DNA of 64,000 nucleotides from Terriglobus tenax (GTDB lineage: Bacteria > Acidobacteriota > Terriglobia > Terriglobales > Acidobacteriaceae). The DNA lies in NCBI RefSeq assembly GCF_025685395.1, contig NZ_JAGSYA010000003.1, positions 248,001 to 312,000 of the forward strand. The letters run 5' to 3'. Shown here piece by piece: positions 1 through 64,000 of this stretch; position 1 is the first letter of the stretch; each line of letters opens with the position of its first letter. Made by a program: the position numbers and the translations under genes. Below the pieces are notes generated by a model, which was given only the letters and a program-made list of their open reading frames with translations, did no database searches and had not been told where the DNA came from.

Positions 1-552
1 CGCTACCACTATGACTGGATGGGCGTGCTCGGCCTCGGCCTGATCTCCGGCGTCGGAGGAGGCGTAACCCGCGATCTGATCCTGCAACAGGGCGTGCCGC
101 TCTCCTTCGAACACCCCTCCTACCTGACCTGCGCCCTGGGCGGAGCGACGCTGGCGCTGTTCTTCGGCTCGGTTGTCGGGGTGCGGGTCCAGCGGTTCAT
201 CTTCATCATTGACGCCGTTTCGCTTGGCCTGTTCGCCGTCGCCGGCGCAACCCGCGCGCAGGATGCCGGTCTGGCTTTTCTGCCCTGTCTGCTGCTGGGC
301 ATCACCACCGCTGTCGGCGGCGGAGCCCTGCGCGATGTGTTCAGCGGACGTACCCCCGCCGTCTTCGAACGCGGTGAGCCGTACGCCATTGCCGCGACCG
401 TTGCGGCGGCCACTTACCTGGGTGCGGAACGCTTTGGTCTGTCCACGGAGACCAGCTCAACGCTGGGCACCGTGACCGGCTTTCTGCTGCGTCTGCTGTC
501 CAATGTATTTGGCTGGCGCACACCGTCTATGAGATTGAATCGTAAGGCTTAA
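1..552 (+). CDS. TRIC-type cation channel / UPF0126 membrane protein (5' partial)
   Basis: The reading frame is open from base 1, so the start lies upstream of the window and only the C-terminal 183 or so residues are seen. The protein is hydrophobic and carries two copies of a glycine-rich motif: G-V-G-G-G-V-T-R-D early and A-V-G-G-G-A-L-R-D about 85 residues later. This internally repeated GGGxxRD pattern marks the UPF0126/TRIC family of small inner-membrane channels (YadS/YicG relatives), which permeate monovalent cations as trimers. It ends in a basic tail. It runs in the same direction as the GvpL/F-like gene but is separated from it by 229 bases, so no operon is implied. The family call is firm. 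The substrate is inferred from the family. Confidence 0.85.
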   Translation, partial: RYHYDWMGVLGLGLISGVGGGVTRDLILQQGVPLSFEHPSYLTCALGGATLALFFGSVVGVRVQRFIFIIDAVSLGLFAVAGATRAQDAGLAFLPCLLLGITTAVGGGALRDVFSGRTPAVFERGEPYAIAATVAAATYLGAERFGLSTETSSTLGTVTGFLLRLLSNVFGWRTPSMRLNRKA

Positions 553-781
553 GAGGGCCATGCAGGGCGATGGCAGGACCCCTTTCTTTTCTTCAAAGCT
601 GCAACAAAACAAAGGCTTGCCAAACGTTATAGGGCAGGCATAGTATCCGTTTCGCAATCGGTTCAGTCCGCCTTTTAGTGGTCGAACCAGCTGCCAAACG
701 TTTGTTGAGCTTTACCGCTACATACATAAAAACGGCTGCGGGAAGAATCCTTCATTCCCGACAGTTTTATGCGGAGAAAAT
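553..781 (+). promoter_or_regulatory. Intergenic region with two 11-bp direct repeats
   Basis: This 229-base gap precedes the GvpL/F-like gene and is AT-richer than its surroundings. The 11-mer TGCCAAACGTT occurs at 618-628 and again at 692-702, in the same orientation, 74 bases apart. Such a pair could be an operator for a regulator of the downstream gene, but no regulator is linked. A ribosome-binding site (GGAG) lies just before the ATG at 782. I see no coding potential in the gap. Confidence 0.35.
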
Positions 782-1582
782 ATGTCTTGGTATGCCTACT
801 GTATCGCTGAGCGCCAGGCTTTTCCGGAGCTTTCACGGCACCGCCGACCAATGCCCCTGGAAAACGTAAAGGGACTTTTTGGAAATCAGGTATTTTTGTT
901 CCCGGCGAGTGATCTTGCCGTCCTGGTCTCTGAACATTCCGAAGAAGATGCAGCCCGTATCGACCAGCAGTGCCAGAAAGACCACGCCCGCGTGATCGCT
1001 GACTGCTTTAAACAGACGACGCTTCTGCCATTTCGTTTCAACACCACTTTTGCGGATGACGACGCTTTGCGCCGCTCCATCCGTTCCAACCATCGCCACT
1101 TTGCCGCTAACATGGAGCGTTTCCAGGGCAAGGCAGAGATGCATCTGAAGGTGCTGGTCGACGACGTCGAAGGCGCTTCCAAGCTGCAGGTCTGCTGCGC
1201 CGGCAAGGAATATCTGGCGGGTCTGCGTGAGCAGGCCGGTCGTCAGAGAGAGCGTCAGGCTCGTGCCCGTGCTCTTTCGGTGCAGTTCAACCGCATGTTC
1301 CTGCCGCTGTCGGAGGAGATCTCCTGCAAGCGCCTGGATTCCGGTAAGCTGCTGATCGATATCGCCCACCTGATCGACCGCAAGTGTGTGGAGCGCTACC
1401 AGAACAAGTACGCCCAGGCCCTGCAGACAATGAAGGACTGCCAGTTCCAGCTCTCCGGACCCTGGCCGCCGTATCATTTCGTCCACAAGCCTGCGGCCAG
1501 TGGCCATACGCATACCGCCGTTCCGGCCCAGGTAGTAGCTGCCGCCGCGGCACGCGTTCCAACGACCGCTGTAAGTGCATAA
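782..1582 (+). CDS. GvpL/GvpF-family protein, orphan
   Basis: This 266-residue protein resembles the gas-vesicle accessory proteins GvpF/GvpL. It has an N-terminal WYAY-type strand, the typical core L-L-P-F-R-F-N-T-T-F around residues 80-90, and a downstream G-K-A-E-M-H-L-K-V segment around residues 116-124. These match the family's 'LPfrFGtvf' and 'G..E..vkv' signatures. GvpF/L proteins normally help assemble the gas-vesicle wall. No gvpA, gvpN or other vesicle gene lies nearby, so a vesicle role is doubtful. Orphan GvpL/F-like genes of unknown role occur in non-floating bacteria. The start at 782 has a good GGAG ribosome-binding site and a strong intrinsic terminator follows. The family call is by pattern recognition and the function is unknown. 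Confidence 0.75.
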   Translation: MSWYAYCIAERQAFPELSRHRRPMPLENVKGLFGNQVFLFPASDLAVLVSEHSEEDAARIDQQCQKDHARVIADCFKQTTLLPFRFNTTFADDDALRRSIRSNHRHFAANMERFQGKAEMHLKVLVDDVEGASKLQVCCAGKEYLAGLREQAGRQRERQARARALSVQFNRMFLPLSEEISCKRLDSGKLLIDIAHLIDRKCVERYQNKYAQALQTMKDCQFQLSGPWPPYHFVHKPAASGHTHTAVPAQVVAAAAARVPTTAVSA

Positions 1583-1601
1583 ACCGCGTCAAAACTCACG
1601 C

Positions 1602-1627
1602 AAAACCCGCCCTAAAGGCGGGTTTTT
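1602..1627 (+). terminator. Intrinsic terminator after the GvpL/F-like gene
   Basis: The arm AAAACCCGCC, a five-base loop CTAAA and the arm GGCGGGTTTTT form a GC-rich stem ending in a T-run, 20 bases after the stop codon. The symmetric A/T flanks would also work on the minus strand. Confidence 0.9.
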
Positions 1628-1711
1628 GCTGCTTAAAACAAGCAAAATTGACACGTTTTGCCGCACCCCATAGGCTGGGTTTACTCCAAACAGTCTGAAG
1701 GGGAACCACGG

Positions 1712-2983
1712 ATGTCCCTGAACCGCAGAAGTCTTCTGAAGGGCGCGGGAGCCCTGCCGTTTGCTCTGCGCGGCCTGCCTGCGCTGGCCCAGCAGCGCGC
1801 CGCCAGCCCTTTGCCGCAGCTTACGTTTCCCACCAGCCTGCCGGACAAGGCATCCTTCCCGCAATTCCGTGAGACCGCATACCTGGACGGAGCGGCGCAG
1901 CACGCGCGGCCTGCCGGAGCAAATGTGCTGATCCGCCATGCGGCGTCGTTTGAGGCCGGGGACCCGGACGGCTTCCGGCCGGACCAGAACCGAATCCGCG
2001 CCAACTTTGCGAAGCTGGTGAACGCCGATGTCTCTGAAATCGTGATGGTTCCCAGCACGCAGGCGGGCGAGAGCTTTATCGCCAGTGCCGTGGGGCTGCA
2101 CGAAAAAGGCGCGCATGTGGTCAGCGATTACCTGCATTTTGTGGGATCGCAGGAGATGTACACCGACATGTCCCGCCGCGGGCTGGAGGTGACCTGGGTC
2201 AAAATCAAGGACAACCGCATTCCGCTGGAAGACCTGGACCGCGCCATCATCAAGGGCAAAACGAAGCTGGTGGCCGTTTCCCATACTGCATTCGTCAACG
2301 GATTTCAGCATGACCTGAAGAAGGTCTCGGAGATGGCCCACGCCAAGGGTGCGATGGTCTACGCGGACGTAATTCAAGCCGCCGGCAATCAGCCACTGGA
2401 CCTGGCTTCCAGCGGAGTCGATGCAGCCTGCTGCGCGACCTACAAGTGGCTGATGTCGTCGGGCACGGCATTTCTGTATGTCCGCAAGTCGTCGCAGGAG
2501 AAGATGCAACCGCCCTTTTACCACTTCAGCCAGTACACACGGCTGCTGCCGGAGACGCACATGTATCCCTTCGACAAGCCGGGGGTGCAGATTGTGGACG
2601 ACTACCAGAACAAGGCGGGAGCGCCGGGCATGTTCTCGATGGGCTATGAGCCGAACACGGCGACGATGGCGGGGCTGGAGTATTCGCTGCCGTATATCGC
2701 AGGCTTTGGGCCGGAGAAGATCCAGGCGCATGTGCAGACACTGACCCGCTATGCCAAGGAAGAACTGGTAAAGCGCGGCTACACGTTGATGACTCCTATG
2801 GATGCGACCTCACCGATTGTGACGGTGGTAGCCCAGAACGCGCAGCAGTATGCGGACAGCTTCCGCAAGGTTGGCGTGAAGGTGACAACACGGTGGAACC
2901 ACATCCGCATCTCGCCTTCGGTCTATAACGATATGGCCGATGTCGAACGGTTTCTTGGGGCGATGCCGAAACTGGTTGGATAG
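1712..2983 (+). CDS. Tat-exported class V aminotransferase-fold PLP enzyme
   Basis: This 423-residue protein begins with a twin-arginine signal (N-R-R-S-L-L-K-G-A-G followed by a hydrophobic stretch and A-L-A-Q cleavage region). It is therefore predicted to be exported folded to the periplasm. The rest matches the class V aminotransferase / cysteine-desulfurase-like fold, including the isopenicillin-N-epimerase-like branch. A-D-V-I-Q-A-A-G carries the conserved aspartate that contacts the PLP pyridine, and A-T-Y-K-W-L carries the likely Schiff-base lysine. The chosen ATG has a GAAGGGG ribosome-binding site; an upstream in-frame start would bury the Tat signal. The reaction is not determined. 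Export of a PLP enzyme with its cofactor fits the Tat route. It is a single gene, convergent with pgsA. Confidence 0.8.
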   Translation: MSLNRRSLLKGAGALPFALRGLPALAQQRAASPLPQLTFPTSLPDKASFPQFRETAYLDGAAQHARPAGANVLIRHAASFEAGDPDGFRPDQNRIRANFAKLVNADVSEIVMVPSTQAGESFIASAVGLHEKGAHVVSDYLHFVGSQEMYTDMSRRGLEVTWVKIKDNRIPLEDLDRAIIKGKTKLVAVSHTAFVNGFQHDLKKVSEMAHAKGAMVYADVIQAAGNQPLDLASSGVDAACCATYKWLMSSGTAFLYVRKSSQEKMQPPFYHFSQYTRLLPETHMYPFDKPGVQIVDDYQNKAGAPGMFSMGYEPNTATMAGLEYSLPYIAGFGPEKIQAHVQTLTRYAKEELVKRGYTLMTPMDATSPIVTVVAQNAQQYADSFRKVGVKVTTRWNHIRISPSVYNDMADVERFLGAMPKLVG

Positions 2984-3029
2984 ATGGCTAGTCGGCTGGA
3001 TGTCTGGTTGTCCAGCCGTGCCCTTATAT

Positions 3030-3180
3030 AAGGCAAAAGCAGATTCCTGCGCTAACGCTGCGGAATGACAAACAGAAAGACGAAAGCAAAGCAAAAGCAG
3101 GCCTTCGCTTCGCTTAGGATGACACGCGGAGAATGCAGGTTTCTCCGCTACGCGCTCCGGTCGAAATGACAACGTGGTGT
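3030..3180. repeat. Cluster of about three degenerate intergenic repeat units
   Basis: Three imperfect units lie in a row between the PLP enzyme and pgsA. Each has an AGCAGATT-like or GCAGG-like start, a CGCT..CGCT palindromic middle and an end of the form GAATGACA or GGATGACA. Related units recur at 7530-7582, 9045-9185 and 37846-37915. No ORF is supported here. Confidence 0.6.
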
Positions 3181-3183
3181 TTC

Positions 3184-3858
3184 TTAGCTGATGTGCTGGG
3201 TGCCGGAGGCGTTCGGGACCTGGACTTTTTTCTTGCGGTTCAGGACGAAGCTGCGGCGCTTGCGGCGGCTCTCGGACTTGTTGTCGATCTTCTTCCAGAA
3301 GCCGACGAAGTAATCCACGGCCGAGATGATGGAGACGATGGTCATCCAGTAGATGGCGGTAACGGCGACCAGGTGCCAGTCGAAGATGAAGCCGTAGATA
3401 TCCCAGCGCTGCCATCCGTGCGACATGATGGCCGTGGTGACGGAGACGATCTGGATGACGGTCTTCAGCTTGCCGATCTCGCTGGCCTGGATGGTGAAGC
3501 CTTCCGAGGCTGCAATGGAGCGCAGGCCGTTGACCAGGAACTCGCGGCCGATGACCAGGACTGCGATCCACGCCTTCACGACCGTGGGTGTGAAGCTGAC
3601 CAGGCAGATGTAGCCTGCGGTGACCAGCAACTTGTCCGCCAGCGGGTCCAGCAGCATACCGAGCGTAGTGATCTGCCCGCGCCGCCGGGCCAGGTAGCCG
3701 TCCAGGCCGTCGGTAATGGAGGCCATGACGAAGATGACCGAGGCGACAATCTCCTGCGCCCCGGGGACGTGCTGCCAGGGAAAGACCGGCGACAGCGCCC
3801 AGATGAGCAGCGGTACGGCGGCAATGCGGCTCATCGTGATGGAGTTGGGGAGATTCAC
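3184..3858 (-). CDS. pgsA: CDP-diacylglycerol-glycerol-3-phosphate 3-phosphatidyltransferase
   Basis: The enzyme makes phosphatidylglycerol phosphate from CDP-diacylglycerol and glycerol-3-phosphate, the committed step to phosphatidylglycerol and cardiolipin, in the inner membrane. The 224-residue protein carries the complete CDP-alcohol phosphatidyltransferase signature D-G-x2-A-R-x8-G-x3-D-x3-D. It is read as DGYLAR, then G-M-L-L-D and P-L-A-D, around residues 50-75. Several hydrophobic segments surround it, and the N-terminus (M-N-L-P-N-S-I-T-x-x-R) is typical of PgsA. The basic C-terminal extension is longer than in E. coli. The next gene upstream, glutamate dehydrogenase on the same strand, is separated by 115 bases holding a hairpin, so it is probably transcribed on its own. 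Confidence 0.93.
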   Translation of the reverse strand: MNLPNSITMSRIAAVPLLIWALSPVFPWQHVPGAQEIVASVIFVMASITDGLDGYLARRRGQITTLGMLLDPLADKLLVTAGYICLVSFTPTVVKAWIAVLVIGREFLVNGLRSIAASEGFTIQASEIGKLKTVIQIVSVTTAIMSHGWQRWDIYGFIFDWHLVAVTAIYWMTIVSIISAVDYFVGFWKKIDNKSESRRKRRSFVLNRKKKVQVPNASGTQHIS

Positions 3859-3879
3859 AACAAGACTATTCTATGAGGG

Positions 3880-3960
3880 AACAGCGATCAGAGAACAGGG
3901 AACAGGAAAGAAAGCACAGGGAACAGCGACGGTTTACTGTTCCCTGTTGGCTGCTCCCTG
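3880..3960. repeat. GGGAACAG-type short repeats with a 10-bp hairpin
   Basis: The gap between glutamate dehydrogenase and pgsA is built from repeated (A)GGGAACAG words. CAGGGAACAG at 3917-3926 and CTGTTCCCTG at 3937-3946 form a perfect 10-bp stem with a 10-base loop. It may stop transcription between the two minus-strand genes, but there is no T-run, so it is as likely a dispersed repeat. Confidence 0.5.
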
Positions 3961-3973
3961 ATGCCCGTATTGA

Positions 3974-5248
3974 TTACGCGTAGATGCCGCGCTGGCGGAT
4001 GTTGTAGGCGACACGATCGATGGCCAGCATGTAGGCCGCGATGCGGTTGTTGACGTTGTGCTGCTGGGCGTAGCGGACGACGTCGGCAAAGCTGTCGGCC
4101 ATGGTTTTGTCCAGACGGGTGTTTACCTCTTCCTCGGTCCAGAAGAAGCCCATACGGTCCTGTACCCACTCGAAGTAGCTGGTGGTCACGCCGCCGGCGT
4201 TGGCCATGATGTCCGGAATGACAAAGATCTTTTTGTCGGACAGGATTTCGTCGGCGATGGGAGTGGTGGGTCCGTTGGCGCCTTCGCAGAGGATGCGGCA
4301 CTGCAGGCGTTCGGCGTTGCGGCTGGTGATGACGTTTTCCGTCGCCGCGGGCAGCAGAATGTCCGTCTTGTATTCCAACAGGGTGGAAGGGTTGACCGCT
4401 TCGGCTTCCGGGAAGCCGACGACGGTTCCGGCGTGCTGCTTGTACTTCAGCAGGGCCGGGATATCGATGCCGCCGGCGTTGTACAGCCCGCCATCATGCT
4501 CGGCGATGCCGATGACGTGGTAGCCGCGCTCGTGCAGCAGGCGGGCAGCGTTGGAGCCGACGTTGCCGAAGCCCTGCACGATGACCTGGCAGCCCTTCTG
4601 CTCAATGCCGAGGTGCTTGAGCGCCTCATCACAGACTACGGCCAGGCCACGTCCGGTAGCGGCCGTGCGCCCCTTGGAGCCGCCGATGTTGACCGGCTTG
4701 CCGGTGACCACGGAGGTGACGGTCTGGCGCATGTGCATGGAGTAGGTATCCATGATCCAGGCCATCGTCTGCTCGTTGGTATTCATGTCGGGGGCCGGGA
4801 CGTCTTTCTCCGGGCCAATGAAATCAATCAGTTCGGCGGTAAAGCGCCGGGTCATGCGCTCCAGTTCCCCCTGGCTCATCTTGCGGGGGTCGCAGATAAC
4901 GCCGCCCTTGGCTCCGCCGAAGGGAATGTTGACGACCGCACACTTCCAGGTCATCCAGCTGGCCAGGGCGCGCACTTCGTCCAGGTTGACGTCGGGGGAG
5001 TAGCGGATGCCGCCCTTGCCCGGGCCGCGGGCCACCGAGTGTTGTACACGGTAGCCGGTAAAGACTTCGATCTTTCCGTTGTCCATCAAAACGGGGAAAT
5101 GGACGATGATCTCGCGATTGGGCTGGCGCAGAACCTTCTGCAAACCTTCCTCGAGACCAAGTTTTTCAGCCGCTTCATTGAAGCGGGCTTCCTGCGCAGC
5201 CCAGGGATTGGTTTCCTGTTCCAGCGTCAAAATGTCGTTCACCTGCAT
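3974..5248 (-). CDS. gdhA: Glutamate dehydrogenase (Glu/Leu/Phe/Val dehydrogenase family)
   Basis: The enzyme converts glutamate and NAD(P)+ to 2-oxoglutarate and ammonia, reversibly, in the cytoplasm. From the ATG at 5248 the protein is 424 residues, normal for the hexameric short form. The active-site signature P-F-G-G-A-K-G-G-V-x-x-D-P is intact, with its catalytic lysine, and so is the Rossmann fingerprint G-F-G-N-V-G. The start is set by an AAAGGAAG ribosome-binding site a few bases upstream; a 32-residue upstream extension in frame lacks one and is unlike the family. Coenzyme preference cannot be read with confidence. It links to sucA and P5C dehydrogenase, elsewhere in the window, through 2-oxoglutarate and glutamate. 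Confidence 0.95.
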
Positions 5249-5394
5249 GGGTTTACTTCCTTTAGTTACTACTCTCCGGCCGTCGGCTGCCACCTGGTAT
5301 CTATCGGCAGCAATCCTGGTTTGACCAGACCGGTTCGTGGCCAAACCGCACGAGTATAGGACGCTGCAAACAGGGGTAGCAACTCAACAAAAGT

Positions 5395-5470
5395 GGGAGA
5401 AAAGTTGTGAGTTGCGAGGTACGAGCTGTGAGGAGATACCCGATTCCCGCAACTCGCACCTTGCAACCTG
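5395..5470. repeat. GTTGCGAG-type degenerate repeats
   Basis: The spacer between the AI-2E-family gene and glutamate dehydrogenase holds GAGTTGCGAGGT near 5408 and its imperfect inverse GCAACTCGCACCT near 5450. This gives a weak dyad with further GTTG(C/T)GAG words around it. It looks like a decayed intergenic repeat and has no coding potential. Confidence 0.35.
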
Positions 5471-5472
5471 CC

Positions 5473-6516
5473 TCAATCTCCCCGGACCAGATATTCATCC
5501 GCGATGACGGCAACCAGGGCGGCGGTGGGTACGGCGACCAGAGCGCCGACAATGCCGGCGACGGCGGTGCCGCAGAGCAGGGCGACCAGGACGGTGATGC
5601 CCATCAGGTCGACCGAGGACTTCATGATGCGCGGGGTAAGCCAGGCGTTCTCTACCTGCGAGTAGAGCAGGTAGAAGGCGAGGACGATGAAGGCCTTGGT
5701 CCAGGAGTCCACCGCGGCGACGCAGAAGACGATGACGATGGTGATGAGGTTGCCGGCTACCGGGATGATGTTGGTGATGCCCATCAGCACGCCCAGCAGC
5801 ATGAAGTAGCGCACATGCAGCGCCCAGAAGACGATCACGCTGTAGATGCCCTGGATCGCCATGAGCGAAAGCTGGCCAATGAGCCAGCGGCTGACGCGAA
5901 GTTCGGCCTTCTGCAGGGTCATGTCCAGCCGTGTGCGATAGATGCCTGGGACCATGGACAGGAAGTAGCGGTAGACGGTGTCGCCTTCCAGGATGAAGTA
6001 GACGGTCAGGATGATCGCCATGAAGATGTCGGCGACGCTGCCGATCCACTTCGGTAGAGTGGCGACGATGTAGCTTGCGGTGGCGGAGAGAGCCTGCTCG
6101 ACATGCGAGGTGACGGCATCGACGCCCAGTTTGTCGGCCATGGGCAGATGTTTGATTTTGGCGAGCGCCGGGGGAATGCGCGCAGGCAGGTCGGTGGCAA
6201 ACTCTTTCAAATCGGAGATGACCGGCGGCAGACCCAGCCAGAAGAGCAGGGTGAGGCCACCGACGATGCCCACCATCAGGAAGACGACCGACAACCCCCT
6301 GCCCGGATGCCAGGTGCGGATGCGCCAGTGCATAATGCTGCGCACAACCGGGGTAAGCACCACGGCAAAGATGGCCGAGACGTAGAGGATCTCCAGTTCA
6401 TGGATGAGCCGCCAGGCCAGGTAGATGGCCAGCATAACCATGAAGGTGAACAGGATATAGCCGCGAATCTCGCGGGCACGGTCTTTGGGTGGGTTGATAA
6501 TCGGCGGTTCAGCCAA
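5473..6516 (-). CDS. AI-2E-family (PerM/UPF0118) membrane transporter
   Basis: This 347-residue multi-pass inner-membrane protein has the layout of the AI-2E exporter/PerM family. It has two N-terminal hydrophobic segments, a soluble central part around residues 115-200, and a C-terminal block rich in glycine and hydrophobic residues containing N-I-I-P and the late G-x-x-x-G-I-V-G-A-L-x-A-V-P motif. Members are proposed exporters of autoinducer-2 or Na+/H+ antiporters; which applies here cannot be told. The start codon is TTG, preceded by GGAGAG at good spacing, and no in-frame ATG fits the N-terminus. It lies between glutamate dehydrogenase and aroK on the same strand but is spaced from both. 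Confidence 0.88.
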   Translation of the reverse strand: MAEPPIINPPKDRAREIRGYILFTFMVMLAIYLAWRLIHELEILYVSAIFAVVLTPVVRSIMHWRIRTWHPGRGLSVVFLMVGIVGGLTLLFWLGLPPVISDLKEFATDLPARIPPALAKIKHLPMADKLGVDAVTSHVEQALSATASYIVATLPKWIGSVADIFMAIILTVYFILEGDTVYRYFLSMVPGIYRTRLDMTLQKAELRVSRWLIGQLSLMAIQGIYSVIVFWALHVRYFMLLGVLMGITNIIPVAGNLITIVIVFCVAAVDSWTKAFIVLAFYLLYSQVENAWLTPRIMKSSVDLMGITVLVALLCGTAVAGIVGALVAVPTAALVAVIADEYLVRGD

Positions 6517-6595
6517 GCGCAGTCTCTCCGTACGTTGTGCAGATGTGTCACAGCATACGATGCAGAAACTGCGCCCGGCGTGTAGATCGTTTCAT

Positions 6596-6641
6596 TGAAC
6601 CCAGCCCGGCTCCGCGAGGGTGGGGCACACGGGTCGCGGTA
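6596..6641. repeat. GGGTGGGGCACACGGGT palindromic-type repeat
   Basis: The gap between the AI-2E-family gene and aroK contains CCCGGCTCCGCGAGGGTGGG followed by GCACACGGGT. A related TGGGGAAACGGGT string with an adjoining hairpin occurs at 37925-37970. It is probably a copy of a dispersed palindromic element rather than a gene part. Confidence 0.35.
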
Positions 6642-6645
6642 TGAC

Positions 6646-7224
6646 TTAGCGGGTGCGGAGTTCTTCGATCAGCCGGGCGACTGTCTCGGCCGGGGTCAGC
6701 GGCTCCGTGTCGACGGTGAGTTGGGCGGCGCGGCGGTAGTGCGGATGACGGCTCTTGAAGCGGGCTTCGGCGGCGTTGGGATCCTTCAGCACGGGGCGGA
6801 TGGCCGCGTCCGGCTGCAGAACGCACCGGTCGAAGAGAACGCCGAAGGGAGCATCCAGGAAGACGGTCAGCGTATTGGGCTTCTGCTCGATGAGCAGGCG
6901 GTTGGCCAGCGACTCGATGGCGCCGCCGCCCAGGGCCAGGACGATGTTTTTGCGGCCCAGAGCGGCGGCCAGGGCGCGGGTCTCAAACTGGCGGAAGGCC
7001 GGTTCGCCGTGCTGGGTGAACAGGTCGGCAATGGTGGCGCTGTGGCGTGCCTCCAGAAAGTGATCCAGGTCCACGAACTCCCAGCCAAGCTCCGCGGCCA
7101 GGGCACGGCCCACCGTCGATTTGCCCGCGCCCATGTAGCCGGTCAACACCACGCGTTCGGTGGAGGGGGCAATCTGCGGCGGGGTGGAGGTTGCGGGTTT
7201 GGATGAGCTGTCGACGGTCACCAT
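6646..7224 (-). CDS. aroK: Shikimate kinase
   Basis: The enzyme phosphorylates shikimate at the 3-hydroxyl with ATP, step five of the shikimate pathway to aromatic amino acids. From the ATG at 7224 it is 192 residues. The Walker A loop G-Y-M-G-A-G-K-S-T is at residues 29-37, followed by the shikimate-binding D-L-D-H segment and the G-G-G-A glycine loop (L-A-L-G-G-G-A-I). The first 20 or so residues are a low-complexity extension. The start is chosen for its GAGGAA ribosome-binding site; an in-frame extension to 7347 would read through the terminator-like hairpin at 7267-7291. No other aro gene is adjacent. A possible small RNA or leader lies directly upstream. Confidence 0.93.
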   Translation of the reverse strand: MVTVDSSSKPATSTPPQIAPSTERVVLTGYMGAGKSTVGRALAAELGWEFVDLDHFLEARHSATIADLFTQHGEPAFRQFETRALAAALGRKNIVLALGGGAIESLANRLLIEQKPNTLTVFLDAPFGVLFDRCVLQPDAAIRPVLKDPNAAEARFKSRHPHYRRAAQLTVDTEPLTPAETVARLIEELRTR

Positions 7225-7257
7225 TCTATTTTCCTCTTTTGGACTGGATTTGGGGGT

Positions 7258-7434
7258 AAAACAAAAGCCGCGACCTGGTAGGGGTCGCGGCTCGGGGCTT
7301 GAAACTTGGGCTTTTCTGGATCTTTGGGGATTATCCCCGGAACGCACGCCCGCGCTTCGCCTGAGCCGCTACTGGCCAGCAGTAGCGGTAGGTAAAGCAA
7401 AAGCCGGACTGGAATGCGCGATGCTGCATGTCAG
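7258..7434 (-). ncRNA. Candidate structured small RNA or aroK leader
   Basis: The 383-base gap between aroK and the lyase gene has no convincing ORF but has the parts of an RNA gene on the minus strand. A promoter-like TTGCAA-N17-TACTCT lies at 7469-7441. A hairpin CCGCTACTG/CAGTAGCGG lies at about 7366-7387, a small GGGGA/TCCCC hairpin near 7328-7340, and a strong intrinsic terminator at 7291-7261. The predicted RNA would be about 175 nt. A near-repeat (GGTAAAACAAAAGCCG at 7256 and GGTAAAGCAAAAGCCG at 7390) flanks it. I do not recognise a known family. It could instead be an attenuating 5' leader of aroK, whose ATG is 37 bases past the terminator. Confidence 0.4.
7261..7291 (-). terminator. 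Intrinsic terminator upstream of aroK
   Basis: GCCGCGACC (7267-7275) and GGTCGCGGC (7283-7291) form a perfect 9-bp stem with a 7-base loop. Read on the minus strand it is followed by TTTTGTTTT. It sits between the candidate RNA and the aroK start. Confidence 0.85.
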
Positions 7435-7440
7435 TTGTTG

Positions 7441-7469
7441 AGAGTACTGCGGGGTGCGGGAAGTTGCAA
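7441..7469 (-). promoter_or_regulatory. Sigma70-like promoter for the candidate RNA
   Basis: On the minus strand TTGCAA at 7469-7464, a 17-base spacer and TACTCT at 7446-7441 resemble -35 and -10 boxes. The predicted start is near 7434. The match is moderate. Confidence 0.35.
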
Positions 7470-7529
7470 GGGGTTTGTTGAGGGGAGATTGATGGTGACA
7501 GGGCTTAGGCTGCGGTGGGCGGTCATGAG

Positions 7530-7582
7530 GGTTATGCAAAAGCAGATCCCTCTGCTTCGCTGCGGAATGACAAGGTAAGAAA
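7530..7582. repeat. Copy of the AGCAGAT...GAATGACAA intergenic repeat
   Basis: The unit GCAAAAGCAGATCCCTCTGC then TTCGCTGCGGAATGACAA matches the units at 3030-3180, 9045-9185 and 37846-37915. It lies just downstream of the lyase gene's stop. Confidence 0.6.
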
Positions 7583-7607
7583 AGCAGCCCGCCATCCCAG
7601 CATCCGA

Positions 7608-9002
7608 TTAGATCGTCTCTCTCGGCTCGGTCATCTTCTTTGGGTCAAGAATCTCCGTAATCTGCTCGTCGGTGAGGAGTTCTTTCTCTCGTGCGAGGGA
7701 GAGGATGCCTTTGCCGGTGGCGATGGATTCCTTCACAAGCTCCGCTGCCTTGGCGTAGCCGATATAGGGGTTCAGCGCGGTGGCGAGCGAGACGGTGCTC
7801 TCGGCATAGAAGGCGCAGCGGTCTTCGTTGGCGGTAATGCCGGCGATGCAGCGCTGGTCAAACTCGCGGAGTGTGTTGGTGAGGATCTGGATGGACTGCA
7901 GGGTGTTGTAGGTGATGGTGGGCATCATCACATTCAGTTCAAGCTGGCCGGCCTGCACGGCGTAGCCGATGGCGGTGTCATTGCCGATGACCTGGAAGGC
8001 GACCATGGCGGTGAGCTCGGCGAGGACGGGGTTGACCTTGCCGGGCATGATGCTAGAGCCCGGCTGCAGGGCGGGGAGCTGAATCTCGTTGAAGCCGGTA
8101 TTGGGGCCGCTGGAGAGAAGTCGGAGGTCATTGCTGATGCGGATGAGTTCCAGCGCCAGCGTGCGCAGGCTGGCGGAGAGGTCGGCCATCGGGGCGCAGC
8201 TCTGCATGGCGTAGCGCATATCCGGTGATGGCGCGAGCGGCTGCCTGGTGATGGTCGAAAGGTTCTGGATGGCCAGCGCGCGGTAGTTGGGGTGCGTGTT
8301 GATGCCGGTGCCGACGGCTGAGCCGCCGAGGCCGAGCTCGCGCAGGCTGGCGCTGGTGCGGGTGATGGTGCGGCAGCAGTTGGAGATCGCAAGGCCATAC
8401 GCTGCGAACTCCTGCCCCAGGCGGATGGGTGTGGCGTCCTGCATGTGGGTGCGGCCGGACTTGAGGACGTGGTCGAACTCGGCGGCCTTTTTCGCGAAGG
8501 TGGCGGCGAGAGACTTGAGCACCGGGAAAAGGTCTTCGAGTGCCAGCAGCGCAGAGAGGCGCATGGCCGTGGGAAAGACGTCGTTGGTGGACTGGCCGTA
8601 GTTGACGTGGTCGTTGGGGTGGACCTTCTCGTACGAACCCAGCTTTGCACCGAGGATCTGGTTGGCGCGGTTGGCCAGCACCTCGTTGGTGTTCATGTGG
8701 AAGCTGACACCGGCTCCGGCCTGGAAGACGTCCACGACGAACTGGTCGTGGTGTTTGCCGTCGAGGACCTCCTGCGCGGCCTTGACGATGGCGTTGGCTC
8801 GCTCGGCGGAGACGGTTTCGAGGTCGCGATTGGCTTCGGCCGCGGCGAGTTTGATGGCCGCGATGGCGCGGATCAGCGCCGGATGTGCGCGCATGCCGCT
8901 GATGGGGAAGTTGCGGATGGCGCGGGCCGTCTGTGCGCCGTATAGCGCGTCGGCGGGGAGTTCGATGGGGCCGAGGGAGTCTTTTTCGGTGCGGGTCTTC
9001 AT
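7608..9002 (-). CDS. Aspartase/fumarase-superfamily lyase, probably aspartate ammonia-lyase
   Basis: This 464-residue enzyme belongs to the fumarase II/aspartase family, which reversibly removes water or ammonia to give fumarate. It has the signature loop G-S-S-I-M-P-G-K-V-N-P with the catalytic serine near residue 320, G-R-T-H-M-Q-D-A, and H-P-N-D-H-V-N-Y-G-Q-S-T-N-D. M-N-T-N-E-V-L-A-N, Q-S-T-N-D, L-P-A-L-Q-P-G-S-S and A-G-Q-L-E-L-N-V-M read more like aspartase than FumC, while V-F-P-T-A-M and the early G-A-Q-T-x-R-A-I recall FumC. The class I fumarase gene nearby argues that this one is aspartase. The start at 9002 is favoured by an upstream GGAG; an ATG 21 bases earlier is weaker. Confidence 0.8.
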   Translation of the reverse strand: MKTRTEKDSLGPIELPADALYGAQTARAIRNFPISGMRAHPALIRAIAAIKLAAAEANRDLETVSAERANAIVKAAQEVLDGKHHDQFVVDVFQAGAGVSFHMNTNEVLANRANQILGAKLGSYEKVHPNDHVNYGQSTNDVFPTAMRLSALLALEDLFPVLKSLAATFAKKAAEFDHVLKSGRTHMQDATPIRLGQEFAAYGLAISNCCRTITRTSASLRELGLGGSAVGTGINTHPNYRALAIQNLSTITRQPLAPSPDMRYAMQSCAPMADLSASLRTLALELIRISNDLRLLSSGPNTGFNEIQLPALQPGSSIMPGKVNPVLAELTAMVAFQVIGNDTAIGYAVQAGQLELNVMMPTITYNTLQSIQILTNTLREFDQRCIAGITANEDRCAFYAESTVSLATALNPYIGYAKAAELVKESIATGKGILSLAREKELLTDEQITEILDPKKMTEPRETI

Positions 9003-9044
9003 GGGGGCTCCGGTCGCCTCCATTATCGCTTGTTCGCCATGTTT

Positions 9045-9185
9045 TTCCTGCTTTGTTATCTCGCAGCGTAGCGGAGAGATCTGCTTCTTGCTCCGTCAAC
9101 AAGCAGATTCCTTCGCCTTCGGCTACGAATGACAAGGCACGAAAGATAAAGGCTCAAAGCAGATCTTTCCAGGATGACAAGACAG
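9045..9185. repeat. Three repeat units, one inverted
   Basis: Two direct units (AAGCAGATTCC...GAATGACAA at about 9097-9135 and AAAGCAGATCTTT...GATGACAAG at about 9157-9182) follow one inverted unit at about 9047-9092. The inverted pair gives ATCTGCTT/AAGCAGAT a hairpin-forming arrangement. The same family lies at 3030-3180, 7530-7582 and 37846-37915. The stretch separates two minus-strand genes and has no ORF. Confidence 0.6.
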
Positions 9186-9190
9186 GAAAC

Positions 9191-9652
9191 CTACTTCGTC
9201 GCGAAGGCGTACTCGAAGTCGTAGGTGTGCTTGCCGCTGGCGTCGATGGTGATGGTGAAGGTACCGTAGATGCCGGAGAGGTCGTTGGTGCCGGAGCCGG
9301 GGACGACGATGATCTTCATCTCCTGTTTGCCGCCGGACATGGTGGCGAAGTGCATCAGGGCGAAGCTGCCGACGCGGCCGTTCAGTTTGCCGGTAACGCG
9401 TTCCATGGCGACGTAGCCGGCGGTGCCGGCCTTCGGGTCGCCGGCGGAGAGCATCTCTCCCTTGGTGGTGGCCTCCAGGTCGCCGTGGATGTTCTTGTCG
9501 ATCGACATGGAGGTGATGCTCGCGTCGGGGTTATGACCGGTGGGCGCGACGTTGACGTCGAAGGATCCTTTGGCGTGGGTCATGGCTTGTCCCTGGAGAA
9601 AGGTGGGGAAGAGTGACAGGGCAACGAGGAGGAGGAGTTTACGCATAGTCAT
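9191..9652 (-). CDS. Secreted DUF3224-domain protein
   Basis: The 153-residue product starts with a clear signal peptide (M-R-K then L-L-L-L-V-A-L-S-L-F, cleavage after Q-G-Q-A or nearby). The mature part matches the DUF3224 beta-barrel family. It has a middle M-E-R-V-T-G-K-L-N-G-R-V-G-S-F, then V-V-P-G-S-G-T-N-D-L-S-G-I-Y-G, and the final Y-D-F-E-Y motif. Members are small lipocalin-like proteins of unknown function. Two ATGs six bases apart could serve; neither has a strong ribosome-binding site. It is divergent from the class I fumarase, with 82 bases between the starts. No function is assigned. Confidence 0.8.
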   Translation of the reverse strand: MTMRKLLLLVALSLFPTFLQGQAMTHAKGSFDVNVAPTGHNPDASITSMSIDKNIHGDLEATTKGEMLSAGDPKAGTAGYVAMERVTGKLNGRVGSFALMHFATMSGGKQEMKIIVVPGSGTNDLSGIYGTFTITIDASGKHTYDFEYAFATK

Positions 9653-9734
9653 TTTGGATGCAGAACTGGCCGATCTTCGCACGGCATGGGGACAAGGGTA
9701 ATCCACAACGCCTAGAATAATTGCGGGAAAATCA

Positions 9735-11276
9735 ATGGCCACGATCAAACAGGAAGACCTCATCCAGAGCGTTGCGGACGCGCTGCAGTACATCAGCTAC
9801 TACCATCCGGTGGACTACATCACCAACCTCGCTCGCGCCTATGAGCTGGAGCAGAGCGTCGCCGCCAAAGACGCGATGGCCCAGATCCTGATCAATAGCC
9901 GCATGTGCGCCGAGGGCCACCGGCCCATCTGCCAGGACACCGGTATCGTCACCGTCTTCCTCAAGATCGGCATGGACGTGAAGTGGGCGGGGCCGAACGG
10001 TTCCAGCGCGACCATGGATGTGCAGTCCATGTGCGATGAAGGTGTTCGCCGGGCTTATAACGATGCAGACAACAAGCTGCGCGCCAGCGTGCTGGCCGAC
10101 CCGGCGTTCAGCCGCAAGAACACCAAAGACAATACACCCGCCGTCGTTAACATCGAGCTGGTGCAGGGCGATGGCATCGATGTCATCGTCGCGGCCAAGG
10201 GGGGCGGCAGCGAGGCGAAGAGCAAGTTTGCGATGCTGAACCCGTCGGACTCGATTGTGGACTGGGTCATCAAGACCGTGCCGCAGATGGGCGCTGGCTG
10301 GTGCCCGCCGGGCATGCTGGGGATTGGCATTGGAGGCACGGCAGAAAAGGCAATGCTTCTGGCGAAGCAGGCCCTGATGGAACCCATCGACATGCAGGAG
10401 CTGATCGCGCGCGGGCCTGCGAACAAGCTGGAAGAGATGCGCATCGAGCTCTACCAGAAGGTGAACGCCCTCGGCATCGGAGCGCAGGGCCTGGGCGGCT
10501 TGACCACCGTACTCGACATCAAGATTCTGGACTACCCGACGCATGCGGCTAACCTGCCGGTGGCGATGATTCCCAACTGTGCGGCGACGCGCCATGCGCA
10601 CTTTCACCTGGATGGCAGCGGTCCGGCGCATATCGATCCGCCGTCGCTGGAAGACTGGCCGGAGCTGACCTATTCCCCCGCGAATGCGCGGCGTGTGGAC
10701 CTGGACACGGTGACTCGCGAGGACGTGCTGGACTGGAAGCCGGGCGAGGTGCTGCTGCTGAACGGCAAGCTGCTGACCGGCCGCGATGCGGCGCACAAGC
10801 GGATGATCGACATGCTGAACAAGGGGGAGAAGCTCCCGGTGGACTTTACGGGACGCTTTATCTACTACGTCGGGCCGGTGGATCCGGTGCGGGAAGAGGT
10901 GGTTGGCCCGGCTGGTCCCACCACCGCGACGCGTATGGACAAGTTCACGCGCCAGATGCTGGAGCAGACGGGCCTGCTGGGCATGGTGGGCAAGAGCGAG
11001 CGCGGACCGGCGGCGATTGAAGCCATCCGCGACAACAAGGCCGTCTACCTGATGGCTGTGGGCGGCGCGGCGTATCTCGTCTCCAAGGCGATCAAGGCAT
11101 CGAAGGTGCTGGCGTTTGAAGACCTGGGCATGGAAGCTATCTACGAGTTCACGGTGAAGGATATGCCGGTCACGGTGGCGGTGGATTCGAACGGCGTCAG
11201 CGTGCATGAGACGGGGCCGGCGGAGTGGAAGGCGCGGATCGCGGGAACGTTTGGGGGAGTGCCGATTCTACAGTAA
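9735..11276 (+). CDS. Class I fumarate hydratase, iron-sulfur type
   Basis: The enzyme hydrates fumarate to malate in the TCA cycle using an oxygen-sensitive [4Fe-4S] cluster. The 513-residue chain carries both alpha and beta parts fused, as in E. coli FumA/FumB. Cysteines at residues 66 (R-P-I-C-Q-D-T-G), 190 (G-A-G-W-C-P-P-G) and 282 (I-P-N-C-A-A-T-R-H) are in the expected places for cluster ligands. The C-terminal half has the fumarase beta-domain pattern (Y-Y-V-G-P-V-D-P, G-P-T-T-A-T-R-M-D). The start at 9735 has GGGAAAA upstream. The neighbouring aspartase-like gene would feed it fumarate. Confidence 0.93.
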   Translation: MATIKQEDLIQSVADALQYISYYHPVDYITNLARAYELEQSVAAKDAMAQILINSRMCAEGHRPICQDTGIVTVFLKIGMDVKWAGPNGSSATMDVQSMCDEGVRRAYNDADNKLRASVLADPAFSRKNTKDNTPAVVNIELVQGDGIDVIVAAKGGGSEAKSKFAMLNPSDSIVDWVIKTVPQMGAGWCPPGMLGIGIGGTAEKAMLLAKQALMEPIDMQELIARGPANKLEEMRIELYQKVNALGIGAQGLGGLTTVLDIKILDYPTHAANLPVAMIPNCAATRHAHFHLDGSGPAHIDPPSLEDWPELTYSPANARRVDLDTVTREDVLDWKPGEVLLLNGKLLTGRDAAHKRMIDMLNKGEKLPVDFTGRFIYYVGPVDPVREEVVGPAGPTTATRMDKFTRQMLEQTGLLGMVGKSERGPAAIEAIRDNKAVYLMAVGGAAYLVSKAIKASKVLAFEDLGMEAIYEFTVKDMPVTVAVDSNGVSVHETGPAEWKARIAGTFGGVPILQ

Positions 11277-11289
11277 GAGCTCAATGGAA

Positions 11290-12474
11290 TTACGTTTGGT
11301 TGAGCACAGGTTTGCCTCTTTGCGGAAGCAGCCGTTCGCGCATTCTCTGTTTGATCCAGTTCATGGGTGCTTCTGCGGCGACGCCGAGGACGATGCTTAC
11401 AAACAACACGAGGCAGGCCTGCAGGTTGCTGGAGCGGTCATAGGGAATGTACGCCCCGGCCAACGCAAACAGGGCGGGGTGGATCAGGTAAAGAGCAAAG
11501 GTGCCGTCGGCTATGGTGCGGATGGTGCGAACGATGGCATCGTTCTTGTCTAGGCGGATGCGGTCGCACAAGAGGAGCCCATACAGCATGACAAATGCTG
11601 CTGGAACGCCCACATAGTAGAAGCGTGGCCTAGAGCGGCGCAGCAGGTGAAGATGGGCGGGCAGATACGACCGCAAGTGATGCAACTGTGCATGCAGTGC
11701 GGGCGAATGCAGCAGGCTGCGGAAGTGCATTGCCGCCAGGAGCAGAACCAGAGCGGCAACTCCCATCACGGCATAGATGAGGGTGAGTGTTCTGATCGGG
11801 TTAGGACGGTTGCGAAGGTACTGATAGGCCTCATAAAGCGCGCATCCCAGTAACCAAAGCGGCAGCAGAGAGAGAATCGGCGGGCCATAGAAGAGGCAGA
11901 GCAGGACGAGCGCTACCACGCGCTTCCATCCGCGTATGAAGATGGCGACGCCGAACAGAACGTAGTAGGCGCACTCATAGCCCAGTGACCAGAAGACCTG
12001 GTTGAAACCTACGGGGATATCCATGCCCCAGATCTGCGAGCTGAGTGTCAGGTTGGCGAAGATCTGTTTGGCCGCATCAGCAAGCGTGTAGTGCATCTCA
12101 AGCAGCGAGTGGCCCGGAAATGCCTGTACCAGTGCGGTTACAAGCAGCGAGAAGAGCATGGAGGGAATAAGTACGGAGTAGATGCGAGAGACTCGGTCTA
12201 CGGTGTATTGCCGCGCGCTGACGCGGCCACCCACGGTGATCATACGGATGACAAAGCCTGAGAGAACAAAGAAGACCGAGACCGCATCGGCCGCGGAGCC
12301 CTCAAGGTTGGGCCAGCGGGTGGCATAGCCGTCGGAGAAGTGGCCGATGGCCACAACAACAGCCGCGCTGAAGCGAAGAAGGTCCAGAAAGACCGAGCCG
12401 GTTACGGAGAGCCGGCTCGGCCCTGATTTTCCAATGGGTAATGACTGTTGGGGAGAGGTCATCGAAATCAGCAT
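11290..12474 (-). CDS. Acyltransferase 3 (OafA/YrhL-type) membrane protein
   Basis: This protein of about 394 residues has roughly ten hydrophobic segments and the acyltransferase-3 layout. The N-terminal F-L-D-L-L-R-F-S-A-A-V-V-V-A-I-G-H-F holds the R...H motif of the family, and S-V-F-F-V-L-S-G-F-V-I-R follows within 60 residues. Such enzymes move acyl groups onto cell-surface sugars or other extracytoplasmic acceptors. The target is unknown. Start choice is uncertain: ATGs at 12474 and 12462 are both possible and neither has a strong ribosome-binding site. It converges with the class I fumarase gene, with 13 bases between the stops. Confidence 0.85.
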   Translation of the reverse strand: MLISMTSPQQSLPIGKSGPSRLSVTGSVFLDLLRFSAAVVVAIGHFSDGYATRWPNLEGSAADAVSVFFVLSGFVIRMITVGGRVSARQYTVDRVSRIYSVLIPSMLFSLLVTALVQAFPGHSLLEMHYTLADAAKQIFANLTLSSQIWGMDIPVGFNQVFWSLGYECAYYVLFGVAIFIRGWKRVVALVLLCLFYGPPILSLLPLWLLGCALYEAYQYLRNRPNPIRTLTLIYAVMGVAALVLLLAAMHFRSLLHSPALHAQLHHLRSYLPAHLHLLRRSRPRFYYVGVPAAFVMLYGLLLCDRIRLDKNDAIVRTIRTIADGTFALYLIHPALFALAGAYIPYDRSSNLQACLVLFVSIVLGVAAEAPMNWIKQRMRERLLPQRGKPVLNQT

Positions 12475-12515
12475 ACATGCCTGCTTGTAAGGGCATGTAG
12501 AAAATCGTGCCCTGC

Positions 12516-13121
12516 TTAGAACTGTGCGGGTTTGTCCCACTCAGTGAAGACGTAGCTTTCGAGCGGCTTGCGTTTGCGCGGGGAGAGTTCCTGCTGCTTC
12601 ATGCCGCCCTGCAGTGTTTCGGGGTCGCCGAGGTAGCCGAGGGCCCAGACGGCGCCGATGTCGAAATCTTCCGGGATATTGAAGACCTCGCGTGCTTTTT
12701 TGTGGTCGAAGCCGCCCATGCCGTGGCTGTGGATGCCGAGGGCGATGGCCTGCAGCGCGGCGGTGGTGGAGGCGGCGCCGGTATCGTGCAGGCTGTAGTA
12801 GTCGGGCTGTCCGTTGGCGGTGAAGGTCTTCTTCCCCGCGGAGAGGTAGAGCACGGGGGCGGACTTGGCCCAGCCCTGATTGAACTCCACGAGTACGGAC
12901 AGGATTTTGTCGTAGGTGCTGTCGCCCTTGATGCCGACGATAAAGCGCCAGGGCTCTTCGCCGTAGGAGCTTGCGGCCCAGCCGGCGGCGGTGAAGATCT
13001 TTTTCAGATCAGCGGGCGCGATGGGCTTGTCTGAGAAGGCGCGGGGACTCCAGCGCTTGAGGATGATCTCTTCGACGCCGGTCTCCGCCGGGCCATGCTT
13101 GATGTGTTCCAGATCGGGCAT
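12516..13121 (-). CDS. Nitroreductase-family flavoprotein
   Basis: The 201-residue product matches the FMN-dependent nitroreductase family. It has the N-terminal R-W-S-P-R-A-F-S motif that binds the FMN phosphate, S-S-Y-G-E-E-P-W-R-F-I-V, and the later G-I-x-S-H-G-M-G-G-F-D. These enzymes reduce nitro groups, quinones or other electrophiles with NAD(P)H. The physiological substrate is unknown. The ATG at 13121 has an AAGGAGC ribosome-binding site. It is divergent from the YpdA-like reductase with 85 bases between the starts, so the two may share regulation as oxidative or electrophile-stress genes. Confidence 0.88.
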   Translation of the reverse strand: MPDLEHIKHGPAETGVEEIILKRWSPRAFSDKPIAPADLKKIFTAAGWAASSYGEEPWRFIVGIKGDSTYDKILSVLVEFNQGWAKSAPVLYLSAGKKTFTANGQPDYYSLHDTGAASTTAALQAIALGIHSHGMGGFDHKKAREVFNIPEDFDIGAVWALGYLGDPETLQGGMKQQELSPRKRKPLESYVFTEWDKPAQF

Positions 13122-13206
13122 GTGCAGGTGCTCCTTATGTGTTGTCAATGTCTGTTGGATGCTCAGGATACTTCGATGTCGCAGCGTCTCCGATAAAATT
13201 GTGGTT

Positions 13207-14199
13207 ATGAGCGCGATCGAAACTTTCGATGTTCTGGTGATTGGCGCGGGGCCAACGGGTATGGCATGTGCGATTGAAGCGCAGCGCGCGGGCCTGAAGG
13301 CCGTGATGGTGGATAAGGGCTGCCTGTGCAACTCGCTGTTTCACTATCCGGCGCACATGACGTTTTTTACGACGCCCGAACTGCTGGAGATTGGCGACAT
13401 GCCCTTCAGCTCGCCGAACCAGAAGCCGACGCGCAGCGAGGCGCTGGAGTACTACCGCAAGGTGGCCGAGCACTACAGGCTGGATGTGCGGCAGTATGAG
13501 CGTGTGGAGAAGGTTGCGGGCATGGATGGCGCGTTTGTTATCCATACCGAAGACCGCTTCGGCCGTAAGGTTGAGCACCACGCGAAGAAGATTGTTGTCG
13601 CGACCGGCTATTACGATCTGCCGAACTATCTTGGCTTGCCGGGTGAGGAGCTGCCGAAGGTGCAGCACTACTACAACGAGCCGCATCCGTTCTTTGGTCT
13701 GGATGTGCTGGTGATCGGGGGCAAGAATTCGGCTGCGATTGCGGCGCTGGACCTGTGGCGGCACGGAGCTCGCGTGACCCTTGTGCATCGCGGGCCGGAG
13801 ATGCACAAGCATGTGAAGTACTGGATTCTGCCGGACATCAACAACCGCATCAAGAATGGTGAGATTGCGGCGCACTTCTCGACCGTGGTGAAAGAAATTA
13901 CGGAAGACGCGGTGACGCTGACCACGCCTGAGGGCGAGGTGACGATTGCGAATCACTTTGTCTTTGCGTTGACCGGATACCGGCCCGACTTTGAGTTTTT
14001 GGAAGAGTTGGGTGTAAAGCTGGATGCGGAGAATGATCGCTGCCCGGTGTGCGATCCGGAGTCGCTGGAGTCTAACGTAGCAGGCATCTATCTTGCCGGG
14101 GTGATTGTGGCGGGGGAGCGTACCAACGAGGTGTTCATTGAAAATGGGCGCTTCCACGGTGTGCAGATCGCGCGCGACCTGAAGAAGAAGCTCTCCTGA
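13207..14199 (+). CDS. ypdA: YpdA-family putative bacillithiol disulfide reductase
   Basis: This 330-residue FAD/NAD(P) oxidoreductase has an N-terminal FAD motif D-V-L-V-I-G-A-G-P-T-G and a second dinucleotide fold D-V-L-V-I-G-G-K-N-S-A at about residue 160. The segment D-K-G-C-L-C-N-S-L-F-H-Y-P, with its conserved cysteine, and M-T-F-F-T-T-P-E-L-L are hallmarks of YpdA/Bdr, which reduces oxidised bacillithiol in Firmicutes. This suggests a bacillithiol-type thiol pool, an inference from family knowledge. The ATG at 13207 lacks a good ribosome-binding site. It is divergent from the nitroreductase gene and is followed after 58 bases by a histidine kinase gene. Confidence 0.85.
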   Translation: MSAIETFDVLVIGAGPTGMACAIEAQRAGLKAVMVDKGCLCNSLFHYPAHMTFFTTPELLEIGDMPFSSPNQKPTRSEALEYYRKVAEHYRLDVRQYERVEKVAGMDGAFVIHTEDRFGRKVEHHAKKIVVATGYYDLPNYLGLPGEELPKVQHYYNEPHPFFGLDVLVIGGKNSAAIAALDLWRHGARVTLVHRGPEMHKHVKYWILPDINNRIKNGEIAAHFSTVVKEITEDAVTLTTPEGEVTIANHFVFALTGYRPDFEFLEELGVKLDAENDRCPVCDPESLESNVAGIYLAGVIVAGERTNEVFIENGRFHGVQIARDLKKKLS

Positions 14200-14257
14200 G
14201 GATGAGGAGGGTTTCCCTCAATCTCCATAGGGTTTAGGCTTGGAAACACCATTTGTC

Positions 14258-16156
14258 ATGCGTCGCATTCTGCCAAGAACGATCCAGGGGCAGTTGATCC
14301 TCGGCACCATCGTGGTGCAGACTATCCTGCTCGTCATTTTTCTGAGCTATACGATCTCATCGCAGCGTGAGTTTACGCGGTCGCGTGCGCGGGAGCGTTT
14401 GTTGCAGCAGGTGGAGCGTCTGGCCAACGCCTCAAGCGTTCCGTTGAGCCAGGGGCACATGGATGCTCTGCGGGAGATTCTGGAGATATCGCGCATTACG
14501 CCGACCATTGGTGGAGCGCGCGTCACGGACCTGGATGGCAAAACCCTGGCGGTAACGCAGTCCAACGTTGATCAGCCGTTGAGCGCCGAAGAGCGCCGCG
14601 AACTGGGTGGAGCTCTGAAGCCACGGCTGTTTGTGACCGAGCGCGGTCAGACGGAGGCGGTGGCTCCGATTTACGTCAGCGGCCAGTCGACGGGGTTGAT
14701 CTGGCTGGAGCCAAGCGCCTCTGCAACGGCGGTGAACACGACCAGCGTCGTGAACAGCGCGCTTTGGTATGGCGGGCTGGCGCTGCTGTCGAACCTGTTG
14801 CCGATTGTGCTGATTGTGCGCGGTGTCAGCCGTCCGCTGCGCCGGCTGCGCGAGGCGACGCAGCAGATCATCCGCGATCCTGAGTCGAACGCGGGATTTC
14901 CTCTGACGGTGACGACCAGCAACGAGGTAGGAGAACTGACGCGCAGCTTCAACACGATGGTGCGCGAGCTGGAGGACCAGCGATCGGGGCTGTATGAGAC
15001 GCTGGCATTGCTGGATTCCATGCTGGGCAATGCGCCCATCGGGTTTGCGTTCTTTGATCAGAAGCTGCGCTATGTGCGGCTGAACCAGTTCCTGGCGGAC
15101 ATGAACGGGATGCCGATCAACCGGCACCTTGGCCGCAGGATGAGTGAGATTTTTCCGGGGCAGCTTGCGGGAGGCGTCGAGCAACTCCTGGAGACGGTCT
15201 TCACGACGGGTGAGCCGGTACGCGATGTGGAGATGAAAGGCGAACTTCCAAGCCAGCCCGGCGTGCAGCGTACATGGATCTGCAACTGGTACCCGGTGCG
15301 TTCGCAGCAGGGAACCGTGCGCTGGGTGGGCGGTGTGGTGATGGAGATTACGCAGCGCCTGCATTCGGAGGAGCTGCTGCGCAAGACGGAGAAGCTGGCT
15401 GCGGCAGGACGATTGGCCGCGAGCATCGCGCATGAGATCAACAATCCGCTGGAAGCCGTAACCAACCTGCTGTACCTGCTGGAGACGCATCCGCAGATGG
15501 ACGAGGAGGCTCGGCAGTATGTCGCCATGGCGCAGGGGGAACTGGCACGTGTCTCTGAGATTACGCAGCAGACGCTGCGCTTCTACCGGCAGTCCACCTT
15601 CCCCGTGGAGACGCAGATTGTCGAGGTATTGAACTCGGTGCTGACGCTGCACCAGTCCAGGCTGACGAGCGCGCGCATTATGGTCGAGCGTGAGATGGAT
15701 GCATCGATCTCGCTGTTTGGCTTCAGTGGAGAGCTGAGGCAGCTTTTCGCCAACCTGATCGGCAATGCGATTGATGCGATGGTCGGCGGCGGACGCCTGA
15801 TTGTACGGGCTCGTTACGGCACGGGCCGCTCCTTGCAGGGCCAGTGGTGCACCGGCGTGCGTGTGACTGTGAGCGATACCGGGAGCGGGATGAGCGAGGA
15901 GACGCTCCGCCGGCTGTTTGAGCCCTTCTACACGACAAAGGACGCGACCGGCACGGGCCTGGGGTTATGGGTGAGCGATGAGATCATCCGCAAGCACTCC
16001 GGAACGGTGCGGGTGAAGAGTCGGCAGGGCGAGCACTCCGGCACGAGCTTTGCGATCTTCTTCCCCGAGGGTGGGCTGGTGGATACCCAGGTTGCGTTAG
16101 GCAGTGACGATAAACTGGAACGGCCATCGGCGGGAGCCGTTGCTTCTCGTCAGTAG
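14258..16156 (+). CDS. Membrane sensor histidine kinase (HAMP-PAS-HisKA-HATPase)
   Basis: This 632-residue kinase has an N-terminal transmembrane helix (about residues 11-35), a roughly 130-residue extracytoplasmic part and a second helix near 165-190. A HAMP region follows (around 190-240), then a PAS domain (about 245-365). The dimerisation domain has the phospho-accepting histidine in I-A-H-E-I-N-N-P (His392), and the ATPase domain has N-box N-L-I-G-N-A-I-D-A-M, D-T-G-S-G-M and G-T-G-L-G-L. A TTG 18 bases upstream is an alternative start. No response regulator is adjacent, so its partner is unknown. A very strong terminator follows. Confidence 0.92.
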   Translation: MRRILPRTIQGQLILGTIVVQTILLVIFLSYTISSQREFTRSRARERLLQQVERLANASSVPLSQGHMDALREILEISRITPTIGGARVTDLDGKTLAVTQSNVDQPLSAEERRELGGALKPRLFVTERGQTEAVAPIYVSGQSTGLIWLEPSASATAVNTTSVVNSALWYGGLALLSNLLPIVLIVRGVSRPLRRLREATQQIIRDPESNAGFPLTVTTSNEVGELTRSFNTMVRELEDQRSGLYETLALLDSMLGNAPIGFAFFDQKLRYVRLNQFLADMNGMPINRHLGRRMSEIFPGQLAGGVEQLLETVFTTGEPVRDVEMKGELPSQPGVQRTWICNWYPVRSQQGTVRWVGGVVMEITQRLHSEELLRKTEKLAAAGRLAASIAHEINNPLEAVTNLLYLLETHPQMDEEARQYVAMAQGELARVSEITQQTLRFYRQSTFPVETQIVEVLNSVLTLHQSRLTSARIMVEREMDASISLFGFSGELRQLFANLIGNAIDAMVGGGRLIVRARYGTGRSLQGQWCTGVRVTVSDTGSGMSEETLRRLFEPFYTTKDATGTGLGLWVSDEIIRKHSGTVRVKSRQGEHSGTSFAIFFPEGGLVDTQVALGSDDKLERPSAGAVASRQ

Positions 16157-16163
16157 TATGAGA

Positions 16164-16225
16164 AAAGAGAAAGGGCTTTCGCGCTGGGTTTTCTTGTGTA
16201 CCCAGGGCGAAAGCCCTTTCTCTTT
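16164..16225 (+). terminator. Long bidirectional terminator (19-bp perfect stem)
   Basis: AAAGAGAAAGGGCTTTCGC (16164-16182) and its exact inverse (16207-16225) form a 19-bp stem with an inner 6-bp CTGGGT/ACCCAG helix. The right arm ends in TCTTT. It separates the plus-strand kinase from the minus-strand transport operon and can end both. Confidence 0.85.
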
Positions 16226-16322
16226 GATCGCTGTTTCAGCGGCCTGAAGGCCACTGTTTAATCCGTTGGAGAGCTGAAGCTCTCAACGAAGGTTCGTCTT
16301 CCCCGTCAGTGACGAAAAGAAT
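16226..16322. other. Intergenic stretch with two tiny palindromes
   Basis: The 97 bases hold GGCCTGAAGGCC and GAGAGCTGAAGCTCTC, each a short hairpin with a TGAA-type centre. This may be a decayed dispersed palindromic element. Nothing coding is seen. Confidence 0.35.
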
Positions 16323-17150
16323 TTAACCGATCACGCGGCGAAGGAAGCCGCGAATGCCTAACCAGGTCAACAGCACCAGGAAGAAGCAGAGCATGGCCAG
16401 GATGGCAGCCGGATGCATGTGCGGCAGTGCCGGTGTCAGCGCGGCGCGCAGGCCTTCACTCATATACACAATCGGGTTGAACAGCACACCGTACTGCAGC
16501 CACTTGATATGCGTGAGCGCTCCCCACGGATAGTAGACACAGCCCAGGAAGGTGATGGGCATGACGACAACGCCGAAGATGAGGCCGATCTGCTGCGGCT
16601 TGACCGTGGTGCCGATGGTCAGCCCCAGGGCGCCCGCGGTCAGCGAGGCGAGAATGAGTACAAGAATCAGAAAAGGCCAGCTGGAGACGTGCGCTGAGAC
16701 CGGTGTGCTGGGAATGTAATAGGCCAGCGGGAAGACGATACAGGCGGCGATGATGCTCTGCATGGCGGAGAAGACGATCTTCTCAATGGCGACGGCGCCG
16801 ACCGGCAGAGGGCACATGACGCGGTCGTCGATCTCGCGGGTGACGCCGAACTCCTGCGCCAGGGGAAGAGCGACGGCGGCGATGCCACTGAACATGATGG
16901 CCACAGCCATGAGGCCGGGAAGAAGCACGGTGGAGAAGGTGACCCCTGTGCCCTGGGCCATGCTGGCGGTGGGATTCATGGCCGCGCCGCCGGACATGTG
17001 CGGCATGATGTAGGTGAACACGAACAGGAACAGGATCGGGTTCATGCAGATGCGGATGATGAAGGGGAACAGCTCGCGCCGCAGAACATGCAGGTCGCGC
17101 AGGAAGAGTCCGCGGAAGGCGTGGGCGTATTGGGTAGCGTTGCTGGGCAT
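16323..17150 (-). CDS. ABC-2 type transporter permease
   Basis: The 275-residue inner-membrane protein has about six hydrophobic segments and the ABC-2 permease pattern (DrrB/NodJ type). It has an N-terminal amphipathic R-D-L-x-V-L-R-R-E region, the mid-protein I-D-D-R-V-M-C-P-L-P-V that typically contacts the ATPase, and the late G-C-V-Y-Y-P-W-G segment. It is the last gene of a four-gene operon, two bases after the ATPase gene. The pair would export a lipid, drug or polymer precursor. The substrate is unknown. Confidence 0.9.
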   Translation of the reverse strand: MPSNATQYAHAFRGLFLRDLHVLRRELFPFIIRICMNPILFLFVFTYIMPHMSGGAAMNPTASMAQGTGVTFSTVLLPGLMAVAIMFSGIAAVALPLAQEFGVTREIDDRVMCPLPVGAVAIEKIVFSAMQSIIAACIVFPLAYYIPSTPVSAHVSSWPFLILVLILASLTAGALGLTIGTTVKPQQIGLIFGVVVMPITFLGCVYYPWGALTHIKWLQYGVLFNPIVYMSEGLRAALTPALPHMHPAAILAMLCFFLVLLTWLGIRGFLRRVIG

Positions 17151-17152
17151 CG

Positions 17153-18094
17153 TTACTCTCGCAGGTCACGCCCGGTCAGGCGGATGAAGACGGTTTCAAG
17201 GCTGGGCTCGGTGATGGAGAGATCGCGCAGGCCGTAGGGGTTGGCGGCGGTGACGATCTCCGGCAGCAGGCCGTCCGATGCTTTGGCCAGGACGCGGACG
17301 CCGCTGGGTGTGTTTTCCACGCTGGAGACGCCATGGAAGCTGCGTAGCTGGGCGGCAAGCTGCGTGGCCTGCTCCGGCTGGCGCAGGTCGAGCTGGTAAA
17401 TGGTCTCCGCGCCGATGGAGCTTTTGAGGGCGGCGGGGGTGTCCTGCACCAGGATTTTGCCGTGGTCGATGATGGCGAGCCGGTTGCAAAGCTCGTCGGC
17501 TTCTTCCATGTAATGGGTAGTTAGAACGACGGTGATGCCCTCGGTATGCAGGCGGCGGACGATGTCCCACATGGCGATGCGCGACTGCGGATCGAGGCCG
17601 GCGGAGGGTTCGTCGAGGAAGAGCACCTTGGGGCGGTGGGCGATGGCGCGGGCAATCTGCACGCGCTGGGCCAGGCCGCCGGAGAGCTGCTGCGGGTAGG
17701 CCTTGGTGCGTTCGCTCAGATGGAACTGGTCGAGCAGTTGGGTGGTGCGAGCCTTGGCCTCGGCCGAGGAGGCTCCGAAGTAGCGGCAGTGGAAGTAGAT
17801 GTTCTCAAAGACGGTGCAGGCGCGGTCCAGCGTGTTGTACTGCGGCACCACGCCGATATGGCGGCGGGCCTCTGCCGGGTTGGCGACTACATCGACGCCT
17901 GCAATGCGCACGGTGCCCGCGGTGGGCAGGGCACGTGTGGTGCAGATGGAGATGGTTGTGGTTTTGCCGGCGCCGTTCGGGCCGAGCAAGCCGTAGATCT
18001 GACCGGGCGCAACAGAGAGGTCAATGCCATCGACGGCTGTGACGGTCTGCTTGCCTTCGTATACCTTGCGCAACGACTGGATTTCTACGATCAC
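17153..18094 (-). CDS. ABC-2 transporter ATP-binding protein
   Basis: This 313-residue ATPase has Walker A G-P-N-G-A-G-K-T-T, signature L-S-G-G-L-A-Q-R, Walker B V-L-F-L-D-E-P and the H-loop T-T-H. The C-terminal 80 or so residues after the nucleotide domain are typical of DrrA-like drug or polysaccharide exporters. The start is GTG at 18094; no ATG fits. It lies 11 bases after the RND adaptor gene and 2 bases before the permease gene, so all are probably co-transcribed. Confidence 0.93.
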   Translation of the reverse strand: MIVEIQSLRKVYEGKQTVTAVDGIDLSVAPGQIYGLLGPNGAGKTTTISICTTRALPTAGTVRIAGVDVVANPAEARRHIGVVPQYNTLDRACTVFENIYFHCRYFGASSAEAKARTTQLLDQFHLSERTKAYPQQLSGGLAQRVQIARAIAHRPKVLFLDEPSAGLDPQSRIAMWDIVRRLHTEGITVVLTTHYMEEADELCNRLAIIDHGKILVQDTPAALKSSIGAETIYQLDLRQPEQATQLAAQLRSFHGVSSVENTPSGVRVLAKASDGLLPEIVTAANPYGLRDLSITEPSLETVFIRLTGRDLRE

Positions 18095-18105
18095 CGCTAT
18101 GAAGT

Positions 18106-19302
18106 TTACTGCATGGGCTTGGGGTTGACGTGTGCTCCGTCAACCACCTGGTCTGTGGGGTTGATGACGACGTCTTCCCCAGGCTTTAAACCGGAGACGA
18201 TTTCGACGCTGCTGCCCATATCGCGACCCAGGACGACGCTGCGCACGCGGGCGATATTGTCCTGGCCGACGACGAAGGTCTGCGGGCCGGCGGTGCGGAC
18301 GATGAGGGCATTGGTGGGCAGAATGGTGGGCGGCTCGGCGCGTGGAGCATCGAACTGGATGCTGGCATACATGCCCGGAAGGATTTTGCCATCGTTCTTC
18401 AGGTCGATTTCTACCAGCATGGTGCGCGAGGTGGGGTCGATGCTGGCGCTGGTGCGCGCGATGGTGCCGGGATAGGGGTGGTTGGGCAGCTCGCGGAAGT
18501 TAACCTTGGCGGCCTTGGAGTTGAGAACGGCGATGGACTCAGACTGCGGAACGGAGCTGAGGACGCGGACGATGTCGGACCGTCCAAGGGTAAACATCTG
18601 CGTGGTGGCGGTGGAGGAGCCGGAGGTGATCAGCGATCCGTTGTCGATGTTGCGTGAAAGGATCACGCCATCAAATGGTGCGGTGACGCGCGAGAAGCTG
18701 AGCTGTTCCTGCAGGCTTTTTACGGTGGCTTCGCCGGCGGCGACACTGGCTTTTGCGGCTTCCACGGTGGCCTGGTTGGTGGAGGCGGTAGCTCCGCGGG
18801 TGTCGGCGTCGAGCTTGCTGACGACGCCCTGTTTGTAGAGATCCTTCCAGCGGGTGTCGTTTGCGTCGGCCAGCTTTGCATTGGCTTCAGCCAGCACAAC
18901 CTGCGCTTTCAGCTGCATGACGTTGGCCTGGGCCTGACGAAGAGACTGTTCTGTGGTGGGGTCTTCAATCAGAGCGAGCAGTTGGCCCTGGCGCACGTGG
19001 TCGCCGATATCGACATAGCGGGCTTTTACGTAACCATTGGTACGCGCATAGACGGCGGTCTGCTCAAAGGCCTGCACGGTGCCGGGGAGCTCAAGTTTGC
19101 TGTCCTTAGCGCCGGTTTTGATCCTGGAGACCAGGACGACCGGCGGCCCGGTGACGGCGCTGGATTCTTCCGCGAGTTCTCGGTTGTGCCGCAGCCGGGG
19201 AAGGAAGACAAGCACGGCGACGACAGCAAGCAGCAGAAAGAATCCGGCGGCGATAACGTAGGACGCGCGGGAGGAGCGTTCAGTGGAGTGGTTAGCAGTC
19301 AT
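18106..19302 (-). CDS. RND efflux periplasmic adaptor (membrane fusion protein)
   Basis: The 398-residue protein is anchored by one N-terminal hydrophobic helix (about residues 14-34). It then shows the adaptor order: a lipoyl half (A-R-T-N-G-Y-V-K-A-R-Y-V-D-I-G-D-H-V-R-Q-G-Q-L-L), an Ala/Gln-rich alpha-hairpin, the second lipoyl half (V-T-A-P-F-D-G-V-I) and beta-barrel domains. It should connect the RND permease to an outer-membrane channel. It follows the permease gene after 17 bases. No outer-membrane TolC-type gene is in the operon. Confidence 0.92.
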   Translation of the reverse strand: MTANHSTERSSRASYVIAAGFFLLLAVVAVLVFLPRLRHNRELAEESSAVTGPPVVLVSRIKTGAKDSKLELPGTVQAFEQTAVYARTNGYVKARYVDIGDHVRQGQLLALIEDPTTEQSLRQAQANVMQLKAQVVLAEANAKLADANDTRWKDLYKQGVVSKLDADTRGATASTNQATVEAAKASVAAGEATVKSLQEQLSFSRVTAPFDGVILSRNIDNGSLITSGSSTATTQMFTLGRSDIVRVLSSVPQSESIAVLNSKAAKVNFRELPNHPYPGTIARTSASIDPTSRTMLVEIDLKNDGKILPGMYASIQFDAPRAEPPTILPTNALIVRTAGPQTFVVGQDNIARVRSVVLGRDMGSSVEIVSGLKPGEDVVINPTDQVVDGAHVNPKPMQ

Positions 19303-19319
19303 GTTGCTCGATGTCTTCC

Positions 19320-22300
19320 TTACTGGGGAATCTCTTCGGCTTGCAGTTCTTTGATCTCCTGCTTACGCAGCAGGCTGTAGAAGATGGGCACGATCAGCAG
19401 CGTGGTGAAGGTGGCTACCAGCAGACCGCCGATGACGGCGCGGCCCAGCGGAGCGTTCTGTTCTCCGCCTTCGCCCATGCCCAGGGACATGGGCAGCATG
19501 CCGATGATCATGGCAAGGGCGGTCATCATAACCGGGCGCAGGCGGGTGAATCCGGCGGAGCTGGCGGCCTGGAGAGAGTCCAGTCCGGCGCGGCGCTGGT
19601 CGTTGGCGAAGGTGACCATCAGAATGGAGTTGGCCGTAGCCACGCCGATGCACATGATGGCGCCCATCAGGGACGGCACGCTGAAGGTGGTGCCCGTGAT
19701 GAATAGCATCCACAGGATGCCGCAGGCGGCGCCGGGCAGGGCCATCAGGATGATGAACGGGTCAAGCCAGCTCTGGAAGTTGACCACCATCAGCAGGTAG
19801 ACCAGAAGCACGGCGAAGAACATGCCCAGGCCAAGTCCGACAAAAGATTCGCGCATGCTCTGTACCTGCCCGCGAACGCTGATGGTGGATCCCGGCGGTG
19901 CCAGCTTGCGGTACTTTTCAATCACCTTGTCGATTTCGCCTTCCACGCCGCCCAGGTCGCGGCCCTCTGTTGTAGCGAAGACGTCATAGACCGGCTGCAC
20001 ATTGTAGTGGTTGGTGATGGAGGGGCTGGAGCCGTGCTGGATGGTCGCCAGGTTGCTGAGCAGCTGCGGTGTCACCGTGCTGGAGCCCGAGGTGATGGGC
20101 ATATTCCTGACCGTGTCGATGGAATCGAGCTGGTGCTGCGGCACCTGCACCTGCACGGAGTAGTTGACGCCGTTCTGCGGGTTGAGCCAGTAGTTGGGCG
20201 AGGCCTGGCCGGAACCGGAGAGGGCGAAGAGCATACTGTTAGCCACATTGGCCTCAGTCATGCCAAGGTTCTGCGCGCGGGTGCGATCCACATTGACCAG
20301 CAGCTGCGGAGCGTAAAGCACCTGGTGAACGTGGACATCGACAGCGCCGGGGATCTTTGCGATCTCGGCACGCATCTTCTGGGCAATCTCGTAGTTGGGC
20401 AGCGTCTGGCGGCCGCTGATCTGCACGTCAATCGGTGCAGGCAGGCCGAAGTTCAGAATCTGGTTGACGATGTCGGATGCCTGGAAATAGAAGACCGTGT
20501 CCGGGAAGCGCTCGCGCAACACCTTGCGCAGCTTCTGGCGGTACTCGGCGGTGGGGCGATGGTCTTCCTTCATGGAGACGATGATTTCGCCGTCCTGCAC
20601 ATCGGTGAGGGAGCTATCGCCAAAGGCAAGGTTGAAGCCGCCGCTGGGGATACCGATGTCATCGAGGATGGTGTTCAGCTCGCTGGGCGGAATGGTCTCG
20701 CGGATGGTGTTTTCCACCTTCGCGAAGAGCTGTTCCACCTCTTCAATGCGTGTTCCGGGAGCGGCGCGAACGTGCAGGCGGAAGGTGCCGGCGTCGACCT
20801 GCGGAAAGAAGTCCTCGCCGATAAAGGGAATCAGGCAGAGCGTGCCGGCAATGAACAGGCTGAAGCAGCCCAGGGTGAACTTGGGGTGGGAGAGAGCCCA
20901 GTCGAGCAGGGCGTGGTAACGCGCGCGCAGGCGCTCAAAGAACGCGTTGAAGCGGAAATGGACGCGCCAGATGAGGCCGGCGTTGGCTGGCGCCTCATGG
21001 TGACCGCCCTCCTCCATCAACTGGTACATGTCGACTTCTGAGGCCAGAAGGAACTTGACCATGGTGGGCACCAGCGTACGGGACAGCAGGTAGCTGGCCA
21101 GCATGGCGAAGACGACGGCCATGCCGAGTGGCGTAAACAGCGACTTGGCTGCGCCGGAGAGGAAAGCGACCGGCACGAAGACGATGCAAATGGCCAGCGT
21201 GGAGACGAAGGCCGGTACGGCGATCTGCGCTGCGCCGTCCAGAATGGCGGGCTCAATCTCTTTGCCCTGGGCCAGGTTGCGATGGATGTTTTCGATTTCG
21301 ACGGTGGCATCGTCAACCAGGATGCCGACGGCGAGTCCCAGGCCGCCGAGGGTCATGGTATTCAGCGTCTCGCCAAACAGCTTGAGGATGATGATGGAGA
21401 CCAGAATCGAAAGCGGAATGGAGATGGCGACGATGACGGTGGAGCGCCAGCTGCCGAGGAAGAGCAGGATCATCAGCGCGGTCAGGCTGGCGGCGATGGC
21501 GGCTTCCCGCACAACGCCTTCCAGGGCGGCCCGGACGAAGATGGACTGATCCAGCAGAGGGATGACCTCCGGTGGAGGCGGCGGCAGGTTGGCGATGATG
21601 CGTGGCAGGGTCGCTTTGACGCGCTTGATGATGTCCAGCGTGGACGAGTTGGTGGACTTGAGAACGGTGATCAGAGCGGCGCGTTTGCCGTTCAGCCGGA
21701 CGATATTGGCCTGGATGGGAGAACCGTTATGCACGTAGGCCACATCGCGCATATGAATGGTGGTGCCGTTCACCTGCCGGATGGGGATGTCGTTCAACTG
21801 GTCCAGGACCTGGGGGCTGGCGTTGGTGCGGACGATATAGTCCGTGCTTCCGACCTTGACGTCGCCCGCCGGAAGAATCAGGTTCTGCGCGGTCAGAGAG
21901 TTGACCACGTCCGTGGGGGAGAGCCCTTTGGAAATGAGCGCCTGTAAATCGAGGTCGACCATGATGCTGCGCGCCTTGCCGCCGTAGGGGGCCGGCACCT
22001 GTGCGCCTTGAACGGTGGCGAGCTGTGTGCGCAGGAAGTTAAGGCCGATGTCGTTCAGGTCAGCTTCGGTGAGCTTGTCGGAGGAGAGGCCAAGCTGCAG
22101 GATGGGGACGTTGGAGGCCGAATAGCGCAGAAGAAAGGGCGCCTGCGTGCCCGGCGGCATGACGCGCAGGATGGACTGATTGCCGGCGGAGATCTGCGCC
22201 ACCGCAGCCTCAATCTTGGCTCCCGGCTGGAAGAAGACCTTGATGATGGAGATGCCGTTCACCGACTGCGACTCGATATGCTCGATGTCGTTGACGGTGG

Positions 22301-22517
22301 TGGTCATACCGCGCTCAGAGATGGTGGTGAACCGCTTTTCCATCTCGTCCGGACTTGTGCCGCTGTACTGCCAGATGACGGTGACGACCGGGATATCGAT
22401 GGTGGGGAAGATATCGATACTCATCGTCATGATGCTGACGACGCCCAGGACAAGGATCAACACGGACATCACCACGAAGGTGTAGGGACGGCGCAGGGCG
22501 AGGCGGACAATCCACAT
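19320..22517 (-). CDS. RND efflux permease (AcrB/HAE family)
   Basis: The 1065-residue inner-membrane pump has the full RND plan: TM1 at the N-terminus, a large periplasmic loop, a TM2-6 block, a second loop and TM8-12. The proton-relay segment G-L-G-L-A-V-G-I-L-V-D-D-A-T-V-E-I-E-N is intact (the Asp-Asp pair of TM4), and the matching G-A-I-M-C-I-G-V-A-T-A-N-S-I-L-M lies in the second half. Length is normal. It is first in the operon and so probably lies next to the promoter. Substrates cannot be inferred. The ribosome-binding site is weak. Confidence 0.95.
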   Translation of the reverse strand: MWIVRLALRRPYTFVVMSVLILVLGVVSIMTMSIDIFPTIDIPVVTVIWQYSGTSPDEMEKRFTTISERGMTTTVNDIEHIESQSVNGISIIKVFFQPGAKIEAAVAQISAGNQSILRVMPPGTQAPFLLRYSASNVPILQLGLSSDKLTEADLNDIGLNFLRTQLATVQGAQVPAPYGGKARSIMVDLDLQALISKGLSPTDVVNSLTAQNLILPAGDVKVGSTDYIVRTNASPQVLDQLNDIPIRQVNGTTIHMRDVAYVHNGSPIQANIVRLNGKRAALITVLKSTNSSTLDIIKRVKATLPRIIANLPPPPPEVIPLLDQSIFVRAALEGVVREAAIAASLTALMILLFLGSWRSTVIVAISIPLSILVSIIILKLFGETLNTMTLGGLGLAVGILVDDATVEIENIHRNLAQGKEIEPAILDGAAQIAVPAFVSTLAICIVFVPVAFLSGAAKSLFTPLGMAVVFAMLASYLLSRTLVPTMVKFLLASEVDMYQLMEEGGHHEAPANAGLIWRVHFRFNAFFERLRARYHALLDWALSHPKFTLGCFSLFIAGTLCLIPFIGEDFFPQVDAGTFRLHVRAAPGTRIEEVEQLFAKVENTIRETIPPSELNTILDDIGIPSGGFNLAFGDSSLTDVQDGEIIVSMKEDHRPTAEYRQKLRKVLRERFPDTVFYFQASDIVNQILNFGLPAPIDVQISGRQTLPNYEIAQKMRAEIAKIPGAVDVHVHQVLYAPQLLVNVDRTRAQNLGMTEANVANSMLFALSGSGQASPNYWLNPQNGVNYSVQVQVPQHQLDSIDTVRNMPITSGSSTVTPQLLSNLATIQHGSSPSITNHYNVQPVYDVFATTEGRDLGGVEGEIDKVIEKYRKLAPPGSTISVRGQVQSMRESFVGLGLGMFFAVLLVYLLMVVNFQSWLDPFIILMALPGAACGILWMLFITGTTFSVPSLMGAIMCIGVATANSILMVTFANDQRRAGLDSLQAASSAGFTRLRPVMMTALAMIIGMLPMSLGMGEGGEQNAPLGRAVIGGLLVATFTTLLIVPIFYSLLRKQEIKELQAEEIPQ

Positions 22518-22708
22518 GGGAGACTCTTCAGGCCTTATTTAGAGCGATTCAGAAACGCAGTGATTTGGACACGCCCATTGTAGTGCGCGCGACCCATCAT
22601 TTTCAGGATGCTGACTAGACGTTCCGGAACCGAAAGTGGTCGCAGGTGCGAATATCAAATTCGAGATGCCGGAACCGCCAGCGCCATCTGCTGGGACTAG
22701 AATGAGAT
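22518..22708. promoter_or_regulatory. Divergent promoter region of the pump operon
   Basis: This 191-base gap lies between the RND operon (minus) and a small plus-strand gene. I see near-repeats GTTCCGGAACCG (around 22621) and TGCCGGAACCGCC (around 22668) and ATATCAAATTCGAGAT as possible regulator sites. No TetR or MarR gene is linked, so these remain weak. Confidence 0.3.
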
Positions 22709-22957
22709 ATGGCGCGAGGCTGGGAGAGCAAATCCGTGGAAGAGCAACAGGCAGAAGCAACCGTTAAGGCGCAGACCGCAAAAGCAAACCTGGTAGCCGA
22801 GACCGAGAAGGCACGTCGCCGGCGCGAGCTGGAACTACAGCGCGAGCATATCCTGTCGCAGCGTACCTCCAGCCCTCACCGCCGGACAGCGCTGGAGACA
22901 GCACTGGCCGACATTGAGGAAAAGCTGGGCGAGCTGGGCTGGACCATCCACATGTAG
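22709..22957 (+). CDS. Small charged coiled-coil protein, function unknown
   Basis: The 82-residue protein is rich in Glu, Ala, Arg and Lys. It has a heptad-like stretch over residues 10-50 (E-E-Q-Q-A-E-A-T-V-K-A...K-A-R-R-R-R-E-L-E-L-Q-R) and a short second helix ending in W-T-I-H-M. No membrane segment or cysteine is present. I do not recognise a family. Its composition is that of a real soluble helical protein rather than a random frame. The ribosome-binding site is weak (GAATGAGAT). It is divergent from the RND operon and convergent with the SDR gene. Confidence 0.55.
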   Translation: MARGWESKSVEEQQAEATVKAQTAKANLVAETEKARRRRELELQREHILSQRTSSPHRRTALETALADIEEKLGELGWTIHM

Positions 22958-22991
22958 GGTGGCGCCGGAACTGCCCGGTAGCCCTTGCGGG

Positions 22992-23780
22992 CTAGCGGGT
23001 AGCGTTTCCGTTGGTGCGGTGCAGGTAGTAGGCGTTGCCCTGGTGGATCGTGGTCAATACCATGCTGTGGATGTTGACGTGGGCCGGTCGTGTGACCGCC
23101 CAGAGGATGGCGTCGGCGATGTCTTCCCCGGTGAGCGGCGTAATGTTCTGGTAGACCTTGGCGGCAGCTTCCTCGTCTCCGTGAAAACGTACCTTGCTGA
23201 AATCAGTTTCGACCATGCCTGGGTCAATGGATGTGACCCGCACGGCGGTTCCCAGCAGATCGATCTTCAATCCCTCTGAAATCACTTTTTCCGCGGCCTT
23301 GCTGGCGCAGTATACGCCCCCGTTGGCATAGGTGTTGTAGCTGGCCGTAGAGCCCATGTTGACCACATGACCACTGTTGCGTGCCACCATGCCGGGAACA
23401 ATGGCCTTGGTGACGTAGAGCAGGCCCTTCACGTTGGTGTCGATCATCTCGTCCCAGTCGTTGGGGTCATTCTCGTAGAGCTTTTCCATGCCACGGGCCA
23501 GGCCGGCGTTGTTCACCAGAACGTCGACGGCCTTCCACTCCTCAGGCAGGGATGCAATGGCATCGTTGACCGAGGTGCGGTCGCGGACATCGAGCTGGAA
23601 GAAGTGAATAGCCTCGGCGCCGGCAGTCGTCAGCTCATCGCGCAGGGCTTCCAGTTTTTCCAGGCGGCGGGCGCAGAGCAGCAGGCGTGCTCCCTGCTGG
23701 GCGAAGGTCAGGGCGGTGGCGGCTCCGATGCCGGAGCTGGCGCCGGTGATGAAGACAATCTTTCCACGAACGGGCTGCAT
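22992..23780 (-). CDS. SDR-family oxidoreductase (YdfG-like)
   Basis: The 262-residue protein is a classical short-chain dehydrogenase: cofactor motif T-G-A-S-S-G-I-G near residues 12-19, N-N-A-G, and catalytic S...Y-x-x-x-K (Y-C-A-S-K). R-R just after the second strand suggests NADP(H). It resembles the YdfG 3-hydroxy-acid dehydrogenase group, but the substrate cannot be fixed. The ATG at 23780 is preferred over an upstream GTG. It is followed by a short gap and converges with the small coiled-coil gene. Confidence 0.9.
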   Translation of the reverse strand: MQPVRGKIVFITGASSGIGAATALTFAQQGARLLLCARRLEKLEALRDELTTAGAEAIHFFQLDVRDRTSVNDAIASLPEEWKAVDVLVNNAGLARGMEKLYENDPNDWDEMIDTNVKGLLYVTKAIVPGMVARNSGHVVNMGSTASYNTYANGGVYCASKAAEKVISEGLKIDLLGTAVRVTSIDPGMVETDFSKVRFHGDEEAAAKVYQNITPLTGEDIADAILWAVTRPAHVNIHSMVLTTIHQGNAYYLHRTNGNATR

Positions 23781-23805
23781 ACCATCCACGCTAGCACGTC
23801 CAGAC

Positions 23806-23840
23806 ACGGCAAGGGCCGCCCGGAAGGCGGCCCTTGCCGT
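23806..23840. terminator. 15-bp hairpin downstream of the OmpA-like gene
   Basis: ACGGCAAGGGCCGCC (23806-23820) and its exact inverse (23826-23840) form a 15-bp stem with a 5-base loop. It follows the minus-strand OmpA-like gene by 16 bases. There is no T-run, so termination efficiency is uncertain. Confidence 0.6.
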
Positions 23841-23855
23841 GTTGCTGGAATGCGG

Positions 23856-25490
23856 TTACTGCTGCGGGGTTGAGGTGCCTGTATTGGCGGGCGCCGGGGC
23901 AGGGGCAGGAGCGGCGGCGCTGCCCGGGTTCTCGGAGTCCTGGACGCCGATGGCGGCGCCGGAGACAACCAGCTCGACACGACGGTTCTGCTGACGGCCC
24001 TGAGCGGTGCCGTTATCAGCCACTGGGCGCGTCTTGCCGAAGCCTTTGGCGGTCACGTTCTCCTGCGTTACCCCCTGCGAGGTGAGGAAGGCCGCAACGG
24101 TGTTGGCGCGGTTTTCGCTCAGCTTCTGGTTGTAGTCATCGCCGCCCACTGAATCGGTATGACCTTCTACCTGAACCTTCAGGGCCGGGTAGGCCATCAG
24201 GATGCCGGAGACGCGGGCCAGAGCGACCTTGGTGTCAGGCTTCAGCGTGTACTTGCCGGTGTCAAACAGCACGTCCGACATGTTGACGATCAGTCCGCGG
24301 GCGCTTTCCTGTGTGGCGAGGACCGAGTTCAACTGCTGGCGCAGCTTCTCGCGGGCCTGTGCGGCAGAGTCCTGCGCTGCCTGGGCAGCATGGGCTGCCT
24401 CTGCGGCGCGGGCACGGGCATTGGCTGCATCGGCTTCAGCGCGGGCGCGCTGAGCGTCCGCCTGGGCCTTGGCTGCAGCCGAAGCCTGTGCCTCGGCCTG
24501 TGACTGTGCGGCCTGCAGTTCGGCGGCCTTGCGGGCATCAATCTCCGCCTGCTGCTGCTCGGCGGCGATCTTGCGCAGGGTGATCAGGCGGGCATCCTCA
24601 GAGCGCTGAACCGCTTCGCGGGCGTAGGTGATCTCCTGCTTGCGGTCGCCATGCTTGTTCCGGTCGAAGTTATCGGCGTTGTCGAGATTCTGTTTGACCT
24701 GCGACATGATCTCCGGGGCGTACTTGTCGGCGCCGGCGTTGATGGCGATGCGGTACGCGTTGTGAGCCTCGTACAGTTCCAGGGGGCTCTTTTCGTCCCG
24801 CGTGATGGGATTCAGCACCGTCTTTGAGCCGGAGGTCTGCGAGACATACTGGCCGCGCGGAAGAAGTGTGTAGTGGGCGTTGACTTTCTCCAGAACGCCG
24901 TTGGTCTTGCCTTCAATGATCTTGTTTTCCAGAACGACGACGTCGGAAGGGACCTTGACGGCGAAGTACGGTTCGGCGGTGATCATCAGGCCGAAGCTCT
25001 GCAGGCCGGTGGTGACGTTGATGCTGACATCATCGCCCGAAGGCAACAGCTCGCCCAGGTTCTGCGGATTGCCGTCCGGGGTGATAGCCCACAGGACATA
25101 GGTCAGATATTCGGGGCCAAAGCCGTTTGCCGGGGGAAGCTTGTCGGCCTTGACGCTGACGGTCATGCGTCCCTTCTCGCTCTTGACGGTGGCCTTGCCT
25201 TTGGCCGTTCCCAGCAGAGGAGTACCAACGAGATCGAGAGTGGTGGAACCGGTGCGATGCAGGTAGTTCACGGCGTCCAGGTCGCGCTGTACGACGTTGA
25301 CGCGATAGAGGGGAACCCCATTGTACTCACCGTCAAGATGTGCTCCGGCCGGTTGTGACTGGCCTGCGGGTGTGTTGGTGGGGTTGGCCTCTTGCGCGAC
25401 CGCTGCGAGAGGCAGGCTGGCGGCGGCAAGCAGTGCTGTGTAGAACGAGTGTTTGGCAATGACGTGCATAGGTCTGACGAACTCCTTCAT
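23856..25490 (-). CDS. OmpA-family outer-membrane/peptidoglycan-binding protein
   Basis: The 544-residue protein has a signal peptide (T-A-L-L-A-A-A-S-L-P-L-A-A-V-A-Q) and a roughly 270-residue region of unknown fold. An Ala/Gln/Arg-rich coiled coil follows over about residues 285-385. The C-terminal OmpA domain (about 400-515) has D-V-L-F-D-T-G-K-Y-T-L-K, V-E-G-H-T-D-S-V-G and N-Q-K-L-S-E-N-R-A, which bind peptidoglycan. It probably links the outer membrane to the cell wall; the long helix would span the periplasm. An alternative ATG lies at 25469. A Pro/Ala-rich tail ends the protein. Confidence 0.9.
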   Translation of the reverse strand: MKEFVRPMHVIAKHSFYTALLAAASLPLAAVAQEANPTNTPAGQSQPAGAHLDGEYNGVPLYRVNVVQRDLDAVNYLHRTGSTTLDLVGTPLLGTAKGKATVKSEKGRMTVSVKADKLPPANGFGPEYLTYVLWAITPDGNPQNLGELLPSGDDVSINVTTGLQSFGLMITAEPYFAVKVPSDVVVLENKIIEGKTNGVLEKVNAHYTLLPRGQYVSQTSGSKTVLNPITRDEKSPLELYEAHNAYRIAINAGADKYAPEIMSQVKQNLDNADNFDRNKHGDRKQEITYAREAVQRSEDARLITLRKIAAEQQQAEIDARKAAELQAAQSQAEAQASAAAKAQADAQRARAEADAANARARAAEAAHAAQAAQDSAAQAREKLRQQLNSVLATQESARGLIVNMSDVLFDTGKYTLKPDTKVALARVSGILMAYPALKVQVEGHTDSVGGDDYNQKLSENRANTVAAFLTSQGVTQENVTAKGFGKTRPVADNGTAQGRQQNRRVELVVSGAAIGVQDSENPGSAAAPAPAPAPANTGTSTPQQ

Positions 25491-25683
25491 AGCTCTCCGT
25501 GACGTCTTCTAAACGCGCTAAAGCGGACGTCATCAGAGCAGGCACCGGTCCAAGCGGTCTTTGCCGTTCCGGCGTGCAATAAGTCAGATGCCGGATTCAA
25601 GAAGAAAGGCTACCCGCATGGAGTATGCGAAATAGCCTGATTTTATTGCGTATTTTTGTCGTATGAAGGCAACCAAACAAGGA
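25491..25683 (-). promoter_or_regulatory. OmpA-like gene promoter region with hairpin
   Basis: The 193-base gap upstream of the OmpA-like gene is AT-rich near 25630-25680. GGCTACCCGCAT and ATGCGAAATAGCC at about 25611-25640 can pair as an interrupted stem. It may be the 3' end of the preceding regulator gene's transcript or part of the OmpA-like gene leader. No known riboswitch is recognised. Confidence 0.3.
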
Positions 25684-26397
25684 TTAGTTGTCCGAGTTCA
25701 CCAGCTTGTGCGAGATAGCGAAGAGTGCGAGCTCAAGCCGTGTGGAGACGCCGGTCTTGTCAAAGACGTTGGACAGGTGGCGCTTCACGGTCTCTTCACT
25801 GATGGTGAACTGCTTTGCGATGTCCTTGTTGCTGCAGCCTTCGACGATGCAGGCGACGACTTCCAGTTCGCGCGGTGTCAGTCCGTAGGTGCGTCGTTCC
25901 GGCTGCGCGGCGGCCTTCTGCATCAGGTCATGCAGGGCCTTGACCAGGTTGACGACGCGCTCGCCGCCGATCCAGTAATCGCCACCGGCAACCGCGCGAA
26001 CGGCCTGTGCCAGGTCGCCGGCGACGGCGTCCTTCAACACAATGCCGCGGGCGCCGATCTGCAGCGCTTCAATGATCTGCTGTGTGGTGATGGTGCTGGT
26101 CAGAAGAACGATCTTGACGCCGGGGGAGCGGCCCATGATGGCGCGCATGGTCTCAAGACCGGGAAGGCGCGGCATCTGCAGATCGAGCAGAAGGATATCC
26201 GGCTCATGTTCCAGCGTCTGGGTGATGGCGATGTCGCCGTCCTCGGCTTCTGCTACAACGTCAAACCCCTGATCGGGAGAGAGCATGTTGCGCACGCCAA
26301 AGCGCACCACGGGATGGTCATCGGCGACCACAATGCGAATCGGTGGACCAACGTGAGCGATGATGTGCGCTCCAGACTTCGAGGTGACTGTTTTCAT
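25684..26397 (-). CDS. NarL/FixJ-type response regulator
   Basis: The 237-residue regulator has a receiver domain (A-D-D-H near residue 25, phospho-acceptor Asp72 in L-L-L-D-L-Q-M-P, T at 100 or so, K in V-L-K-D-A). A LuxR-type DNA-binding domain follows (L-T-P-R-E-L-E-V-V-A-C-I-V-E-G-C-S-N-K-D-I-A). About 20 extra residues precede the receiver. A strong GGAGGA ribosome-binding site supports the start. It lies 47 bases after the REC-Hpt gene on the same strand, so the two may form a phosphorelay with a distant kinase. Confidence 0.93.
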   Translation of the reverse strand: MKTVTSKSGAHIIAHVGPPIRIVVADDHPVVRFGVRNMLSPDQGFDVVAEAEDGDIAITQTLEHEPDILLLDLQMPRLPGLETMRAIMGRSPGVKIVLLTSTITTQQIIEALQIGARGIVLKDAVAGDLAQAVRAVAGGDYWIGGERVVNLVKALHDLMQKAAAQPERRTYGLTPRELEVVACIVEGCSNKDIAKQFTISEETVKRHLSNVFDKTGVSTRLELALFAISHKLVNSDN

Positions 26398-26444
26398 CTC
26401 TGCGTTCCTCCGGTCTGAATGGCATGGTGCGCATACCTGCTTTG

Positions 26445-27149
26445 TCAGAACCGCGTTTCCAGCATACGACGCAGGCGGTCTGCCGCGAGATGGAATTCGT
26501 CCAGGTCAGTACCAACTTGCTTCCCGGTGATGCCATTTCGCTCAAAGATGGATGCGATGGAAGCCAGTTCTACGGCTCCAACCATGGCGCATCCTCCCTT
26601 GATGGAGTGTGCCTGGCGGCGGAAGGTGGAGTTGTCATTGGCGGCAAAGGCCACGCGCATGGCTTCAATGCGCGCAATGGCATCGTCCAGGGCAAAGGTA
26701 TAAGTGGCCTGCAACTGCGCGGGGGGCATGGCGTTGGCCATGCGGCGATAGATGTTCTCATCCAGCAGGTGCGACTCCTGCGGCACAGCAGCACGGTGCG
26801 ACCCTGAGCCGTGGACGAGCGAAAGGAACCGCTCCATGGACAAAGGCTTTAAAAGGAAGGCATCGAAGCCCGGCAGGCGATGCTCCGGTGCGGTCGCGCT
26901 CATGGCAAAGATACGCAGCGCAGCAGGTGTGGCTTTGCGCAGCGCAGCGGCCAGAGCAGGTCCGCGAAGTCCGGGAATCTGCAGGTCAGTCAACACGAAA
27001 TGGATGTCATGGTGTTGGGTGATCGCGGCCAGGGCATCTTCTCCTGAACCACAGCCGGTGACGGCGAAACCCTCCTGGGTCAGCAGCACATCCAGCAGCT
27101 CCAGGCTCATGGGGTCGTCTTCGATAACGAGAATCCGGTTGGTTGCCAT
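26445..27149 (-). CDS. Response regulator with Hpt phosphotransfer domain
   Basis: The 234-residue protein joins a receiver domain (I-E-D-D at residues 9-12, phospho-acceptor Asp55, Lys101 in L-L-K-P-L) to a C-terminal histidine phosphotransfer domain. The Hpt motif A-H-S-I-K-G-G-C-A-M-V-G places the phosphorylated histidine at 181. No kinase core is present. Such REC-Hpt proteins are middle links in phosphorelays. Its target may be the LuxR-type regulator encoded just downstream. Confidence 0.92.
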   Translation of the reverse strand: MATNRILVIEDDPMSLELLDVLLTQEGFAVTGCGSGEDALAAITQHHDIHFVLTDLQIPGLRGPALAAALRKATPAALRIFAMSATAPEHRLPGFDAFLLKPLSMERFLSLVHGSGSHRAAVPQESHLLDENIYRRMANAMPPAQLQATYTFALDDAIARIEAMRVAFAANDNSTFRRQAHSIKGGCAMVGAVELASIASIFERNGITGKQVGTDLDEFHLAADRLRRMLETRF

Positions 27150-27177
27150 GTCGCAGACAGGGTATAACAGCCTGCAT

Positions 27178-28938
27178 ATGGACGGCAGCCCGGAAAATTT
27201 TCAAGAGCAGTTGATGTGGTTGCGAAAGCGGGTGGAGACCTTGGAGAGCGAGGTCGCGGAACTGCGCTCCGGCCGGCCACGGACAGCCCCTGCGTCACCG
27301 GTCACGGTGCAGCCACGGGCTGCTGAGCCCATGATCCCTTTCCCGCCAGCGCCTGTACGTCCGGCAATCCGGGAGTCGCAGAACCTTGAATCCCGGATCG
27401 GATCGCAGGTCTTCAACCGCATTGGCGTGCTGGCGCTGTTGATTGGTGCAGCCTGGGCGTTGAAGCTGGCCATCGACAACCAGTGGGTCGGCCCGGCGGG
27501 ACGCGTCATACTTGGCCTGCTGACTGGCGCAGGCATTGTGCTGTGGTCAGAGCGTTTCCGCCAGAAGGGTTTTTCTGTCTTCTCGTATTCGTTGAAAGCT
27601 GTTGGCAGCGGGGCGTTGTATCTGTCGCTGTGGGCATCGTTTCAGCTGTACCACCTGTTGCCGGCGGCTGTGGTGTTTGCCGCGATGCTGGGTGTAACCG
27701 CGTGGAACGCATGGATGGCGTGGGCGCAGGATGGCGAACTGTTGGCAGCCTATGCCATCGCGGGCGGCTTTGCCACGCCGGGGCTGCTGTCCACCGGGCA
27801 GAACCATGCGGTCTTCCTGTTCAGTTACATGTTGGTGTTGATCGCGTCCGTGGTGGTGCTGCTGGCTTTCAAGCTGTGGCCGCGGCTTCTTCTGGGTTCG
27901 CTGACGGCAGTTACTCTTTACACCGTCGGCTGGTACTCGCACTATTTCACGGCAGACCAGTTCTGGCTGATCAGCATGTTTGCGGCAGGGCTGTTCCTGC
28001 TGTTCGCCACCGTGCCACTGGTGCGTTCCGAAGCAAAGAGCGGAGAGTTTTCGGTATGGGCTCCTCTGGGCGCTGCTCTGTATGGATCGTTGACCTTCTA
28101 CTCGCTTCTGCAGGACTCCGGACGGCACGACTGGCTTGCCTGGGGAGCGGTGGCGTTTGCGGCGTTCTACCTGCTGCTGATGCGCGTGCAGGCGCGTGTG
28201 AAGCCGAACCCTGTGAGCGAGGCAATCCACCTGACGCTGGCCATTGTCTTTCTGACGATTGCGATTCCGCTGAAGGCCTCAGGCCGGTGGATCACCCTTG
28301 GATGGCTGGCCGAAGGCATCGCGCTCTACTGGGTGGCTGTTGCAAGGTTGGGAGAGGCGACCCCGGGCATTCGCTTCAGCCTGCGCTGGCTGTCGCTGGG
28401 CGCGCTGGCGCTCGGGTATGCAGGAGCTCTCTCGCTGCCCTGGTGGACGGTGAGCGGAACGGCTCCGTTTCTGAATGCACGTTTTGCCACGGAGTTGTTT
28501 GCGATGGCCGCGCTTGGGTTCGTGATCTTTCTGGACGTCAGGCGCAAACAGTACGAGGTGCCGGCGATCCTGTCGGTCGCCTTAAACCTTCTGCTGCTGG
28601 TAGCCATGCGGCGAGAGATTTTTGCCTTCCAACCTGCGGGGCGGTATGAGGAGTCAATCGCGCTGGAGTTCACCTTCTCCGCCTTCATGATGCTGCATGG
28701 CGCGGCGCTGCTGGCCATTGGTTTCTGGAGGAGGTCGGCGTTTGTGCGCTGGCAGGGGCTGGTGCTGCTGGTGGCGACCATCGCCAAGGTCTTCCTCTAC
28801 GATATGCGTAGCCTGTCGCAGGGCTATCGCGTTCTTAGCTTTATTGGCCTGGGAGCGTTGCTGATGGCGGTCAGCTTCGTCTATCAGAAGGACTGGCTCG
28901 GCCTGAAGGCTGCGCCACACACGGAGGAGTCGTCGTAG
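27178..28938 (+). CDS. DUF2339 polytopic membrane protein
   Basis: The 586-residue protein starts with a short coiled coil (residues 8-30, W-L-R-K-R-V-E-T-L-E-S-E-V-A-E-L-R) and a Pro-rich linker. A long run of 14-16 hydrophobic segments follows. The first segment has N-R-I-G-V-L-A-L-L-I-G-A-A-W-A-L-K, and D-M-R-S-L-S-Q-G-Y-R-V-L-S-F-I-G-L-G lies near the end. Both are typical of DUF2339. The function of the family is unknown; a cell-envelope role is likely. The ATG at 27178 starts the recognisable family N-terminus, 28 bases from the divergent REC-Hpt gene. Its stop overlaps the next gene's GTG by one base. Confidence 0.88.
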   Translation: MDGSPENFQEQLMWLRKRVETLESEVAELRSGRPRTAPASPVTVQPRAAEPMIPFPPAPVRPAIRESQNLESRIGSQVFNRIGVLALLIGAAWALKLAIDNQWVGPAGRVILGLLTGAGIVLWSERFRQKGFSVFSYSLKAVGSGALYLSLWASFQLYHLLPAAVVFAAMLGVTAWNAWMAWAQDGELLAAYAIAGGFATPGLLSTGQNHAVFLFSYMLVLIASVVVLLAFKLWPRLLLGSLTAVTLYTVGWYSHYFTADQFWLISMFAAGLFLLFATVPLVRSEAKSGEFSVWAPLGAALYGSLTFYSLLQDSGRHDWLAWGAVAFAAFYLLLMRVQARVKPNPVSEAIHLTLAIVFLTIAIPLKASGRWITLGWLAEGIALYWVAVARLGEATPGIRFSLRWLSLGALALGYAGALSLPWWTVSGTAPFLNARFATELFAMAALGFVIFLDVRRKQYEVPAILSVALNLLLLVAMRREIFAFQPAGRYEESIALEFTFSAFMMLHGAALLAIGFWRRSAFVRWQGLVLLVATIAKVFLYDMRSLSQGYRVLSFIGLGALLMAVSFVYQKDWLGLKAAPHTEESS

Positions 28939-30182
28939 TGAAGTGGTTTGTTGCGGGGCTGGCGTTGCTGGCGGCGGCCCCCTCCCCCCAGCAGTCGGAT
29001 TTTCGTTACCAGCGCCAGCTTACGGTCCGGTCCGCGGGCGCTTCGGACCAGGCGTGCGCTGTGCTGGATGCCGATGTGTTTTCGCACGCCGCTCCGGCGC
29101 TGCGCGACCTGCGGCTGTATGCCAGCGGCCGCGAGGTTCCGTATGCCACCACGGTCAGCGAGCCGGCCACACCGGACCCGGAGCCGGCGCGCGTGCTGAA
29201 TCTTGCGAAGCAGGGCAATGCCGTTGCCTTTGACCTCGCCATGCCGGGTCATCCGTATACCGATGTGGAGTTGAACCTGGACGTGAAAGACTTCCTCTCC
29301 ACGGCAAAGGTAACGGCGGGCAGTGCGCAGCTTGGCAGCTTCACGATCTTTGACCTGACCAGCCAGAAGCTGGGGCGCAGCACCACGCTGCACCTGCAGG
29401 AGAGCACCTTTCCTCTGCTGCACGTAGAGTTGACCCCGATCCAGACTGCGGGCAACCTGCATGAGCTGGCGGTAGCGGAGGTGAAGTCAGCCACCATTCC
29501 GCCAAGCCGTGAGGCACAGACGCTCTACACCTCCGTGGCGCGCAGCACCAGCGTGCTGCAGAAGGGCAGGCAGACAGTGGAGACGATCGCTCTGCCAATG
29601 CAGGTGCCGGTGGAGCGCGTGCGCTTTGCCCTGCAGCCGGACTTCCACGGCAACTTTGCACGCAGGGTCACGGTGACCGCCCGCGCGGCCGAGCAGGGAA
29701 GCCGCAGCGAGTCGGCCTCGGGAGAGATTCTGCGCGTAAAGATGACGCGCGCAGGACACGAGATTGAGGACGAGCAACTGGCGATACCCTTCACCATCGG
29801 CGCGAACCTGCAGTCACCGGCCACGGTGGAGGTAACGGTGGAGAATGGCGATGACCAGCCGCTGCCGATTGCTTCCATCGAGCTGGAGATGCGTCAGCGC
29901 AGGCTTTGCTGGCCAGCGGGAACGGCCGCTTCGCCCGTACTTTTCTATGGCTACAAGGGGTTGCCTGCGCCGGTGTATGACTACGCTCGGTTGTTCGCGG
30001 TGGGTGGCAGACAGACTGAGGCAACCATGCGTGCCGAGGAGCCAAACCCTGTCTATCGCGAGACGCAGGAAAAACGCCCGCTGACCGAACGCTATCCGCA
30101 ATTGCTGTGGTTGGCGCTAATTGGCGTGGTGGGTACGCTGGGGCTGGTGGCGCTGCGGTCGGCGATGAAGCTGCCGAAATAA
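28938..30182 (+). CDS. DUF3999 envelope protein, partner of DUF2339
   Basis: The 414-residue protein has a signal peptide (W-F-V-A-G-L-A-L-L-A-A-A), a large beta-rich periplasmic part and one C-terminal transmembrane helix (L-L-W-L-A-L-I-G-V-V-G-T-L-G-L-V-A-L). It matches DUF3999, a family often encoded next to DUF2339. The GTG start overlaps the DUF2339 stop (TAGTG), so the two are translationally coupled and probably form one membrane complex. The biochemical role is unknown. Confidence 0.85.
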   Translation: MKWFVAGLALLAAAPSPQQSDFRYQRQLTVRSAGASDQACAVLDADVFSHAAPALRDLRLYASGREVPYATTVSEPATPDPEPARVLNLAKQGNAVAFDLAMPGHPYTDVELNLDVKDFLSTAKVTAGSAQLGSFTIFDLTSQKLGRSTTLHLQESTFPLLHVELTPIQTAGNLHELAVAEVKSATIPPSREAQTLYTSVARSTSVLQKGRQTVETIALPMQVPVERVRFALQPDFHGNFARRVTVTARAAEQGSRSESASGEILRVKMTRAGHEIEDEQLAIPFTIGANLQSPATVEVTVENGDDQPLPIASIELEMRQRRLCWPAGTAASPVLFYGYKGLPAPVYDYARLFAVGGRQTEATMRAEEPNPVYRETQEKRPLTERYPQLLWLALIGVVGTLGLVALRSAMKLPK

Positions 30183-30196
30183 GCTGGCCGAAAACA

Positions 30197-30226
30197 GAAA
30201 AGCCCGGCGCGATGGCCGGGCGTTTT
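30197..30226. terminator. Bidirectional intrinsic terminator
   Basis: GCCCGGC (30202-30208) and GCCGGGC (30215-30221) form a stem flanked by AAAA on the left and GTTTT on the right. It serves the DUF3999 gene on the plus strand and sucA on the minus strand. Confidence 0.8.
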
Positions 30227-30240
30227 CAGGTTGAGTTGCG

Positions 30241-32754
30241 TTAGATCTGGCGGAAGGCCATCTCGATGAGGAGCTTCTCCTCGATCTCGTGGGCCTTGGC
30301 TGAACCGGTGGCCGGGCTGGCGGCTGCGGCGCGGGTCACGGTGCGTACCGGGATGTCGCCGGCGGCGTAACGCAGCTTCGGGTTGATGTAGGTAAGCGGT
30401 CCCATGTTGGCCGGCTCTTCCTGTACCCAGACGAGTTCTTCCACGTTGGGATGCTGGGCGATGGCGGCCTGCAGGGCAGCCTCGGGCCAGGGGAAGAGCT
30501 GCTCGACGAAGATGATGCCGGTCTCCGTGTCCTTGCGCTTGGCGCGCTCCACGCGGAGGTTATGGCCGATCTTGCCGGAGCAGATAAGCAGGCGCTTTGC
30601 ATTCTGTACCTCGCCCTCGGGCAGCACGGTCTTGAAGGTCTCTGCCGAGAAGTCAGCAATCGGCGAGATGGCGTCCGGGTGGCGCAGCATGCTCTTGGGC
30701 GTGAAAACGACCAGCGGCTTGCGGTACGGCGACAGGGCCTGGCGGCGCAGCAGGTGGAAGTACTGGGCTGCGTTCGACGGCTGCGCGACGATCATGTTGT
30801 CCTGCGCGCAGAGCTGCAGGTAGCGCTCCATGCGGGCCGACGAGTGTTCCGGGCCCTGGCCTTCGTAGCCGTGGGGCAGCAGCATCACGACGCCGGAGAG
30901 CAGGTGCCACTTGGCCTCTGCCGCGGAGATGAACTGGTCAATGACCATCTGCGCGCCGTTGGAGAAGTCGCCGAACTGGGCTTCCCACAGGACGAGCGTC
31001 TCAGGGTAGTCGCGCGAGTAGCCATACTCGAAGCCCAGTACGGCAGCCTCGCTCAGCATGGAGTTATACGCTTCGAACATGCCCTGTTTGTCGCTGAGGT
31101 GCTGCAGCGGAGACCAGCGGAGCTCGGTCTCAGTGTCGGTATAGAAGCTGTGGCGCTGGTTGAAGGTGCCGCGCTGCGAGTCCTGGCCGGAGAGGCGGAC
31201 CGGGGTGCCGTCTTCCAGCAGCGAAGCGTAGGCGACCAGCTCGGCCATACCATAATCGAACGGGCGCTTGCCCTCACCCATCTCCTTGCGCTGGACCAGA
31301 AGGGCCTTCACCTTGGGATGGATGTTGAAGTCAGACGGGTAGCTGGTGAGTTTGTTGACCAGCTCGGTGACGCGCTCCTGCGAGAGACCTGTCTTCGTGT
31401 CGTCGTTGGCCGGCAGGTAGCCGCCCTTGTAGTTGTCCCAGTAGGCTGGCGGCTCGGCCATGTGCGGGACGTGGCTGGCCTGTGTGGCCTGCTTCTGCGC
31501 TTCCAGGAACTCTTCCTGAACGGTCTTGGCTTCAGCCGTGGGGTCGACGCCGATCTTCTGTGCGTAGGCCTGGTAGATGGCCGGGCGATCCTTGATCAGG
31601 GCGTAACGGCGCGGCTGCGTGACTGTGGGGTCGTCCACTTCCGAGTGTCCGTGCTTGCGGTAGCCAACCAGGTCAATGACAACGTCAGAAGCGAAGATGG
31701 CGCGATAGTCGGCGGCGATCTCCGCAATGCGGGCAACGGCGTCGATGTCCTCGGCGTTGACGTGGAAGATCGGAATCGGAAGACGCTTCGCCAGGTCTGT
31801 TGAATAACGCGACGAGTTGGACTCGTTCGGCATGGCGGTAAAGCCCAGCAGGTTGTTGGTCAGCACCTGGATGGTTCCGCCGACGTTGTAGCCGTTGATG
31901 GTGGCCAGGTTCAGCGTCTCGGCCGTCATGCCCTGTCCGGCGAAGGCCGCGTCGCCGTGGAGAACCATGGGAAGAACCTTCTTGTCTCCGCCCAGGCCGA
32001 TGCGTGTCTGCTTGGCGCGGGCACGGCCCACAACTACAGGGTTGACCACCTCAAGGTGAGAGGGGTTGGAGGCCAGGTGCAGAGCAATTTTTTTGCCTTC
32101 GGCAGTGGTGTAGGTGCCGGTGGCGCCAAGGTGGTACTTCACGTCGCCGCCGCCCAGGGTGCTGCGCGGATCGACATCTTCAAACTTGGTGAACAGTTCC
32201 ACCGCGCCACGGCCAACGGTGTTGGTCATCACGTTCAGACGGCCGCGGTGGGCCATGCCGAAGACGCAGGTCTCAACGCCATGCCTGGCGCTGGAAGAGA
32301 AAAGCTGATCGAGGAAAGGGATCAGGCCGCAGAGGCCTTCGAGAGAGAAGCGCTTGGTGCCAAGGTACCGGGCCTGGATAACCTGTTCGAAGATATCGGC
32401 GCGGATCAGCAGAGAAAGCAGGCGCTTCTGGTCGTACCTGGGAGCGGGCTGTTCCATCCGCTCCTGGATCCACTTGCGTCGCTCCGGCGACGGGATGTGC
32501 ATGAACTCGGCGGCGATGGTGGAGCAGTAGTAACCGCGTGCTTCCTGCGCGAACTCACTCGAAAGCTCGTCCTCCGGGATATCGGCCGGGAACGGCTCGG
32601 CGGGCAGGTACTGGCCCAGCGGGTCGAGCTGTGCCTGCAGGTAACCCCAGCGACGAAAGACATCAAACACCAGGTCGCGGGTCATTGTGTTCGCCGTTCC
32701 GTTCTTCTGTGGGGTTGTGGTCTTCTTCCGTTCGACAGGAGCCTTCGTTGCCAT
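30241..32754 (-). CDS. sucA: 2-oxoglutarate dehydrogenase E1 component
   Basis: This thiamine-diphosphate enzyme decarboxylates 2-oxoglutarate in the TCA cycle and passes the succinyl group to E2. The 837-residue chain has the SucA order: an N-terminal YLQAQLDPLG region, G-M-A-H-R-G-R-L-N-V around residue 165, G-D-A-A-F-A-G-Q-G, the later R-Q-P and H-S-E-V-D-D, and the C-terminal W-V-Q-E-E-P-A-N-M-G. It is about 90 residues shorter than E. coli SucA, mainly at the N-terminus, where a Lys/Thr-rich tail replaces part of the E2-binding region. No sucB or lpd is adjacent, so the complex is encoded at several loci. Confidence 0.95.
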   Translation of the reverse strand: MATKAPVERKKTTTPQKNGTANTMTRDLVFDVFRRWGYLQAQLDPLGQYLPAEPFPADIPEDELSSEFAQEARGYYCSTIAAEFMHIPSPERRKWIQERMEQPAPRYDQKRLLSLLIRADIFEQVIQARYLGTKRFSLEGLCGLIPFLDQLFSSSARHGVETCVFGMAHRGRLNVMTNTVGRGAVELFTKFEDVDPRSTLGGGDVKYHLGATGTYTTAEGKKIALHLASNPSHLEVVNPVVVGRARAKQTRIGLGGDKKVLPMVLHGDAAFAGQGMTAETLNLATINGYNVGGTIQVLTNNLLGFTAMPNESNSSRYSTDLAKRLPIPIFHVNAEDIDAVARIAEIAADYRAIFASDVVIDLVGYRKHGHSEVDDPTVTQPRRYALIKDRPAIYQAYAQKIGVDPTAEAKTVQEEFLEAQKQATQASHVPHMAEPPAYWDNYKGGYLPANDDTKTGLSQERVTELVNKLTSYPSDFNIHPKVKALLVQRKEMGEGKRPFDYGMAELVAYASLLEDGTPVRLSGQDSQRGTFNQRHSFYTDTETELRWSPLQHLSDKQGMFEAYNSMLSEAAVLGFEYGYSRDYPETLVLWEAQFGDFSNGAQMVIDQFISAAEAKWHLLSGVVMLLPHGYEGQGPEHSSARMERYLQLCAQDNMIVAQPSNAAQYFHLLRRQALSPYRKPLVVFTPKSMLRHPDAISPIADFSAETFKTVLPEGEVQNAKRLLICSGKIGHNLRVERAKRKDTETGIIFVEQLFPWPEAALQAAIAQHPNVEELVWVQEEPANMGPLTYINPKLRYAAGDIPVRTVTRAAAASPATGSAKAHEIEEKLLIEMAFRQI

Positions 32755-32896
32755 TGCACCATCTTCTCCAATTAGAGGCAGATTTTTCCTCGAAAATCCG
32801 CCACACCTATGCTAAGCCTGTGCGGGTACTTCTGGGCAGGGGTTGCACGGTTACCGTACCGATTTTCGCATTTTGTGTGCGGTAAACGAACGAAGC

Positions 32897-32928
32897 AAAA
32901 ACGGCGCAGCCCGGAGGCCGCGCCGTTT
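32897..32928 (-). terminator. Intrinsic terminator after the receptor gene
   Basis: AAACGGCGC (32899-32907) and GCGCCGTTT (32920-32928) form a 9-bp stem. On the minus strand it is followed by TTTTTG, 17 bases after the receptor stop. Confidence 0.8.
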
Positions 32929-32944
32929 ATGGAAGAGGGTCAGT

Positions 32945-35900
32945 TTAGAACGCCAGCTTGAGTCCGAACTGCAACTGGCGGGAGGTGGTGGCCGTGGCTG
33001 TAATCGCTCCTGCTGTGGGGGAGGCGACAACGGCGGCGGTCTGGTTGGCGTTGGTGCCCTGCGTCGGACCGCTGGTGAAGACGGTCGGGTTGGGCAGGGC
33101 AAAGTTGGTGTGATTCAGGAAGTTGAAGGCCTCGGCACGGAATTGCGCATTGACCCGCTCGCCTATCTTGAAGCGCTTGAGCAGGGAGAGGTCCACGTTG
33201 AGCATGTGCGGTCCGGTAAGAGTATCGCGGCCCAGGTTGCCGACTGCTCCATAATGCGGAGCACTGAAGGCGGCCGGGTTGAACCACTGGTTGACCGTGC
33301 GCGGGTAGAGCGAGCCGTTGAAGCTGGCGTTGACGTCCGGGCGGACTGGATTGCGTGTGTCTCCGCTGCCGGTGGGGTTGTAGCCAAGCTGCGGTGTGAA
33401 GGGGAAGCCCGAGAGCAAGTTGGCGATGCTGCTGATGGTCCAGCCATCCAGCGTCTGGCGGGCAATGCCGTTGCTCAGAGGATGGGCAAAGGGAATCTCC
33501 CAGGTGCCATTGATGTTGGCCGAGTGCTTGATGTCGGTGGCGGCGCGACCCCAGTCCAGCTTTGGGATGTACGGCACGCTGACGAAGGCGGGCGTGTTGG
33601 CGCTGACGCTGGTGTTCCAGGCCGAACCATTGTCGAGGTTGCGCGCCCAGGTGTAGTTGCCGCGAACCTGCAGGCCGTGCGCGAACTGGCGGCGGATGTC
33701 TACCTGCAGAGCTCCGTAGAAGCTGTTGGCGGCCGACCACCAGGAGGTCGTGTTCGCGACATTCGGATTCAGCTTGGTGGTGGTGGGGTAGTAGTAGCTG
33801 CCCGCGGCCAGGGTTGAGGGGCAGGCCGGGTTGGGGCACCGCACCATGGCCGGCTCATTCAGGTCGCCGGAGACAACCTGGTGATAGCCGCGCGAGCCTA
33901 CATAGCCGATGGTGAGCGAGGTGTCTCTGGCGATCTGCTGCTCCACGCGCAACGACCATGCGATGACGGTCGGTGTGCGGATATCCGGCTGCACGTTCGA
34001 GGGCGAGATGAGCGAGCCGGAGGATGCCGTAGTGTTGGGCGTGATGGCCAGGCTGGAGACGACGACGTTCTTGAAGGCAAGCGTGGTGTTGAAGGGAGCC
34101 ACCTGCGTCAGGCGGTAGTCCAGGTTGTCCAGCAGGGCGCGGTGCACGCCGGCGCCCAGGCGGATGGCGGTCTTGCCGCTGGCAAAGGGCGACCAGGAGA
34201 GGCCAAGGCGCGGCTCCGGAAGGAACTTCGCCTTGTTGTCTGAAAGCGCGTATTTGCCCACGGTGGGGTTGGTGGCGATGACCCAGTTCGTCAGGGCGTA
34301 GTTGGAGGCGCGGTTCTGCACCTCGCTCCAGTTGCTGGCGGATTCAAAGCGGAAGCCGGCGCGGATTTCGAGGCGGGGTGTAATGCGGAAGGTGTCTTCT
34401 ACGAAGCCCGCACCGAAGAGGGCGCGGAAGCCAAGCGCCGTGGGCGCGGGCACTACGCTGAAGGTGGCCACGTTGCCCTGCAGGAAGCTGGTGAGCGTGG
34501 AGAACGATGCTTGCCCGTACTGGTTCTGTGCCAGCAGGTCATTGGCCTGCAGACGCTGCAGCCATCCCCCGGCTTCAATCTGGTGACGACCCACGGTGTA
34601 GAAGACATGGTCATCGAAGGTGAACAGGTTGCGCACGGCGCGGTTGTTGGAGCCGACGTTCGCTCCGGCAGTGGAGACCTGCGAGGCTCCGTTTGATGCG
34701 GTGGAGCCGGCGATGACGATGGCTCCTACAGGCTTACCGGTGACGAACGGGGTAACACCGTCGACGGGAACTTCTCCGGTGAAGTAGAAGGCGGCGCGTG
34801 AGTAACCAAAGCGCGCGGTGTTCAGCAGGCGCGGGGAGAAGACGTGCTGCTCCTGCAGGCTGATCACCTGCTCGCGCAGGTCTTCTCCAATCCACGAGAG
34901 CGGGTTGACGGTGGGCGTGTGCGCCGTGGAGTCGTCGACCGTGTAGACAGAGAAGAACTGATCCTTGCTGCCGATATTCCAGTCAAAGCGCGTGGTGCCG
35001 AAGTCTTCGCGAATGCGCTGCACGGGGTTGGAGTAGGCGTAGGCAAGGCCGGAGCCGATATCGGCTCCATTGGCCGTGGGCCACAGCTTCAGCAGGCTGG
35101 CGACTCCGGGAGCGACACCGACATAGGTTTCTCCGCCGGAAGAGTTGGGCAGATAGCCCTGGCGTGCGCGAGCGTTGGGAACGATGGCCTTGTTCGAGAG
35201 GCCGAGGTTCTGGCGGTAGCCCTCGTAGTTGGAGAAGAGCAGCAGCTTGTCCTTGCGGATAGGTCCGCCGATGGAGCCGCCGAAGTTATTGCGCTGGAAC
35301 TGCGGCAGGCGCTTGCCGTTCTCCTGTACCTGGTCAAAGTAATTGCGTGCATCCAGAGCGGAGTTGCGCAGGAACTCATACACATTGCCGTGGTACTGGT
35401 TGGTGCCGCTGGCGGTCACGATGGAGATCTGCGCGCCCTGGCGCTTGCCGTAGTTGGCGCCGTAGGTGTCGCTGATGACATTGAACTCGCGCACGGCATC
35501 GACGCCCAGCAACTGGCCGCTGGCGCCGCCGGGGGTCAGGTTGATCAGCGACGCTCCGGTGTATTCAATGCCGTTGAGCAGGAAGAGATTGTCCTGAGGG
35601 CGGCGGCCGGAGACGGAGAACATGGCGCCGACCGAGGAGTTCGACGTGCCGACCGAACCGGAGCGCTGGCCGGTGTAGTTGACCACGCTGGGGTTGAGCG
35701 TGATGAGCTGGTCGTAGGAGCGTCCGTTCAGCGGCAGCTCTTTCACGGCGCGCTCGTCCACAAGGCCGGCTGTCTGCTGCGTGGAGAGGTTGACGACCGG
35801 AGGTGTGTCCACCACGGAGACAGCCTGCGAGACCTCGCCGACGGTCAGGCGGATGTCGGCGGTCACCGCCTGGCCAACCACGACCTTGATGCCGGTGAGG

Positions 35901-36169
35901 GACTGCTGGGCGAAGCCATCTTTTACCGCCGAGACCGCCCAGCTTCCGATGGTGACGGAGGGAGCGGAGTAGCGGCCCTGGCCGTCGGTGGCCAGGTGGC
36001 GTTCGGTGCCGGTCTCTTCATTGCGAACGGTCACGGTCGCTCCGGAGACGGCGGCGCCACTGGCGTCCGTGATGGTACCGGCGATGGAGCCGCCTACCAT
36101 CTGGGCGTGAAGAAGAGCGAAGCTGGCGAATAGCAATAGAAACGCGGCGATATAAGCGATACGGCGCAT
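32945..36169 (-). CDS. TonB-dependent receptor, Oar-like, with N-terminal carboxypeptidase-regulatory domain
   Basis: The 1074-residue outer-membrane protein has a signal peptide and then a Cna-B-like regulatory domain over about residues 25-110 (G-S-I-A-G-T-I-T-D-A-S-G-A-A-V-S-G-A-T-V). A plug domain follows (about 125-260, with R-R-P-Q-D-N-L-F-L-L-N-G-I-E) and then a large beta-barrel ending in a terminal aromatic (L-A-F). This is the Oar/SusC-like layout abundant in Acidobacteria, used for TonB-driven uptake of large substrates. The ligand is unknown. An AGGAGA ribosome-binding site precedes the ATG. It is downstream of the YeiH gene but a hairpin separates them. Confidence 0.92.
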   Translation of the reverse strand: MRRIAYIAAFLLLFASFALLHAQMVGGSIAGTITDASGAAVSGATVTVRNEETGTERHLATDGQGRYSAPSVTIGSWAVSAVKDGFAQQSLTGIKVVVGQAVTADIRLTVGEVSQAVSVVDTPPVVNLSTQQTAGLVDERAVKELPLNGRSYDQLITLNPSVVNYTGQRSGSVGTSNSSVGAMFSVSGRRPQDNLFLLNGIEYTGASLINLTPGGASGQLLGVDAVREFNVISDTYGANYGKRQGAQISIVTASGTNQYHGNVYEFLRNSALDARNYFDQVQENGKRLPQFQRNNFGGSIGGPIRKDKLLLFSNYEGYRQNLGLSNKAIVPNARARQGYLPNSSGGETYVGVAPGVASLLKLWPTANGADIGSGLAYAYSNPVQRIREDFGTTRFDWNIGSKDQFFSVYTVDDSTAHTPTVNPLSWIGEDLREQVISLQEQHVFSPRLLNTARFGYSRAAFYFTGEVPVDGVTPFVTGKPVGAIVIAGSTASNGASQVSTAGANVGSNNRAVRNLFTFDDHVFYTVGRHQIEAGGWLQRLQANDLLAQNQYGQASFSTLTSFLQGNVATFSVVPAPTALGFRALFGAGFVEDTFRITPRLEIRAGFRFESASNWSEVQNRASNYALTNWVIATNPTVGKYALSDNKAKFLPEPRLGLSWSPFASGKTAIRLGAGVHRALLDNLDYRLTQVAPFNTTLAFKNVVVSSLAITPNTTASSGSLISPSNVQPDIRTPTVIAWSLRVEQQIARDTSLTIGYVGSRGYHQVVSGDLNEPAMVRCPNPACPSTLAAGSYYYPTTTKLNPNVANTTSWWSAANSFYGALQVDIRRQFAHGLQVRGNYTWARNLDNGSAWNTSVSANTPAFVSVPYIPKLDWGRAATDIKHSANINGTWEIPFAHPLSNGIARQTLDGWTISSIANLLSGFPFTPQLGYNPTGSGDTRNPVRPDVNASFNGSLYPRTVNQWFNPAAFSAPHYGAVGNLGRDTLTGPHMLNVDLSLLKRFKIGERVNAQFRAEAFNFLNHTNFALPNPTVFTSGPTQGTNANQTAAVVASPTAGAITATATTSRQLQFGLKLAF

Positions 36170-36263
36170 GGAGTGGATCTCCTAGTCGTTGTATGTGCGC
36201 GTCCGCTGGATGCGGCGCGGCTTTGAGATGGAATGGAAAGGTGTGCCAGAAAAACGAAGATGC

Positions 36264-36284
36264 GCTGACCCGAAGCGGGTTAGC
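36264..36284 (-). terminator. Short hairpin downstream of the YeiH-family gene
   Basis: GCTGACCCG and CGGGTTAGC pair through 9 bp (one G-U) around a 3-base loop. On the minus strand it precedes a TTCGTTTTT run. It may end the YeiH operon before the receptor gene. Confidence 0.5.
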
Positions 36285-36308
36285 GACAACAACAGGACTC
36301 GCGGCGCA

Positions 36309-37397
36309 TTACTGAATGCCTCCGCGGATAAACGTCCAGTAGACGAGCCCGAGGGTGACCAGGGCGATGAAAATTTCGCCGAGGACCCCGACCACGATGG
36401 GCCGCCATCCCTGCCCGACCAGGTCGCGCAGGTTGGTGCGCAGGCCAACGCCCGCAAATGCGGGAAGAAAGGCCCAGCGCGAAAGATTGCTCAGGCTGGT
36501 GAGCTGCGTCGCGGTAAAGAAGTGCGACGAGGCCAGTACCGAGATGATGAGGAAGCCGAGGATGAACTTGGGGAACTTCTGCCAGAGGAAGAGCGCTTTG
36601 TTCGGAACATCCGGCGCCTGTCCCTTAGAAGCCCAATAGACGGCATAGCCCAGAACGACGAAGCCGATGAAGGCCGAGCGCGCGGTCTTGGCCAGGATGG
36701 CGAAGCGTCCGGCGACATCGCCGTAGAGAGCGCCGGTGACGGTGGCCTCGGCGGTGTTGTCGACGGCAAGGCCCGTCCAGATACCGTAGCTCTCCTGGCT
36801 CAGGTGCAGCAGGTGGCCGATGGTGGGGAAAGTAAACAGGGCAATCGCACCCAGGGTCAGAATGGCGGCGATGGAGGTGGAGACATCTTCCTCTTCCGGA
36901 TCAATGGCTCCGCGCGCAGCCATGATGGCGGTAACGCCGCAGATCGACGAACCGATGGCCAGCAGCGAGGTGAGCTTGGGGCGCAGACCGAAGATGCGGC
37001 CAAGCAGCGTCATCACCGTAAGCGAGAGCGCCAGCTCAATGAAGACCAGAATCATGGAGACGCTGCCGATGCGCATGACATCGGAGAAGACAAAACGCGC
37101 GCCCACCAGCACGATGCCGAGCTTCAGCCAGAGCTCATAGGTGGCGACACCGGGGCGGAAGATGGACTTCACGCCGATGGTGTTGGAGACGATCAGCCCA
37201 AGAATGATAGCCCAGAGAACGTATTCGATCTGGGGCAGGCGCAGATGATACTCGGTGCGCAGATGGGTGAATTCATGTTCCAGGAACTTGCCCAGGAAGC
37301 CGATGCCGAACAGAAGAGCCATGCCGGGGAGAAGGCGCACGAATGCCTTCACGACAGAGCCGGAGCTCTGCGTGTGGGTCTCCGGAGATGCAAGCAT
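36309..37397 (-). CDS. YeiH/UPF0324-family putative sulfur-compound transporter
   Basis: The 362-residue protein has about ten membrane segments and the UPF0324 signature I-G-S-S-I-C-G-V-T-A-I-M-A-A-R-G-A-I at the centre. A-V-D-N-T-A-E-A-T-V-T-G-A and G-V-G-L-R-T-N-L lie later. YeiH relatives are called putative sulfate or sulfite exporters; in several bacteria they are tied to sulfur-compound stress or taurine use. The ATG at 37397 is chosen; a TTG at 37412 is an alternative. It lies 25 bases after a 42-codon membrane microprotein gene and behind a cysteine-codon leader with an intrinsic terminator, which supports a sulfur role. Transport direction and substrate are open. Confidence 0.88.
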   Translation of the reverse strand: MLASPETHTQSSGSVVKAFVRLLPGMALLFGIGFLGKFLEHEFTHLRTEYHLRLPQIEYVLWAIILGLIVSNTIGVKSIFRPGVATYELWLKLGIVLVGARFVFSDVMRIGSVSMILVFIELALSLTVMTLLGRIFGLRPKLTSLLAIGSSICGVTAIMAARGAIDPEEEDVSTSIAAILTLGAIALFTFPTIGHLLHLSQESYGIWTGLAVDNTAEATVTGALYGDVAGRFAILAKTARSAFIGFVVLGYAVYWASKGQAPDVPNKALFLWQKFPKFILGFLIISVLASSHFFTATQLTSLSNLSRWAFLPAFAGVGLRTNLRDLVGQGWRPIVVGVLGEIFIALVTLGLVYWTFIRGGIQ

Positions 37398-37422
37398 TGT
37401 CGGCACGGTCAACTGTCGAAAA

Positions 37423-37551
37423 TTAGAAGCTGATGTGCGGAACTACATCGAGGCGGACCAGCACGGCCAGCGCCAGAGCGATGCCGATGGCCAGCATGTC
37501 GATGACGGCGGTATTGTGCTTTGCTGCCTTGGTCGTGGGATTCGGTGACAT
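37423..37551 (-). CDS. 42-residue single-span membrane microprotein
   Basis: This ORF has a strong AAGGAG site about nine bases before its ATG, the best ribosome-binding site in the operon. The product has a polar, basic N-terminus (M-S-P-N-P-T-T-K-A-A-K-H) and one hydrophobic helix (I-D-M-L-A-I-G-I-A-L-A-L-A-V-L-V), ending V-P-H-I-S-F. It sits between the attenuator and the YeiH-family gene on the same strand, 25 bases from the latter. It may be an accessory subunit of the transporter or a translational coupler. I do not recognise a family. Confidence 0.65.
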   Translation of the reverse strand: MSPNPTTKAAKHNTAVIDMLAIGIALALAVLVRLDVVPHISF

Positions 37552-37600
37552 TTCTTTTCGGCTCCTTACCGTGATGCCTGGTGCTCACGATGCGCCGGAA

Positions 37601-37641
37601 AGAGAAAACCCACGCATCGCTCTGTTGGCTGATGCGTGGGT
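37601..37641 (-). terminator. Intrinsic terminator of the cysteine attenuator
   Basis: On the minus strand ACCCACGCATC (37641-37631), a 12-base loop and GATGCGTGGGT (37618-37608) form a perfect 11-bp stem followed by TTTTCTCT. It lies 40 bases after the stop of the Cys-rich leader ORF and before the 42-codon gene, so it can only act as an attenuator inside this transcript. A separate palindrome AAGCTTA-TTC-TAAGCTT (37658-37674) lies between the leader and the terminator. Confidence 0.85.
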
Positions 37642-37681
37642 CCTGAATCTTGAGTGGAAGCTTATTCTAAGCTTCGTCGTA

Positions 37682-37759
37682 TCAGGCTTGAACCGCGCAG
37701 CAGCATACGCTGTCGCAACAAACGCAACAGGTACAGGCAGCGGTGGGGTTCATAACCAT
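37682..37759 (-). CDS. Cysteine-rich leader peptide (25 aa, 8 Cys), probably leaderless
   Basis: The ORF reads M-V-M-N-P-T-A-A followed by a block with cysteines at positions 9, 11, 12, 14, 15, 19, 20 and 21, then A-V-Q-A and stop. Eight of 25 codons are Cys (TGT or TGC). It has no Shine-Dalgarno site, but its ATG lies 7 bases after a TAACCT -10 box, so the mRNA would start at or next to the ATG. The intrinsic terminator begins 40 bases after its stop. This is the arrangement of a cysteine-sensing transcription attenuator. The peptide itself probably has no other function, although a metal-binding role cannot be excluded. Confidence 0.7.
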   Translation of the reverse strand: MVMNPTAACTCCVCCDSVCCCAVQA

Positions 37760-37766
37760 TACTGAG

Positions 37767-37795
37767 AGGTTAGAGTTTCTTCGGTTTTTCGTCAA
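37767..37795 (-). promoter_or_regulatory. Promoter of the Cys-leader/YeiH operon
   Basis: TTGACG at 37795-37790 (five of six consensus -35 bases), a 17-base spacer and TAACCT at 37772-37767 lie on the minus strand. The predicted transcription start coincides with the ATG of the leader peptide at 37759. Confidence 0.6.
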
Positions 37796-37845
37796 GGGCT
37801 GGCTGGCGGATATCCGGGAGCAGTCTATGCTCTGTGAGGTAGAGA

Positions 37846-37980
37846 AACCTGCATCCCGTTCGCAACAAAGTAAATGCAGGGCCCCGCTACGCGCTTCGGT
37901 CGAGATGACAAGGCTTCAGAAGCACGAAACCCCACCCTTTGGCTTCGCCAAAGAATGGGGAAACGGGTGCTTTGCTTTTT
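37846..37980. repeat. Intergenic repeats: GATGACAA-type unit and a CTTTGGC hairpin element
   Basis: The unit ATGCAGGGCCCCGCTACGCG then CTTCGGTCGAGATGACAA matches the repeats at 3030-3180 (there CTCCGCTACGCGCTCCGGTC then GAAATGACAA). Next to it CCCC-ACC-CTTTGGC (37929-37942) and GCCAAAG-AAT-GGGG (37946-37959) form an interrupted hairpin followed by AAACGGGTGC, related to 6596-6641. It fills the space between the YeiH leader and the YceI gene. Confidence 0.55.
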
Positions 37981-38000
37981 CTAAGAACTGACAACTGCCT

Positions 38001-38672
38001 TTACGGCATGCTGCGCTTGAAGCGGTAGACCAGTTCCAGCTCGATCTTGTTGTCGACGCTGGCCAGGCGGCCGATCTTCGGCGGTGCGATGCCGAACTGG
38101 TCAAAGGTCAGCGTGGTCTTGGCGCGGCCGGCGACTATGCTCTCGCGCGGGTTGAAGGTGGCGATGCCCTGGAAGGTGACTTCCTTGGTGACGCCGTGAA
38201 TGGTCAGGTTGCCGGTCAGTGCGATGCCGGTCTGCCCGGTCGACGGAATCATCTTGTCCAGGCCAGAGACCTTGGTCGGGACGAACTCGGCGGTGGGGAA
38301 CTTGGCGGTCTCCAGCGTCCGGTTCTGCACGAAACCATCGCGCTGGTCCTGGTCGCTCTTAAGGCCCTTCAGATCCACGGTTAGCTTGGAGCCGGGAGCG
38401 ATGGTGCCGTCTGCCTTGATGGTGATGCTGCCGGTAACGCCGGTCGTGGTTCCGACGGCCTCATTGCTGAAGGCAACGCCGACAAACTGCTCGGTGACGC
38501 GATAGGTGGCCGAAGAGCCATCGGGGACGATGTCCAGCTTGGCGCCGGCAGTCGGCGGCGGTGGCGGCTGCTGCGGTCCGCCGGGACCGCCCGGGCCGGG
38601 CATCTGGGCATAGGCAGAGACGCTGGCAAGGGTCAGCAGACCGGCCAGCAGCAGGGTGGGCTTGCGAAACAT
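38001..38672 (-). CDS. Secreted YceI-family protein
   Basis: The 223-residue protein has a signal peptide (L-L-L-A-G-L-L-T-L-A-S-V-S-A-Y-A-Q), a Gly/Pro-rich linker (residues 23-42) and a YceI lipocalin-like domain. The domain has F-P-T-A-E-F-V-P, G-N-L-T-I-H-G-V-T-K-E-V-T-F and a final I-E-L-E-L-V-Y. YceI barrels bind long isoprenoids or amides in the periplasm. The ligand here is unknown. It follows the msrA gene on the same strand but a strong terminator separates them. Confidence 0.92.
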   Translation of the reverse strand: MFRKPTLLLAGLLTLASVSAYAQMPGPGGPGGPQQPPPPPTAGAKLDIVPDGSSATYRVTEQFVGVAFSNEAVGTTTGVTGSITIKADGTIAPGSKLTVDLKGLKSDQDQRDGFVQNRTLETAKFPTAEFVPTKVSGLDKMIPSTGQTGIALTGNLTIHGVTKEVTFQGIATFNPRESIVAGRAKTTLTFDQFGIAPPKIGRLASVDNKIELELVYRFKRSMP

Positions 38673-38733
38673 ACAACCTCCAAAAGAGGGACAGCAGATG
38701 TTTGGTGCGTGTGGAGGTATGACGGATGGAACG

Positions 38734-38773
38734 AAAAAAAGCCGCAGGAAAAACGGTAACTTCCCCTGCGGCT
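38734..38773 (-). terminator. Intrinsic terminator after msrA
   Basis: AGCCGCAGG (38740-38748) and CCTGCGGCT (38765-38773) form a 9-bp stem. On the minus strand seven T residues follow. It ends msrA transcription before the YceI gene. Confidence 0.9.
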
Positions 38774-38792
38774 CTTCGTTGTGTGCTGCGGA

Positions 38793-39470
38793 TTACTGTT
38801 GAGAATGTCCCTTGTAGTCCACGAACAGGTCAGGGAACTGCTGCTTGAGCGCCTCGATCTTCGGCAGGTCGCAGACCTGGATGTAGGGATTGTTCGGGTT
38901 CTTCAGGGCGTAGTCCTGGTGGTAGTCCTCGCCGGCGTAGAAGGCTTTGAGTGTAGCCACCTGGGTCACGATCTTCGCATGGAAAGCGTGCACGGCGTCG
39001 AGTTGCGCAATGTACTCGGTGGCCAGCTTATGCTGTTCCTCGTTCTGGTAGAAGATGGCAGAACGGTAGGAATAGCCGACGTCGTTACCCTGACGGTTGA
39101 GCTGCGTAGGGTCATGCGCGACCGAGAAGAAGATGCGCAGCAGCGTGCCGTAGGTGATCTTCGCGGGGTCGTAGACCACCTCGACGGACTCGGCGTGCTC
39201 GGTCGTTTCGGTGATCACCTGCTGATAGCTGGCGGTTTCTTTGGTGCCGCCGGCGTAACCGGCGGTGGTGTGCAGAACGCCTTTCAGGCGCTGGAAGACT
39301 GCCTGCGTGCCCCAGAAACATCCGCCGGCAAAGACGGCTTTCTGCTCGCCATGGGTGGAGGCCAGGGCCACATCGTGTACCGGTGCTGGAAGTGGTTGTT
39401 TGGTCACGGCTCCTCCTGAGAGTGGAAGTAGGCTCAACATCGCTGCAAACATACGCGTCATCGTGCGCAT
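38793..39470 (-). CDS. msrA: Peptide-methionine (S)-S-oxide reductase, exported
   Basis: The enzyme repairs methionine-S-sulfoxide in proteins. The active site F-A-G-G-C-F-W-G-T-Q is intact with its catalytic Cys around residue 51, followed by the family's T-A-G-Y-A-G-G and H-A-E-S-V-E-V-V-Y-D. The 225-residue chain has about 30 extra N-terminal residues forming a hydrophobic signal peptide (M-F-A-A-M-L-S-L-L-P-L). It is therefore predicted to act in the periplasm, unlike cytoplasmic MsrA of E. coli. A second cysteine near the C-terminus (I-Q-V-C-D-L-P) may resolve the disulfide. No msrB is adjacent. Confidence 0.93.
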   Translation of the reverse strand: MRTMTRMFAAMLSLLPLSGGAVTKQPLPAPVHDVALASTHGEQKAVFAGGCFWGTQAVFQRLKGVLHTTAGYAGGTKETASYQQVITETTEHAESVEVVYDPAKITYGTLLRIFFSVAHDPTQLNRQGNDVGYSYRSAIFYQNEEQHKLATEYIAQLDAVHAFHAKIVTQVATLKAFYAGEDYHQDYALKNPNNPYIQVCDLPKIEALKQQFPDLFVDYKGHSQQ

Positions 39471-39553
39471 AAGGGGTCACCTTTCGAGCATAGGACGTCG
39501 GTAGAACGGCGAACGTTACAGAGCTTATGGATGCGGCAAAACCGGTACACGCG

Positions 39554-40996
39554 TTATTTGGTTGCTTCTTTTACGGGAAAGCTGACCGTGAACTCGGTTT
39601 TTCCGGGGGCGGAGGTAAAGCTGATCAGGCCTCCGGCCTGCTCTGCGATGCGTTGTGCGATGCCCAGGCCGAGACCTGTGCCAACGCCCATGGGCTTGGT
39701 CGTAAAGAAGGTCTCGAAGATCTTGTCTTGGTCCTCGGGGGCAATGCCCGTGCCGTTGTCGCCGATGGTGACGAAGATGCGGCTATCCTTGATGCCGGTC
39801 GTAACGGTGAGCTGTCCTCCATCGGAGGGAGCGGCATCGATGGCATTGTCCAGCAGGTTGGTCCAGATCTGATTCAGGCCGGCGGCATTGACGGCGAGAG
39901 GCGGCAGACCGCCGCCGAAGTTCTTCTTGATGCTGAGCTGTTTCTCGTAGATCTTGTGCTTCAAAAGAATGAGCGTGGCATGCACGCTCTCGTTCAGATC
40001 AATCGATTGGCCGCTCTTGCCTTCGTAGGTATAGGTCTTGACTGCTTTGACGAGGCCGGTAATGCGGGTAATGCTCTCTTCTACGGTGCCAACCAGTTGC
40101 ATGGAGCTGACCATGGAGGCCAGCCACTCCAGAATGTTGCTGAGAGAGTGTTTCCCGTCCTGCAGAGCCTCAGCCTTCAGGCATTCCAGGTCAAAGGTCG
40201 TAATTCCGATGGAGGCGAGAATCGGCGCCAGCTTCCAGGCATTGGTCTGGTTGTTGCTTTCCAGCCACTCGGCCAGTTCTTCCTCGCGGTCTGCCTCTTC
40301 CAGCGAGCTCATGCACTGCGGCCGTTCGGTGGCAAAGGCACGTTCCTGCAGGGCCCAGACGCATTGCAACTCGGGCTTCTCGTTGTCTTCGCTGGAAAAC
40401 GCCTTGGTGAGCTCGTGCATGCGGGCCAGGTTGGCGCGGAGCTGGCTGGCGGCGCGGCTGGCAGCTGCTCCGGGGTTATTCAGTTCATGCATCAGGCCGG
40501 CGGTCAGCGTGCCTAGAGCGGCCAGCTTCTCCTCCTGGATGTCGCGGTGCTGGGCTCCGCGCAGACGCTCATTCAACTGGCCCAGGATGAAGTTACGCAT
40601 GGCGGGGCAGCGCGCCATCAAGCCCCAGAACTCTTCCTCGGTGTAGCTGAGGATCATGCAGTCTTCCACCGCTTCGGCTGTGACCGGGATCGCTTGCCGG
40701 GTCAGAAGGGCGTACTCGCCCATCACGGCACCGGCCTCGATGGTGGCCACTGTCTGTGCCTGCTTGGCGCCGTACTGGTAGAAGCTACGGACCTTGCCTT
40801 CCAGCAGAATGCCGAAGAGCGTGAGCTTCTCTCCCTGCTGGGCAAGAATCTGCCCGGCGGAGACATGAACGACAGGAGCTGAAGCGATGCACTCGAGCTC
40901 CTGGTCGGACAGCGTGGAGAAGACAGGCAGAGCACGAAGGCGCTGGGCGACTTCGGAAGGGGACAGAGAGACGGTCTGGGTTAGGTCAATCATCAT
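39554..40996 (-). CDS. Cytoplasmic histidine kinase with cyclic-nucleotide-binding-like sensor domain
   Basis: This 480-residue kinase has no membrane segment. The N-terminal 140 residues match a cNMP-binding/CRP-like beta-roll (E-G-K-V-R-S-F-Y, G-A-V-M-G-E-Y-A-L-L). Next comes a dimerisation region with the phosphorylatable His170 (L-T-A-G-L-M-H-E-L-N-N-P), a long helical insertion, and an ATPase domain (N-L-L-D-N-A-I-D-A, G-D-N-G-T-G-I, G-V-G-T-G-L-G-L). The gene overlaps the upstream REC-oxidoreductase gene by four bases (ATGA), so the two are co-translated and surely work together. The signal could be a nucleotide or a redox state passed from the partner. Confidence 0.9.
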   Translation of the reverse strand: MMIDLTQTVSLSPSEVAQRLRALPVFSTLSDQELECIASAPVVHVSAGQILAQQGEKLTLFGILLEGKVRSFYQYGAKQAQTVATIEAGAVMGEYALLTRQAIPVTAEAVEDCMILSYTEEEFWGLMARCPAMRNFILGQLNERLRGAQHRDIQEEKLAALGTLTAGLMHELNNPGAAASRAASQLRANLARMHELTKAFSSEDNEKPELQCVWALQERAFATERPQCMSSLEEADREEELAEWLESNNQTNAWKLAPILASIGITTFDLECLKAEALQDGKHSLSNILEWLASMVSSMQLVGTVEESITRITGLVKAVKTYTYEGKSGQSIDLNESVHATLILLKHKIYEKQLSIKKNFGGGLPPLAVNAAGLNQIWTNLLDNAIDAAPSDGGQLTVTTGIKDSRIFVTIGDNGTGIAPEDQDKIFETFFTTKPMGVGTGLGLGIAQRIAEQAGGLISFTSAPGKTEFTVSFPVKEATK

Positions 40997-42645
40997 CGGG
41001 ACATGTTTGCTAGGTATTGGTGTACAAACTGCACTGCAATGGAGCCTTCACCTACGGCGGAGGCGCAACGTTTGACGGAACCATGACGGACATCGCCCGC
41101 CACAAAGATTCCGGGGACGCTGCTTTCCAGAAGGAACGGGTCGCGGTCCATCTTGAGCTTGCCGCGAAGGTCTGCCGGAAGATCAGGGCCGGCCAGGATG
41201 AAGCCGCGCTCGTCTTTCAACACGGTGGAGGGCAGCCAGTCCGTCTTCGGGGCAGCCCCGATAAAGATGAAGACCGACGAGGTGGAACGCTTGTGCTCGC
41301 CCTCTTTGCAGCGGACCGTGATGCTCTCCAGGTGACCATCGCCGTCAAAGCCGATGATCTCGGTGCAGGTCTCTACAACGATGTTGGGGCGGGAAGCGAT
41401 CTGGTCAATCAGGTACTTGGACATCGACTTCTCAAGCCCATCGCCACGGACGATCATGCGGACCGAGGCAGCATAGTTGGAGAAGTGCATGGCCGCCTGT
41501 CCGGCGGAATTGGCTCCGCCGACGATATAGACCTCTTCGTTAGCGCAGGCCATCGCCTCGCTCATGGAAGCGCCGTAATAGACGCCGGCGCCGGTAAAGC
41601 GGTCGGCACCGGGGACTTCCAGCTTGCAATAGGAGACACCAGTGGCCACCAGGCAGACGTTGCAGGTGACTTCATTGCCGTCGGCCATGGTGATGATGTG
41701 GTAGTTGTTCTCGTTGCGCACGCAGGTGGCGCGCTGGGTCAGGAACTCCGCTCCAAGGCGGGTGGCCTGCAGGGTCGCGCGCTTGGCCAGTTCTTCGCCG
41801 GAGAGCCCCTGCGGGAAGCCGAGATAATTTTCGATGCGCGAGGAGGAACCAGCCTGTCCGCCGGGAGCGTCGGGTTCCACGATCAGGGTACGCAGCCCCT
41901 CGGAGGCGCCATAAACGCCCGCAGCCAATCCGGCCGGACCGGCACCGATAACCACCAGGTCATAAAACTGCTGCTCGGCCTGGGTGCGGAGGCCGATCTT
42001 CTGGGCCAGTTCCAGCAGGGTCGGCTGGACGAGAACGTCGCCATTGCCGAAGCAGACGACCGGAAGGTTCTTGGCGTCGAGCTTGTGATCTTCCAGCAGC
42101 TTTCCGGCTTCCGGATTCTGCTCCAGGTTAAGCCACTGATACTGCACGTGGTTACGGCCCAGGAACTCGCGAGTGGCGTGATCCTGCGGCGACCAGCGGG
42201 TGCCGATGACACGGAGGCCTTCAAAGGAAGGCTTGTAACCCTGCTGCCAGGCCATGAGAAGGTCGTCGAGGACGGGGTACAGCTTCTCCTCGGGCGGATC
42301 CCAGGGCTTGTTCAGGTAATAGTGAATTCTTGCGGAATTGATGGCCCGGATGGCGGCTTCAGTGTCCGCGTAGGCGGTCAGAAGCGCTCGCTTGGCCTCC
42401 GGGTAAAGGGGGATGACCTGTTCGAGCAGATCAACGCCGGTCATGCCGGGCATACGCTGATCCGAGAGAAAGAGGGCAACCTGTTCGCCGCGCTCCTTAA
42501 GCTGCTCAGCGGTATCGAGCGCGGCCTTGCCAGAGGCTGCGCGGAGAATGCGGTATTGCTGCCCGTAATGGCGGCGAAGATCCTGGACTACTGCTTCCAG
42601 AACGCTGGTATCGTCGTCGACTGCGAGGATAATTGGTTTGGGCAT
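40993..42645 (-). CDS. Fusion: receiver, glutaredoxin-like and thioredoxin-reductase-like domains
   Basis: The 550-residue protein has three parts. Residues 1-130 are a receiver domain with D10-D11-D12, phospho-acceptor Asp62 and Lys113. Residues 140-220 look like a glutaredoxin/thioredoxin fold whose CxxC position reads S-P-Q-D. Residues 226-550 are a thioredoxin-reductase-like flavoprotein with G-A-G-P-A-G (234-239) and a second dinucleotide motif V-G-G-A-N-S-A-G. The CxxC expected between the FAD and NAD parts is replaced by G-A-S-M-S-E-A. Without that disulfide it cannot act as a normal thioredoxin reductase. It may be an NAD(P)H-sensing output or input module for the kinase encoded next to it. 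Confidence 0.85.
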   Translation of the reverse strand: MPKPIILAVDDDTSVLEAVVQDLRRHYGQQYRILRAASGKAALDTAEQLKERGEQVALFLSDQRMPGMTGVDLLEQVIPLYPEAKRALLTAYADTEAAIRAINSARIHYYLNKPWDPPEEKLYPVLDDLLMAWQQGYKPSFEGLRVIGTRWSPQDHATREFLGRNHVQYQWLNLEQNPEAGKLLEDHKLDAKNLPVVCFGNGDVLVQPTLLELAQKIGLRTQAEQQFYDLVVIGAGPAGLAAGVYGASEGLRTLIVEPDAPGGQAGSSSRIENYLGFPQGLSGEELAKRATLQATRLGAEFLTQRATCVRNENNYHIITMADGNEVTCNVCLVATGVSYCKLEVPGADRFTGAGVYYGASMSEAMACANEEVYIVGGANSAGQAAMHFSNYAASVRMIVRGDGLEKSMSKYLIDQIASRPNIVVETCTEIIGFDGDGHLESITVRCKEGEHKRSTSSVFIFIGAAPKTDWLPSTVLKDERGFILAGPDLPADLRGKLKMDRDPFLLESSVPGIFVAGDVRHGSVKRCASAVGEGSIAVQFVHQYLANMSR

Positions 42646-42826
42646 ACCGTAGAGTCTAGCTTCGCGACAGCATTTTGATTCCTTCCACAGGGGCGAAGAC
42701 TCAAAAATTCCTATTGCATCCCAGGTTCTGCAGGCGCAAGATGTGTGCCATTTTCAGACACTCCTCACGGAGGGCGCGAATTGCGCCGATAAACCGTGTC
42801 GAGAGAAGTTTCAGGGGTGTTGAGGT

Positions 42827-43453
42827 ATGGTTCGCGTGATTCTTGGGGACAACGAAGCAATTTTTCGCGCGGGTATGGCGCGGGTTCTGGTACGGGACGA
42901 CAATCTGCGCATCGTGGCACAGTGTGGCGACCAGCAGCGGCTGCTGGAGGCGGTCCGGGCCTACCGGTCTTCCGTTGTGCTGGCCGGCCGGTCCATGTTC
43001 ACCGATCTTCCCCAATTGTTTGACGTGGTTGCCGAGGCAGGCAGCCGGCTGATCCTGGTGCTGGAAAAGGGCGAGCGGCCCACGCCGGAGGTGGCAGCCA
43101 GGCTTTTTGGGGTTGTCCATAGAAACGTAGATGGCCAGACGCTGGTGGAACGGGTCCGCCAGGTGGCTCGCGGCCAGCGCGCATCGCTCAGCACGGCGGC
43201 GGAGCCGTCAAAGCCGGAGAACATCGGTCAACGTATCCGCCAGAAGCTGACGCCCCGCGAGATGCAGGTGGTGAGCCTGATTGTGCAGGGATGCCGCAAC
43301 AAGGAGATTGCCACACAGCTAGGCACCAAGGAGCAGGTGGTAAAGAACTACCTGCGCAGTGTCTATGGCAAGGTGGGCGTATCTGACCGGCTGGAGCTGG
43401 CCTTGTTCGCCATCCATCACCAGGTGGTACCGGAAGAGGCTGCTGCTTCCTAG
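42827..43453 (+). CDS. LuxR-type regulator with degenerate receiver domain
   Basis: The 208-residue protein keeps the shape of a NarL/FixJ regulator. The receiver-like part (V-R-V-I-L-G-D-N-E-A-I-F) has lost the acidic pair and the phospho-acceptor: S-S-V-V-L-A-G-R-S-M-F sits where D-V-V-L-L-D-L-x-M-P is usual. The C-terminal HTH (L-T-P-R-E-M-Q-V-V-S-L-I-V-Q-G-C-R-N-K-E-I-A) is intact. It is probably an atypical regulator not controlled by phosphorylation at that site. It is divergent from the REC-oxidoreductase gene and its stop overlaps the convergent single-domain regulator by four bases. Confidence 0.88.
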   Translation: MVRVILGDNEAIFRAGMARVLVRDDNLRIVAQCGDQQRLLEAVRAYRSSVVLAGRSMFTDLPQLFDVVAEAGSRLILVLEKGERPTPEVAARLFGVVHRNVDGQTLVERVRQVARGQRASLSTAAEPSKPENIGQRIRQKLTPREMQVVSLIVQGCRNKEIATQLGTKEQVVKNYLRSVYGKVGVSDRLELALFAIHHQVVPEEAAAS

Positions 43454-43824
43454 CTTGCGATGGGGGCGGCACTGGCAGGACGAAGCAGGGTCTCGAGGAT
43501 CGTTACCAGCTCCGAGGGGTCGACCGGCTTTTCCAGGTAGATATCCGCCGTGGGTTCCGACGACTGGTACGCGCGGGAGACATACCCGGAAACAACAATC
43601 ACCGGAGCGTTTGAGAGCTGTTTGATCTGCTGAAGCAGGGGATGGCCGTCCTCTGCGCCAAGCTGCCAGTCCATCACAATGGCATCGAACGGCGTGGCGC
43701 GGAGGTAGGCAAGGGCTTCCCCGGTGGAGGGCGCAGGCGTCGTCAGATGCCCGGCACGGTTGAGGATGACGCACTTCAGACGCAGTGCATCCGGCTCATC
43801 ATCAACGCACAGAATACGTGCCAC
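43450..43824 (-). CDS. Single-domain response regulator
   Basis: The 124-residue protein is a stand-alone receiver domain (V-D-D-E at residues 7-10, D-A-I-V-M-D-W-Q-L with the phospho-acceptor Asp, E-K-P-V with the conserved Lys). It lacks an output domain, so it may shuttle phosphate or act by protein contact (CheY-like). Its 3' end overlaps the convergent LuxR-type gene by four bases, which could link their expression through antisense pairing. Confidence 0.9.
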   Translation of the reverse strand: MARILCVDDEPDALRLKCVILNRAGHLTTPAPSTGEALAYLRATPFDAIVMDWQLGAEDGHPLLQQIKQLSNAPVIVVSGYVSRAYQSSEPTADIYLEKPVDPSELVTILETLLRPASAAPIAS

Positions 43825-43880
43825 GGACCGCCCTCCTCACTGGGGATTTTGCGTTAGACAGCGGTGAGTGTCAATGTCGC

Positions 43881-45446
43881 TTAGCGGACTTTTTCGGCAA
43901 TCGATTTTGCCTGCGTGAAGAGTAGCAGATAGTCCGGGCCGCCAGCCTTGGAGTCTGTACCGCTCATATTGAAACCGCCAAAGGGATGTGCTCCCACCAT
44001 GGCGCCAGTGCATTTGCGGTTGAAGTACAGGTTCCCCACCTGAAAATCGACACGTGCGCGATCCAGCTTGGCTGCCGAACCGGTATAGAGCGCGCCGGTC
44101 AGGCCATACTCCGTGTTGTTGGCGATTGCCAGGGCGTCGTCGAAGTTCTTCGACTTGATGACGGCCAGGACCGGTCCGAAGATCTCCTCCTGCGCGATGC
44201 GCGCGGTGGGGGCGACGTCGGCGAAGATCGTGGGCTGGATGTAGAAGCCCTTCTCCTCGTTCGGGATAGCTTCACCGCCCAACAGCAGACGGCCCTCGGT
44301 CTTGCCCACTTCTAGGTAGCCCATCACGCGGTCAAAGGCGCGCTGGCTGCTGACCGGGCCAGTGTAGATGTTCTCGGACGGATCGCCGGTCTTGATGGCC
44401 GCAACCTTCTCGCGCAACTTGTCGAGGAAGACATCGTAGATGGCTTCATTCACGATGGCGCGGGAGCAGGCCGAGCACTTCTGGCCGTTGAAGCCGAAGG
44501 CGGAGGCGATGACACCGTCGACGGCAGAGTCCAGATCAGCATCGGCCTCGACAATGATCGAGTCCTTGCCGCCGAGTTCCAGAACCGTGCGCTTGATGAA
44601 CTTCTGTCCCGGCTGGGTCTTCGCGGCGCGCTCGTGGATCTCAAGACCGACCGCTTTTGATCCGGTGAAAGAGATGAAACGGGTCTGCGGATGATCCACC
44701 AGTGCGCGGCCGACCTCGGCGCCTTCGCCCTGCAGCAGGTTCACTACTCCATCGGGAACCCCGGCCTCTTCCAGAAGCTCCACAAAGCGGGCGGCGATGG
44801 TCGGAGCGTCGGCGGAAGGCTTCAGAACAACGGTGTTGCCGCAGACGATGGCGGCGCAGGTCATGCCGGCCATGATGGCCAGCGGAAAGTTCCACGGCGG
44901 AATGACAGCGCCCACGCCCAGCGGCATGTAGCGGAGCTGATTGCGCTCGCCGGTGTACTGGATGGGCGTGGTGGCCAGGTCGAGCTTCAGGGCTTCGCGC
45001 GCGTAGAACTCCAGGAAGTCAATGGTCTCGCCCACGTCGGCGTCTGCCTCGGCGAAGTTCTTGCCGACCTCCAGGGTGAGCCACGCGCAGAACTCGAACT
45101 TGCGCTCGCGTACCAGCGATGCGGCTTTGAGCAGCAGTTCGGCGCGGGTCTCGACGGAGGTTTTGGACCAGGTGGTAAAAGCAGCCTGTGCGGCCTGTAT
45201 CGCCTGCTCGGCGTGTTCTTCAGTTGCCTTCTGGTGAATGCCGACCACCTGCGCGGTGCGCGCGGGGTTGGTGGAGGTGATCTTGCCGGCGGTTTTGATA
45301 CGCTTGCCGCCGATGATCAGGTCATACTCTTTGCCGAGGGCGGAGCCTACCTGCTGGAGCGCCTGCTGCATGGCCTGGAGGGTGGCAGAGTCGCTGAAAT
45401 TTTCAAAGGGCTCGTTCGTAAAGGGAGGCAGGGTAGAAATCGGCAT
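43881..45446 (-). CDS. pruA: L-glutamate gamma-semialdehyde (P5C) dehydrogenase
   Basis: The enzyme oxidises glutamate semialdehyde to glutamate with NAD+, the last step of proline breakdown. The 521-residue chain is an aldehyde dehydrogenase with the catalytic glutamate in L-E-L-G-G-K-D and catalytic cysteine in F-G-F-N-G-Q-K-C-S-A. P-P-W-N-F-P and F-T-G-S-K-A-V-G are present. The N-terminal extension (about 40 residues before Y-D-L-I-I-G-G) and G-P-D-Y-L-L-L-F-T-Q-A-K near the end are typical of RocA/PruA monofunctional enzymes. No proline dehydrogenase gene is adjacent. Confidence 0.92.
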   Translation of the reverse strand: MPISTLPPFTNEPFENFSDSATLQAMQQALQQVGSALGKEYDLIIGGKRIKTAGKITSTNPARTAQVVGIHQKATEEHAEQAIQAAQAAFTTWSKTSVETRAELLLKAASLVRERKFEFCAWLTLEVGKNFAEADADVGETIDFLEFYAREALKLDLATTPIQYTGERNQLRYMPLGVGAVIPPWNFPLAIMAGMTCAAIVCGNTVVLKPSADAPTIAARFVELLEEAGVPDGVVNLLQGEGAEVGRALVDHPQTRFISFTGSKAVGLEIHERAAKTQPGQKFIKRTVLELGGKDSIIVEADADLDSAVDGVIASAFGFNGQKCSACSRAIVNEAIYDVFLDKLREKVAAIKTGDPSENIYTGPVSSQRAFDRVMGYLEVGKTEGRLLLGGEAIPNEEKGFYIQPTIFADVAPTARIAQEEIFGPVLAVIKSKNFDDALAIANNTEYGLTGALYTGSAAKLDRARVDFQVGNLYFNRKCTGAMVGAHPFGGFNMSGTDSKAGGPDYLLLFTQAKSIAEKVR

Positions 45447-45468
45447 ATCAATTTCAAGTTTATCGCTT

Positions 45469-45762
45469 TTAGGGGTTTGGGAAGGAGACGGGCCAGCGCT
45501 GGGCGCCGTGCTGTACGGGGAGGATCGCTACTGCCGCCTTTTCAGTCCGGTGTGACAGCAGGTAAGAGGTTCCGGGAACAAGAAACTCACGTATTCCTGA
45601 AACGCGTCCTTCTCGTCCCATCAAGGGAAACCACGGCAGCATCTCCGCGGCTGTTTGGATACGGTGGACCTGCCCGTCGGCAGCTTGAGGACTGTGCTGC
45701 GAGATGTACTTGTGAAGAGCAGCGATGTCGAACTGAGAGCGCCGGGTCCACCGAAGCATCAT
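45469..45762 (-). CDS. RelE/ParE-family toxin
   Basis: The 97-residue protein follows the ParE pattern: an N-terminal W-T-R-R-S-Q-F-D-I-A-A-L-H-K-Y-I, then F-P-L-M-G-R-E-G-R-V-S-G-I-R-E-F-L-V-P-G-T-S-Y, and the C-terminal Q-H-G-A-Q-R-W-P. ParE toxins poison DNA gyrase. Two ATGs (45762, 45759) are possible. It overlaps the antitoxin reading frame by a long stretch. The gene looks intact. Confidence 0.82.
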   Translation of the reverse strand: MMLRWTRRSQFDIAALHKYISQHSPQAADGQVHRIQTAAEMLPWFPLMGREGRVSGIREFLVPGTSYLLSHRTEKAAVAILPVQHGAQRWPVSFPNP

Positions 45763-45889
45763 CGCGAGTGAGCTTCTTGAGGAATTCTTTCATCTCGTCA
45801 TGCGAGACGGTCTCCCCTGCATCTGCCTGCCGTATCCCTTCCCCGACCTTGTCGGCGTCAATTCGGAAGCTGTTGGTGCGCGTTTCCAT
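45587..45889 (-). CDS. Probable antitoxin partner with extended, overlapping C-terminus
   Basis: The first 50 or so residues (R-I-D-A-D-K-V-G-E-G-I-R-Q-A-D-A-G-E-T-V-S-H-D-E with M-K-E-F-L) have the look of short antitoxins that precede ParE toxins. The frame then runs on to 100 residues with a Ser/Arg-rich tail that lies out of frame across about 176 bases of the toxin gene. Antitoxins of this kind usually stop near or just inside the toxin start, so the tail may be a frameshift product or an overlapping C-terminus. The toxin-antitoxin order (antitoxin first) fits. Confidence 0.6.
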   Translation of the reverse strand: METRTNSFRIDADKVGEGIRQADAGETVSHDEMKEFLKKLTRDDASVDPALSVRHRCSSQVHLAAQSSSCRRAGPPYPNSRGDAAVVSLDGTRRTRFRNT

Positions 45890-45891
45890 AA

Positions 45892-48800
45892 CTACGTCTT
45901 GGTCAACTGCTCGGTTTCGACCGACATCTGCGCCGTTCTCTCCAGCTTGTCCCAGTTGAAGGGCTTGCCGTCGATGGCCCGCTTGATGGTCTTCAGCAGC
46001 ACAATGGAGAAGACCTGGCGGTAGCTGAAGCGCTGGATCCAGATGTGGGCCAGCAGCCAGGCGTCTCCCTTGCTGGCCGGGTGTTTGCGTTCCAGCGCGA
46101 AGGCCAGCGCGGAGGCGGCGAAGTCCACCACCATGAAGGTGACGAAGAACATCAGCAACTTCAGGAAACTGGCGTTCGAGGCGGCCTCAGGATGGAAGTG
46201 CTTATCCAGCAGGTAGTGCACCACGCTGGCGATGAACATCAGGTCGATGAGCGGCGACAGCAGCGGCAGAATGATCTGGAAGATGATGATATTCGGCAGC
46301 GCGAACAGACCCATGGCGCGATGACGCTTCACCGCTCCAATGTGCTTGAAGACCGCCTGCAGGATGCCGAAGGACCAGCGGAAGCGCTGCCGCATCAGTC
46401 CGCGTATATTCTCCGGAGCTTCTGTAAAGGCCAGCGCCTGGTCCTCATAGATGACCGAGTAGCCCTGCTCCAGCAGGTTCATGGTCAGGTCAGCGTCCTC
46501 GGCGACCGTGTTGGCGTGGTAGCCGCCCAGGTCTTGCACAGCGCGTGTGCGCCACGCGCCGATGGCTCCGGGAACGACCATCACAACGTCGAATAGATCC
46601 AGAGCGCGGCGCTCGAAGTTCTGGCTGGTGATGTACTCCAGCGCCTGCCAGCGGGTCCACAGGTTCACACGGTTGCCCACCTTGGCATTGCCGGCCACAG
46701 CGCCGATCTTCGGATTGGCAAAGTGCGGCACAAGGCGCGCGATTGCGTCGTGTGCAATGACGCCGTCGGCGTCGATGCCGACATAGATCTCTTCTTCGAT
46801 GGTCTTCAGGGCGTAGTTCAGCGCTTCGGCCTTACCGGCGTTGGGCTTGGTCAGCAGGGTCAGGCGTCCGCTCTCCAGCTCCTTCGGGTAGGTCTCACGC
46901 ACCACGGCCGCGGTGCGGTCCTTGGAGCCATCATCGATGACGACGATGTTCAGGTTCTTGTAGTTGGACATCATCACCGAGCGGATGGTGCGGGCGATGA
47001 CTTTCTCCTCGTTGTAGGCGGGGATCAGCACGGCGACGCGCGGCTGATAGCTCTCAGTCGCCATGGACTTGCGCTTACGGAAACGGTCGATGACGGCGAA
47101 CAGGCCGATGATGATGAGCCGTGCCGTCATCAGCACATCGCCGACAAAGAAGACCGCGACGACGAAGTGGTTGAAGAAGCCGAAGAGCGAGAACATCACC
47201 GAATCGACAAAAGCCTGCCATTTGGCGCGGAAGCCAACAATGGGTGGCATCACCTGGTCGCGCGATTTGCCCAGCAGCTGCGAAACGGGAACGATCTCAT
47301 AGCCGCGCTGCAGCAGCGCCTTGATCAGGATTGGAAGGGCATCGACGGTGGGCTGGCGGTTGCCACCGCCATCGTGCATCAGGATGATGGAGCCGCGCAT
47401 CCACGGCTTCTGGTCCATCAGGTTGATCTGGTCCCAAACGCTTTGCGTAATCTCTTCCGGCGTTTTGCGCGGGTGCTCGTCCCAGTCGTTGGTATCGATC
47501 TTATTGCCGACGATAACGTAGCCAAGCTCCTGCACATGCTCGACGGGAGCTGCCTGGTCGTTGGTGTCAGGCTCCTGGTCAATGGAGTAGGGCGGACGGA
47601 AGTAGAGCGGCTGCACACCTACCTTGCTGGCGAACAGGCGCGTCGTCAGCGTCATTTCCAGGTCAAGCTGGTTCCTGGAGATTTCGCTGATGTCCGGGTG
47701 GGTGAAGGTGTGGTTGCCGATCTCGTGGCCTTCGCGGTAGATGCGTTTGACCAGGCCGACATTGTCCTGCGCTTCTTCTCCGATCAGGAAGAAGGTGGCG
47801 GAGACGTGATTCTCCTTCAGGATGTCGAGAATACGCGGCGTCCAATCGGCATCCGGGCCATCATCAAAGGTGATGGCCACGCGCTTCGGGTGATAGCCAT
47901 ACTGTTGCACGGTGTAGGAGAGCGGATATTTCGAGAAGCTTTCTTCGGCGACGAACTTGTTGTCGTCATCCATCTTCACCAGGCGCCTGCCGTTCTGCAT
48001 GCCGCGCGTGACCTTCAGCACATCGCCATCGCCTTCCGTGTCCACGGCATTTCCGGGGGGAACATCGGCCAGATCTTTTACCGGGTTGGCGCGGTTGGGC
48101 TGGTCCCAGATCTTCCACAACGACTGGTCTTCCGAGCCCAGACGCCACAGGGCAAAGGTCTGCAGACCAAGCTCACGGGCGGCTCGCATCTCGTTCAGAA
48201 CAGTGACCGCGTCCAGGAACCATACCTGGTGCCGCACCTTCGCATCCTCGTCATCATAGGCAAAGTGCGGGTTCAGCGTGTCAGGGTCGAGCACGACACT
48301 TGCATCGGAGTCGACCGCAGCCTGCCAGGCCTCCTGCGTGGCCAGGTTCAGGGAGTTGACCACCTTTGGCGGCGCGGGCTTGCGATGCGGATGCCGTTTG
48401 TCCTCAGGCTCCGGCATGGTGGTGGTCCAGTCGTAGCCATAGGACCCGAGAGCGCAGATGATCTTTTCCTTGGGCACCTGCTTGAGAATCTGCTGCAGAT
48501 TTTCGACAAACCAGTCCTGCGAGGCGATGGGGCCGGGGTCGCTCTCGGTCTGGTGCTCGTCATAGTTCATCAGCAGCAGGCCGTCCGAGTGGGCGGCCAG
48601 GTACGCCATGTCGAAGTCGTTATTGCCGACCGGAACATTGATATAAAGCCGCAGGTTGCGCGGATGGAAGTCGTTGTAGAGCGCGGCGACCAGGTTGCGG
48701 AAACCTGCCTGCGCGTCAGAAGGAATCTCTTCAAAGTCCAGCGAAATGCCCCGGTAGCGAGGATTGGCCGCGAGGAAGGTGTGAATCTGCCGCACCAGGT

Positions 48801-49422
48801 TGGCGGAGCCGTCAGGACTATTGAGAAGCTGACCGATCTCCGGTACAAAATTGCCGCGGCGCACATCGTAGTTATTCAGCAGGGGGAAGACTTCCGTATC
48901 TTCCCGGGCCTGCGTGATAGTGCGGATGACCTTGTTCTCACGGTCGACGCCGTGGACGGTACCGTTTTTGTCGACCACGGAAAACGGCCGGTTGTCGATG
49001 CTGTACGCCGACAGGGTTCCGTCGGGCGAAAGCGCATGCAGCCACTCGGGGAAGAGCAGGTCAATCTGGTGAACATGCTGCTTCAGCGAGGAGTAGCTGG
49101 CCGGGTCGTCGTCCACGTAATAGGCTGCCCGCAGACCTTCGCCGGTGTTGAAGGCGATCTCCGAGGGCTTGCGGCGGGTGCGGCGGTGGGCGTTGAGCTG
49201 GGCACGTTCCTTCGGCGACATCTCCGGGACTGGCGGGGTCGAAAGCGATTTATAGTTGCGCTTCGGCGCCTCGATCAGAAGCTGTGGCAGGGGGCGAATC
49301 CGCACCAGGCCGATGACGAAAAAAATGAGCAGGATGCTGCCCAGGACCGCACAGATATCAAAGATGCGGCGCAACCGCTTCCAGCGGCGGCGTTGCGGAT
49401 CGTAAAAAACAGGTTTCGTCAT
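45892..49422 (-). CDS. Trifunctional GH18-like / polysaccharide deacetylase / GT2 synthase
   Basis: The 1176-residue membrane protein has an N-terminal TM helix (about 21-41) and a GH18-like domain (about 95-440, S-L-D-F-E-E at 227-232). A NodB deacetylase domain follows (about 510-715) with T-F-D-D-G-P (518-523), H-T-F-T-H (571-575) and R-P-P-Y (609-612). Next come TM segments (738-780) and a GT2 domain with D-D-G-S (830-833), D-A-D (884-886), E-D (975-976) and Q-R-F-R-W (1012-1016), then further TM helices. It could make a beta-linked GlcNAc-type polymer, deacetylate it and trim it, combining roles that PgaB and PgaC split in E. coli. The polymer identity is inferred. The start lacks a clear ribosome-binding site. 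Confidence 0.88.
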   Translation of the reverse strand: MTKPVFYDPQRRRWKRLRRIFDICAVLGSILLIFFVIGLVRIRPLPQLLIEAPKRNYKSLSTPPVPEMSPKERAQLNAHRRTRRKPSEIAFNTGEGLRAAYYVDDDPASYSSLKQHVHQIDLLFPEWLHALSPDGTLSAYSIDNRPFSVVDKNGTVHGVDRENKVIRTITQAREDTEVFPLLNNYDVRRGNFVPEIGQLLNSPDGSANLVRQIHTFLAANPRYRGISLDFEEIPSDAQAGFRNLVAALYNDFHPRNLRLYINVPVGNNDFDMAYLAAHSDGLLLMNYDEHQTESDPGPIASQDWFVENLQQILKQVPKEKIICALGSYGYDWTTTMPEPEDKRHPHRKPAPPKVVNSLNLATQEAWQAAVDSDASVVLDPDTLNPHFAYDDEDAKVRHQVWFLDAVTVLNEMRAARELGLQTFALWRLGSEDQSLWKIWDQPNRANPVKDLADVPPGNAVDTEGDGDVLKVTRGMQNGRRLVKMDDDNKFVAEESFSKYPLSYTVQQYGYHPKRVAITFDDGPDADWTPRILDILKENHVSATFFLIGEEAQDNVGLVKRIYREGHEIGNHTFTHPDISEISRNQLDLEMTLTTRLFASKVGVQPLYFRPPYSIDQEPDTNDQAAPVEHVQELGYVIVGNKIDTNDWDEHPRKTPEEITQSVWDQINLMDQKPWMRGSIILMHDGGGNRQPTVDALPILIKALLQRGYEIVPVSQLLGKSRDQVMPPIVGFRAKWQAFVDSVMFSLFGFFNHFVVAVFFVGDVLMTARLIIIGLFAVIDRFRKRKSMATESYQPRVAVLIPAYNEEKVIARTIRSVMMSNYKNLNIVVIDDGSKDRTAAVVRETYPKELESGRLTLLTKPNAGKAEALNYALKTIEEEIYVGIDADGVIAHDAIARLVPHFANPKIGAVAGNAKVGNRVNLWTRWQALEYITSQNFERRALDLFDVVMVVPGAIGAWRTRAVQDLGGYHANTVAEDADLTMNLLEQGYSVIYEDQALAFTEAPENIRGLMRQRFRWSFGILQAVFKHIGAVKRHRAMGLFALPNIIIFQIILPLLSPLIDLMFIASVVHYLLDKHFHPEAASNASFLKLLMFFVTFMVVDFAASALAFALERKHPASKGDAWLLAHIWIQRFSYRQVFSIVLLKTIKRAIDGKPFNWDKLERTAQMSVETEQLTKT

Positions 49423-49478
49423 CGTAAGTGAGTGCTATGTCCCATCTTAAGGCCGAACCGGGAACCTTACATCACAGT

Positions 49479-50870
49479 ATGATGCGATTCATGGCAAAGC
49501 CAGCGGCACGCATCCTTATTTGGTCCACTGTGGCCATCTTAGCCGGGGCTCTGCTGCGGATGTACTGTATCCGGCATTACCCGCAACTGCAGGGCGACCC
49601 CCAGCTCTATTCGGAGTTCATCCGCAACTGGATGACGACCGGCGTCTACGGGTTTACCCAGGGCGCGGGAGTCCGGCCAACGTTGATCCGGTTGCCGGGG
49701 TACCCCCTCTTTCTTGGTCTTTGCTTTCGTCTGTTCGGTATGGATAACCTGCAGCCTGTGCTGTGGGTGCAGATGCTGGTGGACCTGTGCACCTGTGGTC
49801 TGCTGTCGCTGCTGGCTCGCCGTATGGCCGGACAAAGGGCAGCGCTGGTGGCGTTGTGGATGGCGGCTCTGTGCCCCTTCCTGGCGGAGTTCACAGCCGC
49901 CGGTCTGACGGAGACGCTGACCCTCTTCTGTACTGTGCTGGCCTTCTGGGCGCTGCAGCGCTGGTTGGACGACCCACACTGGCGCTGGGTGATGGTTCTG
50001 GCAGCGGCCCTGGCGTATGCCATCCTTCTGCGTCCGGACCAAGGGCTGCTGGCAGCGGCCATTCTTCCGGCTATGCTGCTGGGGAAAGGCAGAGCGGTGC
50101 GCCGATCCTTGTTTCCGGTCATTGCCTGCGCCGTCCTGGCGGTACTGCCGCTGGTCCCGTGGGCCGTGCGGAACTATCGTGTCTTTCACGTTATCCAGCC
50201 GCTGGCGCCGCGCTATGCCAATGACCCGGGGGAGCCCAATCCTTATGGCTTTCAGCGCTGGTACCGGACATGGGCCGTCGATTACGCCTCGACCGAAGAG
50301 ATTTACTGGGACTACGACGGAGATCCGATGGACTTCGCCTCGCTCCCCGGGCGAGCCTTCGATTCGCCGGAGCAGTTCCGTGAGACCGCCGAAGTATTTG
50401 CACTCTACAACCAGACAACGCGGCACTCGGCTGCCGTGGACGCCCGTTTTGCGGTGATCGCGCAGCAGCGTGTGCAGGCTCACCCTTTCCGCTATTACAT
50501 ATGGCTGCCTGTTGCGCGTGTGGCAAACATGCTGTTGCGTCCACGGGCGGACTGGCTTCCCGGGCCGTTGCGCTGGTGGCGCTGGCGGGAGTCTTCGCCG
50601 CTGGCCTTCGGCCGTGCTCTGTTCTTCGGAGCGGTGAACCTTGCGCTGATGGCCCTGGCGGCGATGGGCCTATGGACGCTGCGTCACCAGCGGGATCTTT
50701 GTGCACTGCAGGTGGCCATGCTGGCCTATGGCCTGCTGCGCTGTGCCTTGTTGCTGACGGTCGATAACTCGGAGCCGCGCTATACGGTGGAGTTTGTGCC
50801 GCTGTGGATTGTGCTGGCTGCAATTGCCATCACCGCCCCGCCAGCGGCCTCAGACTCAGTACAGGGTTAG
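49479..50870 (+). CDS. GT-C (GT39/ArnT-like) membrane glycosyltransferase
   Basis: The 463-residue protein has about ten hydrophobic segments and the GT-C layout. After TM1 there is a loop with H-Y-P-Q-L-Q-G-D-P-Q-L-Y-S-E-F, carrying the acidic residue used by undecaprenyl-phosphate-sugar transferases, then R-L-P-G-Y-P-L-F-L-G. A roughly 120-residue periplasmic part lies mid-chain. It may add a sugar to a lipid or protein outside the membrane. Starts at 49437, 49479, 49482 and 49491 are possible. It is divergent from the polysaccharide synthase and could serve the same surface polymer. Confidence 0.8.
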   Translation: MMRFMAKPAARILIWSTVAILAGALLRMYCIRHYPQLQGDPQLYSEFIRNWMTTGVYGFTQGAGVRPTLIRLPGYPLFLGLCFRLFGMDNLQPVLWVQMLVDLCTCGLLSLLARRMAGQRAALVALWMAALCPFLAEFTAAGLTETLTLFCTVLAFWALQRWLDDPHWRWVMVLAAALAYAILLRPDQGLLAAAILPAMLLGKGRAVRRSLFPVIACAVLAVLPLVPWAVRNYRVFHVIQPLAPRYANDPGEPNPYGFQRWYRTWAVDYASTEEIYWDYDGDPMDFASLPGRAFDSPEQFRETAEVFALYNQTTRHSAAVDARFAVIAQQRVQAHPFRYYIWLPVARVANMLLRPRADWLPGPLRWWRWRESSPLAFGRALFFGAVNLALMALAAMGLWTLRHQRDLCALQVAMLAYGLLRCALLLTVDNSEPRYTVEFVPLWIVLAAIAITAPPAASDSVQG

Positions 50871-52634
50871 GTTGTCGAGCTGCAGCCAGAGCTTGGTTCC
50901 GGGGGCACAACTGCCTCCCACTTCAATTTGGGTCACGTCGTTTCCTGTCCACTCTTTCGGATGACGGCGGCCTTGCGGCTGGAGCGATGTGAAAGGAATC
51001 TCGACGGTTTTCCATGTGAAGGAAACCGTCAGCGGAGCCGTCCAGGCGCCCGTGACGCCGTTGATGGTAAGCCTGTCTGTGCACGCATTGCCACGGATAT
51101 CCAGGCGCACCCCATGGAACGCACGTACATCCGCCGGTTGTACAGAGCCACGCGTGAGCGGAACCGCCACACCGGCATAGGGATCTTTCTTCGTCGCCAT
51201 GCGGGCAGAGATCAGCAGGGCGTGGCCGCCCTCCTCGCGTGGCACCACTTCGCTGATTTCAACGGTGCGGTCCAGGCCGCCATCGGGCGTGTCCACGCGC
51301 AAGGTATCAAGAGAAGAGCGTCCGTCGGCGCGCTCGAAGTCATCGACCTGCGCGGCGATGGCGACCGAGGGCATAGTGGTGGCGCTGTTGGTTGCAGGGA
51401 ACTGCGGCGCCTGCATGCCCCATACCGGTTTGCCGTCGATCATCGTCATGGCCAGCGTGTGGATATCCGCGATGTTCTCCCAGGGCCTGCCTTCGAACAG
51501 GTCAAGGTCCGCGCGTTTGCCCACGGCGATGGTGCCGCGGTCGTCGTCCTGCCCGATGACACGCGCGCTTTCCAGCGTGGCCGCGGTCAGGGCCTGCGAG
51601 GGGGTAAGTCCGGACTGGACCAGCAGTTCCAGCTCATGCAGGGTGGAGCTGCCATGCGGCGTCATCGGCATCCCGGCGTCGGTGCCAACGGCAATGCGCA
51701 CGCCTGCGTCGTAGAGCATCTTCACGTTCTTCTCGGCGTTGGCAAACTTATTCAGCCGCTGCGCGTCCTTCGGGTCGGACGGATTCATGGGATGCTTCGG
51801 ATCTTTGTTCGGGTCATAGACAGCCAGTGTTGGAATCTCCGCCATGCCGGACTTCTTAATCGCGGCCACTTCTTCTGAGGTCAACAGGCGGTCCTGCATA
51901 CCGTGCGCCAGCGAGTCCACACCGGAGCGTGCGGCCAGCACGCCACGGTCGACTGTCACCGTATGTGTCACTACCTTCCAGTGCTGCTGATGCGCGGCCT
52001 CCGTCAGTGCGGAGAGAGTCCAGCCATCCATGCTGGTGTTGTCAGGCGAAGCTCCATAGCGCCAGCCATCGGTAAAGGCCTTGATGAGGTCGGGCTTGTA
52101 GCGGACAAGGTCTTCAATGGCCGCGCGTGCCAGTTCCGGTGTATTCACCCAGCGCGTTGTTGCCTGGTCAGCCCAGTCGGCTCCGTGGCCGCCGGGTGTG
52201 GAAATGCGGGCCGCGAAGTTCACATGAGGTGTAGCCAATGTGCCGAGCCACGTGCGGAGAGGTGCGAAGGCCTCCGGCGCTTCATTGAAGTCATTGACTG
52301 TTGTCACTCCGGACTTCACATACTCGGTCGCGATCTGTGGCACGGTAGCCGGCTCGCCGCCGGGTGTCCAGTGCGTATGCAGGTCATAAAGCCCCGGCGT
52401 TAGCGCTTTTCCGTGAGCATCGATGATCGTTGCCCCGGCGGGCGGCTTTACCGTTTCACCGACGGCAACAATACGGCCGTTCTGAATGAGCACCGTTTCC
52501 ACCTTCGGCGCGGCACCCGTGCCATCGAAGACCATCGCGCCGGTGATGGCCGTGGTCTGCGGGGAAGGGGAAGGTGCAGACACTGCTCCAAGCGCGCCGA
52601 TCGCGGCAAGCGCAACAAAAAATTGCTTTGTCAT
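50856..52634 (-). CDS. Exported amidohydrolase-superfamily protein
   Basis: The 592-residue protein starts with a signal peptide (Q-F-F-V-A-L-A-A-I-G-A-L-G-A-V-S-A). The amidohydrolase core runs over about residues 25-400: metal ligands in D-L-H-T-H, V-T-H-T-V, S-L-A-H-G and G-T-D-A-G are visible. A roughly 170-residue C-terminal domain resembles a jelly-roll carbohydrate-binding or CIA30-like fold. The substrate is unknown. The gene converges with the GT-C gene and overlaps its end by 15 bases. Confidence 0.85.
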   Translation of the reverse strand: MTKQFFVALAAIGALGAVSAPSPSPQTTAITGAMVFDGTGAAPKVETVLIQNGRIVAVGETVKPPAGATIIDAHGKALTPGLYDLHTHWTPGGEPATVPQIATEYVKSGVTTVNDFNEAPEAFAPLRTWLGTLATPHVNFAARISTPGGHGADWADQATTRWVNTPELARAAIEDLVRYKPDLIKAFTDGWRYGASPDNTSMDGWTLSALTEAAHQQHWKVVTHTVTVDRGVLAARSGVDSLAHGMQDRLLTSEEVAAIKKSGMAEIPTLAVYDPNKDPKHPMNPSDPKDAQRLNKFANAEKNVKMLYDAGVRIAVGTDAGMPMTPHGSSTLHELELLVQSGLTPSQALTAATLESARVIGQDDDRGTIAVGKRADLDLFEGRPWENIADIHTLAMTMIDGKPVWGMQAPQFPATNSATTMPSVAIAAQVDDFERADGRSSLDTLRVDTPDGGLDRTVEISEVVPREEGGHALLISARMATKKDPYAGVAVPLTRGSVQPADVRAFHGVRLDIRGNACTDRLTINGVTGAWTAPLTVSFTWKTVEIPFTSLQPQGRRHPKEWTGNDVTQIEVGGSCAPGTKLWLQLDNLTLY

Positions 52635-53171
52635 GTGAGGAGAGACTCCGTGTGCCGATCGTATCACCGCATTCGGATGCGCCAGAACGGATGGGAAGAA
52701 TTGGCGTGCATTGCAGCAACAGCGAAATCAGGGATCCCCGCTTCAATCAAGGAAATGAATGACCTTATTTAGAAAACAGTAAGTAGCCGGCCTACCTATC
52801 TATAAGAGGCTTTTCTGCTTTACAGCATTTTTTACCTAACCTATGATCCATTCACCGGACAACAGGATTTTTCCTATGCGGGCCTTTTACCGCATCTCGC
52901 CATCGTGTACTTGCTGGGGCTGTATCCAGTGGTATGAATGTCAACTCACCTGAATTCTTCTCTGGCAGAAGTGCTTACTTCCATAAGTTCGTAAAACATA
53001 CAGAAGCTTTTTGTAAGCACCGCAGGTTCGTAGTGAACGTCTACCTCTTTCTGTTGCCCGTCATGTGATGTTGCAGTCCAGGGATACCGCGCTGGCCGCC
53101 CGTTCTAACGGTGTGGCCTGAACCATCCCGCACGCCTTTCTTTGCCCACAATCAGTTTTTCTGGAGGAAGC
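52635..53171 (+). promoter_or_regulatory. 537-base AT-rich upstream region of a receptor gene
   Basis: This stretch between the amidohydrolase and the receptor is AT-richer than the genes, especially 52760-53020. It contains several short dyads, for example CCGCAT-type words around 52880-52900, and a GGAGGA ribosome-binding site just before 53172. A 44-codon ORF at 52934-53068 has no ribosome-binding site and is not called. I see no repeat of the families noted elsewhere. Confidence 0.4.
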
Positions 53172-56100
53172 ATGTTGTCGCTTTTCAGGCGTATCAGTGT
53201 ATCCACCCTTCTCCTGTGTCTTCTTATGCTGTATGGACCTGCCCCGAGTGCCGAAGGACAGGCCATTACCGGCACCCTCGAGGGAACCGTTACGGATGTA
53301 CAGGGCGCGGCTCTCAAAGGCGCAAAGGTAACGATCCGCAACACCGGCACCGGAATTACCTATCAACTGGTCACCGATGAGGGTGGCCGCTATCACCAGG
53401 CAGAGCTTTCGCCGGGCGTGTATGACGTTACCGCGGCTGCGGAAAACTTCAGCACCGTAAACCTGACGAGCCTGAAGCTGGATATTGCGCAGGTGCGCCG
53501 CAGCGACATCAGCATGCCGGTCGGCGGTGCATCCGACTCGGTCAGCGTCGAAGCAGAGGCCTTGACCACCGAGACGGAGACATCGTCCAACGGACAGGTT
53601 ATCGACAACAAGAAGGTCGTCGAGCTGCCACTGGCGAACCGCCAGTTCTACGCACTCGCGCAGCTTGCTCCGGGTGTACTTCCTCCGGCGCAGAACTCAA
53701 GCCTCGGCTTTCGCGGAGGCTTCAACGTCAACGGTGCTCCGGAGACCAACAACCAGTTCCTGGTCAATGGCACCTTCAACAATGACATGGGTACCAACCA
53801 GCCTTCGTTCCGTCCTTCGGTAGAAACCATTGCGGAGTTCAAGGTGCTCTCCGGTGTCTACTCGGCGGAGTACGGACGCTTCTCCGGCGGCCAGATCGTG
53901 ATGGTCACCAAGCAGGGAACCAACCGCTTTCATGGTTCTGCGTATGAGTTCATCCGGAACGGCGCCATCGAAGCCAAAGCCTGGGGAGACACCAGCACCA
54001 AGCCGCCTGCGTTCAAGCAGAATACCTTTGGCGCAACCATCGGCGGTCCGGTCATTCGCGACAAGGCGTTCTTCTTCTTTGGATACGAGGGGCAGCGCAT
54101 CCGGCAGCAGTTCGCCTTGAAGTCAACGGTGCCAACCTCGTGGGCGCAGAACGGCTGCCTGCCAACCGGCACACAGCTCTATAACCCTTACACGGGAACT
54201 GCTCTGACCATGTCGACGACCGGCGCCTGCGCCGGTGTCCCCGGCGGCGGCTATGACATTACCAGGATGACGGATGGCAGCGGTGTTGTTCTGTGGAACA
54301 CACAGGCGGCAACGCTGGGCCGCCTGATGGCGAAACTTTCGTATCCGCTTCCAAACACCAACCAGCCTGTAACCAACGCTGGTGTTCCGGGCAACGACTA
54401 TCTGTACACCCCGGTGCGCCGCGAAACGATGGATGAGTACAACGTTCGTGGCGATTACAAGTACTCCGAGAAAGATGCTTTCTATGGCACGTGGAACTAC
54501 TTCCACGATCCTTCCTACGAGCCCTATAACAGCCTTTGCAGTTCACGCACGCTGCCGAATTTCGGTTGCTTTACGGACCAGATGTCGACACTGGCGAACG
54601 TTGGATACATTCGCACCATTCGCCCGACGGTGCTGAACGATGTGCGCCTCGGCTTCAGCCGCCTGGTGCAGCCGCGTATCCAGGAGGACAACACAACGAT
54701 CGGCAGCCAGTGGCCCGGCCTGAGCGGAGCCTTCCAGGGCACGGCACCGAACAACCTGGGTCTGCCTGCGATTACGTTGCAGAACTACACCTCCACCGGT
54801 GGACAAACCAACCTGCCGCAGAACCGCTGGACAAACCACTGGCAGTTCAGTGACACCCTTACCTGGAGTCACAGGGCGCACACCTTCAAGTTCGGATATG
54901 ACATGACTGACGTGAAGTCAACCGAGTACGAGATCACCACGGGCCGTGGTTCCATCTCTTTCAGCGCCAGCACTCTGAACACTATCAACGGCAGCAATCA
55001 CAAAGGCACCACCAACAACGCCTTCGGAGACATGCTGCTTGGCATTCCGTCTTCCACCAGCGCGACAGACACCGCGCCCATCACCTACAACCGTTTCCAC
55101 TCGTTTGATTTCTTCGCCATGGACGATTGGAAGATCACACCCTATCTCACGCTGAACCTTGGTCTGCGCTATGAGCTGAATACGCCTGTCAGCGAGAAGT
55201 ACGGGCAGATTTCCAGCTTCAGCCCCGTCACGCAGACCTTCCAGGTGGCAGCGTGGAACGGCACAAAGACGGTGTACCAGACGGACCGGAACAACTTTGC
55301 GCCGCGTCTTGGCTTTGCATGGCAGCCGTTCAAGAATGACAAGACGGTGGTGAAGTCCGGCTTCGGCGTCTTCTACCAGGAGCCGATTCTGTATAACGAG
55401 TTCCTCAGCTACAGCCTGCAGTATCCCATCCGCTATCCCAAGACGTTTACACCGGCGGCGATCAGTTCTTCGACCGCTTCGGCCAACTCCAACTACACGC
55501 TGGATGCGCCGTTCGGAACGGCAAGCAACCTGCCAACTCCGGGTACGCCCTACTGCCCGGCGACTCCGGTGTCAGGATGCACCAACCTGATCTCCATCGT
55601 CAGTGGAACGTCGGTGGATCCTCACTATGCCACGCCGTACTGGGACGAGTGGTCGCTCGGAGTTCAGCGCCAGGTCTCCAAGAGCGCCGTTGCCGAAGTA
55701 CTTTATTACGGCTCAAAAGGTACTCGTTTGAATGGCAACAGCGTCCTGAATTACAACTCGCGCGGCGCTGAAAGTGCGGCCACGGCAACCACGCAGGCGC
55801 ATCGTGTGTATCCGCAGTGGGGGGCGATCAGCAACCATAAAACCGGTTTCAACTCTGAGTTCAATTCGCTGCAGGGAAGAATCCAGCAAAGCACCAAGGG
55901 AGGCATCACGCTGTTGCTGTCCTATACCTATGGCAAGTCGCTGGACGGACTGGCCAGTGCTCAGAATCCCAATCCTGCGTATGTCGCCAATGGAAAGCCC
56001 GGAAGCCAGTCGGGCGACAAGGAGCTTTCTGCCTTCGATGTGCGCCATCGTATTGCCTTCAGCCCGGTGGTCGCGTTGCCGTTTGGCCGCGGACACAGCT

Positions 56101-56612
56101 TGTTGAACTCGGGGCTTGGTTCGGCAATCGCCGGTGGATGGCAGGTCTCGGGCATCTGGCAGTGGATGACAGGCCGCCCCATCAGCATCACCGATGGCAG
56201 CGTTTCCAGCGGCAGCTACGGCGGTGGCGATCGTCCGAACCTGGTGGCCGATATCAACGCAGGCACCGACACAACCACCGGCGCAAAAACACGCACCGCG
56301 GCCGAGTGGTTCAACATCCACGCGATTGGCACACGCGCTGCCGGCACCTTTGGGAATGCCGCGCCGAATCCGATCACCGGCCCCGGCTTCAACCAGATTG
56401 ACCTTACCGTGGCGCGCACCTTTGCCATTCGTGAATATGCGAAGATGCAGTTCCGTGTGGAGGGCTTCAACATCGCCAACCATCCGAACTTCATGTCGCC
56501 GTCGGCTGCCTATACCGGGACCTCGCAGTTGAATGCGGGCAGCGGCTTCGGCGCGATTACTGCAGCGAACGGCATGCGGGAGATTCAGGGCAGTATCCGC
56601 ATCACCTACTAA
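53172..56612 (+). CDS. TonB-dependent receptor, Oar-like
   Basis: The 1146-residue outer-membrane protein has a signal peptide (residues 1-30), a Cna-B-like regulatory domain (I-T-G-T-L-E-G-T-V-T-D-V-Q-G-A-A-L-K-G-A) and a plug domain. The plug carries E-L-P-L-A-N-R-Q-F-Y-A-L-A-Q and Y-S-A-E-Y-G-R-F-S-G-G-Q, and a long barrel ends in R-I-T-Y. The layout is that of acidobacterial Oar-type receptors. The ATG at 53172 has a clear GGAGGA site. The substrate is unknown; no SusD-like partner is present. A hairpin terminator follows, then a small four-Cys gene. Confidence 0.92.
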   Translation: MLSLFRRISVSTLLLCLLMLYGPAPSAEGQAITGTLEGTVTDVQGAALKGAKVTIRNTGTGITYQLVTDEGGRYHQAELSPGVYDVTAAAENFSTVNLTSLKLDIAQVRRSDISMPVGGASDSVSVEAEALTTETETSSNGQVIDNKKVVELPLANRQFYALAQLAPGVLPPAQNSSLGFRGGFNVNGAPETNNQFLVNGTFNNDMGTNQPSFRPSVETIAEFKVLSGVYSAEYGRFSGGQIVMVTKQGTNRFHGSAYEFIRNGAIEAKAWGDTSTKPPAFKQNTFGATIGGPVIRDKAFFFFGYEGQRIRQQFALKSTVPTSWAQNGCLPTGTQLYNPYTGTALTMSTTGACAGVPGGGYDITRMTDGSGVVLWNTQAATLGRLMAKLSYPLPNTNQPVTNAGVPGNDYLYTPVRRETMDEYNVRGDYKYSEKDAFYGTWNYFHDPSYEPYNSLCSSRTLPNFGCFTDQMSTLANVGYIRTIRPTVLNDVRLGFSRLVQPRIQEDNTTIGSQWPGLSGAFQGTAPNNLGLPAITLQNYTSTGGQTNLPQNRWTNHWQFSDTLTWSHRAHTFKFGYDMTDVKSTEYEITTGRGSISFSASTLNTINGSNHKGTTNNAFGDMLLGIPSSTSATDTAPITYNRFHSFDFFAMDDWKITPYLTLNLGLRYELNTPVSEKYGQISSFSPVTQTFQVAAWNGTKTVYQTDRNNFAPRLGFAWQPFKNDKTVVKSGFGVFYQEPILYNEFLSYSLQYPIRYPKTFTPAAISSSTASANSNYTLDAPFGTASNLPTPGTPYCPATPVSGCTNLISIVSGTSVDPHYATPYWDEWSLGVQRQVSKSAVAEVLYYGSKGTRLNGNSVLNYNSRGAESAATATTQAHRVYPQWGAISNHKTGFNSEFNSLQGRIQQSTKGGITLLLSYTYGKSLDGLASAQNPNPAYVANGKPGSQSGDKELSAFDVRHRIAFSPVVALPFGRGHSLLNSGLGSAIAGGWQVSGIWQWMTGRPISITDGSVSSGSYGGGDRPNLVADINAGTDTTTGAKTRTAAEWFNIHAIGTRAAGTFGNAAPNPITGPGFNQIDLTVARTFAIREYAKMQFRVEGFNIANHPNFMSPSAAYTGTSQLNAGSGFGAITAANGMREIQGSIRITY

Positions 56613-56618
56613 CCAGCG

Positions 56619-56650
56619 GGTGGCCGGGGCATACACCGCGGCCACCTCTT
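56619..56650 (+). terminator. Hairpin after the receptor gene
   Basis: GGTGGCC (56619-56625) and GGCCACC (56640-56646) pair and are followed by TCTTT, a few bases after the receptor stop codon. Confidence 0.65.
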
Positions 56651-56810
56651 TCAGCCACGGCCTGACTTTATTTAAGAGATTCCCCGCAGAGGAGAAACAT
56701 ATCGATATCTAGAACTGATGGATCAGGCGCAGGAGACGCTGCTGGCCTCTGGCATGGCACGCAGCGTTATTCATTCCCAATATCCGCTCAAAAAACGAGG
56801 ACCTACAATC

Positions 56811-57059
56811 GTGACGATATTGCATGCGAACCGCACCCGCCCGAGAACTCATCCGGAGAGGGTGCATCAGTTTCTTAAGACACATCTGGCGAAGGAATAC
56901 TGTGACGACTGCATTGGCGAGAACGCCGGTGTCAGCCGTCACGAAGTGAATGCCATAGCCTCGACCCTGGCGTTGTTTCCGGCGGAGTTCCTGCGGCTGC
57001 AGAACTATTGCTCGCGATGCAAATCCCGCAAAAAGCTGGTGACGAAGTGCCTGGGATGA
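56811..57059 (+). CDS. Small four-cysteine protein, function unknown
   Basis: The product is about 82 residues from a GTG that has GAGGA nine bases upstream; an ATG at 56718 would add 31 residues without a better site. Y-C-D-D-C near residue 30 and Y-C-S-R-C about 40 residues later look like paired zinc-ribbon knuckles. Between them lies a short helical segment (V-S-R-H-E-V-N-A-I-A-S-T). The basic C-terminus ends K-C-L-G. I do not recognise a named family. A nucleic-acid or metal-binding role is possible. Confidence 0.6.
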   Translation: MTILHANRTRPRTHPERVHQFLKTHLAKEYCDDCIGENAGVSRHEVNAIASTLALFPAEFLRLQNYCSRCKSRKKLVTKCLG

Positions 57060-57090
57060 TCGCAGTGCCGCAACCGGTAACGATTTCGCG

Positions 57091-57120
57091 GGAGTGAAGG
57101 GGCTTTTGCTTCGTCACTCC
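57091..57120 (+). terminator. Hairpin after the four-Cys gene
   Basis: GGAGTGA (57091-57097) and TCACTCC (57114-57120) form a 7-bp stem, with a further GAAG/CTTC pairing inside. It lies 31 bases after the stop. No T-run follows. Confidence 0.5.
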
Positions 57121-57223
57121 TGATCGTCAGCATGGAACCGCCCTCCCCAGCCGGAGGAGCTAACCTGTTCAGCGCCTGCGCGATCTGCGGCGTCCGTCCC
57201 TCCTGCGTGGATGGGCCAGCCGC

Positions 57224-57252
57224 TTGCCAGAGCCTGCGCTCGGGAATAGGCT
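57224..57252 (+). promoter_or_regulatory. Candidate promoter of the cysK-cysE operon
   Basis: TTGCCA (57224-57229, five of six -35 bases), a 17-base spacer and TAGGCT (57247-57252) lie in the 374-base gap before cysK. The ATG of a five-codon ORF follows six bases after the -10, matching the layout upstream of the YeiH operon. Confidence 0.45.
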
Positions 57253-57258
57253 GTTGGT

Positions 57259-57276
57259 ATGCGTCGATGTTGCTAA
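57259..57276 (+). CDS. Candidate leaderless Cys-Cys mini-ORF upstream of cysK
   Basis: The five-codon ORF reads M-R-R-C-C-stop, with tandem cysteine codons TGT TGC just before the stop. It has no Shine-Dalgarno site but lies six bases after a -10-like box, so it would be leaderless. It could stall or terminate ribosomes according to Cys-tRNA supply and so control cysK, which starts 157 bases later. No T-tract terminator is seen downstream, so the mechanism would differ from that of the YeiH leader. Such a short ORF could be chance. Confidence 0.4.
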
Positions 57277-57433
57277 TACCGTCCGGGTGTTTGCTCCGAC
57301 GCTGACGTGTGCCTCACATCTGCACACCAGCATCCCTTCTTCCGGCTGGATCGCTATCGCATCCTGCCTCTTATCCCCAACGACATTCGTTCAGTTGCCC
57401 CGGGACGACTTCCGTACCCGCAAAGGAGAAAAG

Positions 57434-58408
57434 ATGGCGCGCATCGCCGCTAACATTACCGAACTGATTGGCCACACCCCCCTGGTGCGGCTCAACCGTC
57501 TCTCTGCCGGACTGCCGGCCACCGTCGTGGTGAAGCTTGAGAGCCAGAACCCCCTTGCCAGCGTGAAGGATCGCCTCGGCATCGCGCTGATTGAAGACGC
57601 CGAGAAGTCCGGCCGCATCAAGCCCGGCGAAACCGTTTTGATTGAGCCCACCAGCGGCAACACCGGTATTGCCCTGGCCTTCATCGCCGCCGTCAAGGGC
57701 TACAAACTCATTCTCACCATGCCGGAGACGATGAGCGTGGAGCGTCGTGTCCTGGTCAAGGCCTTTGGCGCGGAGATCGTTCTTACCCCCGGCCCCAATG
57801 GCATGAAGGGTGCCATCGCCAAGGCCAATGAGATTCTGGCAAAGACGCCCAACGGCGTCATTCTGCAGCAATTCGACAACCCGTCGAACCCGGCCATTCA
57901 CTACGCCACCACCGGCCCTGAAATCTGGGAAGACACCGACGGCAAGGCCGATATCCTGATCAGTGGCGTCGGCACCGGCGGAACCCTGACAGGTATCGCC
58001 AAGTACATCAAGGAGCGCAAGCCGGAGTTCAAGGCCATTGCGGTGGAACCGGCGGACAGCCCGGTACTGTCCGGCGGTAAGCCTGGCCCGCATAAGATTC
58101 AGGGCATCGGCGCCGGCTTTGTTCCTTCGGTTCTTGATACGCACCTGATCGATGAGGTTGTGCAGATCTCAAACGACGAGGCCGTTGAAACCGCCCGCCG
58201 CCTGCCAAAGGAAGAAGGTCTCTTCGTCGGTATCAGCTCTGGAGCTGCTGTTGCGGCCGCTCTCAAGGTGGCAGCCCGCCCGGAGAATGCCGGTAAGCTG
58301 ATCGTCGCCATCCTTCCCAGCTTCGGCGAGCGTTACCTCTCCACCGTGCTGTTTGAGTCGCTGCGTCAGGAAGCCCTGGCGCTGCCCACCGAAACCGTCA
58401 CGCTGTAA
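57434..58408 (+). CDS. cysK: Cysteine synthase A (O-acetylserine sulfhydrylase)
   Basis: This PLP enzyme makes cysteine from O-acetylserine and sulfide. The 324-residue chain has the family order: [16 protein letters not shown], the PLP lysine in L-A-S-V-K-D-R-L-G, the substrate loop T-S-G-N-T-G-I, and [10 protein letters not shown] for phosphate binding. The ATG has an AAAGGAG site. It sits 59 bases before cysE, which makes its substrate, so the two form one operon. The region upstream may sense cysteine. Confidence 0.95.
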
Positions 58409-58414
58409 TAAGCC

Positions 58415-58467
58415 AGCTCCCGGGAGTCCGCAGGCAAAGCCCCTTCTGCAGCGGACTTCCGGGAGCT
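58415..58467 (+). promoter_or_regulatory. 17-bp hairpin that buries the cysE ribosome-binding site
   Basis: AGCTCCCGGGAGTCCGC (58415-58431) and GCGGACTTCCGGGAGCT (58451-58467) pair along all 17 positions (one G-U). The right arm contains the GGGAG Shine-Dalgarno site and ends directly at the cysE ATG. cysE translation would need ribosomes arriving from cysK, or a factor, to open the stem. Confidence 0.65.
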
Positions 58468-59217
58468 ATGAGCGAAGAACCTTCACCCATGTTCGACCAT
58501 ATCCGTGAAGACATTGCTTCTGTCCTTGAACGCGACCCCGCCGCGCGCTCAGGGCTTGAAGTGCTGCTCTGCTATCCCGGCCTCTGGGCCGTCTGGCTCC
58601 ACCGCATGGCCAACCGTCTGTGGCACGCGCATCTGCGTCTGCCTGCGCGCGTTCTATCGCAGGTGGCCCGCTTTCTCACGGGTGTGGAGATCCATCCTGC
58701 CGCGACGCTTGGCCGCCGCCTCTTCATCGACCATGCCACCGGCGTCGTCATCGGGGAAACGGCAATCGTGGGCAATGATGTAACGCTCTACCAGGGCGTA
58801 ACACTTGGTGGCACCGGCAAAGGACACGGCAAGCGTCACCCCACGCTGTGTGACCGCGTTTTCGTTGGTAACAATGCGAATGTTCTCGGCAACATCACCA
58901 TTGGCCAGAATTCGCGTGTGGGAGCGGGCTCGGTTGTTCTCAGCGATGTTCCGCCTAATTCCACGGTGGTTGGCGTGCCCGCACACATCGTCTATCTTGC
59001 CGGTCAGCGTGTTCTCATCACCGACCCGCACGATATCAAGGATCCTCTTTCGGACGCGCTGATTGCGCTTGCAGACCGCGTTAAGGGGCTTGAGCAGCAG
59101 CTTGGCGGACAGCGCGCGGAAGCGACTCCCTTTGCCGCCGAAGAAGCCGAGCGTTCCGCGTATCGCGAGGAGCTCGACCGCCTGCGCGACTACGTTTCCA
59201 TGGGCGAAGGCATCTGA
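58468..59217 (+). CDS. cysE: Serine O-acetyltransferase
   Basis: The enzyme acetylates serine with acetyl-CoA to O-acetylserine, the carbon skeleton for CysK. The 249-residue protein has the N-terminal helical SATase domain (F-D-H-I-R-E-D-I-A-S-V-L-E-R-D-P-A-A-R) and a left-handed beta-helix of hexapeptide repeats. The helix carries the catalytic G-A-T-L-G...D-H-A-T-G-V-V-I-G-E-T segment and G-G-T-G-K-G-H-G-K-R-H-P. The EpsC-like short N-terminus and long charged C-terminal helix differ from E. coli CysE, so cysteine feedback may differ. Its start lies at the foot of a hairpin. Confidence 0.95.
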   Translation: MSEEPSPMFDHIREDIASVLERDPAARSGLEVLLCYPGLWAVWLHRMANRLWHAHLRLPARVLSQVARFLTGVEIHPAATLGRRLFIDHATGVVIGETAIVGNDVTLYQGVTLGGTGKGHGKRHPTLCDRVFVGNNANVLGNITIGQNSRVGAGSVVLSDVPPNSTVVGVPAHIVYLAGQRVLITDPHDIKDPLSDALIALADRVKGLEQQLGGQRAEATPFAAEEAERSAYREELDRLRDYVSMGEGI

Positions 59218-59234
59218 GACGGCTTGAACGTCTT

Positions 59235-59273
59235 AACGACGAAAGCTCCGCATAGCGCGGAGCTTTCGTCGTT
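59235..59273. terminator. Bidirectional terminator between cysE and the sulfatase gene
   Basis: AACGACGAAAGCTCCGC (59235-59251) and its exact inverse (59257-59273) form a 17-bp stem with a 5-base loop, flanked by TT on the right and AA on the left. It can stop both converging transcripts. Confidence 0.85.
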
Positions 59274-59288
59274 TAAGGCTTACCCCTT

Positions 59289-60809
59289 TTACGTGGAGAG
59301 AGCCAATGGGCCATACTCTGCGATCTGGCGCGACAACGACGCAACCAGTGCTTGCTTGGAGGGATCGTGCGCCAGGTTGTGGCTTTCGCTGGGGTCCGCC
59401 TGCAGATCAAAGAGCATGCGGCCATTCTGCCCACCTTCTCCGAACTCGACATAGCGCCACTGCTCCTGGCGAATAGCGGTGCCGTGCACGGTTTTCCCAT
59501 CTTCGCTCCAGATACTGAAAGCTGGATGCGTCCATGCGACCGAAGGCCTGTTGAGCAGGGGAGCGAGGCTGTTTCCCTGCAGGCCCCCAGGTGTTTCCAG
59601 CCGGCATAGCTCGGCCAGTGTCGGATAGAGATCCAGAGATTGCACCGTGTGGAAGCTGGTCTTTCCGTTTCCGTGGGCGCCCGGAGCGTGGATGATGAGC
59701 GGCACGCGTGTGCCCATCTCGAACAGTGACCCGGCCTTTGACCATTTTCCTTTTTCGCCGAGCTGGTATCCGTGATCGGCCACAAAGACGATCACGGTCT
59801 GGTCTCGCAGGCCCAGGCGGTCGAGTTCGCGGACAACCCTGCCCACGTTCCAGTCAGCCCAGGAGATGGCCGCGAGATAAGCAGCAATCACTTCCCTTGC
59901 CTCGCTTTCGCTGGCTCCACGGCCAATGAACAGGTCGGCATTCAACATACGGATCGCTGCCGGCGGAATGCCTTCGGGAACAGTTGGCCACGCTGCGAAG
60001 TCGTGCGGGAGCTTGATCTTCTTCGCGGGGTAGAGATCGAGGAATCGTTGCGGAGCCGTCGGCGGGCTATGTGGTTTTGAGAAGCCGCATCCCAGGAAGA
60101 AAGGCTGGTTCTTGTAGCGGTTCAGATACTCGATTGCCTTGTCGGCGACCTGGTAATCCGGATGTCCTTCGCCGTATCCCTCCAGCACGACGATGCGGTC
60201 AGAGTTGGGCGCCTGTTGAATGTCCAGCGGCAGCGGCGGTTTGACGTTCGCTGGCTGCGGAGGCACCGGGCCACGGCTCACCTGCTTTGTCTTCCCGGGG
60301 TTTCCGATGGACTGCAGGTTTTCATTGCCGCCTCCTTCTGTCCATGCCTTCGGATCATCGACACCGCCATGAAAAATCTTTCCCGTGCGCAGCGTGGCAT
60401 ACCCGTGCTCGCGAAAGAGCTGGGGAAGGCTTACGAGCTCGGGGTGGACATCGCGAAAATGCCCGCGATTGCCGAGGATTCCAGTCGAAGTAGGTTTGCG
60501 ACCTGTAAGCAACGATGCCCGCGATGGGCCGCAAAGAGGGAACTGGCAGTAGTTCCGGTCGAAGCGGACACCGCGTCGTGCCAGTGCGTCGAGGTTCGGA
60601 GTCCTGGCGCCGAACTGGCTGCCGTAACTGCCAAGTTCGACGCGCATGTCGTCCGACATGAAGAAGAGAACGTTCAGTGGCTTCTTCGGTTCCAGTGCCC
60701 TGGCCGGCAGGGAGGAGCTGATAGCTCCTGTGAAGGCAGTGCTGGCTGCGTTCGACAGGAAGCTGCGCCGGGAGAGACGCCGGGTGTTTGTGTTTGGGTT
60801 AGAAGACAA
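59289..60809 (-). CDS. Tat-exported sulfatase (iduronate-2-sulfatase-like)
   Basis: The 506-residue enzyme has a twin-arginine signal (R-L-S-R-R-S-F-L-S-N-A-A). The sulfatase core has the metal-binding M-S-D-D-M-R and the C-x-P-S-R motif L-C-G-P-S-R-A-S-L-L-T-G-R, where the cysteine becomes formylglycine. V-F-V-A-D-H-G-Y-Q-L-G-E-K-G-K-W lies later. It hydrolyses sulfate esters in the periplasm, probably on sulfated sugars. The TTG start has AGGAG eight bases upstream and overlaps the receptor gene by 11 bases, so it is translationally coupled to it. No formylglycine-generating enzyme gene is in the window. Confidence 0.9.
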   Translation of the reverse strand: MSSNPNTNTRRLSRRSFLSNAASTAFTGAISSSLPARALEPKKPLNVLFFMSDDMRVELGSYGSQFGARTPNLDALARRGVRFDRNYCQFPLCGPSRASLLTGRKPTSTGILGNRGHFRDVHPELVSLPQLFREHGYATLRTGKIFHGGVDDPKAWTEGGGNENLQSIGNPGKTKQVSRGPVPPQPANVKPPLPLDIQQAPNSDRIVVLEGYGEGHPDYQVADKAIEYLNRYKNQPFFLGCGFSKPHSPPTAPQRFLDLYPAKKIKLPHDFAAWPTVPEGIPPAAIRMLNADLFIGRGASESEAREVIAAYLAAISWADWNVGRVVRELDRLGLRDQTVIVFVADHGYQLGEKGKWSKAGSLFEMGTRVPLIIHAPGAHGNGKTSFHTVQSLDLYPTLAELCRLETPGGLQGNSLAPLLNRPSVAWTHPAFSIWSEDGKTVHGTAIRQEQWRYVEFGEGGQNGRMLFDLQADPSESHNLAHDPSKQALVASLSRQIAEYGPLALST

Positions 60810-63800
60810 AGCGGGCTCCTAACTGGAGTTGCCGGGGTGCGTAAGCCGAGGTGATGTAGCCGAAGGTCGAAGCTCCATAGCTTGCCGAAGGCGTCGTCAG
60901 GTTGGTGTGGTTAAGGATGTTGGTGGCTTCCGCGCGAAGCTGAAGCGCACGTCCTTCCGCAAAGCGAATGCTGCGAATCAGCGAGAAGTCGAAGGTTGCG
61001 AATCCCGGCCCGCGCAGGCTGTTACGACGCTGCGTCCCGAAGGTATAGATCGCAGGTTGCGCAAACGAGGCCGTGTTCAGCCACAGCTGGCGTGGTCCGC
61101 GCTGGCTCTTCGACAGGTAAGGATCTCCCACGATGTTCGCGCGCTGCGATCCGGAAGAGAAGGCGTTGGTGTTGTTCGTGTTGGTTGTGGCGGTAAAGGG
61201 AGCGCCGCTGTAAGCACGCGTTACATTGCCCACAGTCCAGCCACCGATGGCATTGCCGAGGATTCCATGGTTCAGATACTTCCGTCCCGGACCCCACGGA
61301 AGCTCATACAGGCCTGAGAAAACAAACTGGTGACGGATGTCGTTCGACGAAGGCCCATAGTCGGCCGTGCGGTCGTAGTAGTTGGAATAGGCTCCGCCGT
61401 CGGCTCCGAAGGATGATCCTCCTTCGAACGCATTGTTCAGGAACTTGGAATAGGTGTAGGTCGTGTTGATGTTGAATCCGTTCTGGAAGCGGCGGCCAAC
61501 GCGCACCATGCCTGCGAAGTAGTTCGAGTCACTGTTGGTCGGCACCACGACTGATACCGTGCTGAACTGCGGGAACGGACGGTCCTTTTGCGAGCTATGG
61601 GCTGCGCTCAGAATGCTGGGGTTGATCTGGTTGATGCTCTGGGTTGCTCCGGCAAGCTTATGGGCAACGTTGCCTAGTCCTGAGACCTCCAGAACGAACT
61701 GACCGGGAAGTTGTTGCTGTACCCCCAGGTTGAACTGCGTGGTGTATCCGGTGCGCTTTTTCGGATCGAAGTAGCTGACAGCGGTCGTTGCATTCGACCC
61801 CACGGGAACCGCGCCATAGCGGTCGTTCAGGGCAGGGCTGGTCGAGGAGCCGGGAACGCCGTTCCGCAGATAGAACGGAGCGGTGATCCCGTTGTCTGGC
61901 GTTGTCAGCGAAGTGGAGAGCGCAAAGCCGATGGCTGCGGCATTCGGCTGGCCGGAGTCAAACGGATGTGCGAAGAATATGCCGGCGCCGCCACGAATGA
62001 CAGTCCTGCCTGAGGAGAAGGGCTGATACGCAAAACCAACGCGAGGCGCGATGTTGTTGTAGTCCCCGTCATACGGCGTATCGCGGTAACCGTTGCGTCC
62101 CAGGAATTTGACGACACCTGGAGTTCCCGAAACCGGGTTGATCGCCGTGGCATCGAAGCTGTTCATGCGGTCGTTCTCGTCCTTGATGGGAGTATCCGTC
62201 TCCCAGCGAAGTCCAAGATTCAGAGTCAGCCGCGGTGTAATGGTCCAGTCGTCCTGCACAAAGGCAGCCAGATACCAGCTCACACGTGTCAGCGGTTCCG
62301 TTGACGCTGCGCTATACGCGGTGGGGAATCCCAGCAGCAGAGACGCCAGGCCGTTGCCGGTGGAGGCGCTGCCTGGTTGCCCGGTGGGCTGCGTTGCGAA
62401 GGTGAAGGAGCCGGATGCGGACGACAGGCTGATCTCATGGTCCATCGAGCGCCGCGCCTCCGCGCCATACTTAATGCTGTGGCGGCCAAACACCTGTGTG
62501 AAGTTGTCGACCAGCTGATAGACGGTGACGGGATACTGCTGTCTCTCCTGCGAGCTGCTTCCCAGCGGACTGAAACCAGCAGGCGCAAAGTAGGGGAAGG
62601 CATTGTCCGAAACGCCGCTCAGGCCCAGCCGCGACGGGAACCCGCCACCCACGCCGTTGGAGAACTGGTGATAGGTGCGCACGTCGTAGACAAAGCGGAC
62701 ATCATTCAGCAGGGAAGGCGAAAAGGTATGGGTCCACTGGGCATAGCCGATGTTGTCATCGGAGGTGTTATTCAGGGTCGGATCCGCGCCGCGCACCGGG
62801 TAGACCGAGGCGTTATCGGTCTTCCCCTTGGTGTAGATGTAACGGAAGGCAAGATGATCCGCCGGAGTCAGAACGTGATCGACACGTGCCAGGTAGAACT
62901 GCGTGTTGTTGGTGGCGAGATCGTTGGCACGGAAGTTATTCGCGCCGGAGATGTTATCCGGTGTGCGATTCGGCAAAGGATAGTAGCTCATCAACGCAAC
63001 GGCGACCGGGTCCAGGCGGTTCTGTGGAACCACATTGTTCGCAAAGCGCGACCGCGTTGTCACTCCGCCCACCGTGGTGGTTGTCTGCGGATCGTATATG
63101 GGAATCAGAGCTCCCGCGGTCGTGTAGGTCTGAGAGAAGTCGCCAGCGCGCTGCGCAAGGGTGGGAACGGTCAGCGTTGTGGTCGATCCTGTTTTCTGGC
63201 GTGTTCCTTCGAATCCAAAGAAGAAGAAGGTCTTGTCACGTCGAATCGGTCCACCGATGGTGCCGCCAAAGACGTTATACCGAAGCTTGGGCTTTGTGGT
63301 TGCGAAGTATCCGGAGGCGTCCAGAGCATCATTGCGCAGAAACTCATAGGCCGTTCCGTGGAATGTATTTGTGCCTGACTTGGTAGTTTGGATCACGATG
63401 CCGCCAGCCGATCCGCCGAACTCGGCAGCATAGTTATTGCTCACCACGCCAATCTCCTGCACCGTATCGACCGGCGGGCTTACTTCCGCAGTGCCGATGC
63501 CGATACGGATGTTCTGTCCGGAGCCACCGTCCAGCCAGGTCATCGAGCTCTTGGTGCGGCCGCCCGAAAGGCTGTAGTTGGCAGAGTCAATAAAGACCGC
63601 GCCTCCGGTTAGTGCAACGATGTTCATGGATGTGCGGTTGCCCAGCGGCAGCTCCGCAACGCTCTTGGACTCAATCGTCTGGCCGATCGATGAGCTGCGT
63701 GTCTCCAGTTCAGGGGTCCGCTCACTGACGGTAACGCTCTGGTTCACAGACCCCGGCTGAAGTTGCGCATCCACGCCCAGCACCTGGTTTGTGCTCAGCA

Positions 63801-64000
63801 CCAGGTTCTGCCGCACATAACGTTGAAATCCATCATGCTCCACTGACACGCTGTATACGCCCACGTTGAGTGCAGGCACGGTGTATTTGCCTTCAGCGTT
63901 TGTGCTTGTATGAACCGTGATCCCCGTTTCCGTGTTGGTAATCAGCACTGCCGCGTGGTCCAGCACAGCACCTTCCTTGTCAGAGACGATGCCGGTGATG
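60799..64000 (-). CDS. TonB-dependent receptor, Oar-like (5' partial)
   Basis: The frame is open to the window end, so the signal peptide lies outside. The visible 1066 or so residues start inside the Cna-B-like domain (G-I-V-S-D-K-E-G-A-V-L-D-H-A-A-V-L-I-T-N). They continue through the plug (E-L-P-L-G-N-R-T-S-M-N-I-V-A-L-T-G-G) and barrel, and end in A-R-F-V-F. It overlaps the sulfatase gene downstream, which suggests it imports a sulfated glycan or its fragments, in the manner of a minimal utilisation locus. No SusD homologue is visible. Confidence 0.92.
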   Translation of the reverse strand, partial: ITGIVSDKEGAVLDHAAVLITNTETGITVHTSTNAEGKYTVPALNVGVYSVSVEHDGFQRYVRQNLVLSTNQVLGVDAQLQPGSVNQSVTVSERTPELETRSSSIGQTIESKSVAELPLGNRTSMNIVALTGGAVFIDSANYSLSGGRTKSSMTWLDGGSGQNIRIGIGTAEVSPPVDTVQEIGVVSNNYAAEFGGSAGGIVIQTTKSGTNTFHGTAYEFLRNDALDASGYFATTKPKLRYNVFGGTIGGPIRRDKTFFFFGFEGTRQKTGSTTTLTVPTLAQRAGDFSQTYTTAGALIPIYDPQTTTTVGGVTTRSRFANNVVPQNRLDPVAVALMSYYPLPNRTPDNISGANNFRANDLATNNTQFYLARVDHVLTPADHLAFRYIYTKGKTDNASVYPVRGADPTLNNTSDDNIGYAQWTHTFSPSLLNDVRFVYDVRTYHQFSNGVGGGFPSRLGLSGVSDNAFPYFAPAGFSPLGSSSQERQQYPVTVYQLVDNFTQVFGRHSIKYGAEARRSMDHEISLSSASGSFTFATQPTGQPGSASTGNGLASLLLGFPTAYSAASTEPLTRVSWYLAAFVQDDWTITPRLTLNLGLRWETDTPIKDENDRMNSFDATAINPVSGTPGVVKFLGRNGYRDTPYDGDYNNIAPRVGFAYQPFSSGRTVIRGGAGIFFAHPFDSGQPNAAAIGFALSTSLTTPDNGITAPFYLRNGVPGSSTSPALNDRYGAVPVGSNATTAVSYFDPKKRTGYTTQFNLGVQQQLPGQFVLEVSGLGNVAHKLAGATQSINQINPSILSAAHSSQKDRPFPQFSTVSVVVPTNSDSNYFAGMVRVGRRFQNGFNINTTYTYSKFLNNAFEGGSSFGADGGAYSNYYDRTADYGPSSNDIRHQFVFSGLYELPWGPGRKYLNHGILGNAIGGWTVGNVTRAYSGAPFTATTNTNNTNAFSSGSQRANIVGDPYLSKSQRGPRQLWLNTASFAQPAIYTFGTQRRNSLRGPGFATFDFSLIRSIRFAEGRALQLRAEATNILNHTNLTTPSASYGASTFGYITSAYAPRQLQLGARFVF

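Follow-up and report, generated by a model that had tools for sequence, protein, structure and literature searches.

Predicted cysteine-codon attenuators with apparently leaderless reading frames at sulfur and thiol genes of Terriglobus tenax and related Acidobacteriota

The leader of a YeiH-family transporter operon in Terriglobus tenax is predicted to sense charged tRNA-Cys by way of ribosome-mediated transcription attenuation, and to be one of a regulon of cysteine leaders at sulfur and thiol genes; on comparative sequence analysis and folding models we place the probability of this reading at roughly 0.86. The initial annotation of the window (the entire 64,000-nt stretch of DNA analysed) had proposed a probable cysteine attenuator at this locus. 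Conservation, terminator covariation, promoter spacing and an antiterminator now support that proposal in silico, and the predicted set of targets is wider than envisaged there, covering sulfite reductase, cysD, peroxiredoxin, YeiH and TonB-receptor-like genes. The principle of such a device is already known; its occurrence in this phylum, the apparently leaderless leaders and their predicted spread over a sulfur regulon are what sets this case apart.

Architecture of the leader and the downstream genes

The features of the locus, all on the minus strand, are collected in Table 1. The promoter, the palindrome behind the stop codon and the perfect terminator stem of the initial annotation were recovered as described, as was its transporter target. 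Its count of eight cysteine codons in the leader reading frame also stands (codons 9, 11-12, 14-15 and 19-21), but seven of these, rather than five, lie within runs, in a CC/CC/CCC pattern. The 5' arm of the terminator is common to terminator and antiterminator, and the leader stretch folds 4.9 sd better than its shuffles. A simple promoter and terminator scan reported neither element in this stretch, the terminator because the loop limit of the scan is 8 nt, and the promoter because its -10 element has three of the six bases of TATAAT where the limit is four. A search with the curated covariance models of Rfam recovered nothing beyond a chance match to RRE at E 2.1, and a search of 12 related loci gave no match at E<=1.

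Table 1. Features of the leader locus and of the genes behind it
Feature	Position	Strand	Basis
Sigma-70-type promoter of the leader RNA: -35 TTGACG (37795-37790), 17-nt spacer, -10 TAACCT (37772-37767), then 7 nt to the ATG at 37759	37767..37795	-	Read from sequence
Leader ORF, 25 codons with 8 Cys, MVMNPTAACTCCVCCDSVCCCAVQA and stop codon, predicted leaderless	37682..37759	-	Cys-rich ORF conserved 5' of YeiH in relatives
Region 2, codons 19-24 (TGCTGCTGCGCGGTTCA), 5' half of the predicted antiterminator	37689..37705	-	Folding; RNAalifold
Hairpin GAAGCTT-AGAA-TAAGCTTC, 7-bp palindrome right after the stop codon, inside the predicted antiterminator	37657..37675	-	Palindrome of the initial annotation
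Intrinsic terminator ACCCACGCATC-12 nt-GATGCGTGGGT	37599..37641 with T-rich tail (stem 37641-37608)	-	11-bp stem
Gene for 42-aa small membrane protein MSPNPTTKAAKHNTAVIDMLAIGIALALAVLVRLDVVPHISF, first past the terminator	37423..37551	-	ORF, conservation
YeiH-family transporter gene	36309..37412	-	PF03601, E 4e-73; TIGR00698 below cut-off
Second Cys leader MRRESCCCR and stop codon, start overlapping the YeiH stop (TAATG)	36280..36309	-	ORF
Hairpin CGCT-a-ACCCG-ctt-CGGGT-c-AGCG across the end of the second leader	36263..36285	-	Sequence
Gene for TonB-dependent-receptor-like outer-membrane protein, past the second leader	32945..36169	-	PF25183, PF13620

The 42-aa product of the first gene had no match in a Pfam search. 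A loose pattern (core D-x-x-A-[IV]-x-[IL]-A-L-x-x-A-x-L-[IV]-R, the protein often ending in PW or F) detects a one-helix membrane protein of 35-50 aa directly 5' of YeiH in 71 of 81 loci, a count that includes a few false matches, e.g. L039 and L049. This protein is a possible small partner of YeiH. At the other end of the transporter gene, a cysteine-run ORF starting at the YeiH stop codon occurs at 11 of 80 loci, counting that of the window, as against 3/4000 shuffles. The ORF that follows is of TonB type in appearance in the window as well as in seven relatives. The start of the second leader within the YeiH stop codon might reflect translational coupling between the two. Another place in the same genome with a CCCR-stop sequence (L241) sits within a long ORF and was taken as chance.

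Elsewhere in the window, one further ORF satisfies the cysteine-leader criterion given below (MAGWRCCRTCCRLC, plus strand, 14769); shuffled windows contain a mean of 0.1 such ORFs, and this one is probably due to chance. The window also encodes, at 40993-42645 on the minus strand, a 550-aa protein combining a response-regulator-receiver-like part with a thioredoxin-reductase-like part, whose gene adjoins a histidine-kinase-like gene and msrA.

Conservation of cysteine leaders upstream of YeiH

Relatives of the transporter were gathered in two sets. The first gave matches at E<=0.001 in 92 of 150 family genomes, including 34 close places with E values of about 1e-125 or lower; the second comprises named genomes, of which the best 80 of 332 were retained. 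A cysteine leader was defined as an ORF of 8-45 aa 5' of YeiH with an ATG or GTG start, at least five cysteines and the pattern CC.{0,2}CC. The check proposed in the initial annotation, a search for such ORFs at the YeiH loci of relatives, recovered them on the coding strand of 33 of the 79 named loci with enough sequence (from the best 80 of 332), as opposed to 0/79 on the reverse strand and 0/1580 in dinucleotide shuffles of the upstream DNA. Elsewhere in the same loci the criterion is satisfied a single time in 687 kb-strands. The leader is present in 29 of the first 30 named loci (L032-L061), which belong to Terriglobus, Granulicella, Edaphobacter, Bryocella and acidobacteria lacking a genus name; the homologous leader of Terriglobus albidus DSM 26559 is L034. 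The CCxCC arrangement is common among YeiH leaders. The sole exception, L047, is a further copy of YeiH devoid of a cysteine leader. The neighbour of that copy is an APS kinase gene (PF01583), a link between YeiH and the assimilation of sulfate.

Leaders of type 1 number 38 in 86 loci (the 80 named loci and six picked from the first set). In a second type the ORF ends in CCC, with no more than a single further codon ahead of the stop; these occur at more distant YeiH genes in 11 of the 80 named loci, a count that excludes L036 and L062, though they are listed with them. Type 2 leaders mostly have no clear terminator, while L080 and L083 show a 6-bp hairpin ahead of T-rich DNA. At L079, from a MAG labelled as a gp2 acidobacterium, the cysteine leader MIHRACTCCYDGCCRACCRNSMPVCRCVSK lies 5' of YeiH, and its perfect 11-bp terminator (CCGCTCGCTGG..CCAGCGAGCGG) is unrelated to the others; this attenuator perhaps arose separately from them.

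Just 5' of the leader, several loci additionally encode a distinct conserved RNA, about 100 nt long, which has a promoter to itself and a terminator similar to the attenuator's (L005 3091-3114, minus strand; L006 981-1004; L007 979-1002; L056 2499-2522; L057; L061; L188). Its exact core is present in 12 of 239 loci, some of which are the same place, so that about seven distinct genomes are represented. At L188 it is located away from YeiH. It is a candidate small RNA.

Promoter spacing fits a leaderless start

In all 36 leaders scored, a set that includes near duplicates, a promoter of the form TTGAC-N17-TANNNT (once N18) is positioned 3-11 nt 5' of the start codon, the distance being 6-9 nt in 30 of them. 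Shuffled upstream stretches have a promoter at that distance in 29 of 3600 cases. This spacing is that of a leaderless transcript; the leader ORF appears to be leaderless.

A conserved terminator and a competing antiterminator

Compensatory changes in the terminator, the other comparison suggested in the initial annotation, are evident in the YeiH set: 89.9% of the cells of the stem are paired and 20 are two-sided changes, with 0/500 shuffles as good. That annotation could draw no clear antiterminator; folding in silico now supplies one, formed by codons from the third cysteine cluster onward and the 5' arm of the terminator. The RNA folded for this purpose began where the second cysteine cluster ends and took in the whole 5' arm, being cut ahead of the 3' arm, in 32 distinct leaders (the 38 of type 1 minus L049, L010, L079 and L080, which lack an arm of the usual type or are of type 2, and minus the near duplicates L033 and L034). 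In the minimum free energy fold the ORF pairs with the 5' arm in 32/32 leaders, by 6-16 pairs and by at least nine in 31, and in 31/32 the codons involved start at the third cluster or later. L052 differs in that the arm is paired by codons immediately 3' of cluster 2. The ORF:arm pairing is matched by at most 4/100 shuffles in 28 of the 32 leaders and by 6-15/100 in L045, L050, L052 and L054.

The antiterminator helix surrounds the hairpin near or at the stop codon, and RNAalifold proposes its core pairing unprompted. The homologous hairpin often starts within the stop codon itself (TAAGC..GCTTA); 59% of its cells are paired in one register, and one clade uses another. On alignment A3, from which L003 and L037 were further omitted to leave 30 leaders, the antiterminator has 85.8% of its cells paired as against 17-47% in slid versions. 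In the YeiH set the antiterminator covaries weakly, with two-sided changes in five cells, for which 62/500 shuffles are as good and slides of -3 and +2 give six and seven; perhaps such changes are few because both sides are under other constraints.

Exchange of arms between leaders provides another measure of the same pairing. Among YeiH leaders such swaps weaken it, with 27/20000 permutations as good as the natural combination, and 184/20000 when swaps are confined to clades. When arms are exchanged across 63 leaders from five gene families with unlike stems (ACCCACGCAACAGC, AACCCACCGCCAGA, AAAGCCCGCG, ACCCACCCG), none of 20000 permutations is as good (about 9 sd, the related sequences in this test not being independent), and the same holds for the 31 non-YeiH leaders by themselves (0/20000). 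For only six of the 63 arms is the own ORF better than all ORFs of other families. Controls with synonymous codons did not single out the ORF of the YeiH leaders (mean z -0.35; -1.0 with permuted codons); our guess is that this randomisation is uninformative because UGY-UGY itself pairs with GCAACAG.

Dependence of the fold on ribosome position

Two models were used to place a ribosome on the 32 leaders. In model A only the RNA ahead of the ribosome pairs, and the last 4-10 nt of the 3' arm are still missing. The antiterminator then forms with a stall at cluster 1 or 2 in 25-28 of the 32, with a stall at cluster 3 in 5-6, and with the ribosome at the stop codon in none, the last since the rule places region 2 beneath the ribosome. 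The window's own leader has the antiterminator ahead only until about 6 nt before the end of the arm. In model B, where RNA upstream of the ribosome is also free to pair, the contrast between positions is weaker: the antiterminator forms in 25-28 of 32 for cluster 1, 20-25 for cluster 2, 14-18 for cluster 3, 15-18 for the stop codon and 13-16 with no ribosome. By computation the antiterminator, in which codons from cluster 3 onward pair with the 5' arm in 31/32 leaders, is exclusive with the terminator and depends on ribosome position. In equilibrium folds of the whole leader the terminator wins, the antiterminator being ahead in at most 1/32 in any ribosome state; we therefore take switching to be kinetic, as it is in the classical systems.

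Cysteine leaders at other genes

The same genome has cysteine leaders at other sulfur and thiol genes, which were located by inspecting the DNA upstream of such genes. The sole gene with PF01077, taken as sulfite reductase and succeeded by a siroheme-synthase-like gene, is preceded by MQTVQNACCCTAVGRCA with a promoter TTGACT-N17-TAGCCT and a terminator GCCCGCG..CGCGGGC. The cysD gene, which carries PF01507, is preceded by MRRVFTDRCCCLL, with no clear terminator, and a peroxiredoxin gene by MTTHSANLRMCCRCCCCGPVRVCG, with a -10-like TAGGCT about 13 nt 5' of the ATG and a terminator formed by ACCCACCC and GGGTGGGT. The fourth of the four upstream regions scanned, that of the PAPS-reductase-family gene behind cysD (L234), contains no cysteine leader; L233 and L236 hold further short ORFs that pass the loose filter. 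A genome-wide search for CCxCC gave 93 places, of which 30 were examined, and among frames of at most 110 residues only the window copy was leader-like. We judge this search too narrow, since the peroxiredoxin leader matches the pattern and lies outside the 30 examined, and the sulfite reductase and cysD leaders have no CCxCC.

A covariance model, R1, built from 30 YeiH leaders only, finds just the window copy clearly in this genome (the next match has E 0.1); at E<=0.01 it recognises leaders or partial leaders in 63 of the 250 family genomes. The genes behind 52 matches (L161-L213 minus L182) were annotated. Outside these are the 17 best matches (L144-L160, of which L159 and L160 alone were read) and nine others, seven of them at the weak end of the list and two of them partial matches next to YeiH leaders. 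Among the 52, the match precedes a gene of the nitrite/sulfite reductase family (PF03460, PF01077; taken as sulfite reductase) in 22, a peroxiredoxin gene (PF00578) in seven, a TonB-receptor-like gene in six (likeness to the window protein being judged by eye), YeiH in three, and in three more a gene whose product, by its protein sequence, we take to be CysD, a Pfam search with 70-aa pieces of these having given no match. One precedes a gene with an NAD-binding piece (PF13241), presumably siroheme-synthase-like, and ten precede other genes; in five of these ten the alignment to the model begins as late as position 30 or 35. Neither cysS nor a metal efflux gene was recognised among the 52.

The script used to detect cysteine ORFs found none in 11 of the 52 matches, L166 and L170 among these; behind the ORF in the remaining 41, a T-tailed hairpin is present in 33. 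The spacing of the cysteines varies across the regulon (CCC, CCCCCC, CCxCC, CxCC), as does the rest of the peptide. In the leaders of other families with a hairpin (31 from relatives and the sulfite reductase leader of the same genome), at least five ORF:arm pairs form in 30/32, with just nine beating 95% of their own shuffles and a mean z of 1.6. This test omits the YeiH rows, L163, for which the script picked the wrong ORF, and the peroxiredoxin leader of T. tenax, whose stem was missed by the hairpin script. The sulfite reductase leader of T. tenax has four such pairs, with 99/200 shuffles as good, and L210 has none.

Comparison with known attenuators

Runs of codons for one amino acid, an intrinsic terminator between the ORF and the gene, and targets in the pathway of that amino acid (sulfite reductase, CysD, YeiH) are the hallmarks of ribosome-mediated attenuators, and all are found here. 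As in thrL and hisL of Escherichia coli, a leader ORF rich in the regulatory codon is followed by a terminator, and the end of the ORF with the 5' arm makes the antiterminator. The leaders described here differ in having cysteine rather than threonine or histidine codons, sulfur-related targets, an apparently leaderless ORF, a host among the Acidobacteriota, and a hairpin at or near the stop codon that lies within the antiterminator. Under the rule of model B, thrL forms the antiterminator with the ribosome at early threonine codons and scores 0.0 at the stop codon, a cleaner contrast between ribosome positions than that of our leaders; the computed order of events is the same, including the dominance of the terminator at full length.

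Leaderless polycysteine sORFs of mycobacteria have reportedly been described by Canestrari in 2020. Our comparison with the mycobacterial sORFs is by published description and claims no homology. These are likewise short ORFs with cysteine runs before sulfur genes, leaderless in M. smegmatis; they are described as acting on translation (PMC9031893) and as having no conserved terminator hairpins (PMC1262725), whereas most leaders here combine a terminator with a competing antiterminator. Leader peptides of cys operons, again with no terminators, have been predicted in Actinobacteria (PMC1262725). Closer in design is the uORFC-8-2 motif of Rhodobacterales, a predicted ribosome-mediated attenuator with tandem cysteine codons and an intrinsic terminator; it has the single target cysS and two cysteine codons, usually at positions 14-15, in alpha-proteobacteria (PMC8632094). 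By contrast, our leaders have 3-11 cysteines, a predicted leaderless start and genes of sulfur assimilation and transport as targets in Acidobacteriota. Leaderless genes have been predicted in Acidobacteria (PMC3160421), and in a 2010 survey almost none of the attenuators predicted for Acidobacteria had associated functions (PMC2965389). A literature search, mostly outside subscription papers, returned no report of a cysteine attenuator in Acidobacteriota.

Proposed mechanism and alternative explanations

We infer the events on the leader, from transcript start to gene expression at low cysteine, as follows. Transcription would start at, or a few nucleotides 5' of, the ATG, so that a 70S ribosome would load on the leaderless ORF. 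With Cys-tRNA in short supply, the ribosome would stall in cluster 1 or 2, and the unoccupied codons from cluster 3 on would engage the terminator's 5' arm in a helix enclosing the stop-codon hairpin; the terminator would therefore come too late, and the small-protein gene, YeiH and perhaps the TonB gene would be transcribed. When Cys-tRNA is ample, the ribosome would reach the stop codon, open the hairpin and mask region 2, allowing the terminator to form.

The same anatomy could in principle serve another logic, with a leader that acts mainly on translation, as described for the mycobacterial polycysteine leaders, or with stalls at cysteine codons that promote termination, the genes then being on when cysteine is ample. 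Such a response might suit an exporter of surplus sulfite or sulfate: the annotation of YeiH orthologs is that of putative sulfate exporters, and Salmonella requires YeiH to resist sulfite, the part played by YeiH in transport being left open there (PMC12880088). A stall at cluster 3 would indeed mask region 2 in model A. However, a ribosome short of Cys-tRNA meets clusters 1 and 2 first, where stalls in model A keep region 2 free, like leaders precede sulfite reductase and CysD, genes wanted on at low cysteine, and most cysteine ORFs of the wider set (33/41) have a T-tailed hairpin behind them. We therefore regard this other logic as unlikely. It is yet more improbable, in our estimate, that the cysteine-rich peptide is a nascent chain sensing metal (e.g. 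copper or zinc) or redox state rather than a codon-based sensor of Cys-tRNA. The frequency of CCxCC in YeiH leaders and a peroxiredoxin among the targets would fit such a sensor, but the variable cysteine spacing and peptide, the RNA-pairing role of the late codons and the sulfur and thiol character of the named targets, with no metal efflux gene among the 52 matches, speak against it. That a chance cysteine-rich ORF lies next to the ordinary terminator of an upstream RNA is scarcely credible given its recurrence on the coding strand alone and the further cysteine leaders at sulfur genes of the same genome.

Implications for sulfur metabolism in Acidobacteriota

With attenuation by charged tRNA-Cys as the preferred reading, we lean, at slightly better than even odds, towards a broader picture for Terriglobus and its relatives. 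In it, distributed leaderless tRNA-Cys attenuators, each having evolved around its own terminator, would act on activation by cysD, on sulfite reduction together with siroheme synthesis, on YeiH with a small membrane partner, on uptake or passage of a sulfur compound by a TonB-receptor route, and on peroxiredoxin, with YeiH acting under cysteine shortage and not as an overflow exporter. The YeiH attenuator itself would give the Acidobacteriota a specific, testable amino-acid attenuator whose alternative folds are spelled out, and the arrangement suggests that leaderless translation may serve as a tRNA sensor in combination with an intrinsic terminator. It would also connect cysteine supply with YeiH, a transporter that is poorly understood, and with a TonB-receptor-like gene, and it puts forward the 42-aa protein as a candidate small partner of YeiH.
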